Source: Pseudomonadota bacterium
GTDB lineage: Bacteria > Desulfobacterota > S145-22
Reading direction: 5' to 3'
Assembly: GCA_015493505.1 (NCBI GenBank)
Contig: WGDA01000008.1
Location: forward strand, 1 to 48,729
DNA length: 48,729 nt
Under the pieces are notes generated by a model. The model ran no database searches, was not told the DNA's origin, and was given only the letters and a program-made list of their open reading frames with translations. The position numbers and the translations under genes were made by a program. Each line of letters begins with the position of its first letter. The first letter of the stretch is position 1. Positions 1-48,729 of the stretch are shown in pieces.

Positions 1-23
1 CATGGGAAAGAGATAGTTAAAGG

Positions 24-425
24 ATGGGTATAACTGAACTCACGATTATCGATGATGTGAAAAAGGCATTGATGCGTGGGGCATTTGATGGGCAGGGTCT
101 CCCCATGCCTTTTACGAAGGAGATTTTTCTCATCGCCTGTCACGTGGCGGGTACAAGTTACCGCGATGCGAAGATGTTTGAGCCGGAGCTCAGGATCGGT
201 GACTTTCTCGTCTTAAAAAGAGAGCCCAAGAACCCACATGATCCTCTTGCCATCGCTATTTTCGATGAAAAGGGGAGAAAACTGGGGTATGTCCCGCAGG
301 CAAAGAATGAGGTGCTGGCCCGACTCATGGACAACGGGAAGTTCCTCTTTGGAAAGCTGGTTTCAAAAGAATGGATTGACGACTGGCTGAAGATCGACAT
401 TAGAATCTTCATGCGCGTTTTCTGA
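24..425 (+). CDS. HIRAN domain protein
   Basis: The 133-residue product is almost entirely one HIRAN-type domain. A hydrophobic strand with the start of the domain (IACHVAGTSYRDA, about residues 37-49) is followed by an acidic region, a strand reading GDFLVLKREPKNPHDPLAIAIF, and then GRKLGYVPQAKNEVLARLMD. The N-P-H-D-P-x-A-I pattern followed by L-G-Y-V-P is the family hallmark. HIRAN domains bind DNA ends or 3' termini in eukaryotic Rad5/HLTF. Stand-alone bacterial versions have no settled role. No helicase or nuclease is fused or adjacent within the window. The start at 24 follows an AAAGG with almost no spacing, so the start is only moderately secure; what lies upstream is outside the window. 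Confidence 0.8.
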   Translation: MGITELTIIDDVKKALMRGAFDGQGLPMPFTKEIFLIACHVAGTSYRDAKMFEPELRIGDFLVLKREPKNPHDPLAIAIFDEKGRKLGYVPQAKNEVLARLMDNGKFLFGKLVSKEWIDDWLKIDIRIFMRVF

Positions 426-844
426 GCCTTGAAAAGCCCGTTCAAATTTTACCCCAGCCATTCAAATGGGTTGAAATCAAAGAAAAGAACAGGCGGCAAA
501 AAAAATGAGATTTCAACTGTGTCCTGGAAAGCTTCAGCCACCTTAAGCGAAGATTTCTGTGCCAGTGTCTTGGTGAGGACCTTAAGCTCCCTCCAGGATT
601 TTCATAGGCTTACAGGAGTGGAATAAACCGAAACAGGCAGCAGGTGGTCATGAGAAGAAAGACAGCAACCAAGGCATCTCCACCTTATCCTTGCTCAAGA
701 ACTGTCTTGAGAGAGGAAGCCAGTATAAAAAAATTACGCCGCGGGTTTCATCCAAACCAATCGCGGATTTCGTGTTTCATCTCTTGCTTTTCGATTGATG
801 TAACGGTAGACTACGCACGATTTTTTTGACGAAGGGAAGTTGAT
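426..844. other. Intergenic region upstream of valS
   Basis: About 420 bases with no convincing gene. Two short open frames on the plus strand (429-626 and 644-829) have low-complexity, basic, Ser-rich translations, no good ribosome site and no recognisable domain, so they are not called. A possible sigma-70 promoter for valS lies at 784-812 (TTGCTT, 17 bases, TAGACT), but it is weak. No T-box or other tRNA-sensing leader was recognised. The valS ribosome site (GAAGGGAAGT) lies just before 845. Confidence 0.5.
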
Positions 845-3493
845 ATGAAAAAAGTTCTGGACAAGGTATATGACCCCAAGAGTGTCGAAGGCAAATGGTA
901 TGACTTCTGGATGGATCACGCCCTTTTTAAGGCGGACGAGAACAGCGACGCGCCGCCTTACACGATTGTGATCCCTCCCCCCAATGTCACGGGCTCCCTC
1001 CACATGGGGCACGCTCTGAACAACACCCTCCAGGATATCCTGATACGAACCCGCCGGATGCAGGGGTTTAACGCCTTGTGGGTTCCGGGGATGGATCACG
1101 CCGGGATTGCCACGCAGAACGTGGTGGAACGCCAGCTTGCGGCGGAGGGGAAAAGTCGCCATGACCTGGGGCGCGAGAAATTCATCGAGCGTGTCTGGCA
1201 ATGGCGGGAAGAGTCCGGAGGGGCCATTATTCATCAGCTCAAGCGGCTGGGCGCGTCGTGTGACTGGTCACGCGAGCGTTTCACCATGGATGAAGGGTTA
1301 TCCCGGGCGGTGAAAGAGGTCTTCTATCGCCTCTATCACGAGGGCCTGATCTACCGGGGCGACTACGTCATCAACTGGTGTCCCCGCTGCCACACCGCCC
1401 TTTCCGACCTCGAGGTGGAGCACGAGCCGTTGCCTGGCCACCTGTACCACATCCGGTATCCCCTGAAGGACGGCGGGGAGGTCGTGGTGGCGACGACCCG
1501 TCCAGAAACCATGCTGGGAGATACGGCGATAGCCGTGAATCCCTCGGACGAGCGGTATAAACATCTTATCGGAAAGACGGCGATCCTGCCGATCATGAAC
1601 CGGGAAATTCCCATCATCGGAGACCGCTACGTGGATCTGGAATTTGGAACGGGTGCCCTGAAGGTTACGCCGGCCCACGATCCGAATGACTTTCTTTTGG
1701 GGCAGAACCACGGGCTTGAGATGATCAAGGTCATCGATGACAATGGCGTGATGAACGAGGAAGCGGGCGCGTATTGGGGGCTGGACCGTTTTGAATGCCG
1801 TGAAAGAATCGTCAAGGACCTGGAGTCTCAGGGATATCTTCTCAAAGTCGAACCCTATGAACATCAGGTCGGACACTGCTACCGGTGCAAGACGGTGATT
1901 GAGCCTTCCCTTTCCAAGCAGTGGTTCGTAAAGGTGAAACCCCTCGCGGAGAAGGCCATTGAGGCGGTGCGGGAAGGCAAGACGCGCATCATTCCCCCCG
2001 TCTGGGAAAAGACCTATTTCGATTGGATGGAAAACATTCGGGACTGGTGTATTTCCCGCCAGATCTGGTGGGGGCACCGCATTCCAGCCTGGACCTGCGA
2101 GACGTGCGGCCATGTCACGGTGGAACGTGACACGGTCACCGCGTGCGAGGCCTGCGGATCCACAAACCTGCGGCAGGAAACGGATGTCCTGGACACCTGG
2201 TTCAGCTCCGCGTTATGGCCCTTTTCCACGCTTGGCTGGCCGGATCAGACGAAAGACCTTGAGGTCTTCTATCCCACGTCCGTGTTGGTGACCGGATTTG
2301 ACATCCTCTTTTTCTGGGTAGCGCGGATGATGATGATGGGGCTCCATTTCATGGGGGACGTCCCCTTTAAGGATGTTTACATCCACGCCCTCGTAAGGGA
2401 CGCTCATGGGCAGAAGATGTCGAAATCCAAGGGAAACGTCATTGATCCGCTTCTGATGATGGACAAATACGGGACCGACGCGTTCCGTTTCACGCTGGCC
2501 GCCTTTGCCGCTCAGGGGCGGGATATCCTGCTTTCCGAGGACCGGATCGAGGGATACCGCAACTTCGCGAACAAGATCTGGAACGCCGCCCGGTTCATCC
2601 TCCAGAGCTGCCCGGATTTTGATCAGGTTCCTGAAATGGATCGGGCGGCCCATCGTTACAACCGATGGATTCTTCATGAGCTGAACGAAACGGTGCACCG
2701 CGTCACCCGCGCCATCGACCTGTACCTCTTTAACGAGGCGGCGGGAGAGATCTATCAGTTTTTCTGGCACCGTTTCTGCGACTGGTATCTCGAGCTCATC
2801 AAACCCATCCTCTATGGGCGGCGGGAAGAAGAGGCGCTAAAAGAGACCCAGTCGACACTGTTTTACGTGCTGGACCAATCTCTTCGGCTCCTGCATCCCT
2901 TCATGCCGTATATCACCGAAGAGATCTGGCAGCGAATCCCCCACGAGGGGATCAGCATCGTCAAGGCCGATTTCCCGCGTGTTCGCGAGGCGTTTCGGGA
3001 TGAGCAGGCGGCCGGCGAGATGGCCCTTGTCATCCAGGCCATAACGGGTATCAGAAACATCCGGGGTGAGATGGAGATTGCCCCTTCCGCCCGGCTTCAG
3101 GCGGTCGTGAACATCCACGATGAAACAGCCCTTCCCGTGCTGACGGCCCACGGAGAGGCCGTAAAGGACCTGGCGCGCCTGGAGAGCCTCACGGTGGAAA
3201 AGGAGGCGGCACGCCCGCAAGGGTCCGCCACCGCCATTTTCCCGGAGTTTGATATCTATGTTCCCATTCTGGGGATCGTGGATATTTCCGCGGAAATGGC
3301 GCGGATAGACAAACGCCTGGCCAAACTGGAAAAGGAGCTTGGCCAGATCGAAAAGAAACTCGCGAACCGGCATTTCCTTGAAAAGGCCCCCTCCGACGTG
3401 GTGGAGAAGGAAAAGGAAAAACGGGACGCCCTGCTCTCCCTGAAGGGACGGCTGGAGCACAACCGGGAGGTCCTTCAGGAAATCGGGGGATAA
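845..3493 (+). CDS. valS: Valyl-tRNA synthetase
   Basis: Charges tRNA-Val with valine in the cytoplasm (class I synthetase, ATP-dependent, with an editing domain that removes Thr-tRNA-Val). The 882-residue length is normal. The class I signature HMGH is at residues 53-56, preceded by PPPNVTGSL. The second signature KMSKS is at 524-528. The editing domain carries the [12 protein letters not shown] and [15 protein letters not shown] motifs. A Cys-rich zinc-ribbon-like insert (CETCG ... CEACG) lies near residues 418-438. The C-terminus is the typical coiled-coil tRNA arm ([20 protein letters not shown] onward). The ATG at 845 follows a GAAGGGAAG site. The next gene starts 8 bases after the stop, suggesting co-transcription with the nucleotidyltransferase-like gene. 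Confidence 0.98.
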
Positions 3494-3501
3494 TTCCCCG
3501 G

Positions 3502-4938
3502 ATGCCTGGCGGGGAGTGCCAAGCGCGTGCCCATGTCATGACAGAGATTTCCCAAGATTCGGTGCTGGAAGTAACGGACTCCCATTTTGACAGGTTTGCC
3601 GATTTCGACAGGATCCTGAAGCCACTCATTCCGCTCAGAAACCCGGACCACTTCGCGTCCCGACTTGTGGGTGACTTTGGTGAGGCGTATCGGCCGCAGC
3701 GGCAGACGGCGTCCCAACGGCTTGCCTCCCTTGAATCCCTTCAGGAGCGCCTCCATCGTGAAAAGAGCGCCGTTGAAAAAAGCCTGTCTGATTTTGAAGA
3801 GTTCCAACGTGCCCTGGATCGAGAGGATTCCCTTGAGGCGCTGCGCCGGCTCCACGGGGAGATGATGGCCTGGGCGGCGGAACAGATTTTGCGGGAAGGC
3901 TCGGTGTTGTCTCTTCAGGAACGCCTGACCCGGTTTCGGGATCACCTGACGCGCCGCCTCATCGACCTGGCCTCGGAGGAAATGGCGCGCGAAGGATTCG
4001 GTCTGCCACCCACGCCGTACGCCTGGATGGCCATGGGGAGCGACGGCCGTGGCGAGCAGCTTTTTGCCACGGATCAGGACCATCTCCTCGTTTTCGAGGC
4101 GAGCGCGAAAAGCCGGGAGGCCCTGAAAAGGTTGCCGGAATCCCTTCTCCTCCAGTTATTGAGGTTTGACCGGGGCGAGACAATCAGGGAGATTGAGAAG
4201 ATTAACCTGACAGACCGTTATTATGCGCGGTTCTGTCAGAAAGTTGGGGAATTTCTGCACCAGGTGGGGATCGAACGCTGCAAGGGCCACATCATGCCCG
4301 CGTACGACAAATGGCGGGGAACCCTTGCCCGGTGGGAACGCCGCCTGATCGGCAAGGTCCGTTACGGCGCCGGCGAGCTGACTGTTTTGGACATGAATAT
4401 CCTGATGGACAGCCGGTTCGTGGCGGGAGACCCAGACCTGGCCGGAAAGTTTCTGACGCTGCTGAAGACCTATTTGCCGGAGAACCCGGATATCCTGAAT
4501 CAGATCGCCCATTCCGCCATTCTGATGCCGATCGCGCTGGGAATGTTCAGGCGCCTGAAGGTAAAAAAGAGCGGACCCCAAAAAGGGACTCTGAACCTGA
4601 AACTGAACGGGTGGGCGCCATTAACCATTCTTGTCCGGGTCTTGTGTGTCAAAAACCGCCTGTTTGAAACCCATACCCTGAAACGGCTCGACCTGCTTGC
4701 GGAAAACCGCCTGCTGGATCGGAAGATCGCGCGTGATTTGCAGGAGGCATACCATCACCTGATCCTCTTCCGGGCCCTGTTCCAAATGAACCACCTGGCG
4801 TGCGGGCGGAAAGAGGACAACCATATCGACCCTTCCTGGCTTGATCCGGAGGGCCAGGAGCTGCTGCGGAAGTCCCTGGGGGCCGTGGAGGCCTTCCAAA
4901 ACCAGATCAACCGCAGCTTTTTCGGAGGCACCGTATGA
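3502..4938 (+). CDS. DUF294-type putative nucleotidyltransferase
   Basis: A 478-residue cytoplasmic protein with a GlnD-like nucleotidyltransferase core. The motif GSDGRGEQ (residues 179-186) is followed by TDQD (190-193), matching the GS-x-x-R-x-EQ ... TDQD pattern of DUF294. The alpha-helical C-terminal half (about 300-478) fits the partner domain DUF294_C. The first 160 residues are helical and charged. In many bacteria this core is fused to two CBS domains; here the CBS pair is the next gene, whose ATG overlaps this stop (ATGA), so the two products probably act together. The substrate is unknown. The start could be 3502 or the ATG at 3538 (MTEISQDS); the GGGGGA at about 3485 favours 3502 slightly. 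It follows valS by 8 bases. Confidence 0.85.
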   Translation: MPGGECQARAHVMTEISQDSVLEVTDSHFDRFADFDRILKPLIPLRNPDHFASRLVGDFGEAYRPQRQTASQRLASLESLQERLHREKSAVEKSLSDFEEFQRALDREDSLEALRRLHGEMMAWAAEQILREGSVLSLQERLTRFRDHLTRRLIDLASEEMAREGFGLPPTPYAWMAMGSDGRGEQLFATDQDHLLVFEASAKSREALKRLPESLLLQLLRFDRGETIREIEKINLTDRYYARFCQKVGEFLHQVGIERCKGHIMPAYDKWRGTLARWERRLIGKVRYGAGELTVLDMNILMDSRFVAGDPDLAGKFLTLLKTYLPENPDILNQIAHSAILMPIALGMFRRLKVKKSGPQKGTLNLKLNGWAPLTILVRVLCVKNRLFETHTLKRLDLLAENRLLDRKIARDLQEAYHHLILFRALFQMNHLACGRKEDNHIDPSWLDPEGQELLRKSLGAVEAFQNQINRSFFGGTV

Positions 4939-5345
4939 AGGTCAACGAAATCATGAACCGATCAGTCATCACCTGCTATCCTCACGAGACCCTTTCAGCC
5001 ATCATCAACAAGATGAAGCTGTTCAATATCTCCGGCATGCCTGTGGCGGAGAAGAAACGCCTGGTAGGCATGATTACCCTGAAGGATATCTACCAGTTTC
5101 TTCCCCCTCCCGAGGAGATGTGCCGGGAGGAGGCTGCTTCCCTGGAGAAAAAGCTCGTCACGCCGGTGGGTGAAATCATGACGAGAGAGGTCCTGACCCT
5201 GACACCCGCCACCCCTGTGGATGACGCTGCGAAAATCATGGTTAAAAACCGGGTCAATCGGCTTCCGGTTTTGGACCGGGGGAAGATTGTTGGCCTGGTG
5301 ACCCGGTGGGATATCATCAAAGCCCTCGCGGAGACCGGGGAATGA
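4935..5345 (+). CDS. CBS domain pair protein
   Basis: A 136-residue protein made of two CBS repeats (about residues 1-55 and 78-134), each starting V-x-E-I-M and ending with V-G-x-(I/V)-T-x-x-D-I. Such Bateman modules bind adenine nucleotides and regulate a partner enzyme. The start codon overlaps the stop of the DUF294 nucleotidyltransferase gene by 4 bases, giving translational coupling. Because fused CBS-DUF294 proteins are common, this is best read as the detached regulatory half of that enzyme. Stand-alone CBS pairs also occur generally in bacteria, so the partnership is inferred from position, not shown by sequence. Confidence 0.9.
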   Translation: MKVNEIMNRSVITCYPHETLSAIINKMKLFNISGMPVAEKKRLVGMITLKDIYQFLPPPEEMCREEAASLEKKLVTPVGEIMTREVLTLTPATPVDDAAKIMVKNRVNRLPVLDRGKIVGLVTRWDIIKALAETGE

Positions 5346-5403
5346 CGGACCTGAAACCGCCGTTGTTGAAAGGGGGCCTGCCGCGTACCCGGACGGGAGC
5401 TTC

Positions 5404-6312
5404 ATGAGCGGGAAATTTGTGCCATACCCGGATGAAACACGGGTGCCAAGCGCTTCCCCGCAGGTCGAGGTGATTATCCGGCGCCCCTTTCTTACCTTTC
5501 TCGGGCCGTGCCTGGATCGTCCGGCACCCTATGACTGCCTAACCCAGGAAATGGGTCGGATGGTGAAACAGGAACGGCGCACCGTCATCCGGCTGATCGA
5601 AACCCATCAGGCGGGGCTTTACTGTAAACACTATCTGTACTTTGGCGTGTCCCGGTTTCGCACCTTGGGGAGCATGCCCAAGGCGAAAAGGGAATATCTG
5701 GCCCTGGGGCTTCTGAAGCACTTCGGAATTCCCAGTGTTGAGGCGGCGGGGTGGGGCGCCCGGCGCGGCCCGTTCAGGGATGTCCGGGCATGTTTTATCC
5801 TTACCGTCAAGCAGGCGCACGCCCTGGATTTCCGCGCCTGGTTGAAACGGATGGAACAGAAAGAAAGGTTCCGGCGGCAGGTTGACGGACTCCTTCAGGC
5901 CCTGGGGGGATATTTCAGAACCCTTCATGGGGAAGGGTTTTTTCTGCTTCGCCCCAACACGCGGAACATCCTGATTCAGAATCCGGAGGAGTCCAACCCA
6001 GGGGTTCTCTTCCTGGATCAGCCGTACGCGCGGTTTTTGCGGGGTCCCGCGGTTGTCTGGGGGCAGTTGAAGGATTTATCCACCCTGCTGGGGGGCGTTC
6101 AGCGGCACCTGGACGCGGCAGCGGCGATGGAGGCTTTTTTGGCGGGATATCTGCCCGACCCCCTGGGCCATTCGCCGGAAGAGCTGACATGGCGGGTGCG
6201 GCACGCCATTCAGGCGCGGGAGAGCGATCATCGCCTGGGAGAGTGGGGCCATATGCTTGCCGCCCTGGCACCGGTTCCGCTTGGACAAAATCCGAAAAAG
6301 AAGGTACGATGA
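5404..6312 (+). CDS. WaaP/Kdo-kinase-like fold protein, catalytic Asp missing
   Basis: A 302-residue protein with the eukaryotic-like kinase fold of the lipopolysaccharide kinase (WaaP/KdkA/InaA) family. A candidate ATP-binding lysine is in YCKHYLYF (K75), a candidate helix-C glutamate in AKREYLA (E98), and the catalytic loop begins LHGEGFF at H175. In active family members the GF is followed by x-HGD-L-x(3)-N. Here the sequence is GFFLLRPNTRN, so the catalytic His-Gly-Asp is replaced by Leu-Leu-Arg, while the metal-site Asn (N188) and a later Asp (D205, in LFLDQPYARF) remain. It may be a pseudokinase or have changed chemistry. Neighbours are a methyltransferase and an ArnT-like glycosyltransferase, suggesting lipid A or cell-surface modification. 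GGGAG precedes the ATG. Confidence 0.7.
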   Translation: MSGKFVPYPDETRVPSASPQVEVIIRRPFLTFLGPCLDRPAPYDCLTQEMGRMVKQERRTVIRLIETHQAGLYCKHYLYFGVSRFRTLGSMPKAKREYLALGLLKHFGIPSVEAAGWGARRGPFRDVRACFILTVKQAHALDFRAWLKRMEQKERFRRQVDGLLQALGGYFRTLHGEGFFLLRPNTRNILIQNPEESNPGVLFLDQPYARFLRGPAVVWGQLKDLSTLLGGVQRHLDAAAAMEAFLAGYLPDPLGHSPEELTWRVRHAIQARESDHRLGEWGHMLAALAPVPLGQNPKKKVR

Positions 6313-6318
6313 TATACT

Positions 6319-6993
6319 ATGGATGAAGAGATTCTGAAACACTATAACAGTGAACAGGGCGCGCAAAACTATACCAGAAAGTTCGAAAAGAAGTGGACAG
6401 AGCGCGTCAACAACCGGCATGAACAACGGCTGCTGAAGGGGTTGATTGGCGGGATTGCCGAGCGGTCCTCCCTGGAGACAGCGCTGGATCTCCCCTGTGG
6501 ATATGGGAGGCTTTTGCCCCTCTTGAAACAACATGTCCCCCGGGTGATCGAGGGAGACTGGAGCCTGCCCCTGTTGCGGATCGCCCGGGAGGCGCAGAAA
6601 TCGGTACCCACTCAAAACCGGGCGGACGGATACGTGCGCGCCACGGCCCTGGCAACCCCGTTTGCCGACGGGACGTTTGACCTGGTCCTGTCCGTGAGGC
6701 TGTGTCACCATATCCGGGATCACTCGGAGCGCCTCGCGTATGTCCGTGAGCTTCTGCGAATCAGCGGGCAGTGGGTCGTGTTCACCTATTTCGATTATCA
6801 TTCCCTCAAAAACCTGCTGCGAGAAGCCCGGAGGAAGCTGTTCGGGGTCAAGCCGAAATGGACTCTGAAGGCCTCCGAGATAAACAAGATTGCCAGGGAG
6901 ATGGGGTTTGCCGTTGATCGATCCGTTCCCCTGTCCCGCCTGTTTTCCGGGCATCGTTACATCGTCCTGCGAAAAAATCCCGGGCGAGGATAG
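6319..6993 (+). CDS. Class I SAM-dependent methyltransferase
   Basis: A 224-residue Rossmann-fold methyltransferase. Motif I is ALDLPCGYGRLLPLL (about residues 56-70), with the acidic strand-2 end in VIEGDWSLPLL and the post-motif strand in FDLVLSVRLCHHI. There is no signal peptide or membrane segment. The substrate cannot be read from the sequence. It starts 6 bases after the WaaP-like gene and is followed 43 bases later by an ArnT-like glycosyltransferase. A sugar, lipid or small-molecule acceptor in envelope modification is plausible, but that rests on context only. Confidence 0.85.
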   Translation: MDEEILKHYNSEQGAQNYTRKFEKKWTERVNNRHEQRLLKGLIGGIAERSSLETALDLPCGYGRLLPLLKQHVPRVIEGDWSLPLLRIAREAQKSVPTQNRADGYVRATALATPFADGTFDLVLSVRLCHHIRDHSERLAYVRELLRISGQWVVFTYFDYHSLKNLLREARRKLFGVKPKWTLKASEINKIAREMGFAVDRSVPLSRLFSGHRYIVLRKNPGRG

Positions 6994-7036
6994 CCGCCGG
7001 CGATTTCGACAACAGCTGCGAAAGGCCATGTGACGG

Positions 7037-8590
7037 ATGGATTCGAAACAACAGAAGCAGGCAGAAAAAGGGCGCTTATCCGGTTACCTGCTGATTCTGG
7101 TGATGTTGGCGTTGTTTGCCGCCTTTGTCTTTCAGGGGACCCGGGGGCTTTATGATACCACTGAGGGGCGGTACGCGGAGTGCGCGCGCGAAATGGTCGC
7201 GTCCGGGAACTACCTGGAGCCGACGCTGGACTTCCTTCCCCACTGGTCGAAACCTCCCCTGACGTATTGGGCCATAGGGGGGGGTATCAAGTTGCTGGGA
7301 AAGAGCGAATGGGGGGTTCGACTTTACAACGCGGTGGCCTTTTTCCTGACCATCCTAATCATCGCCCTGATCGGAGCGCTGTTCTGGGGACGTGCCGCGG
7401 GGGTACTTGCCGGCCTTGTTTATCTGAGTTCCCCCTTTCCCCTGTTCAGCGCGAACGTGGTCAGCACCGACACGCTTCTCACGTTTTGGGAGGTGGCGGC
7501 CGTATTGTGCTACGTTATCGCATGGAGCCGTCATTCGGTTTCCCGGTCCTCTTTCTGGATCGCGGCCACGTGGACCTGTTTTGGCCTGGGTTTTCTGACC
7601 AAGGGTCCCCCCGCGCTCCTTCCCCTGCTGCCCCTCATCATCTGGAACCTGATAAGCGGTCAGAAGGTGAAGCTCCTGAACCCCGTTGGACTCTTGCTTT
7701 TCGGGTGTACGGGTCTTTCATGGTATCTCGTTGTTATTCACTTGCATCCGAAACTGCTTTCATACTTTTTGGGTCATGAGATGACCGCCCGGTTTACTTC
7801 CCATGCCTTTCACAACGCAGACTGGTACAAGCCGTTTACGATTTATCTCCCCGTCCTGATTCTTGGGGCCGGCGCCTGGCTTGTGTTCGCCCCCCTTGCC
7901 CTGAGGCGGGTGGGGAAGACCCAACCGGACAGGGGCCGCCTGTTCGCGCGGCGAGGGCCGGGACTCTTCCTTCTGCTGTGGCTGGTGATCCCGCTGGCTG
8001 TTTTCTTCCTGGCCAAGAGCCGTCTTCCCCTGTACGTTCTGCCGCTGTACGCACCTGTGGCCCTGATTCTTGCCGGTGCCCTTTCCCTCACGCCTTCCGC
8101 GGCAATCCTGAGAAAGGCCACGCTGATCGCCCTCGTTTCCGCCGTGGTTCTGGTAGGCGTGAAGGGGCTGGCCACCTATTATCCGTCCAAGAGAGATATG
8201 CGGCGATTGTACCGGGCCTGCCGGGCGTTCGGCGGGGCGCGTGCCCATGTGGCGGTTTTTGACAGACGGAAACTTTACGGGCTGCAGTATTATCTCGATG
8301 GGTACCTTGACCGGTTCTCCTACACGGGGAAGGAACCGTGGGCCAATGGCGCCGTTGGGGATGTTCTGAAAAAGGTTCAGGATGGCATGACCTCTTTACC
8401 CTACCTGTTTGTCGTGGACAGGGCGCAGGAAGGGGCCTTTCGGGCACTTCTAAAAAAATGGCGGATATCCTTTTCCAGAAGGCTGGATGGCTACTGGCGT
8501 CTGTATCTTTTGTACGGTGGGCCCCGGAAGGAGTGCGCCCCCGAAAAGCTTGAGGCGCGCGTGTTGACCCTTTCCCGGCGGATGTGGTAG
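7037..8590 (+). CDS. ArnT/PMT-family membrane glycosyltransferase
   Basis: A 517-residue polytopic membrane protein of the GT-C superfamily (ArnT/dolichyl-phosphate-mannose transferase relatives). After the first membrane helix comes the family loop TTEGRYAECAREM, then GNYLEPTLDFLPHWSKPPLTYW, matching the E-x-R-Y-A-E-x-A-R-E-M and K-P-P-L motifs of ArnT and relatives. About a dozen hydrophobic segments follow, and the C-terminal 120 residues are soluble. Such enzymes move a sugar from a polyprenyl-phosphate carrier onto lipid A or a protein on the periplasmic side. It is the last gene of the WaaP-like/methyltransferase group. Acceptor and sugar are unknown. The upstream AAAGG lies about 12 bases from the ATG, so the start is moderately secure. 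Confidence 0.9.
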   Translation: MDSKQQKQAEKGRLSGYLLILVMLALFAAFVFQGTRGLYDTTEGRYAECAREMVASGNYLEPTLDFLPHWSKPPLTYWAIGGGIKLLGKSEWGVRLYNAVAFFLTILIIALIGALFWGRAAGVLAGLVYLSSPFPLFSANVVSTDTLLTFWEVAAVLCYVIAWSRHSVSRSSFWIAATWTCFGLGFLTKGPPALLPLLPLIIWNLISGQKVKLLNPVGLLLFGCTGLSWYLVVIHLHPKLLSYFLGHEMTARFTSHAFHNADWYKPFTIYLPVLILGAGAWLVFAPLALRRVGKTQPDRGRLFARRGPGLFLLLWLVIPLAVFFLAKSRLPLYVLPLYAPVALILAGALSLTPSAAILRKATLIALVSAVVLVGVKGLATYYPSKRDMRRLYRACRAFGGARAHVAVFDRRKLYGLQYYLDGYLDRFSYTGKEPWANGAVGDVLKKVQDGMTSLPYLFVVDRAQEGAFRALLKKWRISFSRRLDGYWRLYLLYGGPRKECAPEKLEARVLTLSRRMW

Positions 8591-8641
8591 GAACGTCTAA
8601 ACGAATGAACGCCTTAATTCTTTACCGCTGAGGGGAAAACA

Positions 8642-8944
8642 ATGGCGATTGGACGCAAGGAAGTTGAACATATCGCAACGCTCGCCCGACTGTCTCTGGG
8701 TGAGGAGGAGAAGGCCCGCCTCGAAAAGGATTTGAACGCCATTCTGGGGTATGTGGAGAAGCTGAGTGCCCTCGATACCAAAGGGGTGGAACCGACGTCT
8801 CACACGCTTGAAATCACCAACGCCTTTCGGGAAGATGTCCTGAAACCTTTTGAAAAGGGCGAGAAAATACTTGGCAATGCCCCGGCGAAGCGGGAGACCT
8901 TCTTTCAGGTTCCCCCCATTGCCGAGGATGTTTCTTCAACCTGA
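8642..8944 (+). CDS. gatC: Asp-tRNA(Asn)/Glu-tRNA(Gln) amidotransferase subunit C
   Basis: A 100-residue GatC with the standard N-terminus (IGRKEVEHIATLARLSLGEEE), the middle motif LDTKGVEPTSHTLEITNAFREDV and the C-terminal PAKRETFFQVPPI segment. It wraps around GatA and GatB and stabilises the tRNA-dependent amidotransferase, which makes Gln-tRNA or Asn-tRNA from the mischarged forms. A GAGGGG site precedes the ATG. gatA begins 9 bases downstream. gatB is not next to gatA and is not in this window. Confidence 0.97.
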   Translation: MAIGRKEVEHIATLARLSLGEEEKARLEKDLNAILGYVEKLSALDTKGVEPTSHTLEITNAFREDVLKPFEKGEKILGNAPAKRETFFQVPPIAEDVSST

Positions 8945-8953
8945 GGAGGTATC

Positions 8954-10423
8954 ATGTCACTGCCAGCCTATCATACCGTCCGTGACCTGTCGCGGGCGCT
9001 ACAGGACGGAGCCGTCAGCTCCACTGAAATCACGCGGGAGTATCTGGATCGGATCGACCGCCTGGATAGCCAGGTCAAGGCGTATCTGTACGTTGACCCG
9101 GACGGCGCCATGGCGATGGCCCGGGAGGCGGACACGCTTATCCGGAAGGGAGAGGCCTCACCCCTGACGGGGGTGCCCATCGGGATCAAGGATGTCATCT
9201 GTATAGAGGGAATCCCCAATACCTGTGGGTCGAAGATTCTCCAGAATTATGTGCCACCCTACTCCGCTACCGTGATTGAAAAGCTCAAAAGCGAGCATGT
9301 GGTGTTTCTGGGGAAACTCAACATGGATGAGTTTGCCATGGGATCATCCACGGAGAATTCCCGGTTTCAGGTGACGCGGAATCCGTGGGACCTGGAGAGA
9401 ATCCCCGGGGGATCCAGCGGCGGTTCCGCCGCGGCGGTGGCGGCGGCTCTGTCCCCCGCCGCCCTGGGAACCGACACGGGAGGGTCCATTCGGCAGCCGG
9501 CGGCCCTTTGTGGGATCGTGGGGCTGAAACCGACTTATGGACGTGTTTCCCGTTTCGGCCTTGTAGCGTTTGCCTCTTCGCTCGATCAGATCGGCCCCAT
9601 GACCCGCTCCGTGTGGGACGCGGCGATGCTGCTCAATGTCATCGCCGGACACGATCCCAAGGACTCAACCTCCATGCCCAGGGAGGTCCCCGACTACACC
9701 GAGGGATTGGAAGAGGGCGTGAAGGGTATGCGGATTGGAATTCCCGATGAGTATTTCATCGAGGGAATCGATCCGGAGGTGGAAAAGGCTGTCCGGGACG
9801 CCATCGAGGCCCTGAAGGACGGGGGGGCCGAGGTGGTGCGCCTTTCCCTCCCCCACACAGAGTATGCCATCGCCACGTACTATATCATTGCCACGGCGGA
9901 GGCGAGCTCCAACCTGGCGCGTTACGACGGGGTCCGGTACGGGTATCGGGAGGCCTCGGCCAAGGCGTTGAAAGAGATGTACGAGAAGACCCGCTCCGAG
10001 GGGTTTGGAACGGAGGTAAAACGCCGCATCATGCTGGGGACCTACGTGTTATCGGCGGGATACTACGAGGCGTATTACCGCAAGGCGCAACAGGTAAGAA
10101 CCCTCATCCGCCGGGACTTTGCTGAGGCCTTTGAAAAATGCGACGTCATCATGACCCCTACCACGCCGACACCCGCGTTTCGGGTCGGGGAGAAGACGGA
10201 CGATCCGCTTCAGATGTACTTGTCGGATATTTTTACCATTTCCGCGAACCTCGCCGGGTTGCCGGGGATCTCTGTGCCGTGCGGGTGGACCCAGGCGGGC
10301 CTACCCATCGGGGTACAGTTTCTTGGGGCTACCTTCAGTGAACCGATAGTGCTGCGCGCCGCCTACAGCTTTGAAAAACGCTTCCCCTTCGCGGACCGGT
10401 ATCCGGACCTGGTGGCAAGATAG
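8954..10423 (+). CDS. gatA: Asp-tRNA(Asn)/Glu-tRNA(Gln) amidotransferase subunit A
   Basis: A 489-residue amidase-signature enzyme that releases ammonia from glutamine for the GatCAB complex. The Ser-cisSer-Lys triad is visible as K79 (VPIGIKDV), S154 (PGGSSGGS) and S178 (TDTGGSIR), the same positions as in characterised GatA proteins. The C-terminal half contains the expected [10 protein letters not shown] and [10 protein letters not shown] segments. The ATG follows a strong GAGGAGG site. It is co-transcribed with gatC and ends 7 bases before the convergent thioesterase gene. The length is normal and no defect is seen. Confidence 0.98.
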
Positions 10424-10430
10424 GGAAAGG

Positions 10431-10856
10431 CTACGCGTCTCCCACTGTTGACGGGATGTCCTGCCGGCGTTCAATAATCTCCCGGAGCGCGTCCGGCAGG
10501 CGGAGGATCTTGCCGGTAGGGCGCACGGCCACCATCTGCGCGCGTATCCTCGCGAAAAGGGTGCCTGAAGCGCTTTCCCTGATTTCGTGATGAAACCAGA
10601 AGCTCGCCCGTGAGGCCTCTTCGATCCGAGTGGTGATGGCCACCGTTGTCCCGTATCTGGCCGGGGAGAGATAGTCCGCTTCCACTCTTTTAACCGTCAG
10701 GACGACACCTTCCTTCGCCTTGGCTGCGAGGTTCCATCCCTGTGCGTCAAGATAAGCGGTCCAGGCCCGCTCGCATAACCGCAGATAGGTGGCAAAATAG
10801 ACCACGCCTCCCGCATCGGTGTCTCCATAACAGATGGTGTAGAAATAAGGTGTCAT
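10431..10856 (-). CDS. ybgC: YbgC-type acyl-CoA thioesterase
   Basis: A 141-residue hot-dog-fold thioesterase of the YbgC/4-hydroxybenzoyl-CoA thioesterase family. The signature YGDTDAGGVVYFATYLRLCERA (residues 10-31) includes the catalytic Asp region and the Y-F-x-x-Y-L helix start. It hydrolyses acyl-CoA thioesters in the cytoplasm; the chain preference cannot be told. It is the last gene of the minus-strand cobU-cobD-lptF-lptG group, 22 bases after lptG, and not near tolQRA, its usual location in Proteobacteria. Its stop lies 7 bases from the convergent gatA stop, with no clear terminator between them. Confidence 0.9.
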   Translation of the reverse strand: MTPYFYTICYGDTDAGGVVYFATYLRLCERAWTAYLDAQGWNLAAKAKEGVVLTVKRVEADYLSPARYGTTVAITTRIEEASRASFWFHHEIRESASGTLFARIRAQMVAVRPTGKILRLPDALREIIERRQDIPSTVGDA

Positions 10857-10878
10857 GGTGAATTTTCCTTTTTCTTTT

Positions 10879-11970
10879 TTACTGGGGGAGGCTCAGGAAG
10901 GAGAGGCTCCCGCCGAGGAAGAAGATGATATTCACGGACCAGGCAGCGAGAAACCCGTTCAGCAATCCGGCGTATCCGAGAGAGTTGAACAGGGACGACA
11001 GGATGATGTAGAGGATGCCGATGCCAATGGCGATACCAAGGCTGACGCTGACACCTCCCCATCGGCCCATCTTCAGCGCAAAAGGGATGGCCACCAGGAC
11101 CATGATGATGCCTCCGAAGGGGTAAGCCAGCTTGGAGTAGAGGTCTACCAGATACCGGTTGAGGGTTTTCTCGCTGATTTGTGCCCTGTTTTTCTGAATG
11201 TAGTCTTTGAGCCGTGTAAAACTCATCTGCTTCGTCTGTTTTTCCGCCTCTTTTGAAACCTTGGACAGGTTGGGGAACCGGAAGACCCGCTTCGGGTACC
11301 TGAACGTGACAATGGGTTTCCCCTTTTCAAAGGTGCGCCACATCACATCCGTGAGGAGCCATTTCTGCGGGGAGATCTGCGTGGCTCTCAGGGCGTCGAT
11401 CCGCTCCGTCACATAAAAGTTCTTGTTCATGATGAAGATGGTGATGCCCTTGATGGTTTTACCGTCGGCGCCGACCCGCTGGAAATTGTAGATTTTATTG
11501 CCCCACCTAAGCCATTTCCTCTCTCCGAAATAAAATTCACTCTTTTTTTCTTTCTTAATCTGAATGCTGTAGATTTGCGCGGTCTGCCTCTGAGTAATGG
11601 GGACGAGGAATTCCCCGTCAAAAAAGGCCAGGGTGCTGAGAATCACGGCCAGGAGGAAGACGGGCCGGACCGTTGCCCACAGGTTGACGCCGTGGACCCG
11701 CATGGCCATGATTTCTTGGTTCTTTGAAAAAATGGTAAAGGTGATGAGGGTCGCGACCAGAATCGTGAAGAGAAAGGTCTGATAAAAATACCAGGGGAGG
11801 GAAAGGCCGTAATATTTCAGGATGACCAGAAACGGGGTGTGGTACCGCAGGAAGATATCCGCGTGATCGAAGAAATCCGCGATGACGAAGAAGAGGACAA
11901 ACACGGCCGTGATGAAGAAGAAGTGTTTGAGAAATTCTCTGCCGATGTACCGATCGAGGATCTTAATCAT
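10879..11970 (-). CDS. lptG: LPS export permease LptG (YjgP/YjgQ family)
   Basis: A 363-residue inner-membrane subunit of the LptB2FG transporter that extracts lipopolysaccharide and hands it to LptC. It opens with the family signature ILDRYIGREFLKHF, then three membrane helices, a periplasmic beta-jellyroll domain (about residues 130-265) and three more helices (KLAYPFGGIIMVLVAIPFAL and following). The ATG overlaps the stop of the preceding lptF by 4 bases. The F/G assignment follows gene order, because the two are homologous and short of tree-building cannot be separated with certainty. lptB, lptC and lptA are not in the window. Confidence 0.9.
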   Translation of the reverse strand: MIKILDRYIGREFLKHFFFITAVFVLFFVIADFFDHADIFLRYHTPFLVILKYYGLSLPWYFYQTFLFTILVATLITFTIFSKNQEIMAMRVHGVNLWATVRPVFLLAVILSTLAFFDGEFLVPITQRQTAQIYSIQIKKEKKSEFYFGERKWLRWGNKIYNFQRVGADGKTIKGITIFIMNKNFYVTERIDALRATQISPQKWLLTDVMWRTFEKGKPIVTFRYPKRVFRFPNLSKVSKEAEKQTKQMSFTRLKDYIQKNRAQISEKTLNRYLVDLYSKLAYPFGGIIMVLVAIPFALKMGRWGGVSVSLGIAIGIGILYIILSSLFNSLGYAGLLNGFLAAWSVNIIFFLGGSLSFLSLPQ

Positions 11971-13154
11971 TTCTGCTTTTCTCTTATCCAGATTTTCAGC
12001 CGGATCCAGAGATTTTCGAGGTATTCAAACGCCTTGGGTTGCTGTTCCTTGTACCCCAGCTTGAACAGGTATCCCCCCACGAGGGCGATGAAGATATTGG
12101 GCAGCCAGACGGCCCAGAACGGGGGAAGCGTCTTACTTTGCCCCAAGGCGTCGAAAAAGATAGTCAGGGCGTAATAGGAAAAGACCACCAAAAGGCAGAT
12201 GAGGAGCCCGGCGGACCGTTTGGAGCGTTTGGGCTGGATGCCCAGGGGCACTCCGATCAGGGTAAAAATCAGGCAGGTAAAGGGAAGCGCGAATTTTTTG
12301 TACAATTCGATCTCGTCTCCGGTCACGTCCTTCCCCTCTTTTTCGCGTTTCTGTATCCGTGCCTTCAGGGCGGAAACGGAGAGGTCCCGCGCCTTGACCC
12401 GCATGATGCCGCGGTGATGCAGCTTTTGCGCCAGGTCTATCCTGAAATCATAGGTCTCGAAATGCAGCTTTTGATAGGACCCCTTCAGGGAAAACATCTG
12501 ATGGATATTCCCGTTGAAAAGCCGTATGACCATCATGTGGCTTTTGATATCCTTGAGAACCTGTCCTCTCGGTGCCACAATGGTAATCTGCCTGTTGGGG
12601 TTCCGGGCGTCCTGAACGAAGACATCTTTCAGGGTTTGCGTGGCCGGGTCATAGTTTTCCACGTAAAACAAAAAGTTGTTTCCTATCTTAGTGAAGGTGC
12701 GCTCCTTGACCTGGAAATAAGAGGTTTCCTGGACCATTTCGATGATCAGATGTTTGATCTTTCGGGTTCCCCAGGGAAGGCCTTCCAGGACAACGATGTT
12801 CACGACCAGAAAGGAGGCCAGAGCCAAAAGGGCGTATGGGCGGAACATCTGAAGCATGCTGATGCCGGAGCTTTTGAGGGCGATGATTTCGGAGTCGGAG
12901 GACAGCCGTCCCAGCGACACCAGGATGGACAAAAGCAGGGCGATGGGAATAGTGAAGATGAGAAAAGAGGGGATGAGGTAGATGAGGAAGCGAAGCACGT
13001 ATATGACGGGGGTTCCCTCATAGACGACCAGCTTCATCAGGTGAAAAATCCGCCCCATGAAGAGAAGGAAGGTGAAGGCCACGAGGCCAATCCCGTAGGG
13101 CGGAAGGGTTTCAATTAAAAAGTATTTGTCTAAAAGGGTAAATCGCATGAGCAT
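11967..13154 (-). CDS. lptF: LPS export permease LptF (YjgP/YjgQ family)
   Basis: A 395-residue partner of LptG in LptB2FG. The N-terminus (FTLLDKYFLIETLPPYGIGLVAF), three helices, the coupling-helix region SDSEIIALKSSGISMLQM that contacts LptB, a periplasmic jellyroll and three C-terminal helices are all present. It lies 59 bases downstream of cobD, so corrinoid and LPS-export genes appear to share a transcript. A 359-codon open frame on the opposite strand (12039-13118) is a composition shadow with hydrophilic, repetitive translation and is not a gene. Confidence 0.92.
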   Translation of the reverse strand: MLMRFTLLDKYFLIETLPPYGIGLVAFTFLLFMGRIFHLMKLVVYEGTPVIYVLRFLIYLIPSFLIFTIPIALLLSILVSLGRLSSDSEIIALKSSGISMLQMFRPYALLALASFLVVNIVVLEGLPWGTRKIKHLIIEMVQETSYFQVKERTFTKIGNNFLFYVENYDPATQTLKDVFVQDARNPNRQITIVAPRGQVLKDIKSHMMVIRLFNGNIHQMFSLKGSYQKLHFETYDFRIDLAQKLHHRGIMRVKARDLSVSALKARIQKREKEGKDVTGDEIELYKKFALPFTCLIFTLIGVPLGIQPKRSKRSAGLLICLLVVFSYYALTIFFDALGQSKTLPPFWAVWLPNIFIALVGGYLFKLGYKEQQPKAFEYLENLWIRLKIWIREKQK

Positions 13155-13213
13155 GAAATAAAGGTAAGGGGTTCAGAATGATTCATCATATCGCTTATCA
13201 TACCCGATTTGGC

Positions 13214-14221
13214 CTAAAAACGGAATAAAGGGGTGAGGTGGGGAGACGCCCACAGGAACAGGGCCGACATCCCACCCGCCAGGTAACCGGCCCGCAGGAT
13301 GAGCCGCGTTGTTTGTCGAACGGTTTCCACAGTCAGAGGGGCATGGCCCTCCCCGATAAACGGTTTCGTGACTTTTCCGAAAGGATACTGAACGGGGCCT
13401 CCAATCCGGATGCCAAGCGCCCCTGCGACGAAGCTTTCCGGGTATCCGGCGTTGGGAGAGGCGGCACACAGACGATACCGCCACGTTGCGTCAACCCCGC
13501 CTGCCGCGTCCAGCTTAAGAAGCCACGCGCTCAGGAAAAGGAATAAAATGGAAAGGCGCGCCGGGACAAAGTTGGCCACATCATCCAGCCGCGCCGCGAA
13601 CCGGCCAAAGTAGAGGTATCGCTCGTTTTTATACCCGATCATGGAATCGAGGGTGTTGATTATCCGGTATCCAAAGACGCCCATCACGCCAGACAGGCAG
13701 GGGGCGTGAAAAGCTAAACCGGCCAGGGAAAAAACCGAGAAAAAGAAGATAGGGGAGAGGAATCCGTCCACGAACCCCTCCGCGATGGTTTCAATGGTAG
13801 CGCGGATGATGCCCGTTTCATCCAGTACCTGCGTGTCGCGCCCCACGATTTTCTGGAGAGCCACCCGGCTTTCATCGATTTCTCCCCTTTCAAGTGCGGA
13901 GACGACGGGCCGCACATGCGCGGCAAGGTCCTGATGGGCAATGCAACTGTAAAGGATATAAAGGGAAAAGAGAAACCCGACAGGCTTGAAGATGAACGCG
14001 GCGTGAGTCAGGAGAGCTATAAAGCCAAGCCAGAAAAGGAGAAGGGAAAGGACGAAGGCCGTGCCTCCCCAGACACCCTGGATACCCCGCCGGCGGAAAA
14101 GGGGTTCGAGCCATTGGATGGAGCGCCCGATAAGGCGGACAGGATGCCAGGGATAGGGTGGATCTCCCAAGAGCCGATCCAGCAGGATGGCGAAGACGAG
14201 CAGCAGGGCGCAAAAGGTCAT
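13214..14221 (-). CDS. cobD: Adenosylcobinamide-phosphate synthase
   Basis: A 335-residue integral membrane enzyme (CobD/CbiB) that joins adenosylcobyric acid with aminopropanol or its phosphate in cobalamin synthesis. The signature LLDRLLGDPPYPWHPVRLIGR is at about residues 12-32. Family motifs FVDGFLSPIFFF, ALGIRIGGPVQYPFGKV and NAGYPESFVAGALGI follow, with several hydrophobic helices. Its start overlaps the end of cobU by 4 bases, so the two late corrinoid steps are coupled. Length is normal. Confidence 0.95.
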   Translation of the reverse strand: MTFCALLLVFAILLDRLLGDPPYPWHPVRLIGRSIQWLEPLFRRRGIQGVWGGTAFVLSLLLFWLGFIALLTHAAFIFKPVGFLFSLYILYSCIAHQDLAAHVRPVVSALERGEIDESRVALQKIVGRDTQVLDETGIIRATIETIAEGFVDGFLSPIFFFSVFSLAGLAFHAPCLSGVMGVFGYRIINTLDSMIGYKNERYLYFGRFAARLDDVANFVPARLSILFLFLSAWLLKLDAAGGVDATWRYRLCAASPNAGYPESFVAGALGIRIGGPVQYPFGKVTKPFIGEGHAPLTVETVRQTTRLILRAGYLAGGMSALFLWASPHLTPLFRF

Positions 14222-14748
14222 GATGGCTTGATCTTCAGGGGGATCCCACTGACCATGAAGATGACTTCATCCGCCAAGGCCGCCACACGCTGGTTCAAGG
14301 ACCCCGCTGCGTCTCTAAACCGGCGGCTCTGAGCGTTCGCCGGGATGATTCCCAATCCTACCTCGTTCGAAACGAGGATGAGGGGGCAGGGAGGGTGTTT
14401 CAGAGCGTCGAAAAAGGTGTCCATTTCTCCGGAGTTCAGGAACTGGTCCTCATGCCTGTACATCAGGTTTCCAACCCACACCGTCAGGCAATCCACGACC
14501 GCGACATCCACATCGACCGGCAGAGACCGGATGGCTTCACCAAGGTTGTAAGGTTCCTCGATGGTCACAAAGGAGGCGTCCCGCTCCCGTTTGTGTGCCG
14601 CGATCCGCACTTTCATCTCTTCGTCGATGGGCAGGGCGGTGGCGATAAAGGCCTTGCGAGGGTAAGAATCAGCCGCAAGGAGGGCCTGACGACTCTTGCC
14701 ACTCCGGCTTCCCCCGAGAATAAGCGTTATTTTTTGTCTCTTTTCCAT
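14218..14748 (-). CDS. cobU: Adenosylcobinamide kinase / guanylyltransferase
   Basis: A 176-residue bifunctional enzyme (CobU/CobP) that phosphorylates adenosylcobinamide and transfers GMP to give AdoCbi-GDP. The P-loop GGSRSGKSRQAL lies near the N-terminus (ITLILGGSRSGKS), with the family motifs AVVDCLTVWVGNLM and LVSNEVGLGIIPANAQSRRFRDAAGSLNQ. I chose the ATG at 14748. A longer in-frame start (TTG at 14793) coincides with the -35 box of a plausible promoter (14765-14793), so it would not be transcribed. A GGGA sits 5 bases before the chosen ATG. It is the first gene of the operon cobU-cobD-lptF-lptG-ybgC. Confidence 0.93.
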   Translation of the reverse strand: MEKRQKITLILGGSRSGKSRQALLAADSYPRKAFIATALPIDEEMKVRIAAHKRERDASFVTIEEPYNLGEAIRSLPVDVDVAVVDCLTVWVGNLMYRHEDQFLNSGEMDTFFDALKHPPCPLILVSNEVGLGIIPANAQSRRFRDAAGSLNQRVAALADEVIFMVSGIPLKIKPS

Positions 14749-14764
14749 TGCTGTCCCGGGGCGT

Positions 14765-14793
14765 TCTCTAACAACCCGACCGGGGCTTGTCAA
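14765..14793 (-). promoter_or_regulatory. Predicted sigma-70 promoter for cobU operon
   Basis: On the minus strand TTGACA (14788-14793) is followed by 17 bases and TAGAGA (14765-14770). The -35 is perfect and the -10 is weak. The predicted start of transcription is a few bases before the cobU ATG leader. Confidence 0.4.
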
Positions 14794-14823
14794 GCATCAG
14801 AGGTGTTTCGTTAATTTTTTCAC

Positions 14824-14851
14824 TTGACAAAGAAGGGAAAATATATTTAAC
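14824..14851 (+). promoter_or_regulatory. Predicted sigma-70 promoter for tetrahaem cytochrome gene
   Basis: TTGACA at 14824-14829, 16 bases, then TTTAAC (14846-14851) in AT-rich sequence, about 65 bases before the cytochrome start. It lies back to back with the cobU promoter. The -10 match is only four of six, so the exact -10 is uncertain. Confidence 0.4.
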
Positions 14852-14914
14852 TGCAAGATGAATAAAAGACAAACTCCAACGTCAAAACTTACAAAAGGAA
14901 AGGGGGTGAGATAA

Positions 14915-15295
14915 GTGAAGAAGTTTCTTATCGGTTTCATGGCGGTTCTTTTTATCGCCGGCATGGTGGGTGTTACGATGGTTTACGCGGGCGCCGTTAA
15001 GGCTCCGAGCGGTCCACTGGTCTTCCAGAACAAGCATGGGGCAGTCACGTTTCAGCATTCAGTCCATTTGAAAGCGGGATTGCAATGCGAGAAATGCCAC
15101 CATATGTGGAAGGACAAGACAAAAGAGCCGAGAGGGTGTAAGGAGTGCCACAAGGAGAAGAAGACCAACGGTGTTCCCAGGCTCTATGATATGGCGCACC
15201 ATTCCAACCACAGCTGCAAGGGATGCCACAAAGCGAGGGCGAAGGCGGGTAAATCGCACGGCCCGACGAAGTGCAGCGGTTGCCATAAAAAATAA
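14915..15295 (+). CDS. Periplasmic tetrahaem class III-type cytochrome c
   Basis: A 126-residue exported cytochrome. Residues 1-25 form a signal peptide (MKKFLIGF ... VYAG). Four CxxCH haem-binding sites follow: CEKCH 58-62, CKECH 75-79, CKGCH 101-105 and CSGCH 120-124. Additional His residues (H41, H48, H51, H63, H95, H96, H99, H115) suffice for bis-His ligation, as in tetrahaem cytochrome c3. Such proteins shuttle electrons between periplasmic hydrogenase or formate dehydrogenase and membrane complexes in sulfate or metal reducers. The start is GTG, preceded by the strong site AAAGGAAAGGGGG. It is monocistronic, with its own promoter and a strong terminator. Partner enzymes are not in the window. 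Confidence 0.93.
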   Translation: MKKFLIGFMAVLFIAGMVGVTMVYAGAVKAPSGPLVFQNKHGAVTFQHSVHLKAGLQCEKCHHMWKDKTKEPRGCKECHKEKKTNGVPRLYDMAHHSNHSCKGCHKARAKAGKSHGPTKCSGCHKK

Positions 15296-15310
15296 TGTCG
15301 TTGTTAAGGA

Positions 15311-15345
15311 AAAGGCAGGGTGTTTACGCCCTGCCTTTTTGTTTT
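15311..15345 (+). terminator. Rho-independent terminator after cytochrome gene
   Basis: A 12-base-pair stem (AAAGGCAGGG and CCCTGCCTTT at 15311-15320 and 15329-15338, extended inward by T-G and G-C pairs) closes a TTTA loop and runs into a T-rich tract. It lies 15 bases after the cytochrome stop. Confidence 0.9.
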
Positions 15346-15391
15346 TGACCATCCATTTCCTACCCTATTTCCTCGTGGAAGAGAGTGTTAC

Positions 15392-16285
15392 ATGAAAGTT
15401 CTGGAGTGTGTTCCCAACATCAGTGAGGGAAGGGACAAGAAGCGGCTTGCCGAGATTCTCGCTTCGCTTGACTCGTTCAAGACCGTGAAGTGCCTGGATG
15501 TTTCTTCTGATGAGGACCACAATCGAAGCGTGATCACCCTGATCGGTCCCCCCGAAGAGGTGCCCAAGGCCATGCTCGCCCTGGCCCTATCTGCCATTGA
15601 GCGAATCGACATGCGGCAACATCAGGGGAGCCATCCCAGAATCGGGGCGGTGGATGTGGTGCCATTCATCCCCATCCGAAACATGGAGATGACGGAAGCC
15701 GTTGAGATCGCCCACGTGTTTGGGCGGACTCTTGGAGAAAAGGCGGGAATTCCCATCTACTTTTACGAGGAAGCCGCGCTTCGGCCGGGCAGAAAAAACC
15801 TCGCCGATGTGCGCAGGGGGCAGTATGAAGGGCTGGTGGATAAGCTGAAACAGCCGGACGGCCAGCCGGATGCCGGTGTCGCGGTTTTCAAGCCGACAGC
15901 GGGCGCGACCATCGTGGGGGCCCGGCCTCCCCTGATCGCCTTCAACGTGAATTTGAGAACGCGTGACAAGGCGGTGGCGGACGCGATCGCCCGCGCGGTA
16001 CGTTATAAAACGGGTGGCTTCAAGGCGGTGAAGGCCATGGGCGTGGAGCTGAATGAAAAAGGGATGGTTCAGGTTTCCATGAACCTTGTCAACTATCGGG
16101 AGACCCCCATCCACCGGGTTGTCGAGACCATCCGGTTCGAGGCGGCGCGCTATGGCGTGGCGATTGCGGAATGCGAGCTGATCGGCCTGATGCCCATAGC
16201 GGCCCTGGAAGAGGTTACGCGGTTTTACCTTCAGATTCCGGGTTTTTCCGTGGACCAGCTCATTGAAACCCACCTGCTTTCATGA
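15392..16285 (+). CDS. ftcD: Glutamate formimidoyltransferase
   Basis: A 297-residue enzyme that exchanges the formimino group between N-formimino-glutamate and tetrahydrofolate, feeding one-carbon units to folate. The N-terminus KVLECVPNISEGRD and the motif HPRIGAVDVVPFIP with the catalytic His (H81) are diagnostic. The protein matches the formiminotransferase half only; the cyclodeaminase half found in mammalian FTCD is absent, as in many bacteria. The ATG at 15392 follows a GGAAGAGAG site. A longer in-frame opening begins inside the upstream terminator region and is not the start. No histidine-degradation genes are adjacent. Confidence 0.95.
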   Translation: MKVLECVPNISEGRDKKRLAEILASLDSFKTVKCLDVSSDEDHNRSVITLIGPPEEVPKAMLALALSAIERIDMRQHQGSHPRIGAVDVVPFIPIRNMEMTEAVEIAHVFGRTLGEKAGIPIYFYEEAALRPGRKNLADVRRGQYEGLVDKLKQPDGQPDAGVAVFKPTAGATIVGARPPLIAFNVNLRTRDKAVADAIARAVRYKTGGFKAVKAMGVELNEKGMVQVSMNLVNYRETPIHRVVETIRFEAARYGVAIAECELIGLMPIAALEEVTRFYLQIPGFSVDQLIETHLLS

Positions 16286-16339
16286 GATTTTTCCCGGCGG
16301 GCGGACAGGCTTCCATTTTTCCCGTGGGGAGATAGAAGG

Positions 16340-17455
16340 GTGAATGAGGTGACCGGCAAAGGAAACGGAGAAGACCGCGGGACCGAATTCTCCGCAAAGA
16401 AATATTTTCAGCATGTCATCGACGGGCTGACGGATGACCTGAAGATTGTGGATCGTCAGTACCGGGTTGTGTTTGTCAACCAGACGGCGGCCCGCCGCCT
16501 CTTCAAACAGCCGGCGCAAATCCTCGGCCATAAGTGCTTCGAGGTGTTTAATCATTTCACCCAGCCATGCCCCTACTGCACCACCCAGCGGACGTTCGAG
16601 ACGGGAGAGACCCTGCACACGGAGTTTGGATACACGGATACGGATGGGGACCCCTACTTTTTTTTGCTGACCACATTCCCCATCCGGGATGAAGATGGGA
16701 ATATTCCCTACGTGGTCGAGGTGACGCGGGACGTGACCCAGGAAAAGCGGCTGGAGCAGGAGGTCATCCGATCGCGAACCCTCAAGGCCATTGGCCAGTT
16801 CGCGGCGGAGCTGGCGCATGAAGTGCGGAACCCCCTCAACGCCATGACCTTTCAGATGGCGTTGCTGAAGAAGATTCAGGCGGCGTGTCCCGAGGATCCG
16901 TGTGCCAGCCAACTCGCAGAGATTTCCCGAACCGTGAACGAGGAAATCGCCCGCCTGACCAAGATCACCCGGGATTTTCTCACCTTCACGCGGCAGGAAT
17001 CCCTGAACCTGCAACCTGTCGATCTCATGGAGGCTGTTCGGTCCTCTCTCGCCCTTTTGAAAGGGGATCTGGAAAGACATGGGGTGGCCGTTTCTGTCGA
17101 AGAACCGGGGGAACCCCTTGTGGTGATGCTGGATCGGGATAGGTTCCGCCAGGTCATGATCAACCTTTTGACCAACGCCCTTGAGGCGCTTGGAAAGGGA
17201 GGAGAGATTAAGATCGTGGCGCGCCGGGAGGATGAGAAGAAGGTGGGCGTCAGTATCGTGGACAATGGCCCCGGAATCCCCAAACCCCTTCGTGAGAAGA
17301 TTTTTGACCCCTTCTTTTCCACCAAGCCAAAGGGGTCTGGTCTCGGGCTGTCCATCGTGAAGAACATCGTTGAGGCACATGGCGGCACCATCTCGCTGGA
17401 TCCGGTTTCCCGGGGAACGTCTTTCACCCTTCTCTTCCCGAAGGTCTCCCGGTGA
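16340..17455 (+). CDS. PAS-domain sensor histidine kinase
   Basis: A 371-residue soluble two-component kinase with no membrane segment. A PAS domain (about residues 22-135) contains H64-K-C66 and a C77-P-Y-C80 cluster, a pattern that could bind metal or haem or respond to redox. The HisKA box has the phospho-acceptor H160 (AAELAHEVRNPLNAM). HATPase motifs are NLLTNALEAL (N box), DNGPGIP (G1) and GSGLGLSIVKNIVEAHGG (G2). The start is GTG at 16340 behind GGGGAG. Its stop overlaps the start of the sigma-54 response regulator, which is therefore its cognate partner. The signal and target genes are unknown. Confidence 0.93.
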   Translation: MNEVTGKGNGEDRGTEFSAKKYFQHVIDGLTDDLKIVDRQYRVVFVNQTAARRLFKQPAQILGHKCFEVFNHFTQPCPYCTTQRTFETGETLHTEFGYTDTDGDPYFFLLTTFPIRDEDGNIPYVVEVTRDVTQEKRLEQEVIRSRTLKAIGQFAAELAHEVRNPLNAMTFQMALLKKIQAACPEDPCASQLAEISRTVNEEIARLTKITRDFLTFTRQESLNLQPVDLMEAVRSSLALLKGDLERHGVAVSVEEPGEPLVVMLDRDRFRQVMINLLTNALEALGKGGEIKIVARREDEKKVGVSIVDNGPGIPKPLREKIFDPFFSTKPKGSGLGLSIVKNIVEAHGGTISLDPVSRGTSFTLLFPKVSR

Positions 17456-18855
17456 TGAAGAAAGAGATACCCTGTACCATCCTGATCGTGGATGACGATG
17501 TCAATGCCCTGAAGGGGATGAAACAGTTTCTGACGCGCCCCGAACGCCAGATAATCACGGCGGAGACGGCGGGCCAGGCGATGAGCGCCCTGGGGACGAA
17601 AACGGTCGATGTCATGATCTCCGACATCCGCCTGCCGGACCAGAGCGGAATCGCCCTGATGGAAGAGGCGTTGCGCCTGTATCCTGAAATCGATGTAATC
17701 CTCATGACAGGGTACGCCAGCATCGAGGACGCGGTCACGGCCATGCAGAAGGGCGCGGATACCTACCTTACCAAGCCTTTGAATCCGGAAGAGCTTGAAA
17801 TCGTGTTGACCCGTATCCTTCAGAAGCGGGAACTGGTTCGGGAAAACCGGGAGCTGTTGAAACGTCTGAGCGGCCAGGAGGTTATGCAGGATATCCTGGG
17901 GACGTCCCGGGAAATCCGGCAGGTCCTGAAGAGTATCCGGGAGGTGGCAGTCTCTGACGCGCCGGTTCTCATCGAGGGTGAGACCGGAACGGGGAAGGAA
18001 CTGGTGGCCCGGGCAATCCACCGGAACAGCGATCGGGCTGAGGGGCCGTTTGTGGTGGTGAATTGCGCCGCCCTCCACGAGAACCTTCTGGAGAGCGAGC
18101 TGTTCGGCCATGAGAAAGGGGCGTTCACGGGGGCGGTCAGGCAAAAGAAGGGGCGCTTCGAGCTGGCCCATGGAGGCACCCTGTTTCTGGATGAAATCGG
18201 AGAAATGCGCCTGGAAACACAGGCGAAGATCCTGAGGACCCTGGAATACGGGACCTTTGAGAGGCTGGGCGGCACGCAGCCGCTGCAGGCGGATGTAAGA
18301 ATCCTCTCCGCCACCAACCGGGACCTGCAGAAGGAGATCAGGGAGGGAAGGTTTCGGGAGGACCTTTTCTACCGTTTGAACGTGGTCACGATCCGGGTCC
18401 CGCCCTTACGCGAGCGGGCGGGCGATGTGACCGTCTTGGCCAACGCCTTCTTGAAGCGGTTCGCGGCGGTGCAGAAGAAGGGAGTCAAGGGGTTCAGCCG
18501 GGAAGCCCTGCGACTGCTGGAAACTTATCCTTGGCCGGGAAACGTTCGAGAGCTGGAGCATGCCATCGAGCGGGCTGTCATCATGTGTCAGGGGGACCTC
18601 ATCGAGGCGGAGCATCTGCCGGAGCCGATCCTGCAACAGGCGCCGGGGCAGGATAAAGGGGGCCAGACGGTGGTGCTGCCGGTAGGAATTTCCCTGAAAG
18701 AGGCCGAGAAGGCCCTGATCTTGAAGACACTTGAACACGTGGGCTACCACCGGGGGAAAGCCGCCGAGATTCTGGGTATCAGCAAGCGAAAGATTGAATA
18801 CCTTTTGAAGGCGTGGGGGATGTCGGGACTGGGAAGAAAGGGAGGAGCCCGTTAG
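17455..18855 (+). CDS. Sigma-54-dependent response regulator (NtrC family)
   Basis: A 466-residue activator with three domains. The receiver has D57 as phosphorylation site (VMISDIRLPD) and the conserved K107 (TYLTKP). The AAA+ domain has Walker A GETGTGKE (about 175-182), the sigma-54 contact loop GAFTGA (222-227) and FLDEIG (Walker B). The C-terminus is a Fis-type helix-turn-helix (HRGKAAEILGISKRKIEYLL). The ATG at 17455 overlaps the kinase stop as TGATG; a GTG at 17452 is an alternative. No -24/-12 promoter was found nearby, so its regulon is probably elsewhere. Its 3' end overlaps the convergent anti-sigma gene by 4 bases. Confidence 0.95.
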   Translation: MKKEIPCTILIVDDDVNALKGMKQFLTRPERQIITAETAGQAMSALGTKTVDVMISDIRLPDQSGIALMEEALRLYPEIDVILMTGYASIEDAVTAMQKGADTYLTKPLNPEELEIVLTRILQKRELVRENRELLKRLSGQEVMQDILGTSREIRQVLKSIREVAVSDAPVLIEGETGTGKELVARAIHRNSDRAEGPFVVVNCAALHENLLESELFGHEKGAFTGAVRQKKGRFELAHGGTLFLDEIGEMRLETQAKILRTLEYGTFERLGGTQPLQADVRILSATNRDLQKEIREGRFREDLFYRLNVVTIRVPPLRERAGDVTVLANAFLKRFAAVQKKGVKGFSREALRLLETYPWPGNVRELEHAIERAVIMCQGDLIEAEHLPEPILQQAPGQDKGGQTVVLPVGISLKEAEKALILKTLEHVGYHRGKAAEILGISKRKIEYLLKAWGMSGLGRKGGAR

Positions 18856-19478
18856 CCTGTTTCCTGAGGTTCCCCCGAAAGAAGGGATTCGGTCGATTGT
18901 TCCTCCCATTGGTCCGGGGATTCCAGAGACAGCTGACTTTCAAGCGTGTTCAAGAGGGCATCTGTTCCCGCGTACTCTTCAATCTCGTTCAATGATATGG
19001 AAGAAAGGGATGATGGCGGGGTGTCTGGCGAGGTGGCACTGGACTGGCTCAGTGTGAGGCGCGGGGTTTTTTGGGAAAGAACCGGAGAGGGGGAATGGAA
19101 CGCGAGGGTTACCGCGAGGGCTATGCCGATGAAAATCCCCAGGACGCCGCTCGCGACGGGTGCCAGGAAGGGATGTTGGGGAAAAAGCCTCCGCACACGT
19201 TCAAAAAGCGCCCGGAAAGAGTTCTCAGGATGTGCTTCTCCCGGTACAACGGCTTCCATGACGGCATGTTTGAGGTCCTCAAAAAGGGCATCCGGAGGGT
19301 ACGGGAGAGGTGAGGCTTTTAATTCATTGAAAATAAGTGCCATCTCTTCCTGGAAGCGTCGGCAATCGAGGCATCGCGACAAATGTTTCTGAATGGCCCG
19401 CTGCTGGTGTGGATCCAGAGACGCCCCACTCTGGGCTTCTATAACCAGTTCCCGAATCTCTTTACAGACTGGTTTCAT
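18852..19478 (-). CDS. Membrane anti-sigma factor with zinc-finger domain
   Basis: A 208-residue protein with an N-terminal anti-sigma zinc domain (H32-x3-C36-x2-C39 in HLSRCLDC), one membrane helix (about residues 105-127) and a Ser/Thr-rich periplasmic C-terminus. It would hold the ECF sigma factor, encoded just upstream with a 17-base overlap, at the membrane until an envelope signal triggers its degradation. This is the usual RsiW/RseA-type arrangement. The stop overlaps that of the convergent sigma-54 regulator. Confidence 0.87.
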   Translation of the reverse strand: MKPVCKEIRELVIEAQSGASLDPHQQRAIQKHLSRCLDCRRFQEEMALIFNELKASPLPYPPDALFEDLKHAVMEAVVPGEAHPENSFRALFERVRRLFPQHPFLAPVASGVLGIFIGIALAVTLAFHSPSPVLSQKTPRLTLSQSSATSPDTPPSSLSSISLNEIEEYAGTDALLNTLESQLSLESPDQWEEQSTESLLSGEPQETG

Positions 19479-20007
19479 GTTTCACCTTCTCTCTCAGTTT
19501 GATCATAGCGTTGTGATACGCTGACTTGCAGTTTCCGATACTGCAGCCAAGAATTTCCGCGATTTCCGCGTAACGCATCTCTTCAAACGCCCGAAGCGTG
19601 ACGATGGCTCGCTGACGTTCCGGAAGGCATTCGACCGCCTGGCGGACGAAGGCCCGCAGGTCTGCCTTTTCTATTTTTTCAAGGCTTGAAGGGGTGGCAT
19701 CCGGCAGTCGGTCCAGGGGGTGATCGGACGCGCGTGGAGGGCGTCTCGTGAGGAAGTTGAGCGTATGGTTCGTCGCGATTTTGTAGAGCCAGGTACGAAA
19801 CGTGCTCTGGCCATTAAAGCCCGAAATTTTTGTAAAGACCTTGATAAAAACTTCCTGGGTCAGATCCTTGGATTCTTCTATATTCCCAGTCATTTTATAG
19901 ATAAAGGTGAAGACCTCTCGCTGATAACGTTCGATCAATGCCCCAATGGCTTCACGCTCTCCCTTTTGGGCTGCCTCGATAAGCTGGACCTCTCCGTTAT
20001 CTTCCAT
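19462..20007 (-). CDS. ECF-family RNA polymerase sigma factor
   Basis: A 181-residue group 4 sigma factor. Region 2 contains YKMTGNIEESKDLTQEVFIKVF, and region 4 contains LPERQRAIVTLRAFEEMRYAEIAEILGCSIGNCKS with the recognition helix. It is followed, with a 17-base overlap, by its membrane anti-sigma factor. A self-regulated promoter would be expected in the 150 bases upstream. A GGAAC sits there on the minus strand, but no -10 at the right distance was found, so I do not call one. Confidence 0.93.
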   Translation of the reverse strand: MEDNGEVQLIEAAQKGEREAIGALIERYQREVFTFIYKMTGNIEESKDLTQEVFIKVFTKISGFNGQSTFRTWLYKIATNHTLNFLTRRPPRASDHPLDRLPDATPSSLEKIEKADLRAFVRQAVECLPERQRAIVTLRAFEEMRYAEIAEILGCSIGNCKSAYHNAMIKLREKVKHETSL

Positions 20008-20120
20008 CTAATCTGTCTGACCCGAATTAGGGAAAAAGGTTTAGCCTCTCTTGAAGAAATGTCGCGCGCCGTTCCGCGCTGGCGCCGCGCGAGTTACATG
20101 GGTGTTGAAACGGGATGATG

Positions 20121-20145
20121 AAAAAGGGGGAGCTGACGCTCCCCC
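20121..20145 (-). terminator. Rho-independent terminator after ferredoxin gene
   Basis: An 8-base-pair perfect GC-rich stem (GGGGGAGC at 20126-20133, GCTCCCCC at 20138-20145) with a four-base loop. It is followed on the minus strand by five T (20121-20125), 12 bases after the ferredoxin stop. Confidence 0.88.
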
Positions 20146-20157
20146 GGGTGTTTAGGG

Positions 20158-20331
20158 TTATTCTTCCAGCGTGATGGCGCCTTCAGGGCACTCATCGACA
20201 CACGTGCCGCACTCTACGCATTCGTCTTCGTTGACCACGGCATGGTCTTCCACAGTGATTGCCTCTACGGGGCAAACCTCCGCGCATGTTCCGCAAGCCG
20301 TGCATTTGTCAATATCTACTTTCGCTGCCAT
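20158..20331 (-). CDS. 2[4Fe-4S] ferredoxin
   Basis: A 57-residue clostridial-type ferredoxin: two C-x2-C-x2-C-x3-C-P clusters at C10, C13, C16, C20 and C38, C41, C44, C48, each followed by the expected hydrophobic strand (EAITVED, GAITLEE). It is a soluble low-potential electron carrier typical of anaerobes. The ATG is preceded by AGGAGGT at ideal spacing. It forms a single-gene unit with its own promoter (20433-20461) and terminator. Its partner oxidoreductases are not in the window. Confidence 0.95.
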   Translation of the reverse strand: MAAKVDIDKCTACGTCAEVCPVEAITVEDHAVVNEDECVECGTCVDECPEGAITLEE

Positions 20332-20432
20332 TTTCTACCTCCTGTTTTTATTTTTTGGGTAAAACGGAACCAGTTTCACCTCCTTTCTTCCTCGTTTAAC
20401 AAGTTCATTCTCTCGTTTTTCCACTCTGAAGC

Positions 20433-20461
20433 CTCATACAAAATCTCGCCCACTGTGTCAA
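20433..20461 (-). promoter_or_regulatory. Predicted sigma-70 promoter for ferredoxin
   Basis: Minus strand TTGACA (20456-20461), 17 bases, TATGAG (20433-20438). The leader before the ferredoxin ATG is about 95 bases and contains a second GGAGGTG sequence upstream of the real ribosome site. Confidence 0.6.
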
Positions 20462-20632
20462 GAATGTAATAACATATGATTCATTTGGCAAGTAAAAATA
20501 AAAAGGTGAATCGGAAGTTTCTTTCATGAAAGGATTCAGGCCGCCCCTATTGCTTGACAATCGGCGGGCGGGTTGATACGGAAATCCTGTGGAAAGAAAG
20601 GGCGAGAAATTAATGGAGGAGTGCCGAAACAA

Positions 20633-21445
20633 ATGAAAAGCGCGACGCGTGAATACTTGCTGATGTGGGGCTCTCATATTCTTTACGCCCTGTTAATCTT
20701 TCTGGTTGGATATTTCGTGGCCAAATATCTGGTGAAATTTTTGCGGCGAACGCTGAACAAAACGCGCCTGGACGCGATTCTGGTCAATTTCTTAAGCTCC
20801 TTTACCCACGTACTGTTTTTAACCCTTGTGGCCATCGCCGCGCTTCATACCCTGGGGGTGGATACCACCTCGATCATTGCCCTTTTGGGCGCGGCAGGGC
20901 TGGCTGTGGGGCTGGCGCTGCGGGATTCCCTCCAGAACTTTGCCTCCGGTATTCTGCTGATTCTTTTCCGCCCTTTCGGTGTGGGGGACTTTGTTGAAGT
21001 GTCCGGTGTGGCCGGGCTGATAGAGGAAGTGGCGATTTTCAACACGGTAATGAAGACGCTGGATAACCTTCGGGTCATCGTTCCCAACGGCATAGTCTAT
21101 CGTGATAAAATCATCAACTATTCCTCCAACGCGATCAGGCGGGTGGACCTGGCCTTTACCATTGGTTTTGAGGAAGACCTAAAGCGGGTCAAAGAGGTCA
21201 TCTGGACCTGCCTGAAAGAGGAAGAGCGGATACTTAACGAACCGGAACCGTTCGTGGGCGTGGGGGACTGGCTGGAGCACGGCATCAGACTGCTGGCCCG
21301 CCCCTGGGTCCGGAAAGAGGATTTCTGGGAAGTTAAAACCGGGCTTTTGGAAAAAATAAAGTACGCTTTCGACGAAGCCGGCATCACGCCCCCCTACCCG
21401 AGAACCCACGTGGTCCTTAAGGAGAATCAGAGGAAGGTGAAGTAG
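20633..21445 (+). CDS. mscS: Small-conductance mechanosensitive channel (MscS family)
   Basis: A 270-residue inner-membrane channel that opens on hypo-osmotic shock. Three hydrophobic segments (about residues 13-35, 55-77 and 80-113) are followed by the pore-lining TM3, rich in Gly and Ala (IALLGAAGLAVGLALRDSLQNFASG). The cytoplasmic beta domain starts FRPFGVGDFVEV and includes NLRVIVPNGIVYRDKIINYS. The ATG at 20633 lies 12 bases after GGAGGA; an in-frame GTG at 20621 is directly after that site and cannot be excluded. A TTGACA at 20554-20559 could be its -35 box, without a clear -10. The 3' end overlaps the convergent vanZ-like gene by 29 bases. Confidence 0.92.
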   Translation: MKSATREYLLMWGSHILYALLIFLVGYFVAKYLVKFLRRTLNKTRLDAILVNFLSSFTHVLFLTLVAIAALHTLGVDTTSIIALLGAAGLAVGLALRDSLQNFASGILLILFRPFGVGDFVEVSGVAGLIEEVAIFNTVMKTLDNLRVIVPNGIVYRDKIINYSSNAIRRVDLAFTIGFEEDLKRVKEVIWTCLKEEERILNEPEPFVGVGDWLEHGIRLLARPWVRKEDFWEVKTGLLEKIKYAFDEAGITPPYPRTHVVLKENQRKVK

Positions 21446-21994
21446 AGGACGTGTGGCATCTCGCAATGGACCGTCCCCTTTCCCAAATCCAGCCGATGAA
21501 GGCCCCCCAGCATCCCCCTACGATCCCAAAACCCACGTCACGGATGTCTCCCACGCGGTAGGGCAGAAAGACCTGGAAAGTTTCATCTGCGCAGGCGGTG
21601 GCCAGCGCAACGAAAAACGCGAAGGTGAAGGCCTTCCAGAAGTGCTGCTCCCGCTTTTCCATCATGGCCATGAAACCCAGGATTCCGTATTGAAAAGATG
21701 GATGCGCTCATCCGGGTTTCGCATTGATTTCATGAAGAGATAGATACCTGCCATGGACAGGACAAGCCAGGCCACCTCGATGACGCGCCTTTTCCGCAGG
21801 GCCTGATACGACAGGGTTAGCAAAAAAATTCCGGCCAGCAGAATCCACGGAACGGCATGGATGACGGGAGCCCCCATGAGACGGGTCAGGGTGCCTAAGA
21901 CCTGTCGCGAGAAAGACGCTAAAATCAGGAGAAAGGCAATATAGGCCCATCTCATTTTTCTGAGGGTGGTAGAATTCGTTAGCCAGCGCGCCAT
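21417..21994 (-). pseudogene. VanZ-like membrane protein, broken by a one-base frameshift
   Basis: The reading frame starting at 21994 (MARWLTNSTT, after AAGGGATG) encodes hydrophobic helices and then RNPDERIHLF, but stops soon after. The second frame from about 21690 downward gives QYGILGFMAMMEKR, helices and DETFQVFLPYRVGDIRDVGFGIVGGCWGAFIGW. Together these are the VanZ pattern (E-R-I-H-L-F-x-Y-G-I-L-G-F ... DE-x-x-Q-x-F-x-P-x-R-x-G-D-x-x-D-V). They join perfectly if one base is added to the A run at 21693-21696 (four T on the coding strand, five expected). This is either a true inactivating deletion or a sequencing or assembly error. VanZ-family roles are poorly known (teicoplanin resistance and lipid-flipping have been proposed). 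Confidence 0.8.
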
Positions 21995-22056
21995 GATGAC
22001 ATCCCTTTTCTGTTTATGACGAATTGGACGAACCGTCAATTCGAAAAACAATTCTC

Positions 22057-22086
22057 TTGAAAAAGCCACGGCTTTTGTGTTAGAAA
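22057..22086 (+). promoter_or_regulatory. Predicted promoter for phoU-pst operon
   Basis: TTGAAA (22057-22062), 18 bases, TAGAAA (22081-22086), 24 bases before the phoU start. An inverted repeat (CGAATTG and CAATTCG, 22020-22043) lies just upstream. No recognisable CTGTCAT-type PhoB boxes were seen. Confidence 0.4.
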
Positions 22087-22110
22087 TTCACATAGAAAGG
22101 GGAGGGGGTA

Positions 22111-22785
22111 GTGAACAATCCGCATATTCTGAGGGCATTCGACAAGGAGCTTAAGAACCTCAAACACGAAATCCTGACGATGGGGGAAATGGTTCAGGAG
22201 GCCATCGCCCTGTCAATCCGGTCCTTGGTGGAGAGGGATTCCGACCTTGCCCGGCAGGTCATCGAGAATGATCGCCTGGTGAACGAGTTGGAGGTCAAGA
22301 TAGATGGCATCTGCCTTTCCTTGATCGCCCTGCGCCAGCCCGCGGGGGGGGATCTGCGATTTATCGCTACGGGATTGAAGGTCAACGTAGACCTTGAAAG
22401 GATTGGCGATCTCGCCGTTAATGTTTCGGAACGCGCGCTCGACCTGAACCAGGAGCCCCAGTTGAAGCCGTATATCGATATCCCGAGAATGGAAGAAGAC
22501 GTGCGGTGGATGATCCGGGGCGCCCTGGATGCCTATATCAATAAAAATGAGGCCATCGCCCTGGAGGTGATCGAGCGGGATGAAGAGGTGGACCAGCTCA
22601 ATCACCAAATCGCCCGGGAGCTGCTGACGTACATGATGGAGGATATCAAAAAGGTTTCCTCGGCGATGAAGATTATGATGGTGAGCAAGTACCTGGAGCG
22701 CGCGGCGGATCACGCGGTCAACGTGGCGGAGCAGGCGATTTTCATGATGAACGGAACGGTCGTCCGTCACCGAAAAATTACATAA
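22111..22785 (+). CDS. phoU: Phosphate-signalling protein PhoU
   Basis: A 224-residue all-helical protein of two PhoU repeats. The signature E-x-x-x-x-x-G-x-M-V-(Q/E)-x-A is seen in EILTMGEMVQEAI, with LKVNVDLERIGDLAVNVSERA in the first repeat and the matching SKYLERAADHAVNVAEQAIFM in the second. PhoU restrains phosphate uptake and signalling by PhoR together with the Pst transporter. It starts with GTG behind AAAGGGGAGGGGG and is the first gene of the pst group, whereas in most bacteria phoU is last. No phoR or phoB gene is next to it in the window. Confidence 0.95.
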   Translation: MNNPHILRAFDKELKNLKHEILTMGEMVQEAIALSIRSLVERDSDLARQVIENDRLVNELEVKIDGICLSLIALRQPAGGDLRFIATGLKVNVDLERIGDLAVNVSERALDLNQEPQLKPYIDIPRMEEDVRWMIRGALDAYINKNEAIALEVIERDEEVDQLNHQIARELLTYMMEDIKKVSSAMKIMMVSKYLERAADHAVNVAEQAIFMMNGTVVRHRKIT

Positions 22786-22794
22786 GGAATCCAT

Positions 22795-23691
22795 TTGGCT
22801 GCACGTCTTGTAAAGGGGGCCTTGACCTTTGTGTGCCTGATCGCCCTTGCCGTTGGGGCCCAGGGGTGTCGAAAAAAGAAGAAATCCCAGAAAACGGGGC
22901 GGGGCTATACCTCCATTATTATCGCCGGCTCCACGTCCGTCCAGCCGTTTGCCGAGAAGCTGGCGGAGATGTACATGGTGAAATACCCGAACGTGATTAT
23001 CAACGTTCAGGGCGGGGGGAGCACGGCGGGGATCCGATCCGCCCAGATGGGGATCGCGAATATCGGAACGAGCAGCCGGAACCTGCATCCGGAGGAAAAG
23101 GGCCTTTTCGAGATTCCCATCGCCTATGACGGGATTGCCGTGATCGTGAACCCCAAAAATCCCCTGAAAAATTTGTCCAGTGAGACATTGCGCGCCATTT
23201 ACGCGGGAAGGATTCTGAACTGGAAACAGTTGGGGGGGGTAGATCACCGCATCACCACCATTACGCGGGAGGAAGGCTCCGGAACGCGGGGGGCCTTTGA
23301 AGAACTGGTGATGGAGAAAACCGAAATCGACCCCGGCTGTATCGTGGAGGATTCAAACGGCTCCGTCCGGGAACTGGTGTCCACGGATCCTTATTCGATT
23401 GGATATATTTCCCTCGGCCTCGTAAACAAACAGGTCAAGGCGATTGCCATTGACGGAGTGTTCCCTTCAGTTCAGACGATCAAGGAGAGACGGTACCGTT
23501 TTTACCGGCCCTTCCTCTTTTTGACCAAGAAAAAACCCGTCGGGTTAACGCTGCATTTTATCTGTTATGTCCTGTCCCCGGAGGGCCAGAGGATCCTGGC
23601 CAAGGAGGGGTTGATCCCCGTAACCATCATTCACGGAGAGAGCACGCTATGCCAGCAACAGCGGCAGACATCAGGAAAAAAGAAAAAATAA
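22795..23691 (+). CDS. pstS: Phosphate ABC transporter substrate-binding protein
   Basis: A 298-residue periplasmic phosphate-binding protein. It begins with TTG behind AAGGA and has a hydrophobic leader ending GAQGC (a weak lipobox, C near residue 25), so it is probably a lipoprotein. Phosphate-site motifs are IIAGSTSVQPFAEKLAE, VQGGGSTAGI and ITREEGSGTRGAFE. The C-terminus is Lys-rich. The downstream pstC start lies inside this gene (43-base overlap), coupling their translation. Confidence 0.93.
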   Translation: MAARLVKGALTFVCLIALAVGAQGCRKKKKSQKTGRGYTSIIIAGSTSVQPFAEKLAEMYMVKYPNVIINVQGGGSTAGIRSAQMGIANIGTSSRNLHPEEKGLFEIPIAYDGIAVIVNPKNPLKNLSSETLRAIYAGRILNWKQLGGVDHRITTITREEGSGTRGAFEELVMEKTEIDPGCIVEDSNGSVRELVSTDPYSIGYISLGLVNKQVKAIAIDGVFPSVQTIKERRYRFYRPFLFLTKKKPVGLTLHFICYVLSPEGQRILAKEGLIPVTIIHGESTLCQQQRQTSGKKKK

Positions 23692-24521
23692 TTCAGCGCG
23701 TTTTCCTGATTATCGCCTTTTCGTCCCTCTTCTCCCTCTTTCTCATCGCCCTGTTCATCTTCATCGAGGGGTTCCCGATGATTATGAAGGTGGGCCTCAA
23801 GGATTTTCTCCTCAGTACCCGATGGTCTCCAACCCGGGGGCATTACGGCATCTTCGCCATGATTGTCTCTTCCTTCTGGGTGACCATTGGCGCTCTGCTT
23901 TTCGGGGGTCCCCTGGGACTGATGTGCTCCATCTTCCTGGTGGAGTTCGCCTCCGCCCGCTGGCGCGCCATCATCAAGCCTGCCCTGGAGCTGCTGGCGG
24001 GGATTCCCTCGGTCGTGTACGGATTTTTGGGGGTGGTCTATCTTGTACCACTTGTGCGGGATTATCTGGGGGGGCCGGGATTGTCCCTGCTGACCTCGTG
24101 CATTATCCTCGGCATTATGATCTTGCCCACCGTCATCAGCATTTCGGTGGATGCCCTGGTGGCCGTTCCCAATTCCTATCGGGAGGCCGCCTTTTCTTTG
24201 GGCGGCACCCGGTGGCAGACCACCTACATGGTGACCGTTCACGCGGCCAAGTCCGGGATTATCACGGCGCTGGTGCTTGGCATGGGAAGGGCCGTGGGGG
24301 AGACCATGGCAGTTATCATGATTTCAGGGAACGCCCTGAAGATTCCAACGTCTATCCTGGACCCAATCAGAACCATGACGAGTAACATCGCGCTGGAAAT
24401 GGGGTACGCCAGTGGCATGCACCGGCAGGCCCTGTTTGCCACGGGGATCGTGCTCTTCTTCTTCGTCATGGCCCTGAACACGATTGCCACGCTGTTCGCC
24501 CGAAGGAAGGCCATCAAATGA
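23649..24521 (+). CDS. pstC: Phosphate ABC transporter permease PstC
   Basis: A 290-residue inner-membrane permease with six membrane helices and the EAA-type loop SYREAAFSLGGTRWQTTYMVTVHAAKSGIITALVLGMGRAVGETMAV. GIPSVVYGFLGVVYLVPLV is typical of PstC. The ATG at 23649 follows GGAGAG and lies inside the 3' end of pstS. It ends with a 4-base overlap to pstA. Together with PstA it forms the channel. Confidence 0.94.
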   Translation: MPATAADIRKKEKIIQRVFLIIAFSSLFSLFLIALFIFIEGFPMIMKVGLKDFLLSTRWSPTRGHYGIFAMIVSSFWVTIGALLFGGPLGLMCSIFLVEFASARWRAIIKPALELLAGIPSVVYGFLGVVYLVPLVRDYLGGPGLSLLTSCIILGIMILPTVISISVDALVAVPNSYREAAFSLGGTRWQTTYMVTVHAAKSGIITALVLGMGRAVGETMAVIMISGNALKIPTSILDPIRTMTSNIALEMGYASGMHRQALFATGIVLFFFVMALNTIATLFARRKAIK

Positions 24522-25348
24522 CGCCGAAACGTGCCGAACATATCGCGCTGGGACTCATGGTTTCCGGGGCTTTTCTCGCCCTGGCCATCCTCCTTTTTAT
24601 CATCGCGGTCATCATGATTAAGGGCCTGCCCCACGTGACGCTCCGGTTTCTCCTGGACAACCCGATGGACATGGGCCGGGCAGGTGGCATCTTTTCCACA
24701 ATCGTTTCTACCATTTACCTGCTGGTGGTTTCCCTCATCATCGCCATCCCCCTGGGGGTGGGGACGGCCATTTACCTGACGGAATATACGGTGGAGGGAA
24801 AGGTCACTAAGATTATCCGTTTCGGGACGGAATGCCTTGCCGGGGTTCCTTCCATTATCCTGGGGCTTTTCGGGTTTATCCTCTTCGTGGTGAAGATGGG
24901 GTTCAGCTGGTGCGTGCTGTCCGGGGGAATTTCACTGGCCATCATGATCCTGCCCGTGATCATCCGGACCTCCGAGGAGGCCATTAAGGCGGTCCCCCAA
25001 TCCTACAGGGACGTGAACGAGGTCCTGGGGGGGTCAAAGTGGCAGGGGGTGATCCGCCTGGTCCTGCCCAACGCGGCGCCTGGCATCCTGACGGGGATTA
25101 TCCTGAGCGTGGGCAGGGGGATCGGGGAGACGGCGGTGGTGATTTTCACCCTTGGAACCTCCCTGAGGACGCCCTTCTCCATCTTTGACTCGGGCCGCAG
25201 CATGGCGGTTCACTTCTACATCCTGGCGCAGGAGGGAATTTCCATGAAAAACGCCTACGCGACGGCCGCCGTTCTGGTTTTCTCCATCCTTATCATCAAT
25301 ATCTTTTCTTATTATATGATGCACCGCTTCGTGAAAGGGAGAACCTGA
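24518..25348 (+). CDS. pstA: Phosphate ABC transporter permease PstA
   Basis: A 276-residue permease with six membrane helices, the PstA motif GVPSIILGLFGFILFV, and the coupling loop SYRDVNEVLGGSKWQGVIRLVLPNAAPGILTGIILSVGRGIGETA. It pairs with PstC. It overlaps pstC by 4 bases, and its last base is the first base of the next start codon. Confidence 0.94.
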   Translation: MTPKRAEHIALGLMVSGAFLALAILLFIIAVIMIKGLPHVTLRFLLDNPMDMGRAGGIFSTIVSTIYLLVVSLIIAIPLGVGTAIYLTEYTVEGKVTKIIRFGTECLAGVPSIILGLFGFILFVVKMGFSWCVLSGGISLAIMILPVIIRTSEEAIKAVPQSYRDVNEVLGGSKWQGVIRLVLPNAAPGILTGIILSVGRGIGETAVVIFTLGTSLRTPFSIFDSGRSMAVHFYILAQEGISMKNAYATAAVLVFSILIINIFSYYMMHRFVKGRT

Positions 25349-26103
25349 TGCCAGAACCCCTGATCAAGGCAAGGAATGTTTCACTCGAGGCGGACGGGAA
25401 ACCCATCCTCAAAGACATCAGCCTCGATATCTTCAGAAACGAGATCTTTGGCATCATGGGGCCGGCGGGGGGTGGCAAGACCAGCTTTCTCCGGCTGGTC
25501 AATCATACCTTCCGGGGGAGCAACGTGAAAATCGAGGGGCGACTCCATGTGTTGGGGGAGGATGTCCTGTCGGACGAGGTGAATCCAACCCCCTTGCGGA
25601 GAAAGGTCTCCATGGTCTTTGCCACGCCTGTTGTACTTCCCATGAGCATTTTTGAAAACCTCGTTTACGGGTTGCGTATCCAGGGGATCAGGGACAAGTC
25701 CCGATTGCGGGAAGCGGCGGAGAGGGGGCTGAAGGCGGCAATCCTGTGGGATGAGGTCAGGGACCGGCTGGACAAACCGGCTCAAAAACTTTCGGGGGGG
25801 CAGCAGCAGCGTCTCTGCATCGCGCGGGCCATGGCGCTGTCTCCGGATGTCCTCCTGCTCGATGAGCCAACCTCCGGACTGGACCCTATTTCTACCTTTC
25901 GCATCGAGGAGGCCTTGAAAGAACTGAAGAAGCGCCATACCATCGTGCTCGTCAGCAATAACACCAAGCAGATCGCCCGGGTGTCGGACCGGTGTGCCTT
26001 CTTCCTCATGGGAGAGCTGATAGAGACCGGGAAGACCAGCCAAATGTTCACCGTGCCTCGGGAGAAGAAAACGGATGATTATATCGCCGGGAGGTTTGGC
26101 TAA
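25348..26103 (+). CDS. pstB: PstB-type phosphate transport ATPase, Q-loop and H-loop degenerate
   Basis: A 251-residue ABC ATPase, first of two adjacent PstB-like subunits. Walker A GPAGGGKTS (38-46), the signature LSGGQQQR (149-156) and Walker B LLLDEPTSGLDP with E173 are intact. The Q-loop Gln expected in V-F-Q-x-P is Ala (A92, VFATPVV). The switch His expected in V-T-H-N is Asn (N204, VSNNTKQ). So its own ATP site should hydrolyse poorly, while its signature can serve the partner's site. The following pstB has the opposite defect. They overlap by one base (TAATG) and probably form a heterodimer. Confidence 0.9.
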   Translation: MPEPLIKARNVSLEADGKPILKDISLDIFRNEIFGIMGPAGGGKTSFLRLVNHTFRGSNVKIEGRLHVLGEDVLSDEVNPTPLRRKVSMVFATPVVLPMSIFENLVYGLRIQGIRDKSRLREAAERGLKAAILWDEVRDRLDKPAQKLSGGQQQRLCIARAMALSPDVLLLDEPTSGLDPISTFRIEEALKELKKRHTIVLVSNNTKQIARVSDRCAFFLMGELIETGKTSQMFTVPREKKTDDYIAGRFG

Positions 26104-26861
26104 TGCCCGAATACGCCCTGGTTGCTGAGCACTTCAATCTGTACTACGGCGAGTTTCACGCCTTGAAGGACCTGAACCTGTCTGTCCGCAAGAATACAGT
26201 AACGGCCCTGATCGGACCGTCCGGGTGCGGGAAATCAACGCTGCTTCGGTCGTTCAACCGGATGAACGACCTCATTCAGGGGGTCAGGACCGAGGGGGCA
26301 ATCTATTTTGAGGGAAAAGACATCACCAAGGATGACGTCAACCTGGTTCAATTGAGGCAAAAGGTGGGAATGGTGTTTCAGCGCCCCAATCCTTTTCCCC
26401 TATCCATCCGGGACAATATCACATTCGGCCCCCGCGTGATGGGAGAGAAAAAGCGGAGCGTTCTCGATGGGATCGTCGAAGATTCCCTGAAGCGGGTGGG
26501 ACTGTGGGAGGCACTGAAGGATGATCTGAACAAAAACGCCCTGGCACTCTCTGATGAGCAGCAGCAGCGCCTTTGCATTGCCAGGCTTCTGGCGGTCAAG
26601 CCGGAGATTGTGCTGATGGACGAGCCCTGCAGTGCCCTGGATCCCATCGCGACCCTTCGGATCGAGGAGCTGATGCTTGAATTGAAACGTAAATTCACGG
26701 TGGTGGTGGTGACCCATAACATGCAGCAGGCGGCCCGGGTCTCTGATGAAACCGGCCTGATGTATCTGGGTGAGCTGATTGAATTTGATAAGACAAAGAA
26801 GATATTCACCAATCCGTCAGAGAAGATTACGGAAGACTATGTGACTGGAAAGTTTGGATAG
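26103..26861 (+). CDS. pstB: PstB-type phosphate transport ATPase, signature motif degenerate
   Basis: A 252-residue ABC ATPase closer to canonical PstB (GPSGCGKSTLLRSFNRMND). Walker A 38-46, Q93 (VFQRPNPFP), Walker B with E174 (VLMDEPCSALDP) and the switch His H205 (VTHNMQQAARVSD) are intact. The ABC signature reads LSDEQ (149-153) instead of LSGGQ, losing both glycines that contact ATP in the partner's site. Combined with the upstream PstB-like protein this predicts one consensus and one degenerate ATP site. It is the last recognised gene of phoU-pstSCAB1B2. Confidence 0.92.
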   Translation: MPEYALVAEHFNLYYGEFHALKDLNLSVRKNTVTALIGPSGCGKSTLLRSFNRMNDLIQGVRTEGAIYFEGKDITKDDVNLVQLRQKVGMVFQRPNPFPLSIRDNITFGPRVMGEKKRSVLDGIVEDSLKRVGLWEALKDDLNKNALALSDEQQQRLCIARLLAVKPEIVLMDEPCSALDPIATLRIEELMLELKRKFTVVVVTHNMQQAARVSDETGLMYLGELIEFDKTKKIFTNPSEKITEDYVTGKFG

Positions 26862-26904
26862 GCTTTCTGGAATGGTTATCCGTTGCCTCATAGCGAGAAC
26901 TGAG

Positions 26905-27090
26905 ATGGATACCCCCTTCCAACAAAAGAAACACCCCTGCCCCGATTGCCATTTCTGCCAGTGGTGCAGCGAGGACCGGTGCCGTCTGTGCAGGAAGAAG
27001 GTGCCGGAAAGGAAGCGTAAACATCTAAGCCTTCAGGAACAGATCGCCCTCTATGAAGAAATCAACCACACACCGGAAGAGAAGCCATGA
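26905..27090 (+). CDS. Small Cys-rich putative metal-binding protein
   Basis: A 61-residue protein I do not recognise. Six cysteines are packed as C12-x2-C15-x2-C18-x2-C21-x4-C26-x2-C29, followed by a basic stretch and an amphipathic helix (LSLQEQIALYEEINH). The spacing could bind zinc or an iron-sulfur cluster. It starts 43 bases after the second pstB with no terminator between them, so it may be read with the pst operon. In-frame starts at 26854 and 26872 are possible; 26905 has a GAGAA-type site and removes a non-matching tail. Confidence 0.5.
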   Translation: MDTPFQQKKHPCPDCHFCQWCSEDRCRLCRKKVPERKRKHLSLQEQIALYEEINHTPEEKP

Positions 27091-27111
27091 TAAGAGCGTG
27101 ACTTCCCTTCC

Positions 27112-27144
27112 TTTTCACAAAACCATCATGGTTGTGCGTGAAAA
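27112..27144. terminator. Possible bidirectional terminator hairpin
   Basis: An imperfect hairpin between convergent genes: TTTTCAC (27112-27118) pairs with GTGAAAA (27138-27144), and AACC pairs with GGTT nearer the loop. T and A tracts flank it on both sides. Confidence 0.45.
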
Positions 27145-27165
27145 ATATAACAGATAAGAATCTAT

Positions 27166-27372
27166 CTATTGAAACCTTTTGGGTTTTTCTGGAAAAATCT
27201 TTTCTTCTTCTATTACCATTCCGTTGTCTTTTAACGCTTCTCGCAACTCTTCACGGGTAATCAGGCCCTTTTTCACAAGGAGATCCACCAGCGCGTTCTG
27301 ATGGACTATATTGGTTAATATCAGGTCATAGACCATTTCGTCATCTCTAAAATCATCACTATACTGTGCCAA
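27166..27372 (-). CDS. Small conserved-looking protein of unknown function
   Basis: A 68-residue acidic, helical protein. The middle (IVHQNALVDLLVKKGLITREELREALKD) looks like a helical hairpin seen at the ends of assorted bacterial proteins, but I cannot assign a family. The start is TTG, supported by AGGAGG eight bases upstream and by an almost perfect promoter (27412-27440). It sits alone between the pst operon (convergent) and the fmdB-like gene. Confidence 0.7.
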   Translation of the reverse strand: MAQYSDDFRDDEMVYDLILTNIVHQNALVDLLVKKGLITREELREALKDNGMVIEEEKIFPEKPKRFQ

Positions 27373-27411
27373 AGAAGAACCCTCCTTTTGTTTGGCTCAC
27401 CTCTTTCTGCG

Positions 27412-27440
27412 CTTATACTTCAGTTTTCAAGGGATGTCAA
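27412..27440 (-). promoter_or_regulatory. Strong predicted promoter for the 68-residue protein gene
   Basis: Minus strand TTGACA (27435-27440), 17 bases, TATAAG (27412-27417). The match is 11 of 12, with optimal spacing. Confidence 0.75.
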
Positions 27441-27471
27441 ACGCTATTTTTCCTTCCATCCCTATTGAAAT

Positions 27472-27494
27472 GGCCGGGCGGCAAACACCCGGCC
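27472..27494 (-). terminator. Possible terminator after fmdB-like gene
   Basis: A 7-base-pair GC stem (GGCCGGG and CCCGGCC at 27472-27478 and 27488-27494), 42 bases after the stop. The following bases on the minus strand (ATTTC) are only weakly T-rich, so termination may be partial. Confidence 0.4.
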
Positions 27495-27536
27495 TTGCCC
27501 TCTGTCGCAACCCACGGCCACGATCTTTTATCCCGC

Positions 27537-27740
27537 TCACGAAAAAGCACTGCTGCCACAGGAGCTGGACGCGGAAAAGCCACCGCTGCTGCTGCTGCCA
27601 GAGGAGAAAGCCGACATCAGGCGGTCCGGGTTTTTCGCGTGGCATTTGGGGCACGTTACCTCTTCCTTGCTTGCGCTGGCCCGCATGATGATTTCAAATT
27701 CATGTCCGCATTCCTTGCACTTAAATTCGTAAATTGGCAC
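27537..27740 (-). CDS. FmdB-type zinc ribbon protein
   Basis: A 67-residue protein with the FmdB/putative regulatory zinc ribbon: MPIYEFKCKECGHEFE, then CPKC (C30, C33). Metal ligands are C8, C11, C30 and C33. The tail is a Ser/Gly-rich low-complexity stretch ending with CGSSAFS, usual for this family. FmdB was named from amidase operons, but the family is widespread and its role is unsettled. The start is GTG behind AAGGGGGTGA. It has its own promoter (27771-27799) with an inverted repeat at the -35 side. Confidence 0.87.
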   Translation of the reverse strand: MPIYEFKCKECGHEFEIIMRASASKEEVTCPKCHAKNPDRLMSAFSSGSSSSGGFSASSSCGSSAFS

Positions 27741-27770
27741 TCCGTATCACCCCCTTCGGTTCTTCCTATA

Positions 27771-27799
27771 AATTTAATGCCGCTACTGCTTCGCGTCAA
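27771..27799 (-). promoter_or_regulatory. Predicted promoter for fmdB-like gene
   Basis: Minus strand TTGACG (27794-27799), 17 bases, TAAATT (27771-27776). An inverted repeat (AACCGT, seven-base loop, ACGGTT; 27798-27816) abuts the -35 and could be an operator or a weak hairpin ending the upstream transcript. Confidence 0.5.
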
Positions 27800-27903
27800 C
27801 CGTTTTGTTCACGGTTCGACGTCAGCGCGTGGAGTCTCTTGCCCCATGCCCATGAAATCAACAATCTGTTTAAAGGGTATCCGCGCGACGTTTTTTTATG
27901 CGG

Positions 27904-28053
27904 CTATTTTGTGTCTTTTTTATCTTTGTATCGATCCTCGATACTGCACGCCTCGCTCATTCAGGTTGAAACCCCCAGTTTGGGGAACACAAACCTGTTC
28001 AGCACGAACCACACGCCAAAGATGACGATCAACCAGAGTAAATCACTGTCCAT
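27904..28053 (-). CDS. Candidate small membrane selenoprotein (in-frame TGA)
   Basis: Reading from ATG at 28053, the first 30 codons give a membrane helix (LLWLIVIFGVWFVLNRFVF) and the tail PKLGVST. Then comes TGA (27963-27961), followed by 18 more sense codons (MSEACSIEDRYKDKKDTK) to a TAG. If TGA is selenocysteine the product is 49 residues with a U31-x4-C36 pair just after the membrane helix. Support: GAGG six bases before the ATG, a near-consensus promoter (28083-28111), and a 6-bp hairpin 16 bases after the TGA with G in the second loop position (27928-27944). It lies beside ccdA, a thiol-redox membrane gene. Alternative: a plain 30-residue membrane peptide ending at TGA. Family not recognised with certainty. 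Confidence 0.5.
27928..27944 (-). promoter_or_regulatory. Possible bacterial SECIS hairpin
   Basis: Minus strand GTATCG, loop AGGAT, CGATAC: a perfect 6-bp stem starting 16 bases after the in-frame TGA. Loop length and a G among the first two loop bases fit the general bacterial SECIS model. The stem is short and a bulged U cannot be confirmed. Confidence 0.4.
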
Positions 28054-28082
28054 CAGGAACCTCGATCTTAAATTTCCCATTT

Positions 28083-28111
28083 ATTATATCAGGTTTTTCT
28101 ACGGAGGTCAA
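28083..28111 (-). promoter_or_regulatory. Strong predicted promoter for candidate selenoprotein gene
   Basis: Minus strand TTGACC (28106-28111), 17 bases, TATAAT (28083-28088). The match is 11 of 12. The leader before the ATG at 28053 would be about 23 bases. Confidence 0.75.
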
Positions 28112-28138
28112 AATTTACCCAGAGCCCCTTCACACGAC

Positions 28139-28849
28139 TTACAATTTTGTCATGAAGACCTCAAACCCACCCAGCAGCATAGCGATTCCTACAATGATCA
28201 GGAAACTCCCGCTGATGACATTAATCACCCGCAGGTGGCGCTTGATCCATCCCGAGGCTCCTAAAAACGTATTAATGGCTAGCCCCGCGAAAAAGAAGGG
28301 AAGCGCCAGCCCCAGTGAGTAAAAGGCGAGAAGTATAATCCCTTTGTACACGCTGCCCGTGGAGCTCGCGTACAGGAGGATGGTGGCGAGGATAGGGCCG
28401 ATACAAGGCGTCCAGCCGGCCGCGAAGGTTACCCCTGTCAGGAATGAACCGAACAGGCCAATCCTCTTGCGCTCGAGCTGAAACTGCTTGTTTTTCTCAA
28501 GAAAGTTGAATTTGAAAATTCCCAGAAAATGGATGCCAAGAAGGATGATGATAACCCCACCTATTTTCAGGATGAGGTATTGATGCTTCAGAAGCAACCC
28601 CCCAATCGATGTGGCGGAGGCGCCCATGAGGGTAAAGACCACCGTAAAACCAATAACGAAAGAGAGAGAGTGCCGGAACGTGTTCCATCGGACCTTTACC
28701 ATCGAATCCCCGGCTGTCAGGTCACTGAAAGAGGCCCCCGTCATGTAAGTCAGATAAGAAGGGATTAAGGGCAGAATGCAGGGGGAAACGAAGGATAACA
28801 GGCCAGCCGAAAAGGCAACAAGGATAGAAATAGAGTGCGTTTCTGCCAT
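28139..28849 (-). CDS. ccdA: CcdA-type thiol-disulfide transmembrane reductase
   Basis: A 236-residue membrane protein of the CcdA/DsbD-beta family with six helices. It moves electrons from cytoplasmic thioredoxin across the membrane for cytochrome c maturation or periplasmic thiol reduction. The two redox cysteines are in FVSPCILPLIPSYLTYMTG (helix 1) and GWTPCIGPILATIL (helix 4). It starts 31 bases after dctM but has its own promoter (28872-28900) and a GAGG site. No thioredoxin or ccsA/resB gene is adjacent; the next gene downstream is the candidate small selenoprotein. Confidence 0.93.
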   Translation of the reverse strand: MAETHSISILVAFSAGLLSFVSPCILPLIPSYLTYMTGASFSDLTAGDSMVKVRWNTFRHSLSFVIGFTVVFTLMGASATSIGGLLLKHQYLILKIGGVIIILLGIHFLGIFKFNFLEKNKQFQLERKRIGLFGSFLTGVTFAAGWTPCIGPILATILLYASSTGSVYKGIILLAFYSLGLALPFFFAGLAINTFLGASGWIKRHLRVINVISGSFLIIVGIAMLLGGFEVFMTKL

Positions 28850-28871
28850 TTAATACCTCTTTTTAAATTTA

Positions 28872-28900
28872 ACTATACTATTATTTGACCAGGCTGGCAA
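28872..28900 (-). promoter_or_regulatory. Predicted promoter for ccdA
   Basis: Minus strand TTGCCA (28895-28900), 17 bases, TATAGT (28872-28877). The -35 lies inside the last codons of dctM. Confidence 0.55.
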
Positions 28901-30188
28901 GAACCATAACTAATTGCGGAAATACCTCGAGCAGAAAGACACAGATGATATACGTCGGCAGAAAGTACATGACTCCTTTGAAAACGGTCGAAAGGGGAAT
29001 GACATCCTTGGACATCCCGGCCACCACATAGGCGTTGACCCCAACAGGTGGCGTAATGGCCCCCATGGTGGTGACAATCGTAATCATCACGCCAAACCAG
29101 ATGGGATCGTAATGCAATTCCATGGCCAGGGGGTAAAAAATGGGGATCGTGATAAGCAGGAAGCCCAGCGCGTCCATAATGGCGCCCCCGATGATGAAGA
29201 CTCCGATCATCAGCCAGAGAATCACGAAATTGGGAACCGGAAGCGCGGCGGCCCATTTCGCAATGGTGTACGGAAGCCGGGTCACGGCCAGGAAACGCCC
29301 GAAAACTACGGCGCCGGCCACAATAACCACGATAAAGCAGGATATTCTCAATGTGTCGTTAATCGCGTTGACAAACCCTTTCCACGTGATGGAGCGCCTG
29401 AGGACACTGATGAGGAGGGCGAAAAAAGCCCCAACGGCACCCGCCTCGCTGGGCGTGAAGAAGCCGACATACAGCCCCCCCATGACCAGACCGAACAGGA
29501 CAAGCATTTCAATGGAGCCTTTCAGCGAGGCAATTTTTTCCCAAAAGGTTGTTTTGGGTCCGGAAGGTCCCCAGTCTTCATGCTTCACGCACATGAGATA
29601 GACCGTGAACGTCATAAGTACCGCGAGGATAACACCCGGAATGACGCTGCCGAAAAAGAGCTTGGCAATGGATTGCCCTGTATAGATGCCATAGACAACC
29701 AGGACGATACTTGGAGGAATCACAACCCCAAGTGTGGATCCTGCCGCGATGGAACCTGTCGTCAGGATGGGGTTGTACTTGTATTTCTGCATTTCAGGAA
29801 ACGCGACGGAGGTCATGGTTGCGGCTGTGGCGGTATTGGAGCCGCTAATGGCGGCGAATCCAGCGCAGGCCATCACAGTTGCCATGGCGATTCCGCCGCG
29901 GATTTGCCCCAGCCATTTATACGCCGCGTTGTAAAGCTTCGAATTGACGTCGGAATAAAAGCATATTTCCCCCATCAGGATAAAGAGAGGAATGATGGTC
30001 AACCCATACGATGAAAAGGTGTTCCAGAAATCATTTCCGATGAGTCCCAGCGCCGCTTGTGGGGTAAGGACATAGCTCACCCCCAGAAAACCGATGAGCG
30101 CCATCACGAAACCAACGGGAATTTCCAGAAGCATCATGGAGGCAAGGAGGACGACAATACCGATAATCCCAATAAGCTCCGGGCTCAT
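28881..30188 (-). CDS. dctM: TRAP transporter large permease (DctM)
   Basis: A 435-residue membrane protein with about 12 hydrophobic segments, the ion-coupled channel of a tripartite ATP-independent periplasmic transporter. Family features include LLEIPVGFVMALIGFLGVSYV at the N-terminus, ISGSNTATAATMTSVAFPEM with the substrate or ion-site residues, and TPPVGVNAYVVAGM near the C-terminus. The start overlaps the end of dctQ by 4 bases. The substrate is unknown; these systems move organic acids and related solutes. Confidence 0.95.
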   Translation of the reverse strand: MSPELIGIIGIVVLLASMMLLEIPVGFVMALIGFLGVSYVLTPQAALGLIGNDFWNTFSSYGLTIIPLFILMGEICFYSDVNSKLYNAAYKWLGQIRGGIAMATVMACAGFAAISGSNTATAATMTSVAFPEMQKYKYNPILTTGSIAAGSTLGVVIPPSIVLVVYGIYTGQSIAKLFFGSVIPGVILAVLMTFTVYLMCVKHEDWGPSGPKTTFWEKIASLKGSIEMLVLFGLVMGGLYVGFFTPSEAGAVGAFFALLISVLRRSITWKGFVNAINDTLRISCFIVVIVAGAVVFGRFLAVTRLPYTIAKWAAALPVPNFVILWLMIGVFIIGGAIMDALGFLLITIPIFYPLAMELHYDPIWFGVMITIVTTMGAITPPVGVNAYVVAGMSKDVIPLSTVFKGVMYFLPTYIICVFLLEVFPQLVMVLASLVK

Positions 30189-30685
30189 AACTTCTCCATG
30201 GGTGTAGCCGGCTCTTTCTCAAAGAGGGAAAGAAAATCGACAAGGAGGATGAAGGCGAGAAACGCGAAACCTAACGCCACGATATACACAAACGGAAAAA
30301 AGATGATCCGCAGGGTTTCAGACCGCTCACCGGTCCGCCAGACCACGTTCCCCCACAAGGTGGTCTGCCATGAGGCCAGGCCGAAGAAGATGGCGGTCGA
30401 CAGATAGCTGATTCCATGGACAATCTTTTTCCATCGTTTGGAATAATGGTTCGTAATGATATCCACGGAGATGTGGTTTTTCCTTATCTGCGCATAGCCG
30501 AGGGCCAGCGCTGTGGTAACGGATCCCAGGTAGCCAATCAGCTCATACGTTCCCTTGATCGGCTTCCAGAAGGTTCGAAACAACACGTTCCCAAACCCCA
30601 GCAGCATCATCACGACCAAAGCGAGGGCCGCCACAAAAATAAAAATCCGGTTCAAGTATGAAGAAATCTTTCGTAGTATTTCCAT
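30185..30685 (-). CDS. dctQ: TRAP transporter small permease (DctQ)
   Basis: A 166-residue, four-helix membrane subunit. The DctQ pattern R-K-N-H-I-S-V-D-I is seen in YAQIRKNHISVDIITNHYSKR, and helix 1 has NVLFRTFWKPIKGTYELIGYLG. It binds DctM, with which it overlaps by 4 bases. It is separated from dctP by a 58-base gap carrying a strong hairpin. Confidence 0.92.
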   Translation of the reverse strand: MEILRKISSYLNRIFIFVAALALVVMMLLGFGNVLFRTFWKPIKGTYELIGYLGSVTTALALGYAQIRKNHISVDIITNHYSKRWKKIVHGISYLSTAIFFGLASWQTTLWGNVVWRTGERSETLRIIFFPFVYIVALGFAFLAFILLVDFLSLFEKEPATPMEKL

Positions 30686-30702
30686 CTGAAATCAAACCTG
30701 GG

Positions 30703-30730
30703 GAGGGGAAGCATTGTGAAGCTTCCCCTC
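30703..30730 (-). other. Intercistronic hairpin between dctP and dctQ
   Basis: A perfect 10-bp inverted repeat (GAGGGGAAGC and GCTTCCCCTC) with an eight-base loop. There is no T tract after it on the minus strand, so it is more likely an RNA-stabilising or partial-attenuation element that lets the binding protein be made in excess over the permease. Confidence 0.7.
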
Positions 30731-30743
30731 GCAGTAGGGTTTT

Positions 30744-31778
30744 TTATTCTCCGAAGGATTTTTCGTACTTGGCCTTCAGGGTGTAGAGGTCTTTGAGCAC
30801 CTGTTTGCCCGGAAGCCCCTCTTTCTTGGTCTTGGCCAGGTAATCGTCCACCATGAAGTGCACCTTGCTGCTAATCTCCTTGTATTCCGCGGGTGTCAGC
30901 TTGTAAATCTTGACGTTATATTTTTTCTTGGACCAGGCCATAGCGTCCACGACGTGCTGATCCTCATATTTTCCAGTCCAGAGGCTCTGCTCGTAGTAAA
31001 GGTCGTTCATCACTTTCTTGACATCCGGAGGCAGGGAATCCCATTTTTTCTTGTTCATGACGACGGCAAAGGAAGTAGTAGGTCCGTTCATGATGGTCAC
31101 GTTTTGGCAAAGAGACGCGAAGTTAAAGTCTTTCATGACATCCAGCGAGGAGATAAGCCCCTTGATCACACCCTTTTGGAGGGATTCGGGGACGCTGGAC
31201 ATGGGCATGGCCACGGGTGTGGCGCCGATAGCTCCCAGATATTTCCCGGAAATACCCGTTCCTCTGATTTCCAGCTTCTGCAGGTCTTTGAGGGACTTGA
31301 TGGGAACCTTGGACATGATATTTCCCGGGGCGCAGCAGAATACGGTGAGAAGTTTGACCTTGGAGAGGGATTTGGGCTGATATTTTTTGTACAGCTCAGC
31401 CGAAACGATGCTTGCCACCTTGGCGCTCTTGAACCCCACCGGCAGGTCAACGGCCTCCATCAGGGGGAACCGGCCGGGCAGATAAGGCGGGCAGAAACAC
31501 CCGATGTCCGCCACCCCGGAGATGACCCCATCCAGCATGTTTTTGGCGCCGAGAAGGGTGCCCCCAGGATAGGTGTTTATCTTAACCTTTCCATGGGTGC
31601 GTTTTTCCACCTCCTTGGCCCATCGCATCATCTGAACGCCAGGAAAGCTCCGGGCAGGAGCGAAAAAGGCATAGCTGAGTTTAATGGGGGCCGCGTGAGA
31701 TGTGGGCGCGAACCCGACAAAGAGAAAGGTTACAAGGGCTAAAGCGCATAAAGACTTAAAGATGAATTTCTTTTCCAT
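30744..31778 (-). CDS. dctP: TRAP transporter substrate-binding protein (DctP)
   Basis: A 344-residue periplasmic binding protein. Residues 1-29 are a signal peptide ending SHAA. DctP-family motifs are WAKEVEKRTHGKVKINTYPGGTLLG, a KLEIRGTG segment around the conserved Arg that binds the ligand carboxylate, and TSFAVVMNKKKWDSLPPDVKKVMND. The ATG follows AGGAGGG. It is the first gene of dctP-dctQ-dctM. The ligand is probably an organic acid, from the conserved Arg, but cannot be specified. Confidence 0.94.
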   Translation of the reverse strand: MEKKFIFKSLCALALVTFLFVGFAPTSHAAPIKLSYAFFAPARSFPGVQMMRWAKEVEKRTHGKVKINTYPGGTLLGAKNMLDGVISGVADIGCFCPPYLPGRFPLMEAVDLPVGFKSAKVASIVSAELYKKYQPKSLSKVKLLTVFCCAPGNIMSKVPIKSLKDLQKLEIRGTGISGKYLGAIGATPVAMPMSSVPESLQKGVIKGLISSLDVMKDFNFASLCQNVTIMNGPTTSFAVVMNKKKWDSLPPDVKKVMNDLYYEQSLWTGKYEDQHVVDAMAWSKKKYNVKIYKLTPAEYKEISSKVHFMVDDYLAKTKKEGLPGKQVLKDLYTLKAKYEKSFGE

Positions 31779-31920
31779 TTTTCCCTCCTGAAAAAAGATT
31801 GCGGTTTAAAATGGTTGATTGCGTCTCTGTGTCACCCCCTTCCTCACTGGTTTTATAACCTCTTTTTATACGGCATGTGGCTGATGTATACTTCTAACCC
31901 ACTTTCATCAAAGCGCTTAT

Positions 31921-31950
31921 ATGCTAAAACAGTGCCCCCCCCCTTGTCAA
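31921..31950 (-). promoter_or_regulatory. Predicted promoter for dctPQM operon
   Basis: Minus strand TTGACA (31945-31950), 18 bases containing a run of nine G, TAGCAT (31921-31926). The leader before dctP is about 135 bases. Confidence 0.5.
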
Positions 31951-32010
31951 GTTAAAAAATGCTAAGAGTATTTTAAACAGGTTGTTAAAACAGAATGATA
32001 ATAAGAGTTT

Positions 32011-32436
32011 TTAACGGAACAGCATGAATTTCCTGGTGGAAAAATTCCAGAAGAAGATGACACCGGTGGCAATCAGCTTGGAATAGAGATAGTGAAGCCC
32101 CACGCGGGAGGTAAAGAACCACATAAACGCCTCGTTCAGGCCGAGCCCGATGAGCCCGATAAGGGCAAAAATCATGAATTCGGCCGTTCTGTTTTCATAG
32201 GACCGCTTAGGAAAGACGGCCAAGATGCTAAAGATATAATGAACGGTGGACCCCAGCATGTACCCGAAGGCTGCGGAAAGAAGGTAATAAACGTGACCAT
32301 AGGTGGTCAAAAAGAAAAGAAAGGAGAAATCCACGACAAAGGCGATACCTCCTCCCACGGCATACCTGAATGACTGGAGAAAGAGGTTATCCGACTTTTT
32401 GTACGACAGTTTTTTCAGTAAAAGAATCTTGTCCAT
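32011..32436 (-). CDS. GtrA-family membrane protein
   Basis: A 141-residue protein with four membrane helices, typical of GtrA: FRYAVGGGIAFVVDFSFLFFLT at helix 1, and a C-terminal FFWNFSTRKFMLFR matching the family ending N-F-x-x-(N/R)-(R/K)-x-x-x-F. GtrA proteins are thought to flip polyprenyl-linked sugars or help membrane glycosyltransferases. The nearby PgaB-like hydrolase and sugar operon agree with a polysaccharide role. The predicted -10 (TATAAT) ends 10 bases before the ATG, so the mRNA leader would be only a few bases long. Confidence 0.88.
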   Translation of the reverse strand: MDKILLLKKLSYKKSDNLFLQSFRYAVGGGIAFVVDFSFLFFLTTYGHVYYLLSAAFGYMLGSTVHYIFSILAVFPKRSYENRTAEFMIFALIGLIGLGLNEAFMWFFTSRVGLHYLYSKLIATGVIFFWNFSTRKFMLFR

Positions 32437-32446
32437 GTGTGAGGCA

Positions 32447-32474
32447 ATTATACAGAATTGAAATTTTTAATCAA
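32447..32474 (-). promoter_or_regulatory. Predicted promoter for gtrA-like gene
   Basis: Minus strand TTGATT (32469-32474), 16 bases, TATAAT (32447-32452). Its -35 directly abuts the -35 of the divergent promoter at 32475. Confidence 0.55.
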
Positions 32475-32503
32475 TTGACCCGGCAGGCGGTGTTGATTAT
32501 AAT
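32475..32503 (+). promoter_or_regulatory. Strong predicted promoter for the PgaB-like gene
   Basis: TTGACC (32475-32480), 17 bases, TATAAT (32498-32503). The match is 11 of 12. Transcription from it excludes the longest possible start of the downstream gene. Confidence 0.75.
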
Positions 32504-32615
32504 CAGGATGTCTGGAATAAAGGCGTGCCTGCCCGTTAGAATTAGGTTGTCCGTCAGGTTTTTTGTCTATGGCGCGCGGCATGAAATATCTTGGCATCAG
32601 AGACAGGAGGTTTTT

Positions 32616-33977
32616 TTGAGAAGGCCTTATATCATACTCACGTTGGTGGGGATCCTGGGCGTGTCCTGCCTCTTTTTGTGGACATGCTCCTCTACCTTCT
32701 CGTTCTCGTGGCATACCAAAAAAGAGGTCGGAAAACGGCTGGAAAACACGCGCCCCTCTGAAAATGCCACAGCCCGCCCGGTTCCCTCACACCTATCCAG
32801 CGAAAAGAGCAAGCCGACAGGTGACAACGGGGTCCCGGTTCACAGTGTTCAGATTCTGCGTTTCTGGGGAAATTCGCCGACGGATATTGAATCGTTCATG
32901 ATAGAAATGAGTAAAAAGGGGATTGATACCATCTTTTTCCGGGTTTTTCAGAACCCTGGAGACACCCTTTTCCGCATTCTTCCAGTCAAAGCGAAAGCGG
33001 GTGTTTATTTCAAATCTTCACAAGCCCCCATTGTGTCGGACTTGCTGCCTCTGGTGTGTCGGGTCGCTCATGCCCAAGGAATTAAAGTTTATGCGTGGAT
33101 CAATACCCTGAACGCGACCTATCTGAACTGCTACCCGCGGGCGCGACATACTTCAAGGTACGACCTGAGTTTGAGAAAGCTGGTTAAAACACCCCGCATG
33201 AGCCCGTTTGATCCCTTGGTAAAAAAATGCCTTGCCAATCTTTTCGCGGATTTGGCGAAAAACCCCATTGACGGCATCCTGATTCAGGATGACCTGATTC
33301 TTCACTATAATGAGGACCTGAGCCCTGTTGCCGTACGCCAGTATGCGCAGGAAACTGGCACGGAAAAAGTAAAGCCGGGCACCTTTTACGTGGTCGAAAG
33401 AGGAAAGGGCAAAACGTTTCATTTGCATGGTTACCATGAAGCGTTTTGGCGCTGGAGTGCCTGGAAGAGCCGGAAGTTGGCCGGTTTTCTCAAAACCCTG
33501 ATCCAGCGCGCCAAAGCGGCCAGGCCAAACGTGAAAGTGGCGTTGAACATCAATTATGAGGCCCTCCTCATGCCGGAAGACGCCCTTGCCTGGTACTCGC
33601 GGGATATCCCGACCCTGGAAAAAATTGCCCATCCCGATCTTTACATGGTGATGTCATATCAGAAACAGATGGCTCGGGAGCTGGAGAAGCCTTACCCGGT
33701 CATTATTGAAGACCTTAAAAAGATGGTTAGAACGGCGGTGGGGCTTATCCCCCCGCCGGGGCGATGGATCTTCAAGGTTCAGACAGTCGACTGGAAAACG
33801 GGGCACCCCCTGAAAACAGAGCAGATCGTAAAGGCTGCCACCGCCATTGTTTCCGTTTCCCCGGTTAAAACCTGCCTGATGCCCTACGTCCCGTTTCTTT
33901 TGAGAGAGGTCCTGCGTGAAAAGAAATTGTGGACGGAGAGCGTTCGGGGAATTTCGCGACAAACGTCAAAAAATTGA
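32616..33977 (+). CDS. PgaB C-terminal-like glycoside hydrolase (membrane-anchored)
   Basis: A 453-residue protein with one N-terminal membrane anchor (YIILTLVGILGVSCLFLW) and a TIM-barrel domain like the C-terminal hydrolase half of PgaB (GH153/hypothetical glycosyl hydrolase 13). Marker segments are KVYAWINTLNATYL and the acidic motif DGILIQDDLILHYNED, then VKVALNINYEALL and DLYMVMSYQKQM. The N-terminal deacetylase half of PgaB is absent. It may cut a beta-1,6-hexosamine-type polysaccharide in the periplasm; the substrate is not proven. I chose the TTG at 32616 because AGGAGG lies five bases upstream and the promoter starts RNA near 32510. A longer in-frame reading back to 32370 lacks both. 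Confidence 0.75.
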   Translation: MRRPYIILTLVGILGVSCLFLWTCSSTFSFSWHTKKEVGKRLENTRPSENATARPVPSHLSSEKSKPTGDNGVPVHSVQILRFWGNSPTDIESFMIEMSKKGIDTIFFRVFQNPGDTLFRILPVKAKAGVYFKSSQAPIVSDLLPLVCRVAHAQGIKVYAWINTLNATYLNCYPRARHTSRYDLSLRKLVKTPRMSPFDPLVKKCLANLFADLAKNPIDGILIQDDLILHYNEDLSPVAVRQYAQETGTEKVKPGTFYVVERGKGKTFHLHGYHEAFWRWSAWKSRKLAGFLKTLIQRAKAARPNVKVALNINYEALLMPEDALAWYSRDIPTLEKIAHPDLYMVMSYQKQMARELEKPYPVIIEDLKKMVRTAVGLIPPPGRWIFKVQTVDWKTGHPLKTEQIVKAATAIVSVSPVKTCLMPYVPFLLREVLREKKLWTESVRGISRQTSKN

Positions 33978-34100
33978 CTTTTCGATGAAAGAGTACGACA
34001 TAGTTCCTAAAAAATCGTTGTAGAATAAGGGCATTGGTGAGGTTTTTTTTGGTATATTTATTGCTTGATTCGTACAAGGAGATCGTGAAAGGGAAAACTA

Positions 34101-35216
34101 ATGACTGAAAACACGTTTACCGGACTCTTCAAGGGTCAGAAAATTCTGGTAACGGGAGGAACAGGCACGGTTGGCCGCGCGATCGTGGAACAATTGCTGA
34201 ATTATGACCCCGCGGTTATCCGGGTGTTCAGCCGGGATGAAAGCAAACAGTTCGCCATGGCCCACGACCTGGATCATCACCCGAAGCTCCGTTTTCTGAT
34301 TGGGGATGTTAGAGACGCGAAGCGGATTCAATACGCCATGGAGGGGATTGATATCGTTTTCCATTGTGCCGGTATGAAACATGTCCCCGCATGTGAGTAC
34401 AACCCGTTTGAGGCGGTCAAAACGAACGTTATCGGGACACAGAATCTCATTGAAGCCGTATTCAAAGAGGATGTCCAAAAGGTTATCTTCACCGGGACTG
34501 ACAAGGCCGCCAATCCTACGAATACCATGGGCGCTACAAAACTTCTGGCGGAGCGTCTTGTCTCTTCGGCGAACTATTATAAAGGGAACCGGAAAACGGT
34601 TTTTACCTCGATTCGCTTTGGAAACGTGATGGGGTCCCGGGGGTCTGTTATCCCCCTTTTCAGGAGACAGATAGAGAAAAGAGGGCCCGTGACGGTCACG
34701 GATGGGTCGATTACCCGTTTTATGATGACGACACAGGATGCGGTGCGTCTCGTGTTTAAGGCAACGGAACTGGCCCAGGGGGGAGAGGTGTTTACCCTCA
34801 AGATGCCAGCCTTAAAACTTGGCGACCTCATTGATGTGATGATAGAAAATCTTGCGCCAAAGTTTGGATACGACCCTTCGGAGATTCAAATCGAGCAGAT
34901 AGGATTGCGACCAGGTGAGAAACCTTACGAGGAAATCCTGACGGAGGCGGACGCGAAAAACGCCTATGAAAACGATTCCATGTACATTACCCCACCTGTT
35001 ATTGCAGGGGAGGAATTTCCAAGGCGTTTCCCTGGGTGCCGAAAAGTCAGCCCGAGAACCTATACCTCCAACGATTTTCCTTTGCTCTCTAAAAGCGAGA
35101 TCAAAGAGCTGCTGGAACGGGAAGGCCTGCTTAAAGGGGATAACGGCTTGAGATCTCTTTTAATGCTTCACAAGGTTCCCGATATCGAGGTGATCAAGGA
35201 GTTGCTGTCAGAATGA
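34101..35216 (+). CDS. pseB: UDP-GlcNAc 4,6-dehydratase-type SDR (PseB-like)
   Basis: A 371-residue extended short-chain dehydrogenase of the FlaA1/PseB/CapD group. It has the NAD(P) site GGTGTVG (residues 19-25), CAGMKHVPACEYNPFEAVKTNV, TGTDKAANPTNTMGATK with Met in place of the usual catalytic Tyr (normal for this group) and the Lys, and SIRFGNVMGSRGSVIP. It makes a UDP-4-keto-6-deoxy-HexNAc, the first step to pseudaminic acid. LegB-type enzymes look alike, so the assignment leans on pseC and pseG next door. A GGGAAAA site precedes the ATG. It opens a tightly packed operon of ten genes to 44423. Confidence 0.88.
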   Translation: MTENTFTGLFKGQKILVTGGTGTVGRAIVEQLLNYDPAVIRVFSRDESKQFAMAHDLDHHPKLRFLIGDVRDAKRIQYAMEGIDIVFHCAGMKHVPACEYNPFEAVKTNVIGTQNLIEAVFKEDVQKVIFTGTDKAANPTNTMGATKLLAERLVSSANYYKGNRKTVFTSIRFGNVMGSRGSVIPLFRRQIEKRGPVTVTDGSITRFMMTTQDAVRLVFKATELAQGGEVFTLKMPALKLGDLIDVMIENLAPKFGYDPSEIQIEQIGLRPGEKPYEEILTEADAKNAYENDSMYITPPVIAGEEFPRRFPGCRKVSPRTYTSNDFPLLSKSEIKELLEREGLLKGDNGLRSLLMLHKVPDIEVIKELLSE

Positions 35217-36163
35217 AAAAAAAACATGTGCTGGTGACAGGAGGAGCGGGATTTATCGGGCGATGGGTGGTCAAACAATTGCTTGAAAAGGGGCATCGTG
35301 TCACGGCGCTGGATAACCTCAGCACGGGATCCCCGGAAAATATCGCCGAGTTTGAGGGAAACCCTGAATTTGCCTTCGTGGAAGGGACCATCCTCGATCC
35401 CAAAAGTATAGAGGCGTTGTTTCGTGAAAATCCGTTTGGAGCATGTTTCCATTTGGCTGCCGACATTGTTGTTCAGGACAGCATTGACCGGCCCGGTCAG
35501 GTTTTCGAAAACGATGTGAAGGGGACCTTCAATGTCCTTGAGGCGTGTCGCCGGGTTGGCACCCGTTTTCTGTTCATGTCCACGTGCATGGTTTACGAGC
35601 GGTCACAGGAATGGAGTGGCATAGCCGAATCTCACCCGACAAAACCTGTCTCGCCCTATGGCGCGTTCAAGATTGCCGGAGAGGCAATGACATTGTCTTA
35701 CTGGCACGCTTATGGGCTTCCCGTGACAGTGGTTCGCCCGTTTAATACCTATGGCCCCTATCAGCGCGCTGACGGCGAGGGCGGGGTTGTGGCTGTTTTC
35801 ACCAAGCGTAAATTGGAGGGGAAACCTTTACAGATTTACGGAGACGGCACACAAACCCGTGACCTGATGGAAGTGACGGATTGCGCCCGGTTCGTGGTAA
35901 TGGCGGGAATGTCCGACAAGACCCGGGGCGAAATCCTGAACGCGGGGACGGGCCGTGACGTCACGATCAACCAGCTTGCCGAAATAATCTCGGGGGGAAG
36001 GGTTCCCATCGAACACGTGCCCCATATTCACCCGCAAAGTGAGATTCCCAAGCTCTTGTGTAACTATAAAAAGGCGAGGGACCTTTTGGGGTGGCGGCCG
36101 AAGGTGAAATTGGAAGACGGGCTTCAACTTGTGGAGCAATGGATGGAGCGACAGGCATCGTGA
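35213..36163 (+). CDS. NAD-dependent sugar epimerase/dehydratase
   Basis: A 316-residue extended SDR with GGAGFIG (10-16), DNLSTGSPENI, a Ser-Tyr-x3-Lys triad (MSTCMVY ... SPYGAFK) and RPFNTYGPYQ, matching UDP-glucose 4-epimerase or GDP-mannose dehydratase-like enzymes. It lies between pseB and pseC with 4-base overlaps on both sides, so it belongs to the same pathway, but no such step exists in the standard pseudaminic route. It may adjust a hexosamine precursor or make a separate sugar for the glycan. Confidence 0.88.
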   Translation: MKKKHVLVTGGAGFIGRWVVKQLLEKGHRVTALDNLSTGSPENIAEFEGNPEFAFVEGTILDPKSIEALFRENPFGACFHLAADIVVQDSIDRPGQVFENDVKGTFNVLEACRRVGTRFLFMSTCMVYERSQEWSGIAESHPTKPVSPYGAFKIAGEAMTLSYWHAYGLPVTVVRPFNTYGPYQRADGEGGVVAVFTKRKLEGKPLQIYGDGTQTRDLMEVTDCARFVVMAGMSDKTRGEILNAGTGRDVTINQLAEIISGGRVPIEHVPHIHPQSEIPKLLCNYKKARDLLGWRPKVKLEDGLQLVEQWMERQAS

Positions 36164-37359
36164 ATCCGATACCCTACGGACGACAATCGATTTCTGAAGA
36201 GGATATTCAGGCGGTTGTCGACGTGTTGCGCTCCGACTGGATTACCCAGGGCCCCAGAATTACGGAATTTGAGGCGGCCTTGGCGGATTCGGTAGGTGCG
36301 GCGGATGCCGTGGCCTGCTCATCGGGGACAGCGGCGCTGCATCTCATAATGTGTGCTTTGGGCCTGGGCCCGGAGGATGTTGTGGTGACCACACCGCTGA
36401 CCTTCCTCGCCACGGCCAACGCCGCCCGCTTCACCAGCGCGCGGGTGGTGTTCTGCGACATTGACCCCGAGACTTTCAACCTCGACCCGAACCGTTTCGA
36501 GGCCATCGCGAAAGAGGCAACAGGGCGCAAAAAGGTGGTGGTTCCGGTCCACTTCGCCGGGCTCCCCTGCGACATGCCTGCCATCCATGGGATAGCCGAT
36601 CGGTACGGATGGATGGTTGTGGAGGATGGGTGCCATGCCCTGGGGGCCGCCTACGAGAATGCAACAGGCGAGGAAACAAAAGTGGGTGCGTCCCGGGACA
36701 GCCTCATGACCGCGTTCAGCTTTCACCCGGTCAAGGCGATCACCACGGGAGAGGGGGGAGCGGTTACGACCAACGATCCCGGGCTGGCCTCACGGTTGCG
36801 GCAGTTCCGGAACCATGGAACGGAAAAGAACCCAGAAAAGTTCCGGTATCCGGAGTTTGGGATGGATGGGGAGGCCCCAAACCCCTGGTATTATGAGATG
36901 ACGGTACTGGGATACAACTACCGCATGACCGATCTCCAGGCAGCACTGGGGCGATCCCAACTTGAACGACTCTCGCGGTTCATCCGGCGCAGACGCGAAA
37001 TTGCTCAACGGTATCAGGCGGCTTTCGCGGACATCCCCCTTATCAGGTTTCAGAAGATACCAGCAGGGTATCATTCCGCCTGGCATCTTTTTGTCCTCTT
37101 GATCGATTTCAAAAAGCTTGGGAAATCGCGCTGCGCAGTGATGGAATCTCTCCGAGAAAATGGGGTTCTGACGCAGGTGCATTACCTGCCCCTTCATTTA
37201 CAGCCGTACTACAGGGATACCCTCGGCACCGGTCCGGTGGATTTCCCCAACGCAGAGGCTTATTACGAAAGGGCCCTTTCCATCCCCCTTTTCCCGGCCA
37301 TGGCGGCCGAAGACGTGGCGCGCGTTATACAGGCCGTGAGAGAGGTCCTGACGGGGTGA
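36160..37359 (+). CDS. pseC: PLP-dependent 4-aminotransferase (PseC-like)
   Basis: A 399-residue DegT/DnrJ-type aminotransferase of the PseC group. The N-terminus PYGRQSISEEDIQAV, the cofactor lysine K192 in FSFHPVKAITTGEGG, D156 (VVEDGCHALGA) and LGYNYRMTDLQAALGRSQL are family marks. It adds the C4 amino group from glutamate to the 4-keto sugar made by PseB. I chose the GTG at 36160, which overlaps the preceding stop as GTGA and gives the usual N-terminus; the ATG at 36139 is possible. Confidence 0.93.
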   Translation: MNPIPYGRQSISEEDIQAVVDVLRSDWITQGPRITEFEAALADSVGAADAVACSSGTAALHLIMCALGLGPEDVVVTTPLTFLATANAARFTSARVVFCDIDPETFNLDPNRFEAIAKEATGRKKVVVPVHFAGLPCDMPAIHGIADRYGWMVVEDGCHALGAAYENATGEETKVGASRDSLMTAFSFHPVKAITTGEGGAVTTNDPGLASRLRQFRNHGTEKNPEKFRYPEFGMDGEAPNPWYYEMTVLGYNYRMTDLQAALGRSQLERLSRFIRRRREIAQRYQAAFADIPLIRFQKIPAGYHSAWHLFVLLIDFKKLGKSRCAVMESLRENGVLTQVHYLPLHLQPYYRDTLGTGPVDFPNAEAYYERALSIPLFPAMAAEDVARVIQAVREVLTG

Positions 37360-37363
37360 TGGG

Positions 37364-38398
37364 ATGAAAAAGAGGATATTCATTATTACGGAAGGCGGCA
37401 AGGGTATTGGCTTCGGACATCTCTCCCGTTGTTTTTCCCTGTATCATGCCTTGCGGCAAAAAGGCGAAGAACCCGTTTTCCTTGTCAACGAGGATTCCTC
37501 CGCGCTCTCTTTTCTTGCCTCCCTCGGTGGGAAGGAGATTCAAACGCGCCACCGGGCGGAATCCCTAAATGGGGTTCAAGGGCTCGGTGGAGAGCTGGCG
37601 GTGGTGGATTCCTATCGCCTCCCCTTGCCGGCCTATCAGGAGATCGCCGGCCGGTTCGACCTGCTGGTTTCCATCGACGACGAAAACCGTCTCCCTTATC
37701 CCCCGGGGTTCGTGGTCAACGGGGCGCTCTACGCCTCGGAGCTCCCTTATCCCCGCAGGCCAGGGGTGAATCTGCTTCTGGGCCCCGACTATTTCCTTCT
37801 CCGGCCGGAATACATGGGGATTCCCCCACGCGAGGTCCGCCGGGAGATTCGGGACATCCTGATTACCGTGGGGGGGGTGGACTGGTGCCATCTGACCCAG
37901 CGGCTGATCAAAATAGCCGGGGAGATGCCAGGGGTCACGCTTCACGTTTTGACCACCGACGGTTTCGACGACCTGGAGGGGATTCACAGGTCGGCGGATG
38001 AAGTCCCGGCGAAAGTCCTCTTTTACCATAACCGGAGAAACCTCGTTGAGGTTATGCGGCGGTGTGACATCGCCCTCTCAGCGGGTGGGCAGACCACGTA
38101 CGAACTGGCCGCGTGCGGGACACCTACCGTCGGGGTCTGCACGGTCCAAAACCAGTTGAAAAACCTCCTTGCGTGGGAGAAGGCGGGCTTTCTCCTGTTC
38201 GCGGGATGGGAAAATGATTCCCGGTTTGGCAACAAGATGCGACAGTGCCTGGAAACGATCACTCCACAAGAAACCCGGGCGCAAATGAGCCGCGAGGGTC
38301 GGAAAAGAATCGACGGGCGGGGACCGGCACGCGTGGCGGGGGCAATCTTATACCCTGGTGAGAGCGCAACCCCTTTTGAAAAAGCGGGGAATTTCTAA
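37364..38398 (+). CDS. pseG: UDP-2,4-diamido-trideoxy-altrose hydrolase (PseG-like)
   Basis: A 344-residue GT-B-fold nucleotide-sugar hydrolase. The N-terminus reads IITEGGKGIGFGHLSRC, with H19 at the position of the catalytic His of characterised PseG. The C-terminal half has the nucleotide-binding stretch SAGGQTTYELAACGTPTVGV. It removes UDP without epimerisation, the step that distinguishes the pseudaminic route from the legionaminic/sialic route, which uses a NeuC-type hydrolysing epimerase. It starts 4 bases after pseC. Confidence 0.9.
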   Translation: MKKRIFIITEGGKGIGFGHLSRCFSLYHALRQKGEEPVFLVNEDSSALSFLASLGGKEIQTRHRAESLNGVQGLGGELAVVDSYRLPLPAYQEIAGRFDLLVSIDDENRLPYPPGFVVNGALYASELPYPRRPGVNLLLGPDYFLLRPEYMGIPPREVRREIRDILITVGGVDWCHLTQRLIKIAGEMPGVTLHVLTTDGFDDLEGIHRSADEVPAKVLFYHNRRNLVEVMRRCDIALSAGGQTTYELAACGTPTVGVCTVQNQLKNLLAWEKAGFLLFAGWENDSRFGNKMRQCLETITPQETRAQMSREGRKRIDGRGPARVAGAILYPGESATPFEKAGNF

Positions 38399-38401
38399 AG
38401 C

Positions 38402-39163
38402 ATGAAGATTCTCTTTCTCGGAAACAACTATCTGGGCTGGCAGGTTTTGAAGTGGCTCAAGGAAACGGGACGGGAGATTGTCGGGTTGGTCATCCACCCT
38501 GAAGAAAAGCGGAAATTTACTGATGAAATCGTAAAAACAGCGGCGTTGCCCCAAGAGAGGGTCTTCGAGGCGCCGGCCTTGCAAGAGCCGGAAACGCTGG
38601 AGCGGATAAAATCCCTGAACGCGGACGTTGCCCTGTCCGTGATGTTCGGCTATATCCTTAAAAAAGAATTTGTGGCTTTTTTCCCTCGAGGCTGTTTCAA
38701 CCTCCACCCTTCTTACCTTCCTTATAACCGCGGAACTTACCCGAATGTCTGGAGCATCGTGGATGGGACACCCGCGGGCGTGACTCTCCATGTCGTGGAC
38801 AAGGGGGTAGACACGGGGCCGATTATCGCTCAAAAGGAGGTAAAGATCGATCCTGTAGACACCGGAGAAAGCCTGTACCACAAACTGGAGCAGGCGGGTA
38901 TCCTCCTCTTTAAAGAGGCCTGGCCGCGTGTGGAAAAGGGTGAATACACACCCATCCCCCAAGACACAACCGCGGGAGTGTTTCACAAGAAGAGTGATGT
39001 GGAGAAAATCGACCGCATCGACCTGGACAAGGTTTATAAAGCGCGGGACCTGATTAACTTCCTTCGTGCCCGAACGTTTCCGCCTTATAAAGGAGCGTAT
39101 TTTGAAGTGGATGGCCAAAAGATTTACATGGCGTTGAAGTTATATAGTGAGGACGGGCCATGA
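38402..39163 (+). CDS. Sugar N-formyltransferase-type enzyme
   Basis: A 253-residue formyltransferase-fold protein (10-formyl-tetrahydrofolate dependent family). The catalytic Asn-His-Asp set is N100 and H102 (FNLHPSYLPYNRGTYPNVW) and D137 (GVDTGPII). It is too short for Met-tRNA formyltransferase, lacking that C-terminal OB domain. Its place between pseG and pseI, with no PseH-type acetyltransferase in the cluster, suggests it acylates the 4-amino group of the PseC product with formyl instead of acetyl. The ATG is 4 bases after pseG, and its stop overlaps the next start. Confidence 0.88.
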   Translation: MKILFLGNNYLGWQVLKWLKETGREIVGLVIHPEEKRKFTDEIVKTAALPQERVFEAPALQEPETLERIKSLNADVALSVMFGYILKKEFVAFFPRGCFNLHPSYLPYNRGTYPNVWSIVDGTPAGVTLHVVDKGVDTGPIIAQKEVKIDPVDTGESLYHKLEQAGILLFKEAWPRVEKGEYTPIPQDTTAGVFHKKSDVEKIDRIDLDKVYKARDLINFLRARTFPPYKGAYFEVDGQKIYMALKLYSEDGP

Positions 39164-39456
39164 AAGATACCGTCTTCGCAATTGCAACGATCCGACCATG
39201 GAATATTCAGATTGCCGAACAGTTCATTCGGGATCATCCCGAGTGGAAAATTCATCTGATCACGGAAAAAGGGGGGCTGAAAAAATCATTTCTGGAGGAA
39301 ATTCAGCCACTGTATTTTTTCCCTCACTGGTTCTATCTTGTTCCGAAGGATTCCTGCGGTGTGATAGATATCGAATTTTCAAAAGCGGAATTGTTAAAAA
39401 ATAATGTCGTTCAAGCCCTTGTCCGGATTCACCTGGAGGCGGAATCGGATGATTAA
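39160..39456 (+). pseudogene. Internally deleted second formyltransferase remnant
   Basis: A 98-residue open frame. The first 60 or so residues (FAIATIRPWNIQIAEQF ... LYFFPHWFYLVPKD) resemble the N-terminal Rossmann strand region of formyltransferases found in nonulosonate clusters. The last 35 (IDIEFSKAELLKNNVVQALVRI) resemble the end of that family. The central catalytic core with Asn-His-Asp is missing, yet the frame is open and still overlaps its neighbours (ATGA start, and 8 bases with pseI). Best read as an in-frame internal deletion. It could instead be a small functional domain protein. Family match is from memory. Confidence 0.55.
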
Positions 39457-40474
39457 AATAAGGAATTGTGAAATTGGAGAGGCGGCGCCGGCTTTTGTGA
39501 TCGCTGAAGCCGGAGCCAACCACAACAGGGATCTCAATTTGGCGAAGGAACTGATCGATATTGCGGTGGAAGCGGGTGCGGATGCCGTTAAATTTCAGAT
39601 ATACTCCGCTGAAACCATGTATTCCCGGAAGGTCCCATCCCATTCCGGATATCCAAAACCCCTTTGGAATCTCATTAAAGAAATTGAAACTCCCCGTGAC
39701 TGGATACCTGAATTGGCCGCCTATTGTGAGAAAAAGGGGATTATCTTCTTTGCCACCCCGTTCGACCTGAAGGCCGTAGACGATCTCGATCCCCATTCAG
39801 GCTTGTTCAAGATCGCTTCCTTTGAGCTCGTGGACTATCCTCTGCTGGAATATACGGCCAAGAAAGGGAAACCCATCATTCTTTCCACGGGGATGGCAAC
39901 CCTGGGGGAAATTCAGGAGGCCGTCGAGCGTATTGAGAAGTTGGGGAACCGAGACATTATCCTTCTCCAATGCGCTTCAAAATACCCAGCGGAACCGGCG
40001 ATTATGAACCTGCGCGCCATGGAGACGCTGCGGAAGGCCTTTCCGGGAGCGGTCGTGGGGCTTTCCGATCACACGATGGGCATTCACATCGCCGTTGCGG
40101 CGGTGGCCATGGGGGCAAAGGTTATTGAAAAGCATTTTACCCTGTCGCGGGGCATGGAAGGGCCGGACCATCCCTTCGCCATTGAGCCGGATGAGCTGAA
40201 AGAGATGATGCGTCAGATCCGGGACGTGGAAGCGGCGTTGGGTGATGGCCGTAAAGCGGGTCCCGCGCCGGAGGAGATGGAAAATTACCGCCTTGTGCGC
40301 CGGAGTATCCATGCCCAGGTTGATATTCCAAAAGGCACCTCGATTACCCAGGAGATGCTGGCCATCAAACGGCCGGGGTTTGGGATTCATCCGCGCTTCA
40401 TGGATATCATTATCGGTCGTCGGGCGCTTCGGGACATTGAGGCGGACGAATGGATTACGTGGGAGATGGTGTGA
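39449..40474 (+). CDS. pseI: Pseudaminic acid synthase (NeuB family)
   Basis: A 341-residue nonulosonic acid synthase that condenses the free hexose with phosphoenolpyruvate. It has AFVIAEAGANHNRDLNLAKELID, GADAVKFQIYSAETM, the barrel motif ATPFD, SDHTMGIHIAVAAVAMGAKVIEKHFTLSR, and a C-terminal SAF antifreeze-like domain (RRSIHAQVDIPKGTSIT). The N-terminal AEAG-x-NHN motif is somewhat closer to NeuB/LegI than to PseI, but pseG next door supports PseI function. The start at 39449 is inside the preceding remnant. Confidence 0.9.
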   Translation: MIKIRNCEIGEAAPAFVIAEAGANHNRDLNLAKELIDIAVEAGADAVKFQIYSAETMYSRKVPSHSGYPKPLWNLIKEIETPRDWIPELAAYCEKKGIIFFATPFDLKAVDDLDPHSGLFKIASFELVDYPLLEYTAKKGKPIILSTGMATLGEIQEAVERIEKLGNRDIILLQCASKYPAEPAIMNLRAMETLRKAFPGAVVGLSDHTMGIHIAVAAVAMGAKVIEKHFTLSRGMEGPDHPFAIEPDELKEMMRQIRDVEAALGDGRKAGPAPEEMENYRLVRRSIHAQVDIPKGTSITQEMLAIKRPGFGIHPRFMDIIIGRRALRDIEADEWITWEMV

Positions 40475-40513
40475 AATTGTTTGTAAAATATCAACTGTGA
40501 TGAGTTGGTGGTT

Positions 40514-41398
40514 ATGAGTGTGACAAAGAGGAAAGAGAAAACTCCCGGTGTCATCGTCCAGGCGCGGACGGGGTCCACGCGCCTGCCGGGGAAGATTTTA
40601 AAGGAACTGCCGTATGGCAGCGGTATCACGGCCCTTGAGCAGGTAATCCAAAGGCTTCAGCGGTGCCGGGAGATTGAGAGAATTATCATCGCCACCACGA
40701 CAAACCCCGAGGACGATGTGATCGTGGAGATTGCGGAACGTAGTGGCGTATCATGGTTTCGCGGCAGCAGTGAGGACGTCCTTTCCCGTTATTTCGGGGC
40801 AGCGGTGAAATATCATGTGGACCCCGTCATCCGCGTCACCAGCGACTGCCCGTGCATTGACCCCGCAGTGGTGGATCGGTGCGTGGTGGAATTTAATGCC
40901 CGGGGCGTGTCATATCTCAGCAATACCCTGGAACGTTCCTTCCCCCACGGCCTCGATGTGGAGGTCTTTTCCTTCGAGGCGCTCGCGACCGCCCAAGAAC
41001 AGGCGAAAGCCCCTCCAGAGCGAGAGCACGTGACCCCGTATATCATCCAGCACGCGGAGGTGTTCTCCAGGGTTAACGTGAAGGCTTTTCCGGAAGAGAC
41101 AGGTCCCGGAATCAGGATCACACTGGATACGCGGGAAGACTACACCCTCCTGTGTGCTGTTTTCGATTTTCTGTACCCTGCAAACCCCTTTTTTGGAGCG
41201 CGGGAGATTGTGGAACTGTTTCACGCCAGGCCCTACCTTCACGAGATCAACCGGAAGGTGGTTCAAAAGAAGATTTTTCACTCCCTGCGTGAGGAATATC
41301 AAGAGGCCTTAAAGATACTGAAACTTCAGGATTTAAATCGGATGGTGTCATATCTGGAGCATAAACGCGCTGAAGTCGAAGAGGAAGGTAAGGGATAA
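40514..41398 (+). CDS. SpsF-like cytidylyltransferase
   Basis: A 294-residue nucleotidyltransferase of the SpsF type (COG1861). It has the N-terminal nucleotide site VIVQARTGSTRLPGKIL, then RCREIERIIIATTTNPEDD, VIRVTSDCPCIDP and HGLDVEVFSFEALA. In this operon it probably activates the nonulosonic acid to the CMP-sugar, the role usually held by PseF (a different subgroup of the same fold). The ATG at 40514 lacks a strong ribosome site; TTG 40505 and GTG 40508 are in frame. Ends 3 bases before the Maf gene. Confidence 0.85.
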   Translation: MSVTKRKEKTPGVIVQARTGSTRLPGKILKELPYGSGITALEQVIQRLQRCREIERIIIATTTNPEDDVIVEIAERSGVSWFRGSSEDVLSRYFGAAVKYHVDPVIRVTSDCPCIDPAVVDRCVVEFNARGVSYLSNTLERSFPHGLDVEVFSFEALATAQEQAKAPPEREHVTPYIIQHAEVFSRVNVKAFPEETGPGIRITLDTREDYTLLCAVFDFLYPANPFFGAREIVELFHARPYLHEINRKVVQKKIFHSLREEYQEALKILKLQDLNRMVSYLEHKRAEVEEEGKG

Positions 41399-41401
41399 GG
41401 C

Positions 41402-43324
41402 ATGGATCATTTCACGAAGAATATGAACGCCATCAAGGATCGATATCCCGATCTTTACAAAAAGCTCAAGCGGTTGAAACCTCCAAAAAATATCAAGATC
41501 GTCAAAACCCCCTCCGGGCATCCCACGGCAAAGTGGCGGGTGAACGGAAAGTGGGAATTCCTCCACGACCCCCAAAACCCCAGGGCGGAAGCGGAGCGTT
41601 TCGTTTTTGAGGAAAAGAAGCTGGCCAACCCCCGCCTCGTTATCTTTTTGGGGTTTGGGTTGGGATACCAGGTGTTTTCCTTTCTGGAGCGCCGGCCACC
41701 CGTCAATCAGTTTATTATCTTAACCGAAAAAGACCTCCGGCTGATCTGGATAGCCTTCCACCGTTTTGACCTGACGCCCATGCTGACCCGGGATGAGATT
41801 TTTTGCCTGTTTGGCGTGGAGGAAGAGGAGCTGTTCCTGAGGATAACATCGGTGGTGGAGAAAGGAGGGCTGGTTCGATTTGCCAAGGCGTTTGAGATTA
41901 TAGAAATAGCCGCTTCCTATAAGGTTAATAAAGGATATTATGGCGTTTTTTTGGAAACATTTAAGCAGGCTCTGCGAGAAACGCTAAACAGCATTGGGAA
42001 TGATCCAAAGGATTCCCTGATTGGCCTGGACAATACCCTGGCAAACCACCGGTTTTATGTGGAAGCACCAGGCATTAACCAATTGTATGGAAAATTCAAA
42101 AAAGTCCCCGCCATCATTGTGGCGACTGGCCCTTCCCTCAACAAAAATATTGATCAACTGAAGGGGATTGAGGACAAAGCCCTGATCATCAGCGTGGATG
42201 CTTCGCTGAAGCCCCTTTTGAAACATGGCATTACCCCCCACCTGGTGACCTCCTTAGAGCGCGTTCCGCTCGTCAGGAAATTTTTCACGAGGATCCCCCC
42301 GGAAGAGCTGAAGGGCACGTATCTCGTGGCAATCCCCCTGCTGACGAAAGACAGCCTGGAGGCTTACAAGGGCGAGAAGATTGTGGCCTTACGCGCCTTC
42401 GCGCATTATTTTTGGTTGGATATCGACAAGGGAATCCTGCCCATCGGCCCCTCTGCCGCAAACATGGGGTTTACCGTCGCCGAGGCGTTGGGATGTGACC
42501 CCATCATCCTCATGGGGCAGGACCTTGCCTACGCACCGGACGGCCGGACACACGCCGCGGATAACGCCCTGGGCGAAAAACAGGAGGCGATTCTGCCGGA
42601 GAGAGCGGAAACACTGTGGGTCAAGGGGAACTACACTGAAAAGGTCCTTACAACCGCCACCTGGCACATGTTTCTGAAGAATTTTGAGAAGCTGATAGAA
42701 TCGTACGGGGGCACCTGCGTCAACGCGACGGAGGGCGGCGCCTTTATCCCCGGAACCAGGGTGATGGCCTTTCGTGAGGCCACTGAACGTTATTTAAATC
42801 AAACCGCGCGGGCCCCGGAAGTTATCGCGGATACTCTGAAATATCCTTCTATAAGTGAAAAACGGGAAATGTACGATAAACTGATCGAGGTTGTGGGAAA
42901 GGGCGCGCGAGACCTTGAGAAGTTTATGGAAGAGTGTGAAACATGGGAAGAAAAGATTGAGTCCTATCTTGAAGAGGAGGAGTCAGGGGGGCAAAGGGCT
43001 GACCGCTATGAAAAAAATACCCAGTTTATTAAAGAGATTAATGACGCCAAGTCAAAAATGACGGGACATTCTGCTTACTGGGGGATTATGTACCATATTA
43101 TGCAATCATTCCTCATGGAGAAAGAGATTGTTTTGAATGCCGTGCCGCCCTATCACAATCCCGACCCTCTCAAGGCCCAAAGAGGAATCATTGCCGAGCA
43201 TATCGACTGGTTCAAAACCAACCGGGAAATCATCGGCCGGACAAGGGATATTCTGAAGAAACGTTTACGGGGCATCAAAATGAGGGCACGGGCATTAAAG
43301 GAGGAAAGGCATGAAACGGCGTGA
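41402..43324 (+). CDS. Maf-type glycosyltransferase (DUF115)
   Basis: A 640-residue protein of the motility-associated factor family, which transfers pseudaminic or legionaminic acid to flagellin Ser/Thr. The DUF115 core holds AIIVATGPSLNKNIDQLKG, IISVDASLKPLLKHGITPHLVTSLER and IGPSAANMGFTVAEALGCDPIILMGQDLAY. N- and C-terminal helical regions flank it. It follows the CMP-sugar gene directly. No flagellin or other flagellar gene is in the window, so the acceptor is inferred. Confidence 0.92.
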   Translation: MDHFTKNMNAIKDRYPDLYKKLKRLKPPKNIKIVKTPSGHPTAKWRVNGKWEFLHDPQNPRAEAERFVFEEKKLANPRLVIFLGFGLGYQVFSFLERRPPVNQFIILTEKDLRLIWIAFHRFDLTPMLTRDEIFCLFGVEEEELFLRITSVVEKGGLVRFAKAFEIIEIAASYKVNKGYYGVFLETFKQALRETLNSIGNDPKDSLIGLDNTLANHRFYVEAPGINQLYGKFKKVPAIIVATGPSLNKNIDQLKGIEDKALIISVDASLKPLLKHGITPHLVTSLERVPLVRKFFTRIPPEELKGTYLVAIPLLTKDSLEAYKGEKIVALRAFAHYFWLDIDKGILPIGPSAANMGFTVAEALGCDPIILMGQDLAYAPDGRTHAADNALGEKQEAILPERAETLWVKGNYTEKVLTTATWHMFLKNFEKLIESYGGTCVNATEGGAFIPGTRVMAFREATERYLNQTARAPEVIADTLKYPSISEKREMYDKLIEVVGKGARDLEKFMEECETWEEKIESYLEEEESGGQRADRYEKNTQFIKEINDAKSKMTGHSAYWGIMYHIMQSFLMEKEIVLNAVPPYHNPDPLKAQRGIIAEHIDWFKTNREIIGRTRDILKKRLRGIKMRARALKEERHETA

Positions 43325-44423
43325 TCAAATCCTGCTGAAGAAGATTGAAGCGTGGCTTCAAGATCAGGCAGACAAAAGGTTAAAAGAAGATGAGATTGAG
43401 ACCCATCTTCATGATATTCGGTACGATATTGAAAATTTCCTGAAAGGAATCAGAATTCACACGGAACGATTCCGCAAAGAAATAGGGGGGCAGGAGCCAG
43501 AGATTTTTGAGTCTCTCGATAAAGCGCAGGTGGTCTCAAAAGGAGAATTCTTCAAAGAGATTGAAAGGCAAATGGAGGCGATCCGCGCGGGGAGAAACAT
43601 CCCCATCGCGTTTTCTATCCTGGGCAATAGCCTTTTCTTTTTGGGGGAATACGGGCTGGCCAGTGAAAGTTTCGAGCGGAGCATCGCGTATCTCCCGATC
43701 GTCGCTGCCTTTTACAACAATCTGGGCTGCTGCTATTTCAGGCAGCACCGGTGGGTGAAGGCGAAACACGCCTTTCAGAAAGCGCTGGACCTCCAACCTG
43801 ACTACAAGGAAGCGGAGAAGAATCTGGAAGATGCCGCGCGAGAATACTCCAATCAGCAGAAGATTAATTACTGGATGGCGCGAGGAAACCGATATTTCGC
43901 GGAGGAGGCATGGGATCAGGCGGAGCAGTGCTATGAAAAGGCGCTTGAGATAGGGGGCCAGATGCCGGAGACCCTCGTGAATTACGGCAACGTTTATTTC
44001 AAAAAAGGGGAAGACAAGAAGGCGGAGGAACTGTATCTGCGCGCGATACAGGAGAACCCGGATTATGCCCCCGCCTATTCCTCTCTCGGGAAACTTCGGC
44101 TTCGTCAGAAGGATTATAAAGGCGCCTTTGAACACCTCCAAAAGGCCTTTGAACTGGACAGCACCTTTCATGATTCCCTTGCCTTGATGGGAGATATTTC
44201 GTTCAAATGGGAGAATTATCCTCAGGCGCTGGAGTTGTATGAAGCCTACTGGAAACTCCATCCGGATTCATGGATGACGTTGATGCTCATCGGGGACTGC
44301 TATCTCAAGATGGGAAAGATTGAAGCCGCTCGTTACGCTTATAACAGTTTGAAGGCGCGGAATATACAGTCTCCCAGCCTGGACGAGCGCCTTAAAATGG
44401 TTGAGGAGTTGGCGGTTTCGTAA
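43311..44423 (+). CDS. TPR-repeat protein
   Basis: A 370-residue protein with an N-terminal charged helical part (about 1-95) and roughly seven tetratricopeptide repeats from about residue 98 on (for example YNNLGCCYFRQHRWVKAKHAFQKALDLQP and YGNVYFKKGEDKKAEELYLRAIQENP). There is no signal peptide or catalytic domain. It overlaps the Maf gene by 14 bases and ends the operon. TPR proteins next to Maf enzymes may present the acceptor protein, but this is a guess. Confidence 0.85.
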   Translation: MKRRDQILLKKIEAWLQDQADKRLKEDEIETHLHDIRYDIENFLKGIRIHTERFRKEIGGQEPEIFESLDKAQVVSKGEFFKEIERQMEAIRAGRNIPIAFSILGNSLFFLGEYGLASESFERSIAYLPIVAAFYNNLGCCYFRQHRWVKAKHAFQKALDLQPDYKEAEKNLEDAAREYSNQQKINYWMARGNRYFAEEAWDQAEQCYEKALEIGGQMPETLVNYGNVYFKKGEDKKAEELYLRAIQENPDYAPAYSSLGKLRLRQKDYKGAFEHLQKAFELDSTFHDSLALMGDISFKWENYPQALELYEAYWKLHPDSWMTLMLIGDCYLKMGKIEAARYAYNSLKARNIQSPSLDERLKMVEELAVS

Positions 44424-44473
44424 AGAGGCCGTTTTCGGCGCCTGTCCGCGAGGTGCGGGCAGAGGGTGTGCCC

Positions 44474-45304
44474 TTATACGTTACGCATTCCATTCACAAG
44501 CAGCCCGGAGATTGCCTGGGCCCAGCCTTCGGGGCCTATTCCCTGAATACGCTCCAGGCTGGGCGGCAGCTCCGGCATTTCCGCCCATGTGCCTGGGGGA
44601 TTCTGCACCAGAAAGGCGCGATCCACGGCCATGAAAAGCGGCAGGTCATTTTGCGCGTTGCCTATTCCGATGGTGACGATCGGCCCCTTCATCTCCCGGT
44701 ATAGACGGGCCAGAATCTCAACCGCCTTTCCCTTGTCGCATCCTTTCAGGATGTGATAAAAACGCCCGCCTTTTGTCATCTCAAAACCAAGGCGTTCGAT
44801 CTCAGCGGCAAGCCGCTCGGGAGAGCCCTCGAGGATGATAAAGGGTTCGTCAAACTGACGTTTCATGGCCCGCCTCGCGTCCGGTTCAGGCAGGCCCGTG
44901 AACTGAACGACCTCCGCCACGGACATGTCTCCCATGCCCTTGATGCGGACCCCTGCCTGTTTCGCGGCCCTTTTCAGGGTCTCTCTCAGTGCGGAAATCC
45001 CTGTGCCGATCTCAATAAAATAGTAGTTACCCACCCTTTTGCCGGGAGGAGATGAAGGAAAACTCATCTGCGAGGGGATGTAGATGCCGCCGCCGTTTTC
45101 AACGACGAACGGATCAGAATTATTAAGTTTTTCCCGCAGGGCGAGCATCTCCTCCGCCGTCTTGCTCGAGCAGAAGACAACGGGGATGTTCCGTTTGTGA
45201 CACTGCTCGAGGACAGGCAGGGCGGGACCCGGTTCATAGGTGTCTTCCGCCAGCAGGGTGCCGTCCAGGTCGGTAAAGATGACAAGGTGAGGTTTGGCAT
45301 TCAC
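44474..45304 (-). CDS. gpgP: Glucosyl-3-phosphoglycerate phosphatase (HAD, MpgP-like)
   Basis: A 276-residue HAD-IIB phosphatase. Motif I is TDLDGTLLAEDTYE with nucleophile D12 and D14; VVFCSSKTAEEM supplies motif II; K in HILKGCDKGKAV and GIGNAQNDLPLF supply motifs III and IV. It matches mannosyl-3-phosphoglycerate phosphatases, whose relatives also act on the glucosyl compound. It follows gpgS by 21 bases, so it should release glucosylglycerate, a compatible solute. Confidence 0.87.
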   Translation of the reverse strand: MNAKPHLVIFTDLDGTLLAEDTYEPGPALPVLEQCHKRNIPVVFCSSKTAEEMLALREKLNNSDPFVVENGGGIYIPSQMSFPSSPPGKRVGNYYFIEIGTGISALRETLKRAAKQAGVRIKGMGDMSVAEVVQFTGLPEPDARRAMKRQFDEPFIILEGSPERLAAEIERLGFEMTKGGRFYHILKGCDKGKAVEILARLYREMKGPIVTIGIGNAQNDLPLFMAVDRAFLVQNPPGTWAEMPELPPSLERIQGIGPEGWAQAISGLLVNGMRNV

Positions 45305-45325
45305 ACGCGATAATCCTTCACGGTT

Positions 45326-46531
45326 TCAGGCGTTGTCCGCCTCCACCGCCTCCTTCAGGTCGGAAAGGAACGCGGGAAGGGCGGCATCCACACGGCTCCA
45401 GCTTGGGATGAGGGGTGTTTCATCGGGTTTCTCGAGAAAATCCTTCCCCGCCCGGGCGATGGCCTCTGTGAAGGTCTCAACCTTGAGGAGCTCTTCGTGC
45501 CGGTCGTAGGCAAACCCATTGATGAGGGCCTCGTCCTGGTACTGATCGGCGGCGGTGTGGGCGAAGTTGAGGTAGGTTCCCTTCAACGTGCTGAAAAAGG
45601 CGGGAGAAAGCATGACGCCTTCGCTGGAGATGACGCGGTAAAAAGCCTTGGCGATATCCACGGCCATTTTGTAAAGGCCCTTGTCCGGCGTGTCGGAAAC
45701 GGCCTGGTGCTTGTGATCGTAGCGGTCGCAAAGCTCCGACTGGCAGATGTGAACAGGGGTGCTGTTCCGATAGATCTCCGTGAGGACGCCGATCTCCAGC
45801 CCCCAGTCCGATGGAATCCGCATGACTCGCGCCATGTTATCCGTCAGGCAGAATTCGCCCGCCAATGGGTAGCGGAAGGCGTCCAGGTAGGCAAGGATAG
45901 GGAGATCACCCACCATTTTCTTCAGGGCCCGTAAGAGGGGTGTCACGAAAAGCCGGGTGACACGGCCATGAAGGCGGTCCGAAAACCGGGCGTAGAACCC
46001 CTTGCAGAACTGGTAACCCATGTCCGGGTTCACCACAGGGAAGACGAGGCGGTCCAGAACACCGCGATCATAGGTAACGATGTCGCAATCGTGCAGGGCG
46101 ATGACCTCCGCTGCGGCGTCCGACAGGAGGTACCCCAGGGCCATCCAGACGCTGCGTCCCTTGCCGTCCGGGCCGGCCGAGAGGCCCGCCTCTTCTAACT
46201 TTTCATAAAGCTTCGTGAGCCGCGGCCCGCTGTTCCAGATCAGGTGGACCGATTGTGGAAGGCGGCCAAAAAAGGTGCGGGCCTGGGCGAATTCGTCCGC
46301 GGTCGCCAGCCCCAACGTGACCACGATCTGGGAGAGATACCCGACAGATGCAAGGGCGTCCAGGATGCGGGGAAGGGCTTCGCCTTCCAGTTCCGAAATC
46401 AGGGAGGGAAGGATCAGCGCTACAGGGTGTTTTTCAGCGAATGTTTTGATCCGCCTGTCCATCTCCTCTGGATTCACTTGCCCTAACTTGTGAAGGGTCG
46501 TGATGGGGCCCGTTTGATGAAAATCGCTCAT
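45326..46531 (-). CDS. gpgS: Glucosyl-3-phosphoglycerate synthase
   Basis: A 401-residue GT-A glycosyltransferase (GT81-like) that joins glucose from an NDP donor to 3-phosphoglycerate. The metal motif is ALHDCDIV (D148, D150). DMGYQFCKGFYARFSDRLHGRVTRLFVTPLL, YPLAGEFCLT, and SDWGLEIGVLTEIYRN are characteristic of GpgS. I chose the ATG at 46531, with AAGGAG six bases before it; a TTG two codons earlier would sit on that site. It is first in a gpgS-gpgP operon with a promoter and an inverted repeat at 46554-46604. Confidence 0.9.
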   Translation of the reverse strand: MSDFHQTGPITTLHKLGQVNPEEMDRRIKTFAEKHPVALILPSLISELEGEALPRILDALASVGYLSQIVVTLGLATADEFAQARTFFGRLPQSVHLIWNSGPRLTKLYEKLEEAGLSAGPDGKGRSVWMALGYLLSDAAAEVIALHDCDIVTYDRGVLDRLVFPVVNPDMGYQFCKGFYARFSDRLHGRVTRLFVTPLLRALKKMVGDLPILAYLDAFRYPLAGEFCLTDNMARVMRIPSDWGLEIGVLTEIYRNSTPVHICQSELCDRYDHKHQAVSDTPDKGLYKMAVDIAKAFYRVISSEGVMLSPAFFSTLKGTYLNFAHTAADQYQDEALINGFAYDRHEELLKVETFTEAIARAGKDFLEKPDETPLIPSWSRVDAALPAFLSDLKEAVEADNA

Positions 46532-46553
46532 GCCCAACTCCTTGAGTGAAACA

Positions 46554-46580
46554 ATACTGAATTTTACTGCCTTTCAGTAT
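46554..46580. promoter_or_regulatory. Inverted repeat (possible operator) at gpgS promoter
   Basis: A perfect 8-bp inverted repeat, ATACTGAA and TTCAGTAT with an 11-base spacer. It covers the predicted -10 and transcription start of gpgS, the expected place for a repressor site. Confidence 0.55.
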
Positions 46581-46604
46581 ACCCGAAAAGGGGAGGGATC
46601 GCAA
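46576..46604 (-). promoter_or_regulatory. Predicted promoter for gpgS-gpgP
   Basis: Minus strand TTGCGA (46599-46604), 17 bases, TATACT (46576-46581), about 45 bases before the gpgS ATG. Confidence 0.55.
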
Positions 46605-46639
46605 AAGGGAGAAAAGCGTAAAGGGGTGCGGGGCCCATT

Positions 46640-46664
46640 AAAAAGAGGGCGACGAAGCGCCCTC
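46640..46664 (-). terminator. Rho-independent terminator after RRM gene
   Basis: A 7-bp stem (GAGGGCG at 46645-46651, CGCCCTC at 46658-46664) with a six-base loop, followed on the minus strand by five T (46640-46644). It lies 25 bases after the RRM stop. Confidence 0.88.
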
Positions 46665-46689
46665 CCTTTAATGGCTGTCTGAAACTGAA

Positions 46690-46962
46690 CTAATACCGGG
46701 GCCGTCTCGCGGGACGCGCTCCTCGGGGTTTGGCCTGGTTGACCTTGATGGGGCGCCCCTTCAACTGGCTTCCGTTCAGCCCCTTGATCGCCTTGTCCGC
46801 CTCCGAGTTGTCAGGCATTTCGACGAAGCCGAACCCCTTGGACTGCCCGGAGTATTTGTCTTTGATGATGTTCACGCTTTCCAGGGTCCCAAATTCCGAA
46901 AAGGCCTCCCTTAAATCCTCTTCTGTGACGCTGTACGCGAGGTTGCCGACGTATAAATTCAT
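46690..46962 (-). CDS. RNA-recognition-motif RNA-binding protein
   Basis: A 90-residue protein consisting of one RRM: RNP2 LYVGNLAY near the N-terminus and RNP1 KGFGFVEM in the middle, then a basic Arg/Pro tail (RGARPARRPRY). Such small bacterial RRM proteins are often cold-induced RNA chaperones. The ATG follows AAGGAGAG. A possible promoter (47094-47122) would give a leader of about 125 bases, long enough for regulation. Confidence 0.94.
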   Translation of the reverse strand: MNLYVGNLAYSVTEEDLREAFSEFGTLESVNIIKDKYSGQSKGFGFVEMPDNSEADKAIKGLNGSQLKGRPIKVNQAKPRGARPARRPRY

Positions 46963-47093
46963 GAATCTCTCCTTCTTATGTGGTTTAAGTAACGGAATCT
47001 ATCGTGTCGTTAACCACGGAAATCAACCGATAGGAGGCCACCCTTTGGCCGGGTTCCCAGGTACTGGAAACAATTTTTAATCATTCGACCGGT

Positions 47094-47122
47094 TTTATCT
47101 CACAATTTTCGAAAGATTACAA
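47094..47122 (-). promoter_or_regulatory. Possible promoter for RRM gene
   Basis: Minus strand TTGTAA (47117-47122), 17 bases, GATAAA (47094-47099). The match is moderate; a long leader would follow. Confidence 0.35.
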
Positions 47123-47177
47123 CCGACGGGGGAGCGGGTGCTGGACACCCCCGCGAGGCGCGCCGGGAAGGGGTGGC

Positions 47178-48582
47178 TCAGGTCGCGAGGGGGAGATTGA
47201 CGCGGAAGACACTGCCTTTCCCAGCGGTACTGCTGACGGTAATGTCCCCGCCATGGGTTTTTACGAGGGAGAGAGTGAGGCTCAGCCCCAGGCCGTTTCC
47301 CGATTCCGACCGGCTTTTGTCCCCCCGGTAAAACCGGTCAAAGATATGGGGAAGGTCTTTTTCTTCAATCCCCATGCCCGTGTCACGGATCTCAATGATG
47401 GCGTGGGAATTTTCCTGGTAAAGGGTGATTTCAACGGAGTCGCCGCTTGCGGAAAACTTGACGGCGTTATCCAGAAGGTTGGCTGCCACGCGCCGCAGGG
47501 CGGCCGGATCTCCCATCATTTCAACTGAGTGTTCAGGGAGGATAACCCGCAGGGTAATAAATACCCTTGTCTTCCGCCGCGGGCCGAAACAACTCGGCCA
47601 CGTCCCGGACGGTCTCCCGCAGGTCTAACGGCTCCTTTGAAAGGGGAGAGAGGCCAGAGTCCGTCTGGGCGATGAGCAGCATTGTGTTGATTATACCCAG
47701 GAGCTGGTCACATTCTTCGATAATCATTCCCGCCGTTTCGCGAAACTCCGATGGGTCCGGCTGGCTGTACAGCACGGCCTCCGCCATGCCGCGGACGCGG
47801 GTGAGGGGGCTGCGAAGGTCGTGCGCGATGTTGTTGGTGACATTCTCCAGGTCATTAATCAGGGCCTGAATCCGGTCGAGCATCCCGTTGAAGGCCCGAG
47901 CCAGTTCTTCGATTTCCAGCCCCTCCCTGCCAGGCGGGACGCGTCGGCTCAGATCGCTTCCATCGATGTGAGCGGCTATGTCCGTGACCCGCTCAACGCC
48001 CGCCATGGCGCGCCTCGAAATCAGCCAACCCAACAGGGTGCCGACCAACAGCATCGCCAGAAACCCATAGATGAAAACCTGTGCGACATCTTCGAGGATT
48101 TCATCGTTGTCCCGAAGCGATTGGCCAACCTCCAGGATATTCCCTCCGCTGAGTCCTTTGTACAGGACACGAATCTTGTGTTCACTTCCGGGGCGCGGCC
48201 ATGTTTTGAGGAGGGCGTCGCCTTCCCGCAGGGTATCCAGAAATTTTGGTTTCAGGTTTATTCTTTGCCAGGGGGTGAGGTCGGACGAGGCGAGAATCCG
48301 GTGGTCCGGGGAGAGCAGAAGATAAAACCACGTGCCGCAGCCGTTGGATCGCGCTTCATTCACAAACTCTTTTTGAAGTCTTTGCAGCCCGTGCTTGATG
48401 TAGAGCGATTCAAATTCAACTTCCTCATCCTGAAGAGCTTTATCCACGCGTCCGCGAAGTGCCGAGGCAAGCGAAAAATAGATGAGCATAAATATAACTA
48501 GGCTGGCGGTAACAAAGAGAGCGAGGTACATAATTGTCAGCCTGACGGTTACCCGGCGAAGGAGTCCGCGTTTATCGATCAC
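47178..48582 (-). pseudogene. Membrane sensor histidine kinase split by a one-base frameshift
   Basis: The first frame (GTG at 48582 down to 47533) encodes two membrane helices around a periplasmic sensor region, a HAMP linker and the HisKA box NIAHDLRSPLTRVRG, then runs out after AAEDKG. The second frame (down to 47178) encodes LRVILPEHSVEMMGD, NLLDNAVKF, DTGMGIEEKDLPHIFDRFYRGD and GNGLGLSLTLSLVKTHGG, the complete ATPase domain. Adding one base to the C run at 47564-47566 (three G on the coding strand, four expected) restores a continuous EnvZ/CusS-like kinase of about 467 residues. The GTG start overlaps the upstream PAP2 stop by 4 bases. No response regulator gene is adjacent. Confidence 0.85.
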
Positions 48583-48729
48583 GGTGAAGCTCCCGGCGGT
48601 TCCGGCTTTTGAGGGAGGGTGTCCGGGAAGATGTTGATGCCTTTGGCGAGGAAAAACCCCTTGAGATAAAGCGTGGTGACAACACCCAGGTAAGAGCCGG
48701 CGAGGATATCGCTGGGAAAATGCGCCCCG
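48579..48729 (-). CDS. PAP2-family phosphatase, C-terminal part
   Basis: Only the last 49 codons lie in the window. They read GAHFPSDILAGSYLG (the third phosphatase motif, with the catalytic His and the Asp) and a last membrane helix, then a Pro-rich tail. Members dephosphorylate undecaprenyl pyrophosphate, phosphatidic acid or lipid A. The gene continues beyond the window's right end. Its stop overlaps the kinase start by 4 bases. Confidence 0.8.
   Translation of the reverse strand, partial: GAHFPSDILAGSYLGVVTTLYLKGFFLAKGINIFPDTLPQKPEPPGASP

Follow-up and report, generated by a model that had tools for sequence, protein, structure and literature searches.

A new family of small membrane selenoproteins

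Here, we describe a gene that, on comparative sequence evidence, almost certainly encodes a genuine selenoprotein, a member of a new family of membrane-anchored proteins of about 50 residues in which an in-frame UGA is decoded as selenocysteine (Sec). More than 200 relatives across three bacterial phyla carry the same in-frame TGA and are read through at it, and it is this that marks the family as a real selenoprotein family. Our high confidence covers the Sec family and not the model of its function that is proposed below. Selenoproteins are well known as a kind of protein, and the family is new within that kind. The earlier note on this DNA had read the TGA as Sec and the product as a new small membrane selenoprotein with a U-x4-C motif, a reading that comparative genomics strongly supports. 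That it is also a redox protein is something we infer.

The gene lies on the minus strand, from 28053 to 27904, of the window (the whole stretch of 48,729 nucleotides that was analysed), and all the elements described for it were confirmed on that strand, which the earlier note had not named. The features of the region are:

28139..28849, minus strand: CcdA/DsbD transmembrane-domain protein, directly upstream (Pfam PF02683, 3e-19)
28083..28111, minus strand: sigma-70-like promoter, TTGACC-17-TATAAT with a TG extension (consensus match only)
28060..28063, minus strand: ribosome-binding site GAGG, 6 nt before the ATG (seen in the sequence)
27904..28053, minus strand: selenoprotein gene of 49 codons, closed by TAG (translation with TGA as U; homologues read through the same TGA)
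27988..28041, minus strand: single predicted membrane helix, spanning roughly residues 5-22 (the family conserves this hydrophobic stretch)
27961..27963, minus strand: selenocysteine codon TGA, U31 (TGA in 79 of the best 80 relatives found by a pattern without this codon)
27946..27948, minus strand: Cys36 codon TGC, putative second redox residue of U-x4-C (Cys column invariant or nearly so)
27928..27944, minus strand: SECIS-type hairpin GUAUCGA-GGA-UCGAUAC (fold, covariation and z against a synonymous null)
27537..27740, minus strand: FmdB-family zinc ribbon, directly downstream (PF09723, 5.6e-16; TIGR02605)

The frame opens with the ATG at 28053 and runs for 30 codons to the TGA, which is followed by 18 sense codons, with Cys36 five residues past U31, and by the TAG at 27906-27904. 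With TGA as U the product is MDSDLLWLIVIFGVWFVLNRFVFPKLGVSTUMSEACSIEDRYKDKKDTK. Promoter, ribosome-binding site, 30-codon membrane peptide, in-frame TGA and Cys-containing 18-codon extension were thus all present as first described. The promoter-like element scores 11 of 12 consensus matches and has an extended -10. An in-frame ATG at 28080 sits just behind the -10 box; homologues begin at the 28053 Met and not there. The order of genes in the window is CcdA, selenoprotein, FmdB. A small conserved protein (MAQYSDDFRDDEMVYDLILTNIVHQNALVDLLVKKGLITREEL...), encoded at 27166-27372 on the minus strand, likewise stays close to the selenoprotein at L004, L006 and L007, loci of the window's own family.

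Distribution and conservation of the family

Relatives found by homologue search extend beyond the U position and carry U or Cys there, as the first reading requires. Matches occurred in 83 of 198 related genomes, and essentially every significant full-length match had exactly one TGA; a few of these also extend into a natural TAA or TAG. Profile searches, with the Sec column set to X, gave matches in 171 of 395 Desulfobacterota genomes (TGA in all matches listed), 25 of 198 Spirochaetota genomes (all with TGA) and 33 of 343 Planctomycetota genomes, one of them weakly (hence about 32). The family is therefore present in roughly 40% of the sampled Desulfobacterota and in about a tenth of the sampled planctomycetes and spirochaetes. 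A weak match in genome G512 (E 8e-5, no TGA) was set aside, and tblastn against plasmids gave no match.

GTDB genomes were also scanned with the pattern LN[RK]W[IVL][LF]P[KR][LMF]G, which excludes the Sec codon; an initial profile (A2) covered too much diversity to serve in such a scan. The 143 relatives recovered belong to Desulfobacterota, Planctomycetota (Aquisphaera, Singulisphaera, Pirellulales) and Spirochaetota. At the Sec codon the best 80 of them had TGA in 79 cases and Cys in one, and never TAA or TAG, so that the interchange of stop codons which the earlier note had named as refuting its reading did not appear. Single-linkage clustering merged almost everything, and clade counts are uninformative.

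U and its surrounding residues are conserved, as is a Cys that stands five or six positions further on. After the N-terminal helix the family motif is [N/Q]-x-x-x-[LF]-P-[KR]-x-G-x-x-T-U-[ML]-S-x(1,2)-x-C, or in short form [KR]xGxxTUMSxxC. Several spirochaete genomes (G406, G408, G865, G891, G941) carry two paralogous copies, each with an in-frame TGA.

Translation past the TGA and decoding as selenocysteine

For the first five codons behind the TGA, changes per site at the three codon positions between related sequences were 0.39/0.31/0.54, and before it they were 0.32/0.16/0.54. After the TAA or TAG they were flat (0.74/0.74/0.74). This codon-position bias, lost after TAA/TAG, indicates that the frame past the TGA is translated. 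It is most improbable that the TGA is a real stop behind a 30-residue membrane peptide, with an open frame beyond it by chance: similar membrane micropeptides are common and a short open extension is not improbable in one genome, but here hundreds of genomes conserve the extension, its Cys being almost invariant, and the scan at the Sec codon together with the coding pattern behind it rules out a chance extension.

Complete selenocysteine machinery is encoded by the host: selA, selB, tRNA-Sec (selC) and selD, the search for which had been suggested at the outset, were all found, and selD carries its own in-frame TGA. Within Desulfobacterota the co-occurrence with SelB is uninformative, SelB being present in 175 of 198 genomes, and we therefore turned to the Sec and Cys forms of planctomycetes. 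Five planctomycete homologues (L153, L165, L170, L171, L181) have Cys at the Sec residue. None of their five genomes has SelB above cut-off, compared to 35 of the 39 Sec-form genomes checked (Fisher p 1e-4). A full SelB match is missing in the other four, one of which (G401) has a C-terminal piece of SelB; we assume that these assemblies are incomplete or fragmented.

Read-through by other means, such as general suppression or UGA read as Trp or Cys, is equally improbable. Read-through alone does not name the inserted residue, but Cys takes its place exactly where the genome lacks SelB, a hairpin of SECIS type has been kept, and the host has the full selABCD set and decodes a TGA in selD. SelB and tRNA-Sec would decode the UGA with the help of the hairpin just 3' of it.

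A hairpin under selection behind the UGA

The hairpin of the window starts 16 nt past the TGA, as first noted. Its stem and loop had been given as 6 bp and AGGAT; folding gave instead 7 bp closed by a GGA triloop, with an MFE of -8.3 kcal/mol. The loop stands 23 nt after the TGA and begins with G. According to the bacterial SECIS model, the loop lies 16-37 nt after the UGA with a G in its first two bases, the stem has at least 4 bp and the MFE is at most -7.5 (PMC13188914); the window hairpin agrees with this model in spacing, loop G, stem and energy. Within the window there is a single occurrence of its sequence, where 0 would be expected. As the fold by itself is unexceptional (z -1.2), the strength of the hairpin comes from comparison among relatives and not from the single fold.

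In 49 divergent members, less than 70% identical to one another, the best stem at the SECIS position had a mean energy of -7.3 kcal/mol compared to -2.6 kcal/mol for synonymous recodings (z -13.3). The same test on an upstream control region gave no such signal (z +2.0). When all 100 sequences were compared column by column without realignment, hairpins standing in different registers blurred the signal, and covariation was therefore tested on one register class of 16 sequences. There, 93% of cells pair, seven of the eight hairpin pairs show two-sided changes, and the 27 two-sided compensatory cells were reached by none of 500 shuffles; pairing was lost when the partner strand was slid. A simple contiguous-stem search did not find the hairpin in L086, L090 and L108, and an Rfam search of the region returned nothing relevant.

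These comparisons indicate that the hairpin is under selection. It is encoded by different peptides in different clades, for example RIEDR, ELPVRE, AVSPR and SPVNRG, and the family thus illustrates the extent to which the tail of a protein can be set by an RNA signal.

Genomic neighbourhood

Most copies are isolated or lie in contexts that vary, and in Pfam tallies of immediate neighbours no single family dominates. The most recurrent neighbour is an FmdB zinc-ribbon gene, found at 27 of 134 loci at a distance of up to about 650 bp, in every case on the strand of the selenoprotein; a few loci in the neighbour counts given here are the same gene counted twice. In the far flanks, four times as much sequence, it occurred at 2 loci. 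FmdB genes stand upstream or downstream, at about a fifth of loci (L012, L081 and L097 among many). ArsR-type regulators were near at 18 loci, compared to 5 in far flanks of about four times the length, and thioredoxin at 7 loci near and none far. In L012 and L014 the order is ArsR, selenoprotein, FmdB, thioredoxin, CcdA. The nearest named relatives of the ArsR-type repressors are general ArsR/SmtB metalloregulators, followed by BigR and TsoR. The recurrent same-strand adjacency may also be a clue to the function of FmdB.

FmdB, ArsR and thioredoxin are more recurrent neighbours than CcdA, whose adjacency had been part of the original interpretation. CcdA does adjoin the gene in the window's own family, in the ArsR/FmdB/thioredoxin/CcdA group and in L019; as a universal feature the adjacency was rejected, since it holds in few groups.

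At four planctomycete loci (L165, L170 and L171 with Cys, L159 with Sec), and not elsewhere, the gene stands in a putative operon with two sulfide-related enzymes. Directly ahead of it is a metallo-beta-lactamase-rhodanese gene of the persulfide dioxygenase type, and behind it comes an SQR-like flavoprotein gene, which in L159 (SelB-positive genome G714) lies about 1 kb further on. The best model for this flavoprotein is the type III sulfide:quinone reductase (SQR), 'selenoprotein subtype', with a score below cut-off.

By eye, arsenite-methyltransferase-like and arsenate-reductase-like genes were seen upstream of L154 on the opposite strand (-1831 to -514), with an ArsR-like frame between.

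Possible function

Lys and Arg number 3.1 after the helix compared to 0.36 in the first four residues, a charge distribution that suggests an N-out/C-in topology. The U/Cys pair would then sit at the cytoplasmic face of the membrane. There, it could form a reversible selenenylsulfide or carry sulfane sulfur, and thioredoxin and CcdA might be its partners in an exchange of electrons or sulfur. In planctomycetes the protein would stand between SQR and the persulfide dioxygenase/rhodanese, and ArsR-type repressors may control the gene in several lineages. From these neighbours we tentatively favour a membrane-tethered selenol/thiol relay for electrons or sulfane sulfur, a proposal that we consider somewhat less likely than not. 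As neighbourhoods vary, this model draws on association between neighbouring genes, and on the smaller part of the loci. The more specific version, a selenol 'arm' that passes sulfane sulfur or electrons among SQR, persulfide dioxygenase/rhodanese and thioredoxin-CcdA, is more doubtful. If true, the arm would be a new and very small class of redox carrier, found mostly in anaerobes and with Sec kept nearly everywhere.

A somewhat less probable alternative is that this is a true selenoprotein for binding of, or resistance to, metals and metalloids (As, Hg, Cd), with no part in thiol or sulfane-sulfur redox. The excess of ArsR-family regulators near the gene and the arsenic-related genes near L154 would fit such a role, and a recent review ties many odd selenoproteins to metals. 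However, no canonical ars transporter was seen beside the gene, the named relatives of the ArsR of L011 include BigR, and the thioredoxin, CcdA and SQR/persulfide dioxygenase neighbours speak for redox chemistry. It is less probable again that the protein is a small accessory subunit or chaperone which works with the FmdB zinc ribbon and has no redox turnover of its own. FmdB recurs more than any other neighbour and itself has rare Sec forms, but most loci, among them those of planctomycetes and spirochaetes, have no FmdB gene beside the selenoprotein, and the conserved U and Cys suggest redox chemistry.

Relation to known families and systems

Pfam and NCBIfam gave no match for 19 Sec members, nor NCBIfam for 4 Cys members, and none of the 119 selenoprotein families catalogued in a 2026 review resembles the new one. 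Literature searches likewise returned no match, although their coverage was incomplete and absence from all literature is unproven. The family probably escaped the catalogues that we checked because it is tiny, because gene callers would cut it short at the TGA, and because it is almost always Sec; the last property would hide it from Cys-based search methods, a limit for almost-always-Sec families that the deep-Sep authors themselves state. It adds to the known selenoproteins a widespread family without a known domain, provides natural Sec/Cys swaps that track SelB, and may point to a use of selenium in membrane thiol/sulfide redox.

Members do not have a thioredoxin fold with a UxxC or CxxU motif: about 20-30 residues follow the helix, the motif is U-x4-C or U-x5-C, and no Pfam model matches. 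TsoA/B/C/X/Y, KCU-star, CC/Se motif, OS_HP3-5 and DF/DG/DW are likewise predicted selenoproteins of unknown function, several of them in deltaproteobacteria and some with an ArsR-type regulator (TsoR). However, their NCBIfam models match no scanned member, their motifs differ, and none has been described with U-x4-C in a single-helix protein of about 50 residues.

Among sulfur-handling systems, relatives of type III SQR and of Blh-type persulfide dioxygenase/rhodanese (BigR/SqrR operons) flank the new gene in planctomycetes, matching the NCBIfam models below curated cut-offs. These are large enzymes, whereas the new protein is a membrane-anchored peptide without homology to either. The CcdA/DsbD-thioredoxin relay is similar in its membrane location and paired redox residues, and CcdA and thioredoxin are neighbours in some lineages; CcdA is a polytopic membrane protein, however, whereas the new protein crosses the membrane with a single predicted helix and lacks a thioredoxin fold. 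YgaP-like transmembrane proteins (DUF2892) are small membrane proteins that adjoin the new gene in L099, L130 and L181, although no sequence similarity to it is established. The recurrent planctomycete context at these three loci consists of a zf-HC2 protein, the small U/Cys protein, the YgaP-like protein and a cytochrome bd-like subunit.
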